Shown: piece after piece, positions 1-23,972 of the stretch
Layout: the number at the start of each line of letters is the position of its first letter
Position numbering within the stretch: position 1 is the first letter of the stretch
Virus record (IMG/VR): IMGVR_UViG_3300021960_000502
Location: 1-23,972 of that record
Source: a virus
Reading direction: 5' to 3' (one strand)
Length of the DNA: 23,972 bases
Notes under the pieces: generated by a model
The model's database searches: none
What the model saw: the letters and a program-made list of their open reading frames with translations, nothing else
What the model was told of the DNA's origin: nothing
Made by a program: the position numbers and the translations under genes

Positions 1-1329
1 TACAGTAAATCCTTTAGCAAAAGTCATTCCTCCACCATTTGCAATCGTAATTGCATCATCTCCATCTGTAAATTCTATTAAAGGAGTTCTAACTGATGTT
101 GAAGCAGTTATTGTAGCAGGATTGAAACTTCCTGAAACACTTAAATCGCCTGTAACTGCAGTATTGCCTGTTCCTGCATCTACTTTAAATATCGTGCTAC
201 CACTTGAACCATCTACAACGAAGTCTACATCTGCTGTGCCATCTCCAATAATTACTTCATCTTGTGCAGAACCTAATGGGTCTGTTTTAATCTTAACTGA
301 TGTTTGTGTAGAACTTCCTAATCGTATTTCATCTGTAGTACCAAAATCTATTCTTTGTTCATCTGTAGCACTACCAATTTCTAAAGCAGAATTGTATATA
401 GAAGTGATACTTGTTTGTGAAGCAGAAACTGATAATGAATCTCCAGTTAATGTGATTCCAGTTCCACCTACTAAGTTGGTATCGTCAGATATATCAATCT
501 GTCCTAATGTAATTGCTTGTCCTGATAAAGATAAATAGTCGTGTGAAGTTGTTACTAAGGTTACATTAGTTGAGTTATCTGTTCCTGCAGGATCTACACC
601 TAAGTTTGATCTTGCAGTTGATGCACTTGCTAAGTCTGATAAATTGCTTGATTTTAATAAATTAAGACTTGCACTACCTGTAACATTTCCAGTTAGGTTT
701 GCTTCTACTGTACTTGCTACAAAGGTTTCACTTCCGATAGTCCATTTGTCATCTGTTTCATTCCATATAAAAGTTTTATTAGTAGAAGTTCCTCGTTCTA
801 CTTCAAATCCTGCATTCTGTGTCGGACTTCCTGTTTCATCTGCATTCAAAGTTAAAATTGCATCACCAATTAATACTGTATTAGAATTGGTAAAGATAGT
901 ATCTCCACTTACTGTAAGATCTCCAGTAAGAGTTAAATTAGCACCATTTGCTGTGCCTGTAAAAGTAGGACTTGCTAAGGTTTTGTTAGTTAAGGTTTGT
1001 GTGCCTGTAAGTGTTACTTCTCCACTTGCATTTAAATCTATGCTTTTATCTCCTGCGTCTTGAGTTGCAGTAATATTTGTATGACTTGCATTTGTAACAA
1101 GAATATCTTTTACAGCTTCTTGTATATATTCAAGTATTGTTTGGCTACCAATATATAGCTGAGTAGATATTTTAACCGCATTACTTGCGATCTGCAAATC
1201 ACTTGCAGTTCCATCTCCATCATACAATGTACGCAAAGTTCCGCTAATACCACCTGTTTCGCCTGTGTGTATTAACTGAACATAGCCCTGATTAACAGGA
1301 GTTGATCCTAAATTAGTATTAGCACTCAT
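1..1329 (-). CDS. Fibre-like virion structural protein, partial (C-terminus outside window)
   Basis: An uninterrupted minus-strand reading frame of 443 codons runs from ATG at 1329 to the left edge without a stop, so the gene is truncated by the window. The protein starts MSANTNLGSTPVNQGYVQLI and is rich in Thr, Ser, Gly and Asn. It carries degenerate repeats typical of phage fibres and appendages: VTLTGTQTLTNKTL at about residues 115-128, then LTLTGDLTVSGDTIF and a second VTGDLSVSGSF. This pattern usually forms beta-structured or beta-helical shafts of receptor-binding fibres, and similar repeats are common in marine phage fibres. The ATG overlaps the stop of the upstream zinc-ribbon gene by one base (TAATG), so translation is probably coupled. 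Its position directly after the capsid gene leaves open a head fibre or decoration role rather than a tail fibre. The structural class is well supported, the exact location on the virion is not. Confidence 0.8.
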   Translation of the reverse strand, partial: MSANTNLGSTPVNQGYVQLIHTGETGGISGTLRTLYDGDGTASDLQIASNAVKISTQLYIGSQTILEYIQEAVKDILVTNASHTNITATQDAGDKSIDLNASGEVTLTGTQTLTNKTLASPTFTGTANGANLTLTGDLTVSGDTIFTNSNTVLIGDAILTLNADETGSPTQNAGFEVERGTSTNKTFIWNETDDKWTIGSETFVASTVEANLTGNVTGSASLNLLKSSNLSDLASASTARSNLGVDPAGTDNSTNVTLVTTSHDYLSLSGQAITLGQIDISDDTNLVGGTGITLTGDSLSVSASQTSITSIYNSALEIGSATDEQRIDFGTTDEIRLGSSTQTSVKIKTDPLGSAQDEVIIGDGTADVDFVVDGSSGSTIFKVDAGTGNTAVTGDLSVSGSFNPATITASTSVRTPLIEFTDGDDAITIANGGGMTFAKGFTV

Positions 1330-1553
1330 TAATCTATGTCTAATTCTTTACGTATGTGTTCATCTGTCATTCGTTTAGTACCCCTGCCAATATCGTCTGA
1401 AATAATCATTGGGCTACTAATTAATCTTGTTAGCTTTCCATTTTCCTTACAATCGTGAATATTTTTATTACATTTCACTAATTTTTTATCATTCATAGCT
1501 TGTATGGTATCAAATTGTTTACCACAAGTGCATTTATATTCGTATATTGGCAT
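1329..1553 (-). CDS. Small FmdB-like zinc-ribbon protein
   Basis: A 74-residue protein beginning MPIYEYKCTCGKQFDTIQ. The MPIYEY start, paired cysteines (Cys8, Cys10, then Cys28 and Cys35) and following LTRLISSPMII are the hallmarks of the FmdB/regulatory zinc-ribbon family, in which the ribbon binds one zinc. The spacing is irregular: CxC instead of CxxC in the first knuckle, and Cys28-Cys35 are far apart, so the metal site may be altered. It follows a good ribosome site (AAGGGG seven bases before the ATG), lies 85 bp after the capsid gene and overlaps the fibre gene. Such small ribbons occur next to virion genes in marine phages. Their role there is not known to me. The family call is fairly firm and no function is claimed. 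Confidence 0.6.
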   Translation of the reverse strand: MPIYEYKCTCGKQFDTIQAMNDKKLVKCNKNIHDCKENGKLTRLISSPMIISDDIGRGTKRMTDEHIRKELDID

Positions 1554-1590
1554 CTATTTCCCCTTAAAATTCTTTTTTAATGATAATATA

Positions 1591-1610
1591 GGGGTAAAAT
1601 GAATTACCCC
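1591..1610 (-). terminator. Hairpin after the capsid gene, possible intrinsic terminator
   Basis: In the 85-bp gap between the capsid stop and the zinc-ribbon gene, GGGGTAA and TTACCCC form a perfect 7-bp stem with a 6-base loop. Read leftward, the stem is followed by UAUAUUAU, which is A/U-rich but not a clean U-run. It could be a partial terminator that lowers expression of the genes after the capsid, or an mRNA-stabilising hairpin at the 3' end of the capsid message. Confidence 0.5.
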
Positions 1611-1638
1611 CATATTCAACCGATTTCAATTAATGCTA

Positions 1639-2511
1639 TTAAGAAACATTATTGAAGTTTACAATACCCAGTGATGTTGAAGATACAGCGTGTGATAACG
1701 CAGCACCAAATAAAACATCAGCTACAACAGAAGTTGCCAAGTGGTCAATATCGTATGATGATTGAACTCTTGGAGCTACTTGTTGTGCAAAGTAAACTGA
1801 TTCTCTTCTAAAAATAGAAGCAGCTTCAGTAGTAGCAGTACCACCTTCAGCCCAGTCTGTGCTTGGGTATAATTCCATACCATAAGCGTTGATGATCTTA
1901 CCAGTTACGTTTGGATTTTCAGCGTCACCTCTTAAGTTTGCACTTGTGAAGTCGCCAATTCCAAGTAAAGACATATATGCTTTTGGATTAGCGTACATAA
2001 AAGTATTGCCATCTCCATAGTCATATCCAGCATCAAGAAGTTTTTCAAGTCCATCTCTTACTAATGCAGCTGTCATAACATCGTCAGTTCCTAACTGAAC
2101 GTCGTTACCAGTACCTGTTTGGATTAATTCAGCGATAAAGTTTTCAACTTTTTTAGCCAAAGCGTAGCCCATGGAACGTGCATATGCATTGAATAAGTCA
2201 GCACTCTCTTGGACTCTTACGATGTCGTCGATTCTTTTCGCTTCATAGTGATGTTGATCAACTGAAAGTTGAACTACACCATCTGTGTTGTTTGTATATG
2301 TAACAGCACTTCCTGCTGTTTTGCTCGCAGCAGTTTCTTCTGCTACTTTTGGTATATTTAGGATGTCTCCACCGCTTGCTAACATACTTGAGAAGTCAGA
2401 TACTTGATTACGTAAGACAAAGCGTCTTTCTGCATAATCTAAAATTGCATCTCTCCACATCTCAGGAATGAAATTTGCAGCTGTTGTTGGAGTTACATTT
2501 CCGTCTGCCAT
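1639..2511 (-). CDS. Major capsid protein
   Basis: A 290-residue protein, length usual for small HK97-fold capsid proteins. It begins MADGNVTPTTAANFIPEMWR, where FIPEMWRDAILDYAERRFVLRNQV matches the N-terminal pattern of many phage coat proteins (N-arm entering the spine helix). A later stretch, GDILNIPKVAEETAASKTAGSAVTYTN, resembles the E-loop/P-domain part, and the C-terminal half is Ala/Gly-rich. It lies immediately after a scaffold gene and follows portal and terminase in the canonical head order, which is the strongest evidence. The ribosome site is excellent (AAGGGGGAAATACA before the ATG), fitting a highly expressed product. The fold assignment is an inference from this pattern and context. 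Confidence 0.87.
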   Translation of the reverse strand: MADGNVTPTTAANFIPEMWRDAILDYAERRFVLRNQVSDFSSMLASGGDILNIPKVAEETAASKTAGSAVTYTNNTDGVVQLSVDQHHYEAKRIDDIVRVQESADLFNAYARSMGYALAKKVENFIAELIQTGTGNDVQLGTDDVMTAALVRDGLEKLLDAGYDYGDGNTFMYANPKAYMSLLGIGDFTSANLRGDAENPNVTGKIINAYGMELYPSTDWAEGGTATTEAASIFRRESVYFAQQVAPRVQSSYDIDHLATSVVADVLFGAALSHAVSSTSLGIVNFNNVS

Positions 2512-2539
2512 TGTATTTCCCCCTTAGAAAATATAGTTT

Positions 2540-3091
2540 TTAATTTCTATACCCATCTACAATCTGCTTCCAAAGTTTTGGATTTTTCTTTGCTTTTTCA
2601 CGATCTGCGTCTGATAAATCTCCCCATTTCGTATTTTCAGCAAATTTGCCACTTGAAGTGACTTCTTTGGCGTCAGATATTTGCACTTTTTTATTACCCA
2701 TTCTTTCTACGTGCTTTTCCAACTTAATTGTCGGTAGATCTTGGTATATTTCTTGTTCATCATCAGAAAGTTGGGTCAACAGATGTTCACGTCTTTGTTT
2801 CTCTTGTATTTGAAATTCCTCAACAATTGGTTTTAACTGACTGAGTTCTTTTTGAGAATTTTCGAAAAGAGTTTTAAATTCCTCTTTTTCCTCGAGTTCT
2901 TTTTGATCTCGTTGTTTTAAAGACTCTTGGAGATCAGAAATTATTTTATCTTTTTCTGCTTCTCTAGCCTCTGATGCTTGGCTTCTGTGGCGATACTTTT
3001 TTGCTTCTGCAATGTATTCGCCTTTATTAAATTCCTGTGTAGAATCTTCTGCTACTGCTTGTTCTTCTACTATTTTAGTTTCTTCGGACAT
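2540..3091 (-). CDS. Capsid scaffolding protein
   Basis: A 183-residue, highly charged protein with long predicted coiled coil. Residues about 30-110 are dominated by Glu, Lys, Gln and Arg with heptad-like spacing, including EKEEFKTLFENSQKELSQLKP. The N-terminus is acidic, and the C-terminus ends in a short basic helix (NPKLWKQIVDGYRN), the region with which scaffolds usually contact coat protein. It would direct procapsid assembly and then leave. Size, composition and position just upstream of the capsid gene all fit the scaffold class. No protease motif is visible, so maturation by an encoded protease is not supported. AGGAGG lies six bases before the ATG. Confidence 0.8.
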   Translation of the reverse strand: MSEETKIVEEQAVAEDSTQEFNKGEYIAEAKKYRHRSQASEAREAEKDKIISDLQESLKQRDQKELEEKEEFKTLFENSQKELSQLKPIVEEFQIQEKQRREHLLTQLSDDEQEIYQDLPTIKLEKHVERMGNKKVQISDAKEVTSSGKFAENTKWGDLSDADREKAKKNPKLWKQIVDGYRN

Positions 3092-3099
3092 CTGTCCTC

Positions 3100-3576
3100 C
3101 TATTTTATTGTTATAGTTTTGGATACATACTTTTTAATGTTTCTATCCAAAATTCTTTTTGCGTATTCTTCCGCAACTAATTCTCTGTTTTTATCTCTTA
3201 AATCAAAAATATCATAGCCACGATTTTTGTTCCACAATACCACATTACCATTTTTAGTAAAGGTTATAATGCCCTGATTGGTTTTGCCCTTAGCCATCAT
3301 ACCATCAAATGTAGTTCCTGATAATCGCATATTCACAAAAGAAGTAGTTGTGTCAGGGGCTTTGTTGCTTTTATATGATTTAAGCTTTTGCCCTGTCTTG
3401 ACACCACGCATACTATTGCTTTTATACTTCTTGTATTGATCTGAATAGCCAAATCCGCTTCTGTTGTTTTGGAACATACCATTACGCATAGCATCTACTT
3501 GTATTAAAGAAATAGCATCTTGTGCGACAAGTTTCATTTGCTGTGCACTTCCTTTGACTATGTTTCTAATTTTCAT
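3100..3576 (-). CDS. Virion assembly protein, possibly HK97 gp10-like (head-tail/tail completion)
   Basis: A 158-residue basic protein. Its pattern is an N-terminal helix, then GYSDQYKKYKS, a stretch with a SFVNMRLSGTTFDGM motif, a beta-rich GIITFTKNGNVVLWNKNRGYDIFDL and a final lysine-rich helix. This resembles the layout of HK97 gp10/tail-completion proteins, which have an 'LTG.m' step followed by beta-strands and a C-terminal FDLxxxxR-like element. The start ATG at 3576 overlaps the preceding head gene by 11 bp. Tail-completion genes normally sit after the capsid gene, so finding it between the head morphogenesis and scaffold genes is unusual and lowers confidence. A minor head protein of unknown type is the alternative. 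Confidence 0.45.
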   Translation of the reverse strand: MKIRNIVKGSAQQMKLVAQDAISLIQVDAMRNGMFQNNRSGFGYSDQYKKYKSNSMRGVKTGQKLKSYKSNKAPDTTTSFVNMRLSGTTFDGMMAKGKTNQGIITFTKNGNVVLWNKNRGYDIFDLRDKNRELVAEEYAKRILDRNIKKYVSKTITIK

Positions 3577-4324
3577 CTTGGTATAATCCTTTTCTCGCTT
3601 GTAATTGTTCAGGAGTAAACTTCACTATTGCTTTTACCCATCTGTGTCTACAATTATAACCGCCCCTGTCAGTAAAATTGACATAACCTAACTTGTCTAT
3701 TTCTTTTCTTGTTAGCCCCTGTCCTGTAGAAGCTAATGCCCTTCTGCAAACCTGTCTTGTTTTCCCATCAATCGTTCCTTCATATTGGAATTTTGTTTCA
3801 GGAAAATCTTCATATACTTTTCCTGTGACTGTCTGCGAAAATCTTGAGAAAGAGTCTTCTATTAAAAAAGCAGATTCAGAACTACTTATAAAACTTCCTA
3901 CGCCATACGTAGTTGTAAGTGCTTCCATAACTTGTGCTGTGGTTTGTCCTGTGATTAACCCACGTAACATTGCAACTTTTAACTGATTAGAGTATTGTTT
4001 AACACGATCACTCAAAAAAGATAATTCAAACTCTTTTAGCTGTCTTAATACTTCTACGTTTGACGCAGAGATCTTTGCTAATTGTCTGTTAGAAAGTTCA
4101 GCATATATAATAGCTATTTCATCATCATATGTATTACTTACTTTACTTAATAGCCCAGCGTATCCTATTTTTTCCATTTCTGAATAAAAATCTATTTGTT
4201 GTGCTATTTGTAATAATTCTGTGTCAGTAAGCGTAGAAAGCCCTGCTACAACATTATCTAATTTGTTTAGTAATTCTTGTTGTATATTGGCTATTTCTTT
4301 ATTGTAAAAATCTAAATTAGCCAA
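3566..4324 (-). CDS. Phage head morphogenesis protein (SPP1 gp7 / Mu gpF family)
   Basis: A 252-residue minor head protein. The C-terminal third carries the family signature: TIDGKTRQVCRRALASTGQGLTRKEIDKL followed by GYNCRHRWVKAI, the conserved Cys/Asn-Cys-Arg-His ending seen in SPP1 gp7 and Mu gpF relatives. The N-terminal two thirds are helical. These proteins bind the portal and enter the procapsid, and are thought to assist DNA ejection or portal placement. The frame opens with TTG at 4324, eight bases inside the end of the portal gene; no ATG occurs near the N-terminus, so a TTG start coupled to portal translation is the best choice. Order portal then gp7-like is canonical. Confidence 0.82.
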   Translation of the reverse strand: MANLDFYNKEIANIQQELLNKLDNVVAGLSTLTDTELLQIAQQIDFYSEMEKIGYAGLLSKVSNTYDDEIAIIYAELSNRQLAKISASNVEVLRQLKEFELSFLSDRVKQYSNQLKVAMLRGLITGQTTAQVMEALTTTYGVGSFISSSESAFLIEDSFSRFSQTVTGKVYEDFPETKFQYEGTIDGKTRQVCRRALASTGQGLTRKEIDKLGYVNFTDRGGYNCRHRWVKAIVKFTPEQLQARKGLYQDEN

Positions 4325-5648
4325 CTCTCTCGCCTATTTTATCAATAATTGATTGAGTTTCGTTTTCTTCGCTTGGTATTTCTGCATCAAGCTGTTCTAC
4401 CATCTGCTGTATTTCTTCTTCCTGTAAATCAGGGTTTTTCTTTCTTAGATATGATTGTCTAGTTTCAAGATTGTTGTCAAAAGCCCACGTATAATATTGT
4501 ATTTCCTCTTGTTGTGACATTGGCACTTCTCTCTCAGAAAAATCAATACTGAATTGATCGCCTAAGTTAATTCCGCCAGATACTTCACAAATACGTTTAG
4601 CAATTTGAAATTGTTGCTTCTCAAATGGTCTATAGATTTGTTCTGTGTCAGATCGCAAAGAGTCCATAAGATCTAATTCGCTCATTTTTTTAGATAATCC
4701 TGATTCTTGTGCTTTATCAGTCCAATTAATTCTAACATTGTTTGCTTGTGCAATAGAGTCCACCATATACTTCGTAGATTCGATCATACCATTAATATCG
4801 GCACTTGGGCTTGCATAAGAGAAGTTAGCCCCTTCAGGAAGCACTATCGCCTTATCTTGCCCCATTGTGATACGTTGTTCAGTATCTAATCCTGTAAATA
4901 AAGGCTGTCCTAATTGGAATCTTCCATGCAAAGCCAATTCAGTTAGCATAATGTTGATAGATCGCATACCATCAACTAAATCATTTGCCCCTTCTCTAAA
5001 AAAGTCCCTAGTGTATGGGTGTCGGTGTGCTATGTTAAATGGAATAATATCGCCATAAGGGTTTCTGTCATCAGGGACAACAGAAGTAACCTTCCCACGT
5101 GAACTGATCATAAAGTGTTTACCTTCCATATCATCAGTTTCTTTACTCCAAAACATATACTGTGCGTCTTCTGATCTCGCCATTAACTGACTCTCAGCCT
5201 GATACATAATTGCAAATGGCTCGTCCTCGTTTGGCTTGAAGAAGGGGACAAAAAAGTGTATAGGTCTATATTTTAATTCTTTGCTATCGTCGTCCCAGTG
5301 TGTATACAAAGCTTCTGTACCTAATAAATACGTAAGCTGCTCAAATTGTTTCATAAAACTATCAAAGTTGCCCAACACTTCGTTGTATTTGTCGTTATAT
5401 CTTACAGGGCTTTGTTGATATACCAATGCACGTCTTGAAATAATGTTTCTTACCAAGTTAATATACATAGGCGGTATTTGTGAAAGAGATTCACTATCAA
5501 AATACTGCTTAAGATCTTGTTGTAGGTTTACCCCTTCATAATAATCAAGCAGACGTTCTCTTTCTTCCATTTGCTTGTCATATCCTTCTTCGATCGTATC
5601 CATTAATAAGTCATACAACATCTTCTCTGTCAAATTTGTAATTATCAT
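4317..5648 (-). CDS. Portal protein
   Basis: A 443-residue protein between large terminase and the gp7-like gene, the normal place and size for an SPP1 gp6/HK97-type portal. Features include an N-terminal helical segment with ERERLLDYYEGVN, a region IPPMYINLVRNIISRRALVYQQSPVRY that matches the typical 'N.ck.ivd....yl.g.p' portal pattern, and an acidic Glu-rich C-terminus. The portal forms the dodecameric ring at the capsid vertex through which terminase pumps DNA. The ATG has AAAGGA eight bases upstream and begins 14 bases after the terminase stop. No truncation is seen. Confidence 0.87.
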   Translation of the reverse strand: MIITNLTEKMLYDLLMDTIEEGYDKQMEERERLLDYYEGVNLQQDLKQYFDSESLSQIPPMYINLVRNIISRRALVYQQSPVRYNDKYNEVLGNFDSFMKQFEQLTYLLGTEALYTHWDDDSKELKYRPIHFFVPFFKPNEDEPFAIMYQAESQLMARSEDAQYMFWSKETDDMEGKHFMISSRGKVTSVVPDDRNPYGDIIPFNIAHRHPYTRDFFREGANDLVDGMRSINIMLTELALHGRFQLGQPLFTGLDTEQRITMGQDKAIVLPEGANFSYASPSADINGMIESTKYMVDSIAQANNVRINWTDKAQESGLSKKMSELDLMDSLRSDTEQIYRPFEKQQFQIAKRICEVSGGINLGDQFSIDFSEREVPMSQQEEIQYYTWAFDNNLETRQSYLRKKNPDLQEEEIQQMVEQLDAEIPSEENETQSIIDKIGERVG

Positions 5649-5662
5649 TTTAATCCTTTATT

Positions 5663-6856
5663 TTACCATTCTATTGTGTTTGCCTGACCTTTAAATCCAT
5701 ACCTGTATTCAATAGGGTACATAATTCCATCAAGAAAGTGTGATAACGTTTCTGTCTTTAATATGTGCCCATTTTCTAATGTTGTTAATTCTAAATCTCT
5801 AATTGTGTTCTTACACTTAGGGTTAATAAACAACTTGTGTTTGCCTGTTGCATCTTCCAGCATTCTGTTTAATGCGTTTAATCTGTCCTTCTGCGTTGGG
5901 TTAGCTTTTTTACTAATCACTGTGAATCCTGCGTCTTGTAATATTCTATGATCTGATTTTGTGCTATTGCTTGTTCTTGCTTTCCCTGCTGGATCAGGGT
6001 AAACAGGAAGCCCCTTTGCTTTTTGTTGCATAAGTCTTGCTAATTCAAATGTGTTAGAGTTCTGTAATCCGATCTCATCAAATACATAAATTTCCCCCGC
6101 TGTATTTTCACACATTAGAATTGCTGTCATATAACTTGATACACCAAAGTCAATCCCCCAGAACATACGTGGACTTTTTTCCATTTCCTTCACGTGTATA
6201 TCCCTGTTGAAATTGTAAGCACATCTGTTAGAAGCGGTTTCAAAGCTTGCTTCATATTCCTGTCTAAATGTGCTTGCGTCTAAATTCTTTTTTGCACTTT
6301 CTATTTCGTCAGGCGAAATAAAGCCACCTTCAATTGTAGTAAACTGCCAAGATTTATAGTCTGAATTGTCTAATTGTCCCTTCACATACATATCATAAAA
6401 ATGATTCTGTATACCTGTTGGCGTTCCTACAAATAAAGCCTGTCCCTTTGTTTCAGCTAACATAGGTTGAACGATCTCTCCCCATACATTTGGTTTCATA
6501 TAAGCATATTCGTCTAATACAACTTTATGCAAACTAACACCACGTATGTTATCTTCTTTATCTGCTCCTTTGAGTTCTATTTTAGCCCCATTATTAAGTG
6601 TTACAGATAATTCTGATTCATTAATCTTAACGTCTTTACCGCTGAATACACGCTTTAACAAATTCCAAGCAACCATTTTCGCCTGACGATAACTTGGGTA
6701 TATTATCCACCTTCTTTCGTTCGGCTTCAATTCTTCATTCATTAACCAAATTAATGAAAAGAAAGTTTTGCCCCATCTTCTACCACAAACCAAAATTTTG
6801 TATCTTGATTCATCAAAAAGAATAGACCTTCTTGTGTCGTCAATCCTCCACTTCAT
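5663..6856 (-). CDS. terL: Terminase large subunit (packaging ATPase and nuclease)
   Basis: A 397-residue packaging motor with both domains visible. ATPase: Walker A GRRWGKT at residues 25-31, Walker B VVLDEY with Asp115-Glu116, and coupling motif GTPTG at 144-148. Nuclease (RNase H-like): FWGIDFG with Asp236, YPDPAG with Asp288 and HFLDGIMY with Asp376, giving the three acidic metal ligands. It cuts concatemeric DNA and drives it into the procapsid through the portal. The longer frame opens with TTG at 6865; ATG at 6856 gives MKWRIDDTRR and is preferred, with AAAGG 12 bases upstream, overlapping the small terminase gene by 17 bp. All key residues are present. Confidence 0.95.
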   Translation of the reverse strand: MKWRIDDTRRSILFDESRYKILVCGRRWGKTFFSLIWLMNEELKPNERRWIIYPSYRQAKMVAWNLLKRVFSGKDVKINESELSVTLNNGAKIELKGADKEDNIRGVSLHKVVLDEYAYMKPNVWGEIVQPMLAETKGQALFVGTPTGIQNHFYDMYVKGQLDNSDYKSWQFTTIEGGFISPDEIESAKKNLDASTFRQEYEASFETASNRCAYNFNRDIHVKEMEKSPRMFWGIDFGVSSYMTAILMCENTAGEIYVFDEIGLQNSNTFELARLMQQKAKGLPVYPDPAGKARTSNSTKSDHRILQDAGFTVISKKANPTQKDRLNALNRMLEDATGKHKLFINPKCKNTIRDLELTTLENGHILKTETLSHFLDGIMYPIEYRYGFKGQANTIEW

Positions 6857-7130
6857 TAATGTCAAATACCTTTATTGGCTCGTCATTAACTTCGTGTAAC
6901 CCAATTGTCTGTTTTGGCTTACCTTCTAAACGATCTGCTATGAAGTGTACTGCCCAGCTTTCGCCCTTCACTGCAAATTCAAATACTTTACGCATAATAA
7001 ATTCTAATTTATCTATATCTGCTTCAGGTAGCTGTTCTGATCCTATCTTCTTTAATATTCCATTGATAGTTGTTGTGCCTTTGGGGCGTCCCTTTGGGTT
7101 TCCTGATTGCCCCTTTGTAAATTTTGCCAT
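6840..7130 (-). CDS. Probable terminase small subunit (DUF5681-type)
   Basis: A 96-residue protein starting MAKFTKGQSGNPKGRPKGTT. The GQSGNPKGRPKG signature defines the DUF5681 group, basic N-terminal extensions often found on small-terminase-like phage proteins. The remainder is helical (IDKLEFIMRKVFEFAVKGESWAVHFIADRLEGKPKQT), matching the DNA-recognition part of small terminases. It overlaps terL and directly precedes it, which is the usual arrangement. It would recognise the packaging site and regulate the large subunit. AGGAA precedes the ATG by three bases. The role is inferred from signature plus context. Confidence 0.75.
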   Translation of the reverse strand: MAKFTKGQSGNPKGRPKGTTTINGILKKIGSEQLPEADIDKLEFIMRKVFEFAVKGESWAVHFIADRLEGKPKQTIGLHEVNDEPIKVFDINEVED

Positions 7131-7139
7131 TTCCTGTTA

Positions 7140-7162
7140 ATTCCCTGTTAAAACAGGAATTT
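7140..7162 (-). repeat. Inverted repeat at the junction of modification and packaging genes
   Basis: AATTCC(C)TGTT and AACAGGAATT form an imperfect inverted repeat with a short A-rich centre, spanning the stop codon of the kinase gene and the region just before the small terminase ribosome site. It lacks a clear following U-run in the leftward direction. It may be a weak attenuator or mRNA-processing hairpin separating the two gene blocks, or chance in AT-rich DNA. Confidence 0.3.
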
Positions 7163-7681
7163 TATCACTTTCTTAGCAATTATTCCTGCTTTCTGTTTAT
7201 CCCTTATCTGAATTACTTCCAAATCAGGTTGTAAACGTGTGTTGTTTAATATATTTTGTATTTTTGTGTGTCTTGATTTCTTAAACTTGTCTGACTGCGT
7301 ATCATTTCTGTCTACGTGTCGTTGTTCAAGCGTTTCTTCGTCAAGATCTAAAACAATAAACTTCTGCTCATATTTTTCGTGTAAATCTAATAAATTCTTT
7401 TCTGTAAACAGCCTGTCGCCTTCAAAGAGAACATTATAGTCTGTTATTTGTAAAAACTTCTCATAATCTTTTTGTACTGCCATAGATAGCTTATCTGTAC
7501 CACCAAACGTATCATTTGGTTTATAAATACCTAAAATTGCTACATTATCCGATATATAACCCCTTAACAGCCCATATTGAAAGAATTTCGGCTCATCTTC
7601 TACGTTATTCAGTATTTCTCTTACTAATGTCGTTTTTCCTGAACAAGGAACACCGCCTATTGCTACAACTCGTTTAACCAT
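7148..7681 (-). CDS. P-loop kinase, 5-hydroxymethyluracil DNA kinase-like
   Basis: A 177-residue P-loop kinase. Walker A is GVPCSGKT at residues 10-17. A distinctive GGTDKLSM lies at 60-67, FEGDRLF at 86-92, and a lid-like RHVDRND at 121-127. The GGTD(R/K)LSM and FEGDR motifs are features I associate with the phage 5hmU-DNA kinase family, which phosphorylates the hydroxymethyl of 5-hydroxymethylpyrimidine within DNA before it is replaced by an adduct. Family members in hypermodified-thymine phages sit next to amino acid:DNA transferases, as here: the ATG lies within the last 19 bases of the transferase gene. An ordinary nucleoside or polynucleotide kinase is the alternative, made less likely by the neighbours. 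Confidence 0.78.
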   Translation of the reverse strand: MVKRVVAIGGVPCSGKTTLVREILNNVEDEPKFFQYGLLRGYISDNVAILGIYKPNDTFGGTDKLSMAVQKDYEKFLQITDYNVLFEGDRLFTEKNLLDLHEKYEQKFIVLDLDEETLEQRHVDRNDTQSDKFKKSRHTKIQNILNNTRLQPDLEVIQIRDKQKAGIIAKKVIKFLF

Positions 7682-8538
7682 TTTTTCTCATACGTTTCGT
7701 TTCTAAAATCCCATAATACTTGCCAATTGACACCATCTTGAACAAGATTTTGCATTTTTTCTATTTCTTTACGCTGACGATCTATATAATATCCAACATA
7801 ACGTTTGCCACGTTTGTACTTTTTGTAAGCACATAGCGTTGTTTCAATGTTCCAAATGTTTGTATGCTGTATATCAAGCTGTTCTATTTCTTCTTTCATT
7901 AGTTCAAATTGATATTGTAAATAGCCAAGTTGGTTTTTATTTAACTTCTTTTTTGTTCCATGTGTATCTAATTCATATTGCTCTAAACTATACACTAAAC
8001 CATTTCTACAACTTTCAGCATTCTTTAAGTCTAAATACGTTGGCTCTAGATCAAACCCTGTTAAGACATTTACCATTTCTAAGTAAATAAACATTGTAAA
8101 CCTGCCAAAGTAATGTATTTTCATCAGATCCTGATAACAATTATCATAAGTCATCTGTCTATTCGGCTGTTTCAGGGAATTAAAATATTCTTCTTGTGTT
8201 AAGCCATTAAGCAGCTGTTTGTAAGATTTAAAGATATTAACAAACTCATTAAAAGATTTTACCTTTAATCTGTCTGTTTGGAACACAGTCTTTTGTTTAT
8301 TAGCGTCCCACCAGCGTTGTAATCTGCCTTCATCTACGTTTTCAAAGTCAGGAAATTCATTGTAAATATAATACACAGTCGTTCCTGAATAACAACAAGC
8401 ATATAAAAAAGCTAACCAATAACGTTGTTCAATATTTAATTCAAATCTATCGCTTACATATCTTAAACAATCATTAGCTGGATCAATGTCTTTTGCTTTT
8501 GAAGATTGTATATGATAATCAATGTATTCCTCTACCAT
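7663..8538 (-). CDS. Amino acid:DNA transferase-like protein (alpha-glutamyl/putrescinyl-thymine pyrophosphorylase family)
   Basis: A 291-residue mostly helical protein. Motifs are ACCYSGTTVYYIYNEFPDF at 47-65, YFGRFTMFIYLE at 143-154, KNAESCRNGLVY at 172-183 and ETTLCAYKKYKRGKRYVGYYIDR at 232-254. This set, especially the Cys..Lys-Lys...Gly-Tyr-Tyr-x-Asp-Arg ending, resembles the aGPT-PPlase/AADT families that exchange the (pyro)phosphate on a phosphorylated hydroxymethylpyrimidine in DNA for an amino acid or polyamine. The adjacent hydroxymethyl-DNA kinase would supply its substrate. ATG at 8538 is preferred to the in-frame TTG at 8544; it overlaps the GNAT gene by seven bases. The acceptor amino acid or amine cannot be predicted. 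Confidence 0.72.
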   Translation of the reverse strand: MVEEYIDYHIQSSKAKDIDPANDCLRYVSDRFELNIEQRYWLAFLYACCYSGTTVYYIYNEFPDFENVDEGRLQRWWDANKQKTVFQTDRLKVKSFNEFVNIFKSYKQLLNGLTQEEYFNSLKQPNRQMTYDNCYQDLMKIHYFGRFTMFIYLEMVNVLTGFDLEPTYLDLKNAESCRNGLVYSLEQYELDTHGTKKKLNKNQLGYLQYQFELMKEEIEQLDIQHTNIWNIETTLCAYKKYKRGKRYVGYYIDRQRKEIEKMQNLVQDGVNWQVLWDFRNETYEKKWLNEL

Positions 8539-8939
8539 TGCCAAATATTTTGTGGAATGCCCTTCTTTGTTTGTGCTTTACCTACTTTTGTCATACCAAT
8601 CTTTTCATAAAATTTATTTCCAGCTTCATTATCAAGATTACATTTCAATGTCATAGGTTTAGGTAGATTCTCTACAATAAACTTTGCCACGCCCTGTTTT
8701 TTAAATTCATCTAATACGCCGATCTCATATATTACCCAAGAACTATATTTTTTAGACCAGCCATATCTGACAAATCCTTTATCTTCGCATACTAAAAATT
8801 TATAAGTTGTGTTTTCTGTTAAATATTTGTCCCACACCTGAAATAAATTAAAAGATCCTATGTGTTCTTTTTCTTGTTTGTGTACAGCTTTGATAAGATC
8901 TGCGTCTTTACGCATAGCTCTTTCTAATTTATATTTCAT
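8532..8939 (-). CDS. GNAT-family N-acyltransferase
   Basis: A 135-residue GCN5-related acyltransferase. The core has beta-strand 4 and the pyrophosphate-binding loop as YEIGVLDEFKKQGVAKFIVENL (residues 71-92, with the QxxGxA-like loop KKQGVAK at 80-86), then NLDNEAGNKFYEKIGM (101-116), the classic motif B region. The frame can be extended to a TTG at 8972, but ATG at 8939 has AGCAGGTG about eight bases upstream and begins a natural N-terminus (MKYKLERAMRKDAD), overlapping the amidotransferase gene by 11 bp. In this operon it probably acylates a base adduct or an amine precursor. A Mom-like direct base-modifying role is also possible, since Mu Mom has a GNAT fold. Substrate unknown. Confidence 0.78.
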   Translation of the reverse strand: MKYKLERAMRKDADLIKAVHKQEKEHIGSFNLFQVWDKYLTENTTYKFLVCEDKGFVRYGWSKKYSSWVIYEIGVLDEFKKQGVAKFIVENLPKPMTLKCNLDNEAGNKFYEKIGMTKVGKAQTKKGIPQNIWQW

Positions 8940-9543
8940 ATAATACACCTGCTTTAATAGGCGTTGGCTCAAAAGTATCGTCTACTCTTTTAAAAATATC
9001 TCTTGTAGAAGCTATAAAAGTTGCATTTTCATATTCAAATATCCAGCAAGGTCGCTTTTTATTGCGTATTACATATAAATTTTTGTTTTCATCAAGCATC
9101 ATACCTGCAAAACTACCTTTAATATCGTTTACAAATCTTTCAATTAATGCTTTATCGTTTCCACAGCGTTGAATTAGTATTTCTCCATCATTATCAGTTT
9201 CCATAGTGATATTGTATGCTTTTTCCATTTGGCGTTTTGTTCTCATATCAATCACACCATTAAACACCAATGCCATATCGTCTATATGTATTGGCTGATT
9301 ATTTTTATGGTCTTTATAGTCGCCAGAAGTTGAATATCTATTATGGTAAATAATTTTATCTGATACTGGAAAAGCAACATCATATAATTCTTCATACTTT
9401 CTTGTTATAAGTTTACCCTCTTTAATAAAACTAAAACCATAACTATGTAGCCCACGTACTGAACTTTCAATAATTAAGTTATGTAGTATTGCAAAGTGAC
9501 TAGGTTTTGGATCTTGTGAACTATATCCTACAATTCCGCACAT
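8929..9543 (-). CDS. Stand-alone class II glutamine amidotransferase domain
   Basis: A 204-residue glutaminase domain of the N-terminal nucleophile type. The start MCGIVGY places catalytic Cys2 at the mature N-terminus. RGLHSYGFSF (30-39), HNRYSTSG with Arg69 (67-74), NNQP (81-84) and LVFNGVI with Asn95-Gly96 (92-98) match the conserved glutamine-site and oxyanion residues of the family; the usual His before Asn-Gly is Phe. No synthetase or isomerase domain follows, so ammonia must go to a partner or the domain acts as a transferase or hydrolase. ATG 9543 (not the TTG at 9546) is required for Cys2. It shares one base with the dioxygenase stop (TGATG). The operon suggests a role in building a nitrogen-containing base adduct. 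Confidence 0.83.
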   Translation of the reverse strand: MCGIVGYSSQDPKPSHFAILHNLIIESSVRGLHSYGFSFIKEGKLITRKYEELYDVAFPVSDKIIYHNRYSTSGDYKDHKNNQPIHIDDMALVFNGVIDMRTKRQMEKAYNITMETDNDGEILIQRCGNDKALIERFVNDIKGSFAGMMLDENKNLYVIRNKKRPCWIFEYENATFIASTRDIFKRVDDTFEPTPIKAGVLYEI

Positions 9544-10424
9544 CAATATATACTTGCCCCTGATCTTATTTCACGTTGTTTTGCTATTTCTTGTTCTTCA
9601 ACTGCTGTTCCGCAATGTGTCATATTTTGCCTGTAATACATAACCAAAGAAACTCTTGTAGCTTTTTCGTCAATCTTTGTAATTGGCGTATTGCCATGCC
9701 ATTGGTGCACATCACACAATAACAGATCGCAGTTTTGCATATCAAATGCTACTGCCCATTGTGGAATAACAAAATAACCGCCTTCATATCTACCTTCACG
9801 TAATACAACTAAATTCCCAAAACCTTTATCAAAGTCGCCTTTATCTGTATGCACTGCTGTTTGCCAATTCTTATTCACTGTGACTGTGGTAAATGCAGTA
9901 TCTTTAATAACAAAATCCTGTGCAGTTTCATCTGCTACTTTTCGTTGCAATTGGTATTCGTCTGGCATAAGATCGCTATATTGATTGTCTACAAACTTAA
10001 TAATACCATACGCTTTTTTAAATTTCTCAAATTCTTTTTGATTAAAAGCAGTTTGTCTGCAATAAGGAAACCTGACATTTCTATCAAAATATCCTATAAT
10101 TCCGCTATTAACTTGATCTGCTCCATTAGTGTTTGAAACAGATCCATCTTTTTTTAATCTTTTGCTTCCTGCTGTTCCTGATGCTTTGTTCCTATTGTTG
10201 GTTGCTGTCGCTGCAGCCTTTAAATTGTCATAAGCAGTTTTAGCAATATTAGCAGGTATTACATTTTTTCTAAATTTTGCTAATACTTTACCTGATTCTT
10301 TATCGTATACGTCTGCGTCATAGTCTACTAAAATCTTATAACTTGTGTCGTCTAATAATGCTCCTGCTAATTTAGCAGCTGACTTATTATCTAATACAGG
10401 CTCTAAATGTATTTCTCTAACCAT
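9543..10424 (-). CDS. TET/JBP-family 2-oxoglutarate and Fe(II)-dependent DNA dioxygenase
   Basis: A 293-residue enzyme. The double-stranded beta-helix core is C-terminal: WQTAVHTDKGD gives the HxD pair His192/Asp194, CDVHQWHGNTPI the distal His (His243 in HGN, or His240), and ATRVSLVMYY supplies Arg257 for 2-oxoglutarate. GNLVVLREGRYEGGYFVIPQWAVAFDMQ between them matches the TET/JBP core, as does the late W-H-G-N. The N-terminal 65 residues form a small separate unit, then a low-complexity Ala/Thr/Asn/Ser/Gly linker (about 71-108). The enzyme would oxidise the methyl of thymine or 5-methylcytosine in DNA to hydroxymethyl. ATG 10424 is preferred over TTG 10427, overlapping the ParB-like gene by eight bases. 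Confidence 0.83.
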   Translation of the reverse strand: MVREIHLEPVLDNKSAAKLAGALLDDTSYKILVDYDADVYDKESGKVLAKFRKNVIPANIAKTAYDNLKAAATATNNRNKASGTAGSKRLKKDGSVSNTNGADQVNSGIIGYFDRNVRFPYCRQTAFNQKEFEKFKKAYGIIKFVDNQYSDLMPDEYQLQRKVADETAQDFVIKDTAFTTVTVNKNWQTAVHTDKGDFDKGFGNLVVLREGRYEGGYFVIPQWAVAFDMQNCDLLLCDVHQWHGNTPITKIDEKATRVSLVMYYRQNMTHCGTAVEEQEIAKQREIRSGASIY

Positions 10425-11013
10425 CAATTAAAAATTCCAATGCTTTAAACACAGTGTCTGTTACATTGTCTGTGCCAAACTTTTCTCTTAATTCTAATTC
10501 CATTTTCTTGAATACAGGCTCTGTTTCATCATTTAAAAATAATTGAATCATACGTACGTGGCTTGCTTCTGCGTCCTCAGGGTATTCAATTGTTTCATTG
10601 TAATTGTTTGTTACGTCAAACGTTAAATTGCTGTCTACGCCCAATTCTTGTTCTGCGAAACCCCAATCAAGCAATTCGTCTGTGTCAAAATTGTTTGCCA
10701 ACATATCCCAATCCCACTCTCCTGTGTTCTTGTTTAATCTGACATTTAATTCTTTTTCTTGTTCTTCATTAAGATCTAATTCTACGCAGGGTACTTTTTC
10801 AATCCCTAACATTGTAGCGACTTTCACTCTTTGGTGTCCGCCGATAATAATGTTTTTTCTTGCTTTGTTTTTATTCACAAGCACAGGATCAACAAAACCA
10901 AATTTTTGTAAAGAGTCTGTTAATTCTTTATGTTGTTTTTCTGTTAATTGTCTTGGGTTGTAATCTGCCTGTTTAAGATCTCTAATGTTTTTTTCAATAA
11001 TCTTCATCATCAT
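10417..11013 (-). CDS. ParB-like (ParB/Srx fold) DNA-associated protein
   Basis: A 198-residue protein with an N-terminal ParB/sulfiredoxin-like domain: DYNPRQLTEKQHKELTDSL (17-35), FGFVDPVLVN (38-47), then IIIGGHQRVKVATMLG (55-70), where GGHQR is the nucleotide-binding/catalytic box. It continues with KVPCVELDLNEEQEKELNVRLNKN, the usual second half of phage ParB-like proteins. The C-terminal 80 residues are acidic and unassigned. Such domains are often coupled to DNA methyltransferases and other base modifiers in phages, and may bind CTP or DNA or hydrolyse nucleotides. It is the first well-conserved gene of the modification operon. Three consecutive ATG codons at its start leave the exact initiation uncertain by one or two residues. 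Confidence 0.86.
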   Translation of the reverse strand: MMMKIIEKNIRDLKQADYNPRQLTEKQHKELTDSLQKFGFVDPVLVNKNKARKNIIIGGHQRVKVATMLGIEKVPCVELDLNEEQEKELNVRLNKNTGEWDWDMLANNFDTDELLDWGFAEQELGVDSNLTFDVTNNYNETIEYPEDAEASHVRMIQLFLNDETEPVFKKMELELREKFGTDNVTDTVFKALEFLIDG

Positions 11014-11230
11014 ATTCTATGCTGTAATTTTCCTCATCAAATGTTGAATGTGCGTCCCAATCTTCAGGCGGTGTATTTTCTTCGTCGCCATTTGGATCAG
11101 CAAGAACAATATTTTCTATACTGCCTTGACTAAATCTTCGCATATTCTTAGTTCTGTTAAATGCTTCGTGTCCTACTTCCGCATTAGCAGTTTCTTGATC
11201 TATTTGTTTAAGTAGTTTTTCAATATCCAT
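10994..11230 (-). CDS. Small acidic protein of unknown function
   Basis: A 78-residue protein with a helical N-terminus (MDIEKLLKQIDQETANAEVG) and a very acidic tail (EENTPPEDWDAHSTFDEENYSIEYDDEDY). I do not recognise the family. It is the first gene after the terminator at about 11336-11374, so it opens the leftward modification operon, and it overlaps the ParB-like gene by 20 bp. No convincing Shine-Dalgarno site precedes the ATG; the upstream sequence is TATATATAG. Its acid-rich tail could mimic DNA or bind a basic partner, but this is speculation. Confidence 0.7.
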   Translation of the reverse strand: MDIEKLLKQIDQETANAEVGHEAFNRTKNMRRFSQGSIENIVLADPNGDEENTPPEDWDAHSTFDEENYSIEYDDEDY

Positions 11231-11335
11231 CTATATATATGGAAATTTTAACCCTTAAAGTGAATATTTGAATCAGCTGAATTGCTGTAAGTGTAGATAT
11301 TGTTGAATATAATTTTTTTTTATTGTAACCCTGTT
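11231..11335 (-). promoter_or_regulatory. Probable promoter region for the modification operon
   Basis: This AT-rich gap lies between a strong leftward terminator and the first gene of the modification operon, so a new leftward promoter should be here. The best matches are weak: TTCAAA and TAAAAT 16 bases apart, ending about 25 bases before the ATG. An 8-bp palindrome TCAGCTGA (about 11273-11280) sits just upstream and could be an operator. No consensus promoter is claimed. Confidence 0.35.
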
Positions 11336-11374
11336 TTATAAAAAAATGGGCTGGAAAATGAACTAAACCAGCCC
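11336..11374 (-). terminator. Intrinsic terminator ending the replication operon
   Basis: Read leftward, GGGCTGG and CCAGCCC (11368-11374 and 11348-11354) form a perfect 7-bp GC-rich stem with a 13-base loop, followed by ATTTTTTTAT. This is a textbook intrinsic terminator located eight bases after the stop of the sigma-region-4-like gene. It separates the replication module from the modification/packaging module. Confidence 0.85.
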
Positions 11375-11381
11375 TGCTCGG

Positions 11382-11678
11382 TTAACCAATAACCCTATTA
11401 TAACAACACCTATCTCTTAGGAGATTTTTGACAATTTTTTCTAACTTTTTCACAGATCGTTTGTATATCTTACTAACAGACTGCGGTGTAATGCCATATA
11501 TTTTACCAATCTTAGCATAAGTCATTGTGTCGTGATAAAAATACACTTCACGTTGTTTTTTAGTCCAAGACTGCTTGTGGTTTCTTGACATTGCAACTAT
11601 TATTGCTTTTCCATAAAGAATACTATTTTCTGACTTTTGATATTCGTCGTCTATATAATATTCAAAATGTTGTAGCAT
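11382..11678 (-). CDS. Sigma-70 region 4-like helix-turn-helix protein
   Basis: A 98-residue protein whose central part, QREVYFYHDTMTYAKIGKIYGITPQSVSKIYKRSVKKLEKIVKNLL (about 42-88), matches the sigma region 4/LuxR-like helix-turn-helix: an acidic/aromatic helix, 'Y.KIG..YGIT...VSK' and a basic recognition helix. It has no region 2, so it is not a complete sigma factor. It is more likely an adaptor or repressor controlling phage promoters. It is the last gene before the terminator, a location that fits a regulator switching to late genes. No strong ribosome site is visible, and its start lies three bases after the previous stop. Confidence 0.68.
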   Translation of the reverse strand: MLQHFEYYIDDEYQKSENSILYGKAIIVAMSRNHKQSWTKKQREVYFYHDTMTYAKIGKIYGITPQSVSKIYKRSVKKLEKIVKNLLRDRCCYNRVIG

Positions 11679-11681
11679 CTA

Positions 11682-11942
11682 TTAGAAAAGATACAACAAT
11701 AAAAAAGAAAATGCAACTACAAGCAAATACACAAACATAAATAATATAAATTTTGCGTCTGTGTTGTATTTCAAATATTGTCTAATGCCTGTATTAGCCA
11801 ACATCATTTTATGCTCATATTGTATTGCTGCGAACTCTGGATCAAATGTCATTTTATCAGGGTTTCGTAAAACTTTATTTCTTTTTAACCTGTATTTGTA
11901 ATTATCCAAAGCTTCGTGTATTGGGTATTTTTTTTCGTTCAT
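11682..11942 (-). CDS. Small protein with C-terminal membrane anchor
   Basis: An 86-residue protein. Residues 1-60 are polar and charged (MNEKKYPIHEALDNYKYRLKRNK), and residues about 65-86 (FILFMFVYLLVVAFSFLLLYLF) form one strongly hydrophobic segment reaching the C-terminus, as in tail-anchored proteins. The start at ATG 11942 is chosen over an upstream GTG because AAAGGA lies seven bases before it. The family is unrecognised. A membrane role in superinfection exclusion or host takeover is possible but not supported by any motif. Confidence 0.65.
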   Translation of the reverse strand: MNEKKYPIHEALDNYKYRLKRNKVLRNPDKMTFDPEFAAIQYEHKMMLANTGIRQYLKYNTDAKFILFMFVYLLVVAFSFLLLYLF

Positions 11943-11955
11943 TTTTTTCCTTTTG

Positions 11956-12216
11956 TTAAGCTTTAACGTTATCACTTGAATTTGTCAAATCTTTTATAAG
12001 ATCGGCAAGTTCTTCTTTTTCATCGCCAAAAATTGTATTAACGTTTTTAGTAAAAGCTTCGTAGTGATCAAAATAAATCCAGCTTACTATTCTTTTAAAT
12101 TCTTCTTGATCGCCTTTTAGCTTTTCTATATTTATTTCTTGAATTTGCCCCAATGTATCATTTATGCATTTGTGTAGCAAACTTATATATACTTTTGAAT
12201 TAGTATCATCTATCAT
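11956..12216 (-). CDS. Hypothetical acidic helical protein
   Basis: An 86-residue protein (MIDDTNSKVYISLLHKC...) with no recognised domain, helical and acidic towards the C-terminus (GDEKEELADLIKDLTNSSDN). The open frame reaches 12279, but that would overlap the upstream gene by 74 bp. ATG 12216 is preferred, with AGAGAGG nine bases upstream; ATG 12222 is an alternative. It overlaps its neighbour by 11 bp and is part of a string of small genes in the replication operon. Confidence 0.6.
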   Translation of the reverse strand: MIDDTNSKVYISLLHKCINDTLGQIQEINIEKLKGDQEEFKRIVSWIYFDHYEAFTKNVNTIFGDEKEELADLIKDLTNSSDNVKA

Positions 12217-12490
12217 TTTCATTATCCTCTCTTTGGTTAGGCACATAATATTGCCATAAATTAACAAACATATTTTCATCTTTTTCGGTAAAAGTTTTTA
12301 CAACATTTTGATGTCTTATAGTAGTTCCTTGAAAAAACCACCAGCCATTTCCATGTTTTTTGTACCATTCTTTTTCAAACTCTGCTCTTTCGTCTGAATA
12401 AGCATATAATGGTTTCGCTTTTTTCATACGTTTCTCCAATGTTCCTGCTTTTTTGCCCCACAGGTCATATGTTGGGTGTGATTTAGCCAT
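12206..12490 (-). CDS. Hypothetical protein, aromatic-rich
   Basis: A 94-residue basic protein beginning MAKSHPTYDLWGKKAGTLEKRMKKAKPLY and containing HGNGWWFFQGTTIRHQNVV. No family is recognised. The WWFFQGTTIRH segment looks like a conserved structural core or ligand pocket rather than low-complexity sequence. It starts one base inside the previous stop (TAATG) with AAGGAG 10 bases upstream, so it is almost certainly translated. Confidence 0.65.
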   Translation of the reverse strand: MAKSHPTYDLWGKKAGTLEKRMKKAKPLYAYSDERAEFEKEWYKKHGNGWWFFQGTTIRHQNVVKTFTEKDENMFVNLWQYYVPNQREDNENDR

Positions 12491-12633
12491 TATCTTTTTC
12501 TCCTTATAGCTGATTGATTGTTATTATTCATATATTCATAGCCAAGTTTATTAAGTTTATCTAATAATTTATCTATTAGTCTTTGTATCTTAATTGCTTT
12601 ATGTCCATTTTTTAACATCTGTTCTTCGTTCAT
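12490..12633 (-). CDS. Hypothetical 47-residue protein
   Basis: A short basic protein (MNEEQMLKNGHKAIKIQRLI...IRRKR), predicted helical. The open frame extends to 12705, but ATG 12633 has CGAGGAA eight bases before it and avoids a 71-bp overlap with the SEC-C gene. Coupled by TAATG to the following gene. Function unknown. Confidence 0.55.
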   Translation of the reverse strand: MNEEQMLKNGHKAIKIQRLIDKLLDKLNKLGYEYMNNNNQSAIRRKR

Positions 12634-12634
12634 T

Positions 12635-12904
12635 TCACATTTCCTCGTATTTAAAGTCTGCGTGATCTTTACACTTTCCACACAAACCATAGTGTTCATC
12701 TTCAAATTCGTGTATGTTTCCTAAACCGCCTGCACCGCAACAAGTAGACAACAATTCCATTTCATCAAGCATACAACATTTTTTATATTTTTTGCCACTG
12801 CCACAATTGCATTTTTCGTTTCTGTTTTGTTTTAGTTTTACATAAATACTTTCTTGAAGTTTTTTATAACCGCCTAACTTCCTGATAAATTCGCCCTTCT
12901 TCAT
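12635..12904 (-). CDS. SEC-C motif zinc-binding protein
   Basis: An 89-residue protein. Residues 29-44 (RNEKCNCGSGKKYKKCC) are a perfect SEC-C zinc motif, Cys32-x-Cys34...Cys43-Cys44, as at the SecA C-terminus. A second cluster, Cys55-Cys56 and Cys75-x2-Cys78, could bind another zinc. SEC-C domains in phages are usually small adaptor proteins with unknown targets. The start codon overlaps the upstream stop as ATGA, indicating coupled translation. The motif is certain, the role unknown. Confidence 0.8.
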   Translation of the reverse strand: MKKGEFIRKLGGYKKLQESIYVKLKQNRNEKCNCGSGKKYKKCCMLDEMELLSTCCGAGGLGNIHEFEDEHYGLCGKCKDHADFKYEEM

Positions 12905-13197
12905 AATGTCGGCTCATAGTTTGTCATATCAGCTGCTACTTCAACAGATTTTTTTTGACGATCATTCCAAGCTTCGCCACGCAATTCAGGGTGTTCTTCT
13001 TGTATTTTCCTGCGACATCTAGCAATAGATTCCCAACTTGTTAATTTATCCATATTTAATAAATTAATTACGTCATCGCCCCATTGATCTTTTAATTCTT
13101 GTCGCCAAATCCAAGCAACTAATTTATGGTCTGAATTTCTGACATAAACATTTAATACTAATGCTTCTTTTACTAACTCCTTCAAATTATCTTTCAT
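12901..13197 (-). CDS. Hypothetical protein of the replication module
   Basis: A 98-residue protein with WIWRQELKDQWGDD and a segment LTSWESIARCRRKIQEEHPELRGEAWNDR, ending SVEVAADMTNYEP. This pattern recurs in phage genes that follow replication-initiator genes, where it may act as a helicase loader or partner, but I cannot name the family firmly. It is joined on both sides by one- to four-base overlaps, which puts it in a translationally coupled string with the initiator-like gene. Confidence 0.6.
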   Translation of the reverse strand: MKDNLKELVKEALVLNVYVRNSDHKLVAWIWRQELKDQWGDDVINLLNMDKLTSWESIARCRRKIQEEHPELRGEAWNDRQKKSVEVAADMTNYEPTL

Positions 13198-13616
13198 TAT
13201 CTTGCTCCATTTCTTAAAAATTTCTCTGAAACCATACTATCAGAATAATCGCTATCATCGTCAGCAGTTATAACTCTGTCAGTATAATCGTCATAAAGTC
13301 CTTCTGATTTTAAAAGCTTTATTGCATTTTTGTATTGATTGCTGTTGTTGCCTTCGGTGTAATGGAACTTCATAAACTTTCTTAACTGATATTTGCCTTC
13401 TTTGTATTCTCTTAAATGTTCTTTAAGGTTTTTCAATACTTCTTCTTTTTTATATTCAAAGCCCAAAATCGTATTTATAATTCTAAAATTTAGGTTTCCT
13501 AATCCTGCGTGGTTGGAAGTAGTAAAAAAATAAAGCACTAATAGTTTATACTGCACCTCTAAATCCATAAACCAAACTTCTTCCCATATTGTATTTTCAA
13601 CTTGTCTTTTAGACAT
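13197..13616 (-). CDS. Replication initiator/replisome organizer-like protein (winged-helix N-terminal domain)
   Basis: A 139-residue protein. Residues 8-110 follow the pattern of N-terminal winged-helix domains of phage replisome organizers: TIWEEVWFMDLEVQYKLLVLYFFTTSN, GLGNLNFRIINTILGFEYKKEEVLKNLKE, then KFMKFHYTEGNNSNQYKNAIKLL. Such domains bind the phage origin and recruit host helicase. Here the protein is short, and no DnaD or O-like C-terminal domain is present, so the helicase-recruiting part may be in the next gene. The ribosome site AAAGGGG lies eight bases before the ATG. The window has no polymerase or helicase, so host replication enzymes are presumably used. Confidence 0.6.
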   Translation of the reverse strand: MSKRQVENTIWEEVWFMDLEVQYKLLVLYFFTTSNHAGLGNLNFRIINTILGFEYKKEEVLKNLKEHLREYKEGKYQLRKFMKFHYTEGNNSNQYKNAIKLLKSEGLYDDYTDRVITADDDSDYSDSMVSEKFLRNGAR

Positions 13617-13633
13617 TATATACCCCTTTCATT

Positions 13634-14047
13634 TTAATCATAGTCATAAAAGTCCTCTGATTTTTTTAAATTTAAGTTATCTAACATTAAACGAATTTCT
13701 TTCCTAAAATCGTTAGACAAAAGATATTTTTTTTGTCCTGACTTTAAATTTTCGTTTTTTCTTTCACGTAATGCATCAAATCGTTTTTGCCCAAGCTTTG
13801 CTAATTTATGCTCCATATGCAAAACAGGGTTTCCTCCTAAATGACTGTGACAGCCATAACAAAGAGCTTCACAATTATCTTCATCAAAGCGTACACTCCA
13901 ATTTCCTCTGCTCCAAAAATGCGAACAATGCAAAGCAGAAGTTGGCGGATCATATTTCTTGCCACATCGTTGACAAGTCCAATTATCACGTGTTCTTATG
14001 TACTTGCTAAATATAACATCACTTGGAAATAATTTTACTTTCCCCAT
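13634..14047 (-). CDS. HNH-type nuclease, NinG/Rap-like
   Basis: A 137-residue protein with Cys25-x2-Cys28, then LHCSHFWSRGNWSVRFDEDNCEALCYGCHSHLGG: His40/His43 followed by Asp57-Asn58 and Cys63-x2-Cys66-His67, a treble-clef HNH finger. The SHFWSRG...RFDEDN...C..C wording and following HKLAKLGQKRFDAL match lambda NinG (Rap), a Holliday-junction endonuclease of recombination, better than a homing nuclease. Adjacent annealing and SSB-like genes support a recombination role. A packaging-type HNH is less likely because the gene is far from terminase. No good Shine-Dalgarno site precedes it. Confidence 0.75.
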   Translation of the reverse strand: MGKVKLFPSDVIFSKYIRTRDNWTCQRCGKKYDPPTSALHCSHFWSRGNWSVRFDEDNCEALCYGCHSHLGGNPVLHMEHKLAKLGQKRFDALRERKNENLKSGQKKYLLSNDFRKEIRLMLDNLNLKKSEDFYDYD

Positions 14048-14049
14048 AG

Positions 14050-14301
14050 TTAAAATGGAAGTTCGTCAGGGTGTAGTTCCGCTGATTCTTCTTCTTCCTT
14101 CTTATATTTTTTAGCTTCTTCTTCCGCAGTGAATTGCAATGATAAATACTTTTCGCCTGTTTTAGTGCTTGTTGAAATCCAAATCGCAATATCATATTCT
14201 TCATTATTGACTTTGCAAGAGCCTTTGTATTTTGGGTGTTTATCGGTTTCAGCATACTTATTTATAAATGCTAAACCTTTATTATTCTTTTCAATTTTCA
14301 T
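14050..14301 (-). CDS. Small single-stranded-DNA-binding-like protein
   Basis: An 83-residue protein: a beta-rich core (KHPKYKGSCKVNNEEYDIAIWISTSTKTGEKYLSLQF), compact like an OB fold or the DUF736 type, then a charged stretch, ending HPDELPF. The terminal acidic-hydrophobic tip resembles the C-terminal DDDIPF tail with which bacterial SSB recruits partners. It sits directly downstream of the annealing-protein gene with an 11-bp overlap and a strong AAGGAG site, the expected pairing of SSB and annealase. The core is shorter than a canonical SSB, so the call rests on tail, strand pattern and context. Confidence 0.55.
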   Translation of the reverse strand: MKIEKNNKGLAFINKYAETDKHPKYKGSCKVNNEEYDIAIWISTSTKTGEKYLSLQFTAEEEAKKYKKEEEESAELHPDELPF

Positions 14302-14878
14302 CTTGATCTCCTTCGACTTTCTTTTTGTTTTCTAAATTATCTTTAATTAATCTGCTGTCTAATGCTTTTAAAGTATCCGACCATAATTTTAAGTCCATAG
14401 TTTTTAAACTTGCATTGTAACGATCTATTTCAGTTAAGCTTAACAAACCTGCTTTTCGGCATTCGTTCATTGTTTTATTCAATGTTTCAATCTGTTTGTT
14501 TGTAGGTTTTCCAATTGATTCTTTTTTTGCAACTTCAATTACATCTTCAGTAGCAATACTCATTTCCTGACCAATATAACCGCATTTGCTTAACGCACGT
14601 CCAATTGCAGAAGTTTCACAATTTTCTAATGCATTTTTCCTATTAACAAACCCATCGTCATCAGTTTCATATGCAACTCCTGTAAAAATTCTATCAGGGT
14701 TGCTTACGTCAGGGACAATAGTTGCTTGAACAAAAAAAGCATTACAAGTCTTATCAGTTAAAGAATTGTTCCACTCTTTGTCTATTTTGTATTCACAAGT
14801 TATTGATGCATTTTCGTGATCTTCGTCAAAAGCCTGTAAACGTTCCGCCACAGTCTTATAGTTATCTAAGTGTTTCAT
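14291..14878 (-). CDS. Erf/Rad52-like single-strand annealing protein
   Basis: A 195-residue protein. TGVAYETDDDGFVNRKNALENCETSAIGRALSKCGYIG (66-103) holds the ETSAIGRAL(a)..G motif characteristic of ERF-type and related phage annealing proteins. An N-terminal region with beta strands (YKIDKEWN...FFVQATIVPD) precedes it. The C-terminal third (from about 120) is a helical charged tail, likely for partner binding. It would anneal complementary strands for recombination-dependent replication, helped by the neighbouring SSB-like protein and the NinG-like nuclease. The ribosome site AGAAGG is six bases before the ATG. No matching 5'-3' exonuclease was seen. Confidence 0.72.
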   Translation of the reverse strand: MKHLDNYKTVAERLQAFDEDHENASITCEYKIDKEWNNSLTDKTCNAFFVQATIVPDVSNPDRIFTGVAYETDDDGFVNRKNALENCETSAIGRALSKCGYIGQEMSIATEDVIEVAKKESIGKPTNKQIETLNKTMNECRKAGLLSLTEIDRYNASLKTMDLKLWSDTLKALDSRLIKDNLENKKKVEGDQDEN

Positions 14879-15119
14879 TTTTACCTTCTTTCTTATGTTC
14901 GACAGAAGCTGGATTAGCTGAAGTTATACGTTGACTTTCGTCAGGTCTGCTTGCTTTGTCAGCTTCTTGTTTTTTTATTTTCATTTCATATTCTTGCCTG
15001 ACAATTTCATATCCTTTAATAAGTTTATCAAGCAATTCTTTTTTAGGTTGTCCGCCATTTAATAGTTCAATATTGGCATCAAACAATTCTATTGGCACGT
15101 CTTTGATAGTTATCTTCAT
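14862..15119 (-). CDS. Hypothetical protein of the recombination operon
   Basis: An 85-residue protein: MKITIKDVPIELFDANIELL, a helical middle (ELLDKLIKGYEIVRQEYEMKIKKQEADK) and a polar Ser/Asn/Lys tail. No family recognised. ATG 15119 is preferred over 15131 because AGGA lies seven bases before it. It overlaps the annealing-protein gene by 17 bp, so it may be an accessory factor. Confidence 0.6.
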   Translation of the reverse strand: MKITIKDVPIELFDANIELLNGGQPKKELLDKLIKGYEIVRQEYEMKIKKQEADKASRPDESQRITSANPASVEHKKEGKNETLR

Positions 15120-15120
15120 T

Positions 15121-15420
15121 TTATTCCTCATTACTTAACATTTCACATAAATGCTCATTGACTTCATCAAGATCAATTTTTTTATCAGCCCAAAGTACGC
15201 CATCAGGTGTTTTTGCTTTGTATAAATCACAATGCAACAACCAAGCTTCGTAAATTGTTTTTAAAGGTCTTAATTTAGTATCTGAGCCTGCTCTTGTATT
15301 GTATATACTTTTTAAAGAATTATAAAATATTGGATCATTATTAATCCAAAGCACAACATTCCAAGTTTCGTAATTCTTCCAACCATTGTATTCATTTTTT
15401 CTATATACTAATTCGTTCAT
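15121..15420 (-). CDS. Phage protein with NYETWNVVLWI signature
   Basis: A 99-residue protein whose N-terminus NGWKNYETWNVVLWINNDP is a signature I associate with a widespread phage/plasmid family of unknown function (DUF7249-like). The rest is helical and acidic towards the end (DLDEVNEHLCEMLSNEE). It overlaps the methyltransferase gene by four bases (ATGA) and has GGAGCG eight bases upstream. No catalytic motif is evident. Confidence 0.65.
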   Translation of the reverse strand: MNELVYRKNEYNGWKNYETWNVVLWINNDPIFYNSLKSIYNTRAGSDTKLRPLKTIYEAWLLHCDLYKAKTPDGVLWADKKIDLDEVNEHLCEMLSNEE

Positions 15421-15920
15421 ATTTTCGCTCCATTAATTAATGTTAATATTTGTTCTTCTGTGATAAAGTCTTTGCGATTTAATTTTTTATTACCCCACCA
15501 TACTACTATCATACTAGGAAAAGGTGCAGGTGCAAGTTTTTCCCCACCTTCAAACTTTATTCTTCCTTTAATGAACACCATTGATGCTTTATTGTATATA
15601 TAATTATGAAACCATTTTGTATCAGTTCTTGCAGGTAATAATGCAATAGTAGTACTGCCATTTATTTCCCATTGTTCGTATGCTTTTTCAACAAACTTTG
15701 AAATTTCCCTTCCATATGGAGGGTTCATAAAGTTGCAAGTTTCCCAATTTTTATTTAAACAAGAATTTTCTTTTGTATAATATTTAGGTAATAATGCATT
15801 TTTTTCATCAGAACAAACATCTAAATCGAATTTAAAATGATTGTGTAATGCATTAAATAACCATTTCGGAGTTCGCCAATCGTCTTTATTAGAACTAAAC
15901 AAACCTTTATTAACACTCAT
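15417..15920 (-). CDS. Phage DNA N6-adenine methyltransferase (Dam-like)
   Basis: A 167-residue methyltransferase of the compact phage Dam type. DDWRTPKWLFNALHNHFKFDLDVCSDEKNALLPKYYT (13-49) is the characteristic N-terminal block, FMNPPYG at 64-70 the catalytic NPPY motif IV for N6-adenine, and ALLPARTDTKWFHNYI and APAPFPSMIVVWW the remaining core. It would methylate adenines in phage DNA for restriction protection or replication control. Recognition sequence unknown; GATC, the usual target of the type, occurs often in this DNA. It modifies adenine and does not supply 5-methylcytosine to the TET-like enzyme. AAAGGAG lies nine bases before the ATG. Confidence 0.87.
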   Translation of the reverse strand: MSVNKGLFSSNKDDWRTPKWLFNALHNHFKFDLDVCSDEKNALLPKYYTKENSCLNKNWETCNFMNPPYGREISKFVEKAYEQWEINGSTTIALLPARTDTKWFHNYIYNKASMVFIKGRIKFEGGEKLAPAPFPSMIVVWWGNKKLNRKDFITEEQILTLINGAKI

Positions 15921-16123
15921 TGCATAATCTCCTTTATTAGTCGTTCTTTTATTATATCCCTAAACTTTTCATTTTTTCTTAACCTATCGTAATGTTTTTT
16001 AAAATGTTTGGTAGGTTTACCATTAGTTCCATAAAGATCAATGCAAACAACATATATTTCATATTCTACATTTTCGTCTATCATATCTCCATAATGTTCA
16101 TTATAATCTCTAACTACGCCCAT
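15917..16123 (-). CDS. Hypothetical first gene of the leftward replication operon
   Basis: A 68-residue protein, MGVVRDYNEHYGDMIDENVEYEIYVVCIDLYG, then a basic half with KHFKKHYDRLRKNEKFRDIIKERLIKE. No family recognised. It has a strong AAGGAT ribosome site and is the gene closest to the divergent promoter region, so it is expected to be expressed first. It overlaps the methyltransferase gene by four bases. Confidence 0.65.
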   Translation of the reverse strand: MGVVRDYNEHYGDMIDENVEYEIYVVCIDLYGTNGKPTKHFKKHYDRLRKNEKFRDIIKERLIKEIMQ

Positions 16124-16348
16124 TTTTATATCCTTCCCAAGTTCCTAAGATCCTGAATAATTTTGTTAAAAATCTATAAAACATATAACAAATTTGGGCA
16201 TAAAATTAACTATTAACAATAATTTTTATTGATAAAATCTTTTATTTGGGGTTAAAAAATTTTTTAAGCTATTAAAAACAATTTTTAATCACAATAAGAA
16301 TAAACATAATAATATTCATAAGCATAAAGATAATAAGGACAAACCTGC

Positions 16349-16358
16349 GTAGATCTAC
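16349..16358. promoter_or_regulatory. Palindrome GTAGATCTAC, possible operator
   Basis: A perfect 10-bp palindrome containing GATC, about 60 bases upstream of the rightward -10 element. It could bind a dimeric regulator such as the sigma-region-4-like or another phage protein, and its GATC could be a methylation switch. Chance occurrence cannot be excluded. Confidence 0.3.
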
Positions 16359-16415
16359 ATTAAATTAAATGCACAGCAATTGTTGTCTTTTGCATAGGTT
16401 ATTCACAGATTTAAG

Positions 16416-16421
16416 TATAAT
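16416..16421 (+). promoter_or_regulatory. Consensus -10 box of rightward promoter
   Basis: TATAAT, a perfect sigma-70 -10 hexamer, lies 28 bases before the first rightward ATG. No good -35 is at 16-18 bases; the nearest TTG-start hexamer (TTGCAT, 16390-16395) is 20 bases away. The promoter may be activator-dependent. Confidence 0.5.
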
Positions 16422-16449
16422 GAGTTTAACTAACAAAAAAGGTAAAAAA

Positions 16450-16656
16450 ATGAAAAATAAAAAAATGAAATTTAATAAAGTAAACAGTGAATACTTACAA
16501 TATAATCTTTGGATCAGACAGGATAACCCAGATGTGTTTATTACTCGTATGAAGAACAACACTTGGGGTTCAAGAAATTACAAAGTAGAAAGTTCTGTAG
16601 ATTCAGCAATTGTTGGAACTTTGAAAGAAGCAAAAGAAATAGGTTACGAATTATAA
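16450..16656 (+). CDS. Hypothetical small protein, first gene of rightward unit
   Basis: A 68-residue protein (MKNKKMKFNKVNSEYLQYNLWIRQDNPDVFITR...), basic at the N-terminus, with a compact beta-like middle and a helical end (TLKEAKEIGYEL). The frame opens further upstream, but ATG 16450 follows AAAAAAGGTAAAAAA, the only ribosome site, and lies correctly after the -10 box. Family unrecognised. Small genes divergent from the replication operon are often early takeover functions, but nothing in this one shows that. Confidence 0.6.
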   Translation: MKNKKMKFNKVNSEYLQYNLWIRQDNPDVFITRMKNNTWGSRNYKVESSVDSAIVGTLKEAKEIGYEL

Positions 16657-16665
16657 ATAAAAACA

Positions 16666-16683
16666 GGGGGCTGAAAAGCCCCC
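16666..16683 (-). terminator. GAAA-looped GC hairpin, terminator-like in the leftward direction
   Basis: GGGGGCT-GAAA-AGCCCCC is a perfect 7-bp stem with a GNRA-type loop between the first and second rightward genes. In the rightward direction it is followed by ACAAAATGG, no U-run, so rightward transcripts would read through with a stable hairpin before the second gene. Leftward it is followed by TGTTTTTATTTA, which makes it a plausible intrinsic terminator against read-through from the tail operon. Confidence 0.5.
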
Positions 16684-16700
16684 ACAAAATGGAGAAAAAA

Positions 16701-16994
16701 ATGAAACAAGACGATTTTAAAAGAAATAATAAATGGTATTTAGAAGCACAGAATTTGCTTTTAAATAAAAAGATAACAAACGTTCAATGGCAAACTTGGG
16801 ACAAAGAAGATGAATACTCAAGCACAGGTTTGGTATTTGAAGTTGAAGGCGGTGCTACTTTCTTTTTAAGTAGTGATGATGAAGGCAATGACGCAGGTGC
16901 ATTACACTGGCAAACTGACAAAGATTATGGTGTATTACCTACTGACGTTGCTTCAATTGATGAAATGGCAAAATATGTTAAGGAGAATAAATAA
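16701..16994 (+). CDS. Hypothetical small acidic protein
   Basis: A 97-residue protein (MKQDDFKRNNKWYLEAQNLLLNKK...), acidic overall, with beta-like NVQWQTWDKEDEYSSTGLVFEVEGGATFFLSSDDEGND and a short C-terminal helix. The GGAG six bases before ATG 16701 fixes the start; ATG 16689 in the same frame lacks a site. Not recognised as a family. The acidic, strand-rich composition is compatible with a DNA-mimic or inhibitor, which is only a speculation. Its stop shares a base with the next start (TAATG). Confidence 0.6.
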   Translation: MKQDDFKRNNKWYLEAQNLLLNKKITNVQWQTWDKEDEYSSTGLVFEVEGGATFFLSSDDEGNDAGALHWQTDKDYGVLPTDVASIDEMAKYVKENK

Positions 16995-17452
16995 TGAATA
17001 AAGTTTGGGAGTACAATGATGGCGGTAGAGCCGAATCAGGTTACAAAGGAAATGCAGGAGATTGTGTTACAAGAAGCATATCTATTGTAACAGGGCTTCC
17101 GTATCAAAAAGTGTATGATGATTTAAAATCTGCAAACAAAGAATATGCTGAAAGCAAAAGAACGAAAGTTGCCAAAGCATTAAAGAGAAATGGCAATACA
17201 CCAAGAAATGGAGTTTACAAGCAAGTGTACCGCCCTTATCTCGAAAGTTTGGGATATAAGTTTGTTTCAACAATGGGTATTGGAACAGGCTGTAAAATGC
17301 ACTTAAAAGCCGAAGAATTGCCCAAAGGAAAGATAATTGCAAGATTATCTAAACACCTTTGTGCAGTAGTCGATGGGGTTATTCAGGATACGTATGATTG
17401 TTCAAGAGATGGAACAAGATGTGTCTATGGATACTTTATTAAAATCAGTTAG
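16994..17452 (+). CDS. Papain-like cysteine peptidase-like protein
   Basis: A 152-residue protein. GNAGDCVTRSISIVTGLPYQKVYDDL (19-44) resembles the nucleophile helix of papain-like peptidases with Cys24, and LSKHLCAVVDGVIQDTYD (118-135) the His121 strand and an Asp/Asn ligand. The pairing of 'GDCVTRA' with 'HL.AV.DG...DT.D' is common in phage proteins of unknown target. With all candidate residues present it may cleave a host or phage protein or act as a transglutaminase-type enzyme. It is translationally coupled to the preceding gene and ends at a strong terminator. Activity is unproven. Confidence 0.62.
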   Translation: MNKVWEYNDGGRAESGYKGNAGDCVTRSISIVTGLPYQKVYDDLKSANKEYAESKRTKVAKALKRNGNTPRNGVYKQVYRPYLESLGYKFVSTMGIGTGCKMHLKAEELPKGKIIARLSKHLCAVVDGVIQDTYDCSRDGTRCVYGYFIKIS

Positions 17453-17473
17453 TTAGTTACCTCATAAACAAAG

Positions 17474-17499
17474 AAGCCCCAAATTAATGGGGCTTTTTT
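17474..17499. terminator. Bidirectional intrinsic terminator between convergent genes
   Basis: AAGCCCC-AAATTAAT-GGGGCTT is a 7-bp stem with an 8-base loop followed by TTTT rightward. Leftward the same stem is followed by CTTCTTTGTTT. It lies between the stops of the rightward peptidase-like gene and the leftward tail gene, so it can end both transcripts. Confidence 0.85.
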
Positions 17500-17508
17500 G
17501 TATTCAGG

Positions 17509-18291
17509 CTATTGAATTTGCTGACGCATCTTTATCTGTGTAGAAAATCTGCCATCTGCAACTTCAGTGAAGGTCATTGTTTCGTTCAGTCTAACCCAAT
17601 GATAAGAGCTACCATCATAGTAAAGAAATTTCTTTCCCTCCCCTTTAATAGCATCTTGCATTGTGGTTAAGTCTTGTTTGAAGGTAGATGAAATGTTTTG
17701 AAAACTGATTGTAATAACTTCCTGACCAGGATTTACGTTCAATGCATATTCAACTCCGCCTAACGATCTTTGAATTGAATTTTCATATTCTATTTTGCTT
17801 TGAACATTTATATCAGGCTCTATTTCAAAGTTTAATTTTCTACCTATTAAAATTTCTGCAACATTGGTTATTGCTTCATTAAATTCTACACACCATATAG
17901 TATAACTTCCTACATCTGTGTAATTAGCACTGTCGTGAACATTGCTTACTACCCAACCGCTATCAGTAGAAGCAAAACTTTTACCAGCTGCTGTTAAAGA
18001 GTTTACCAAGTTTCCTGCCCTGACTGTCATTTCGTCGCCATTAGCAGTTACGCCATCTGATCCTGAAAAATAAACAGCAATAGCATTTGCAGTTCCGCCT
18101 GTGCCTAATGTATAAGCAATAGCATCATTAGCATTAACACCTGTAATAGCTGTGCCAATGTTTTGATCTGAAACTCTTTTATGATTAGTTAAAGAGTCTG
18201 ACGCACTAAAACCTGCTCCAAACGTACCTTCACTAATTGTATTATCACTTCTGTATTGATTGATTGAATCATAAACAAAAAAACTCGACAT
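17509..18291 (-). CDS. Tail-associated structural protein
   Basis: A 260-residue protein following the large tail hub gene by eight bases, with AGGAGA before its ATG. The N-terminal half is Gly/Ser/Thr/Asn-rich (GTFGAGFSASDSLTNH, DAIAYTLGTGGTANAIAVYFSGSDG), as in virion appendage proteins. The C-terminal half has ordered strands (GQEVITISFQNISSTFKQDL, FLYYDGSSYHWVRLNETMTFTEVADGRFSTQIKM), like tail tip or tube-related domains. I cannot name its family. Position at the end of the tail operon suggests a tip or accessory protein. Confidence 0.6.
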   Translation of the reverse strand: MSSFFVYDSINQYRSDNTISEGTFGAGFSASDSLTNHKRVSDQNIGTAITGVNANDAIAYTLGTGGTANAIAVYFSGSDGVTANGDEMTVRAGNLVNSLTAAGKSFASTDSGWVVSNVHDSANYTDVGSYTIWCVEFNEAITNVAEILIGRKLNFEIEPDINVQSKIEYENSIQRSLGGVEYALNVNPGQEVITISFQNISSTFKQDLTTMQDAIKGEGKKFLYYDGSSYHWVRLNETMTFTEVADGRFSTQIKMRQQIQ

Positions 18292-18299
18292 AATTTCTC

Positions 18300-20621
18300 C
18301 TAAACTTCACGACAACCAATGGAAACCGATCCAATGTTGCGTTTTAAATTTGTTATTATAAATCTTTTATTACTCCAAGTATCTCCAAATAAGTTTGTAG
18401 GCATAGCCACAAAGCTATCAAACGTATCTGATATTGCATCAAATGGGCTTCCAAGATCTTGAAATAGTATGCTTGAAAAGTCTATAAAATCTCCTACTTG
18501 AATCATACCATACTTTTCAGGATTTACTAATGTTACATTAATTGTGGTTTTATAATCTCCGAACAATGAACTTCTAAAATTGACGAAGTCGTCATTTCTA
18601 TCACTTCCTGCATCATCAACAGAATCAAATACATAATCTAAATTGACTTCTTCTTTTTGGTGTGATGCTTGTTCAAAGATAGTTCCATGAGATAAGTTTT
18701 GACCACTTCCTGTGTCTGCTGTATAAGTAGCCTGTTTTAAATATCTATCTTCCGCAGGGTGTGGCTTGTAATTAATTACTAAATTAGTTTCAAGATCTCC
18801 AACTTCTGTAATTCCAAGTTCATAACCGCTTATATCGTTTTGACTTAATGCAATATTAGCAGTAGGAACACCATTGTCTATAGTAAAATAGCGTAAAGGG
18901 CTAACACCTGTTAAAGCAGTTTGTTGTGCTTGTGGGTTAAATTGAAAAAAGAAACACCCTTCGTATTGTAATTTATTTAATACTTTTTCTAATGGCTCTT
19001 GATTGTGTGAACTAAATCTTGTTTTCCAATGCGTAGAACTTGCAGGGCTTGATGTATTACTATCTCTTAATTCTGCTACTGTCTTAAACCCTGAATCTTC
19101 TATATCGGTATCATCAACAAAATCATCTACATCAATAATAGCGTCTAATAATTGCCTATGTATAGCCACAGGGTTATTTAAATCGCTTGCAGTATCAGCA
19201 GTAGAATGAGTTCTATAACTTTCTGTCAAAATATCTCTACCTAAATACACTTCTTCAATACCTGCATTAAAACTTGTAGAAGCAACAGGCTCTTTATCGA
19301 GATCGTTTTCTGCTGTTATTTTAAAAGATACTTCTTTTATAGTAGCTGAAAAATCTGCATATGAAGCAGATCCGCCCAATGCATTAAAATCAAAATATAA
19401 ATAACAATCATCAGGAAAATAACCTGCGTCATCTGTTGCATTATGATCGGTTACATAATCTGTAATATCTACATCTGTAATGCTTATAGTACCTGATTCT
19501 AATTGACTTCTTGCAGGGCTACCAAAACAATGTGCTGAAGAATTTGGTGCACTAACAAAACTTGCAGTATCTTGCACAGTCACTCTTAAACCATTTGAAG
19601 CAGCGAAATTAGAATATGTTTGTGTGAATGTTGCTTCCAAAGATATTTTCAAGTTGGTTATTTTACCACGCAATTCAGGCATAATAAGTTTTACAAAGAA
19701 ACCGCCTATGTCGTTAGAAAAGCCTGTGCTGTTGCTTACTGTGACTGACGTTCCTGTGTTATCATCTATTATATTAGCAAACTCTCCTGCTGTTTTAGTA
19801 GTAGCAGTACCAAACACCACTTCACTTGCAGGAACTTCATCAGGAAATACATCTGCAATACGTTTCATTGATTTAGGAACTTTTAATACCTTAGCCCCAT
19901 CAACATCTGCTATGCTTGTATTGGTATCAGTTAAAGGCAAAAATCTTTTAATTGAATCATCATAAAATTCAAGATCATCACTTCCGCTTGTTCCTTCAGG
20001 AACTAAAAACATAAAGTCAGTACCATCATTTTTATGAAATGGACATTTAAACACTTCTGCGTTAAACGCCTTTCCTGTGCTTGCAGTATAATCCCCATAA
20101 ACTAATGGAACAATTTTATTATTATGTGCTTCGTTTGTGCTACTTGTTCGCCCTTGGGGTATTGATACGTTTTGAAATGGTCTATTAGATATAATGTTCA
20201 TAATAATAGTATTATTTTTATATCCAAAGCTTGATACTTTACCACTGAAAATTTGTAATGCATTCGCAGCTGTATCATCATTATCTATTTGACTTAAAAT
20301 ATTGACGTGTGCATTAAGATAATTTTTACCTAATGTCCCAAGCAAAGTTGTGCCATCAATATCTATATTACCAATATTTAGGGTTAAGCTTCCTGTATTA
20401 GTAGTAAAGTTTTTAAGATCTAACGAATATGAAATACTTGGCTTGTTTAATATAGCAGGGTAATACACCACGCCATCAAAAGTAGTAGATGCAAAACTCA
20501 ACGCCAAATCAGGCGTATCAGTTGTTTGTATACCGCTTGTGCTGTTTTTAAATATCTGTACTAACCAATTTTCTGTCATTGTAGGTGACAGCTTCGATTC
20601 ATAATTAGTGTTTGTAAACAT
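18300..20621 (-). CDS. Large tail tip/hub protein
   Basis: A 773-residue protein, the largest in the window, downstream of the tape measure. It starts MFTNTNYESKLSPTMTENWLVQIFKN. Near the N-terminus SISYSLDLKNFTTNTGSLTLNIGNIDIDG and IFSGKVSSFGYKNNTIIMNIISNRPF look like the beta-rich start of hub/baseplate proteins. The C-terminus has MIQVGDFIDFSSILF...NKRFIITNLKRNIGSVSIGCREV, a typical hub-type ending ('GD.v.i......r..vi..k........l...ev'). It probably forms the tail tip that connects tube to fibres. The exact family (gp27-like hub or central tip) is inferred. ATG 20621 has AAGGGA 11 bases upstream. Confidence 0.65.
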   Translation of the reverse strand: MFTNTNYESKLSPTMTENWLVQIFKNSTSGIQTTDTPDLALSFASTTFDGVVYYPAILNKPSISYSLDLKNFTTNTGSLTLNIGNIDIDGTTLLGTLGKNYLNAHVNILSQIDNDDTAANALQIFSGKVSSFGYKNNTIIMNIISNRPFQNVSIPQGRTSSTNEAHNNKIVPLVYGDYTASTGKAFNAEVFKCPFHKNDGTDFMFLVPEGTSGSDDLEFYDDSIKRFLPLTDTNTSIADVDGAKVLKVPKSMKRIADVFPDEVPASEVVFGTATTKTAGEFANIIDDNTGTSVTVSNSTGFSNDIGGFFVKLIMPELRGKITNLKISLEATFTQTYSNFAASNGLRVTVQDTASFVSAPNSSAHCFGSPARSQLESGTISITDVDITDYVTDHNATDDAGYFPDDCYLYFDFNALGGSASYADFSATIKEVSFKITAENDLDKEPVASTSFNAGIEEVYLGRDILTESYRTHSTADTASDLNNPVAIHRQLLDAIIDVDDFVDDTDIEDSGFKTVAELRDSNTSSPASSTHWKTRFSSHNQEPLEKVLNKLQYEGCFFFQFNPQAQQTALTGVSPLRYFTIDNGVPTANIALSQNDISGYELGITEVGDLETNLVINYKPHPAEDRYLKQATYTADTGSGQNLSHGTIFEQASHQKEEVNLDYVFDSVDDAGSDRNDDFVNFRSSLFGDYKTTINVTLVNPEKYGMIQVGDFIDFSSILFQDLGSPFDAISDTFDSFVAMPTNLFGDTWSNKRFIITNLKRNIGSVSIGCREV

Positions 20622-20642
20622 AGCCTGTTATCCCTTCAAAAA

Positions 20643-21023
20643 TTATTGTATAATCTCTTGTCTGATTTTATTTAGAATATCATCTTCTCTAAATTGCATA
20701 CTAAGATCTGCTTCAAATCGTTTGACCTCTACTCCATATTCAAAAATGATAATGGTAGGTACTACTTTAATGTCCCATTCTTTTTGAATAACTGAACCTA
20801 TTTCTTTATTAGAAATATCTACATATCCAGTATAGCAATTTTGCAATTTCTCTAATGGAATTTTGTTAGCCCAATTCCAAGAAGCATTTACCTCTATTAC
20901 TGCACAAAACTCATTTTTCATTAATTGAATATCTTGAAAACTATCCAAAGATGCTGATTGCGAGTATAGCGACGAAGTAAACAACCCAAGCACCAATAGC
21001 CACATATTTATCAATTTTTTCAT
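20643..21023 (-). CDS. Secreted thioredoxin-fold protein lacking the CXXC site
   Basis: A 126-residue protein. Residues 1-22 are a signal peptide (MKKLINMWLLVLGLFTSSLYSQ, cleavage near Ser21-Gln22). The rest follows the thioredoxin pattern: strand AVIEVNASW at 41-49 in place of 'vvdfwA.WC', and cis-proline motif KVVPTIIIFEYGVEVKRF at 86-103. The active CXXC is replaced by NWAN, so it cannot be a redox thioredoxin; Cys40 and Cys63 remain and could form a structural disulfide. Lying between the membrane protein and the tail hub, it may be a periplasmic binding or tail-associated protein. AGGAT precedes the ATG by eight bases. Confidence 0.68.
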   Translation of the reverse strand: MKKLINMWLLVLGLFTSSLYSQSASLDSFQDIQLMKNEFCAVIEVNASWNWANKIPLEKLQNCYTGYVDISNKEIGSVIQKEWDIKVVPTIIIFEYGVEVKRFEADLSMQFREDDILNKIRQEIIQ

Positions 21024-21033
21024 AATTCATATC

Positions 21034-21330
21034 CTATTTATTATTCATATTTAATAGAGTTTCATTAATACTTCTGGTATCTTCTTTAATGTCGTCTACT
21101 TTATCTTCTAGTTTTTCTACTTTTTCTTCGGTATTTAGAATTGAGTTTCTAATCATTTGGTCTTTAAGATCGTATTCTGTTCTGCTTATAGGCGGTTCAG
21201 GTAATTGTTTTGCTTCTTCAATGTCGGCTTGAAGATTAAACCATAACCCAACTACCATAAATATGGTAACACTAATACTAATCAGCGTTTCAATGCTAAA
21301 TGTGAATTTAGTTCCTTTGCTAAGTTCCAC
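21034..21330 (-). CDS. Membrane protein with coiled coil, holin- or spanin-like
   Basis: A 98-residue protein with one membrane segment (ETLISISVTIFMVVGLWFNLQ, about 14-34) followed by a predicted coiled coil (NTEEKVEKLEDKVDDIKEDTRSINETLLNMNN, 66-97). One membrane segment and a helical soluble part fit inner-membrane spanins and some holins. It starts with GTG at 21330, fixed by a strong TAAGGAG about ten bases upstream. It stands between the 39-residue lysine-rich ORF and the thioredoxin-like gene. No endolysin is visible in the window, so lysis function is suggestive only; a tail-associated membrane protein is also possible. Confidence 0.5.
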   Translation of the reverse strand: MELSKGTKFTFSIETLISISVTIFMVVGLWFNLQADIEEAKQLPEPPISRTEYDLKDQMIRNSILNTEEKVEKLEDKVDDIKEDTRSINETLLNMNNK

Positions 21331-21331
21331 T

Positions 21332-21451
21332 TTAATATCTCCTTAATTTTATTTTCGGTTTCTTTAATTTTTGTTTTATACTTTTCTTTTTCATACCAAA
21401 TAATTTTTTAGGTATAAAATTTTTTGCGGACGAAGTTGTTACATTGCTCAT
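21332..21451 (-). CDS. 39-residue lysine-rich ORF after tape measure gene
   Basis: A small minus-strand frame: ATG at 21451 overlaps the tape measure stop as ATGA, and it runs 39 codons to a TAA two bases before the next GTG. It encodes MSNVTTSSAKNFIPKKLFGM followed by a stretch dominated by lysine. AAAGG lies eight bases before the ATG. The exact filling of an otherwise empty 117-bp gap, coupled start and ribosome site argue for translation. The very basic tail fits nucleic-acid or membrane binding. Its family is unknown, and in A-rich DNA a lysine-rich frame could be fortuitous. Confidence 0.5.
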   Translation of the reverse strand: MSNVTTSSAKNFIPKKLFGMKKKSIKQKLKKPKIKLRRY

Positions 21452-23229
21452 AGTCCTAACCTTTGAGCCCTTTGTATTGCAGGAATAATATGATCAACTA
21501 CTGTTTCATCTACTAATGGTGCAGTGATATTTATTGTAATATTCCCTTGATTAGATTGCATAGGCGAAGGCAATGGTGTTATATCTACACGTTCCATACC
21601 GCTTGCATTATCTCCTACAACTATACCATTTCCGATCGGCAAAGTTGTTTTCTTATTTGTTACAAAACTACCACCTGTTGCAAAATTATTACCACCACCG
21701 CTAACTACTGTATTAAATATTCCTGCTATTGTTGCTTGAGCCCCTGCTGCAAGAATTACATCTAATGGAAATGGTACAGATTTAAATATGTTTGCAATAT
21801 GCGATGCTGACGCTTCTTGTACTTTGTTTCTAATAGTATTTACAGTTTGCTCTTTGTTTAGCTTTCCCTGTGCTGCAATATTTTGTATGCTTGACTCTAA
21901 TGATTTTTCTTGAGATTTAACAACAGCATTTCCTGTTTCAGTCGCTGCACCGCCTAAGTCTACAAAAGAGTCAACTAATTCGTCTATTTCCTCTTTAAGA
22001 TTTTCTGTATTTAGATCTATATCTTTCATACTATTCATTAAATCGAAATATTTATCTATATTATCTGTTTGAAAATCTAATGGCTCAACAGGCTCACTAT
22101 CTGCTAATGATTGTTTTGTTTCAATTATTCCATTTCTTAATTCTTCCAACTCTTTTGTAAATTCGTGTGTCGGTTTTAAGTACGCACCGCTATTGAATTG
22201 AAATATCTTTAATTGTAAAGCATATTCCATTAATGTTAATTTTGTTTCTTCTGTTTTTCTGCTTAACGCTTCAAAATTATGCGAAATATTAATTACTGCT
22301 GTATTAATAACTTCAAATATCAATAAAAATTTTGCTGCTTTCATTAAATTTATAGTTGCAGTTCTTGCAATCACAGCACCTTTTGTGTATAATAAATAAG
22401 CAGACGCCATACCTGCCATAATAGTCACATTTTTTTGTAAAGTTGCTATGTTTTCATCTGACAAATTATTAATGAACTCGGCTGCATTTCTCGCTGCATC
22501 TCCTACTGCAACAGCCATATCTCCTAAGCGTCCTATAAGTCTAACACCTATTGCTTCTTGCAATAAATCAACAGCATCTTCCATATTAGAAACTTTACCA
22601 CTAAAAGTTGCTGCTAATACATCAGTAGAGCCAGCAATAGTTCCATCAGGATCTGTCAATGTATCAATTAATGCTTCACGAAATTGAGGTAAAGTCATTT
22701 TGGAAAGATCGTCAAAACCTGTTTTTAATTTAACTTGAGTTAATACACCACGATCTCTTAATACGTCTGCTGCACCTGCACCACCTGCAAATGCTCTACC
22801 AAATGCTCCAGCTGCATCTACTACATCAACACGCATATATGCTGCTAAGTCTGTTATCGCTTTCAGCGTATCTTCACTATTTGCTCCAAATGCCTCAATA
22901 GTTACACCAGCTTCTACTACGTTTTGCAGTTTAAATGGTGTAGTAGCTGCAATTTTGCTAAATGTTTGGAATGCTTTTTGACCTGCTTCAGTACTGCCTT
23001 TTAATTGTATAATGCTTGTTTCTAAGCTTTCAAAGTTGCTTGCAGTTTGAACAATACTTCTTGCACCTGCTCCTAATACCGCTGCACCGAATAAACTCTT
23101 AAACGCAGAACTTAGTTCTGTCGCTGATTGCTTAGTATCATCTGATTGTCTTTCTAATTTATCAAGATTTTTTACAGCATTTCTTGTATCAGAAGTGACT
23201 AATATTCTTATTCTTTTATCATTTGCCAT
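21448..23229 (-). CDS. Tail tape measure protein
   Basis: A 593-residue protein. The N-terminal part (residues 5-45) is a coiled-coil start (IRILVTSDTRNAVKNLDKLERQSDD), followed by the family core ARSIVQTASNFESLETSIIQLKGSTEAGQKAFQTFSKIAATTPFKLQNVVEAG and ITDLAAYMRVDVVDAAGAFGRAFAGGAG. Hydrophobic helices occur at about 270-315, and the C-terminus has the Gly-rich ATGGSF...MERVDITPL ending. It sets tail length and threads the tube; 593 residues would correspond to a tail of very roughly 90 nm using the usual 1.5 angstrom per residue. It follows the tail chaperone genes, and no sheath gene is present, so the tail is probably non-contractile. Confidence 0.9.
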   Translation of the reverse strand: MANDKRIRILVTSDTRNAVKNLDKLERQSDDTKQSATELSSAFKSLFGAAVLGAGARSIVQTASNFESLETSIIQLKGSTEAGQKAFQTFSKIAATTPFKLQNVVEAGVTIEAFGANSEDTLKAITDLAAYMRVDVVDAAGAFGRAFAGGAGAADVLRDRGVLTQVKLKTGFDDLSKMTLPQFREALIDTLTDPDGTIAGSTDVLAATFSGKVSNMEDAVDLLQEAIGVRLIGRLGDMAVAVGDAARNAAEFINNLSDENIATLQKNVTIMAGMASAYLLYTKGAVIARTATINLMKAAKFLLIFEVINTAVINISHNFEALSRKTEETKLTLMEYALQLKIFQFNSGAYLKPTHEFTKELEELRNGIIETKQSLADSEPVEPLDFQTDNIDKYFDLMNSMKDIDLNTENLKEEIDELVDSFVDLGGAATETGNAVVKSQEKSLESSIQNIAAQGKLNKEQTVNTIRNKVQEASASHIANIFKSVPFPLDVILAAGAQATIAGIFNTVVSGGGNNFATGGSFVTNKKTTLPIGNGIVVGDNASGMERVDITPLPSPMQSNQGNITINITAPLVDETVVDHIIPAIQRAQRLGL

Positions 23230-23629
23230 TTTGTTCGCCCATATAAATTTGTATTGATTTTATTTCTCTATTAATAGTTTCAAAAATTTCAATTCTTCTT
23301 GCATCAGCACTATCTAAGTCTTGTGCCAAAGGTATATTAAAATCTTTCATTAAGTTGTATTCGACTAAGTAATGATTGTCTTGTGTGTTTACTAACCACT
23401 TAGGATCAGCAAATAGGGGTATATGGAAGTATAGATTTCTCCCAAGAGAAAATTTGTTATCTTGCCACTTTTCCAGTAGCAGATACACTTCTTCCCATAC
23501 GTCATCTATATTCTTATATGTCTTTACTTGTTTAGTTAAAGGGCTTTGTCTTTTATAAGGAAAACTCAACGATATGTGTGGAAAACCCAATTGGGAAAAC
23601 CACACATAACAACAAAGTCCTATGAGTCT
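23219..23629 (-). CDS. Tail assembly chaperone T-frame, made by -1 frameshift from the G gene
   Basis: This frame is open from 23629 to the stop at 23219, with no ATG. Its only start-like codons are GTG 23605 and TTG 23590, and neither has a convincing ribosome site. It is in the -1 frame relative to the upstream gene, and reading after a slip on the seven-A run gives LAKK-RLIGLCCYVWFSQ..., a fusion of about 220 residues. Lambda G/GT works the same way, with T bringing tape measure to the tube. The 136-residue T part has ENLYFH-like and DSADARRIEIFETINREIKS segments. It ends 11 bp inside the tape measure gene. Independent translation from GTG is the alternative. Confidence 0.7.
   Translation of the reverse strand, partial: RLIGLCCYVWFSQLGFPHISLSFPYKRQSPLTKQVKTYKNIDDVWEEVYLLLEKWQDNKFSLGRNLYFHIPLFADPKWLVNTQDNHYLVEYNLMKDFNIPLAQDLDSADARRIEIFETINREIKSIQIYMGEQNGK
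23573..23608 (-). repeat. 36-bp interrupted palindrome, candidate frameshift-stimulating stem-loop
   Basis: Nine-base arms TATGTGTGG and CCACACATA flank AAAA-CCCAATTGGG-AAAA; 14 of 18 base pairs match and only the two A4 tracts oppose each other. In the leftward mRNA it would be a 9-bp stem, a U4/U4 internal loop, then CCC-AAUU-GGG. It begins about 20 bases after the slippery run, farther than the usual 5-9, so a role in stimulating frameshifting is plausible but unproved. It could equally be a binding site in DNA. Confidence 0.5.
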
Positions 23630-23880
23630 TTTTTTGCAAGCCCCATATATTGAGAATAAATTTCCTGCAACAAAGTATCTACGTCATTCATAGGCAACTT
23701 CTCAAGATCTTTTTCAGATAATCCTGAAATTTGCTCTACTCTATTCAATAGTTGAAAATACTCATCTTGATTTGGTTTCCCATCTTGAAAAGCATTTAAA
23801 CTTAATTGCCATAGTTCTCTTTTCTCTTTATATGTAATTGACTTCACTTCCCACTCTTTTTTGAACATATTAACCTTCAT
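23620..23880 (-). CDS. Tail assembly chaperone G-like protein
   Basis: An 86-residue protein with the pattern of siphovirus tail chaperones: WEVKSITYKEKRELWQLSLNAFQDGKPNQDEYFQLLNRVEQISGLSEKDLEKLPMNDVDTLLQEI, followed by a short Lys-rich end. It helps fold or deliver tape measure and tail tube subunits. It sits between the major tail gene and the tape measure, which is the diagnostic order. The C-terminus LAKKDS is read from GCA AAA AAA GAC TCA TAG, holding the frameshift site. The ribosome site AAGGGGGA is five bases before ATG 23880; ATG 23868 is a possible second start. Confidence 0.82.
   Translation of the reverse strand: MKVNMFKKEWEVKSITYKEKRELWQLSLNAFQDGKPNQDEYFQLLNRVEQISGLSEKDLEKLPMNDVDTLLQEIYSQYMGLAKKDS
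23629..23635 (-). promoter_or_regulatory. Slippery heptamer A AAA AAA for -1 frameshifting
   Basis: Seven consecutive A (leftward) are in the codon phase GC[A AAA AAA] G, so both tRNA-Lys can re-pair after a -1 slip. The slip leads into the long T-frame, avoiding the TAG nine bases on. Together with the G/T/tape-measure order this is a strong programmed-frameshift candidate. Confidence 0.72.
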
Positions 23881-23895
23881 TTAATCCCCCTTATT

Positions 23896-23972
23896 TTACC
23901 AACTTGAATTTGATACGCCATCTACGTGTATGAACTCAAACGCAGTACCATTAGCTACGCCACTTGAAGTTG
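23896..23972 (-). CDS. C-terminus of probable major tail protein (partial)
   Basis: Only the last 24 codons are in the window: TSSGVANGTAFEFIHVDGVS, then NSSW and TAA at 23896-23898. The short beta-like segment with Gly and Ser, its place 15 bases before the chaperone gene start and the order tube-chaperone-tape measure suggest the major tail (tube) protein. Too little sequence is present to confirm this by motif. Confidence 0.5.
   Translation of the reverse strand, partial: TSSGVANGTAFEFIHVDGVSNSSW

Follow-up and report, generated by a model that had tools for sequence, protein, structure and literature searches.

The window, which is the whole 23,972-nt stretch of viral record IMGVR_UViG_3300021960_000502, was found in its ORF listing to contain six ORFs at positions 7148-11013, all leftward (minus strand). 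The genes, their key motifs and their overlapping ends were all located as the initial annotation had given them (Table 1). The ORFs overlapped by 4-44 nt when counted from the first possible start codon; at several of the listed starts, which are TTG, an ATG follows within a few codons, and the overlaps of 1-20 bp given earlier hold roughly for the ATG starts and not for the first possible ones. The small acidic ORF that overlaps the start of the ParB gene had no family match in Pfam and PHROG profile searches and is possibly the first gene of the transcription unit. The modification module adjoins the terminase genes.

Table 1. Features of the operon and its neighbours in the window.
Feature	Position	Strand	Profile match or source
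Small acidic ORF overlapping ParB start	10994..11230	-	ORF listing; present only in close relatives
ParB_N-domain protein, first cassette gene	10417..11013	-	ParB_N 1.2e-9 (Pfam)
TET/JBP-type 2OG-Fe(II) dioxygenase, predicted DNA thymine (5-methyl-U) hydroxylase	9543..10427	-	Tet_JBP 3.2e-26
Class II glutamine amidotransferase domain, stand-alone; predicted ammonia donor to ADDT	8929..9546	-	GATase_7 1.2e-9
GNAT acyltransferase, optional; predicted N-acylation of new amine	8532..8972	-	Acetyltransf_10 8.6e-7
ADDT-family transferase, predicted phosphate displacement from 5-phosphomethyl-dU in DNA by ammonia	7663..8544	-	ADDT 1.1e-19
P-loop kinase, phage 5-hmdU DNA kinase type	7148..7681	-	phrog_800 4.9e-14
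Small protein matching DUF5681 (likely small terminase subunit); follows operon after a 17-nt gap	6840..7130	-	DUF5681 1e-14
Terminase large subunit; after cassette in window and relatives	5663..6865	-	Terminase_6N 5.2e-12, phrog_2 3.3e-37

We found that the TET protein scored over the Pfam cut-off for Tet_JBP (3.2e-26), and this match together with an HxD...H iron triad and a 2OG-binding Arg placed it among the TET/JBP dioxygenases. The residues H193, D195, H244 and R258 (numbering of the 294-aa listing) were invariant in 17 diverse phage TETs. The previously noted HTD at 192-194, HGN and Arg257 agree with this numbering if the protein begins at the second codon, an ATG that is the likely start. 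From its sequence, the enzyme is predicted to oxidize a 5-methylpyrimidine in DNA. The ParB gene lay upstream of the TET or kinase gene in 41 of the 44 full loci, and its product possibly serves in targeting, as an adaptor or as a CTP switch.

The kinase matched the P-loop profile AAA_18 just below the Pfam cut-off (2e-6) and also matched phrog_800 (4.9e-14), a family common to ORF12 of phage Ab18 (5.6e-32) and Ploopntkinase3 of LittleMunchkin (1.6e-30). It reached 20.4 bits against the curated Ploopntkinase3 model (cut-off 27), and the Ab18 kinase itself, whose gene adjoins HMUDK_hel and TS genes, fell below the HMUDK_HMUD1 cut-off. Both GGTDKLSM and FEGDR were present as annotated, with G61, T62, D63, L65, M67, F86-E87-G88 and R90 conserved at 95% or more. 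Judged by these similarities, the protein belongs to the family holding the phage 5-hmdU DNA kinases. The label of phrog_800, 'terminase small subunit', was rejected, since the members examined were P-loop kinases in modification clusters.

The transferase scored 71.5 bits against ADDT (PF18724; 1.1e-19, cut-off 26.2), far higher than against aGPT-Pplase3 (1.7e-4, below that model's own cut-off). Its description as an AADT/aGPT-PPlase-like protein therefore stood as regards the ADDT family, to which its PaMx11 PUGT fold also points, and was dropped as regards aGPT-PPlase proper. When the AF2 model (pLDDT 94) was compared with solved structures, the PaMx11 5-PmdU glycinyltransferase (8z2m) was the closest by far (Z 19.6, 251 residues aligned), and the next matches, a queuine-salvage enzyme and 8-oxoG DNA glycosylases, came far lower. 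This homologous structure was reached by fold comparison only; PDB sequence searches with TET, the glutaminase, ADDT and the ADDT profile gave no match. Profile searches put neither the transferase nor the kinase in an unrelated family.

The glutaminase matched GATase_7 and GATase_6, both at about 1e-9 (Pfam), and its residues C3, R70, N96, G97 and D120 were invariant, including in members 42-46% identical. Translation probably begins at the ATG of the second codon, so that the protein opens with MCGIVGY and Cys is residue 2; a Cys right after the initiator Met and the site residues R70, N96-G97 and D120 bear out the proposed Cys2 class II amidotransferase. The 205-aa protein matched GlmS, PurF and AsnB models over their N-terminal glutaminase part only, and in profile searches neither this protein nor the rest of the operon showed a synthetase, ATP-grasp or adenylating domain. 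With no synthase or acceptor domain linked to it, and with the acceptor expected on another polypeptide, it was classed as a glutaminase domain only. Such a protein would need a pre-activated acceptor, and phosphomethyl-dU would be one. The GNAT gene product matched Acetyltransf_10 (8.6e-7), and its HMM matched the Ab18 acetyltransferase at 9e-13.

We then considered how the cassette is inherited in 51 viral loci left after dereplication, each with its full context. GATII and ADDT occurred together in 44/44 full dereplicated loci, TET and the kinase likewise in 44/44, and GNAT in 27/44, making it an optional part. The gene order repeated in dozens of distinct phages, indicating that the operon is not a product of chance. 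Profile families and locus conservation supported the view of a DNA hypermodification operon that begins with TET and is driven by the kinase and ADDT. Three loci had the order PARB-TET-ADDT2-FAD-KIN, with a flavoprotein and a different ADDT and without GATII and GNAT. The sole relatives of this flavoprotein in the phage collection were in Pseudomonas phages of Ab18 type; flavoprotein and ADDT2 show a relationship to the 5-aminomethyl pathway known from PaMx11-like phages, and the flavoprotein takes the place of the glutaminase. In the ADDT tree the FAD-coupled set grouped with Ab18 and the GATII-coupled set fell on one side of a branch (73/82), a clade of moderate support with long branches. 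Gut phages L189-L191, which the proposed scheme does not account for, carried GATII-ADDT-KIN-GNAT and a radical SAM protein, with no TET nearby. When thymidylate synthase was sought there as a substitute for TET, one divergent copy, only possibly linked to L190 or L191, was found on a different contig belonging to that MAG (L192).

A predicted hmU source (TET), a predicted hmU kinase and an ADDT-type transferase, all families assigned by profile, thus lie in one operon, the combination that defines thymidine hypermodification. A classical TS-family dUMP hydroxymethylase, the source of pre-replicative hmU, was not found (PF00303 was absent from the window record and 48 relatives, two of them complete), and the operon was therefore classed as a variant. 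With confidence that is about even, we propose that it performs post-replicative hypermodification of thymine, the product being an aminomethyl and then acylated base with nitrogen from glutamine. TET would hydroxylate the thymine methyl in phage DNA to give 5-hmdU, which the kinase would convert to 5-phosphomethyl-dU. The class II glutaminase would hydrolyse glutamine and pass ammonia to ADDT, where the ammonia would displace the phosphate to yield 5-aminomethyl-dU, and acylation of this amine by GNAT would most likely give 5-acetylaminomethyl-dU. The modified base would most likely shield phage DNA from host nucleases. We suggest more tentatively, at a little under even confidence, that the glutaminase and ADDT form a glutamine-dependent amidotransferase with a DNA acceptor, placing ammonia on thymine hydroxylated by a phage TET. 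The idea that the final base could be new was weakened, as 5-aminomethyl-dU is already a reported phage base, and the final base may be known.

In the scheme of the initial annotation, the phosphate is exchanged for an amino acid, which is then amidated. On this reading, which we regard as unlikely, ADDT would load phosphomethyl-dU with glycine, serine or a glutamate-like amino acid, and GATII and GNAT would tailor the adduct, for example by amidation. ADDT-type enzymes reportedly transfer amino acids, as the PDB title of 8z2m also indicates, and we know of no precedent for ammonia as their substrate. Both the family name and the PaMx11 structure are those of amino-acid transferases and favour addition of an amino acid, and the coupling of GATII with ADDT is compatible with either chemistry. 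However, amidation of a carboxylate needs activation, and the glutaminase comes without an ATP-using synthetase domain, which makes the amidation step unlikely; the mutual exclusion of flavoprotein and glutaminase in the few loci available also argues against it. It is simpler to suppose that ammonia from glutamine is transferred directly.

The AF2 model of TET (pLDDT 65) was too poor for judging a T versus C pocket, so its base specificity was addressed by genomics only. Two relatives, G001 with 94.6% identity to the window and G020, were recognized as complete circular genomes by their 98-bp end repeats and were without PF00145 (C5-MTase) and PF00303 (TS). PF00145 was also absent from the window, itself a fragment, and from 9/10 complete cultured TET phages. 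Among ADDT phages, Ab18, LysYB1 and phiA8-29 carry a thymidylate synthase gene, and its presence in several phages with ADDT and no TET is consistent with hmU. From this we infer thymine as the base, and consider it rather improbable that the substrate is 5-methylcytosine, made by a host or an unrecognised phage enzyme, with an aminomethyl-cytosine derivative as the final base. Cytosine use does exist nearby, since 4/49 related records carry PF00145 elsewhere and in Melnitz the C5-MTase gene adjoins TET and a related kinase, but the TET of Melnitz shares only 23% identity. The P12024L TET (45-47% identical) is paired with a TAGT glycosyltransferase, and the phage TETs shown to be active are said to act on 5mC. 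It is highly improbable that these are ordinary genes, that they act on RNA or in nucleotide metabolism and not on DNA, or that the operon no longer works: the folds of GNAT, P-loop kinase and glutaminase are promiscuous and the Pfam matches of GNAT and kinase are weak, but the catalytic residues are invariant across wide divergence, the core is inherited as a unit, and TET_JBP and ADDT are DNA-modification families, the solved ADDT homologue acting on a modified deoxyuridine.

To our knowledge, the described thymidine hypermodifications draw hmU from the nucleotide pool and nitrogen from an amino acid or amine. If the proposed pathway is correct, the operon would differ at both points, acting on finished DNA with glutamine nitrogen and at most five enzymes, and would be a compact gene set for equipping DNA thymine with a reactive primary amine. 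The more tentative amidotransferase reading would imply a thymine-specific phage TET and enzymatic amination of DNA by glutamine. The operon makes testable the oxidation of thymine by phage TETs, the identity of the base in the numerous marine and freshwater phages with TET, kinase and ADDT, and a partner-driven switch of ADDT enzymes from amino acids to ammonia. Carried by a small phage, it would be a newly wired form of a familiar strategy, the disguise of phage DNA from the defences of the host.

We compared the operon with known systems and found that no cultured phage has this exact gene set. The PaMx11/Ab18 type (Abidjanvirus: ADDT/PUGT, FAD protein, GNAT, hmdU kinase and TS-type hydroxymethylase) resembles it in ADDT fold (Z 19.6), kinase family, GNAT and the predicted aminomethyl- or acylaminomethyl-dU product. 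In that type, however, hmU is made by a TS-type enzyme at the nucleotide level instead of by TET on DNA, and glycine and a flavoprotein take the place of the glutaminase; HMUDK_hel, present in the Ab18 type, was not found in this operon. The actinophage cassettes of LittleMunchkin and Tonitrus (PMC11955845) share the block of ParB, TET, ADDT-type transferase and kinase beside the terminase, whereas they are without a glutaminase, their ADDT is in the Ab18 clade and their TET is only about 20-22% identical. Ackermannviridae ViI and CBA120 (5-NeOmdU), in which a modified thymidine is described (PMC11721090), have the ADDT family (PF18724 1.9e-57 in CBA120), but obtain the hmU precursor without TET, use other tailoring and have their ADDT in another clade. 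Cytosine systems with a phage TET, C5-MTase and TAGT, and likewise the TET and TAGT pair of P12024L, share the TET family and the cassette position, and have a glycosyltransferase where this operon has kinase, ADDT and glutaminase. A parallel in working only, with a tRNA substrate and unrelated enzymes, is the modification of tRNA wobble uridine by MnmEG, which uses ammonium to add an aminomethyl group or glycine to add carboxymethylaminomethyl (PMC3936742).

The six-gene leftward block proposed in the initial annotation of the window, an entire virus record that is itself a linear fragment of 23,972 bases, was borne out by gene order, overlapping ends, family matches and invariant catalytic residues. 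Counted from the earliest candidate start codons, the genes overlap by 4-44 nt; for several of them the true start is probably an ATG one or more codons inside the TTG start. Read from its inner ATG, the glutaminase has the N-terminus MCGIVGY, with the catalytic Cys next after the initiator Met. Profile searches passed the curated cut-offs for Tet_JBP (3.2e-26), ADDT (1.1e-19), GATase_7 (1.2e-9), ParB_N (1.2e-9) and GNAT (8.6e-7), while P-loop models scored the kinase just below theirs. TET residues H193, D195, H244 and R258 were invariant across 17 phage proteins. C3, R70, N96, G97 and D120 were invariant in the glutaminase. The kinase also matched phrog_800 (4.9e-14), labelled terminase small subunit, which takes in Ab18 ORF12 (5.6e-32) and the LittleMunchkin gp4 Ploopntkinase3 protein (1.6e-30), both P-loop kinases inside modification clusters; the label was likely carried over in error from neighbouring genes. 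The Dam-type gene outside the operon may add m6A as a second, independent mark.

Coordinates of the operon, related cassettes and neighbouring genes
Feature	Location	Details
Operon	window 7148-11013	leftward (-); ParB, TET, class II glutaminase, GNAT, ADDT, kinase, then terminase genes
Dam-type N6-adenine methyltransferase	window 15417-15920	PF05869, 3e-32; outside operon
ParB-glutaminase-ADDT-kinase-GNAT, then radical SAM protein	L189:6372-10121; L190 and L191:4520-10171	gut Bacteroidales MAG contigs
Reverse-transcriptase-like ORF	L192:5284-6924	phage-like contig of the same MAG
TET, ADDT, kinase annotated as terminase small subunit	L106:6789-15682	Caulobacter phage Cr30
HhaI-like C5-MTase, TET, 427-aa unknown protein, hmdU-kinase relative	L107:4010-8090	Methylophilales phage Melnitz-2

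Module genes turned up in 159 loci across three viral scans (TET, ADDT, glutaminase) and one flavoprotein scan; merging of gene-sharing loci left 79, of which 51 held the operon within the contig at both ends. Among these 51, ADDT and glutaminase co-occurred in 44/44, counts being conditioned on the way loci were fetched; all 44 carried TET and a kinase, which was of the window type in 34 and of a second P-loop type in 10, while ParB occurred in 41 and GNAT in 27. In complete loci each of the ADDT and glutaminase scans always recovered the other gene, and only ADDT, TET and a kinase accompanied every viral glutaminase. Ten loci had the alternative order ParB-kinase2-glutaminase-ADDT-TET. Cassettes of ParB, TET, a pyrophosphorylase- or ADDT-type transferase and a kinase have been published as predictions (Tonitrus, PMC11955845); no description of their coupling to a glutaminase was found in the literature searched, several key papers lying outside that search. 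Judged from its genes, the operon is a predicted variant form of thymidine hypermodification.

Most of the window aligns to its nearest relative, G001, with 85-95% nucleotide identity (94.6% over 14 kb, operon included). The ends of G001 share an exact 98 bp repeat, a junction that the window spans, which marks G001 as a circular genome, complete at about 32.7 kb; a second relative, G020, has a repeat of the same kind. Neither C5-methyltransferase (PF00145) nor thymidylate synthase (PF00303) was found in G001 or G020, nine of ten cultured phages that have a complete genome and a related TET lack PF00145, and several other ADDT phages have a thymidylate synthase gene, which favours thymine as the substrate base. 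The tenth of those cultured phages, Melnitz, has PF00145 and a distant TET. Host-made 5mC is the less favoured substrate. The Melnitz-2 gene row is a possible phosphorylation route on hydroxymethylcytosine.

The predicted ADDT model was confident (pLDDT 94.1). Foldseek gave high probability for PaMx11 gp46/PUGT only, and VIA-align scored its two entries at Z 19.6 and 19.0, ahead of a queuine-salvage enzyme (10.6) and 8-oxoguanine DNA glycosylases (8.5). In the family tree, a branch (73/82) separated the glutaminase-coupled ADDTs from the FAD-coupled set, which grouped with Ab18 (86/85); because of long branches this split is moderate evidence.

The glutaminase is a bare domain, matching only the N-terminal glutaminase part of the GlmS, PurF and AsnB models. 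Phosphomethyl-dU would already bear a leaving group, which glutaminase-derived ammonia would replace on ADDT. MnmEG has a like choice, ammonium or glycine, at uridine C5, its substrate being tRNA (PMC3936742). These points, with the constant ADDT, TET and kinase partners and the gut phages L189-L191, which keep glutaminase, ADDT and kinase and in which TET was found neither in the operon nor elsewhere in the MAG, suggest ammonia as the nucleophile. The initial annotation was right about the kind of system, TET-based hypermodification, but its order of amino acid first and amide afterwards is likely wrong, since the glutaminase is bare and carboxylate amidation requires ATP activation that no operon gene offers; its suggestion that the final base could be new is unproven.

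In sister operons the glutaminase stands where the flavoprotein does in the FAD set. Six contigs matched that set; the three complete loci read ParB-TET-ADDT2-FAD protein-kinase, and glutaminase and GNAT were absent from all three. Within the phage collection, relatives of the FAD protein occurred only in Pseudomonas phages, including Ab18 and Ab19. The Ab18 cluster (ADDT, DAO-type FAD protein, GNAT, kinase, HMUDK_hel, TS) has ADDT, GNAT and kinase in common with the operon of the window, in which no FAD protein, HMUDK_hel or TS was found. In work by Lee et al. from 2022, flavin-dependent lyases and acetyltransferases reportedly act on the amino acid adduct. PaMx11, of the same genus as Ab18 (Abidjanvirus), is linked to 5-NmdU by Wen et al., and 5-aminomethyluracil is named among natural phage bases (PMC11550810); with the Ab18-type kinship of the FAD protein, this points to an aminomethyl group as the probable endpoint of the flavoprotein route.

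Cultured Caulobacter phage Cr30, whose cassette neighbours annotated cysteine dioxygenase and inositol-1-phosphate synthase genes, offers a culturable test case. In L190 and L191 a SAM synthetase lies upstream of the cassette, and the reverse-transcriptase-like ORF is possibly a diversity-generating retroelement. Pseudomonas LUZ24/PaP3-type phages commonly carry a GlmS-like glutaminase gene, with about 25-30% identity to that of the window. From gene content, the site downstream of TET may be a plug-in site for tailoring genes. At the cassette position, two marine phages that have small, complete genomes and related TETs carry such genes: P12024L (L104) a TAGT and an N6/N4 methyltransferase, HTVC112P (L105) an FkbM methyltransferase.
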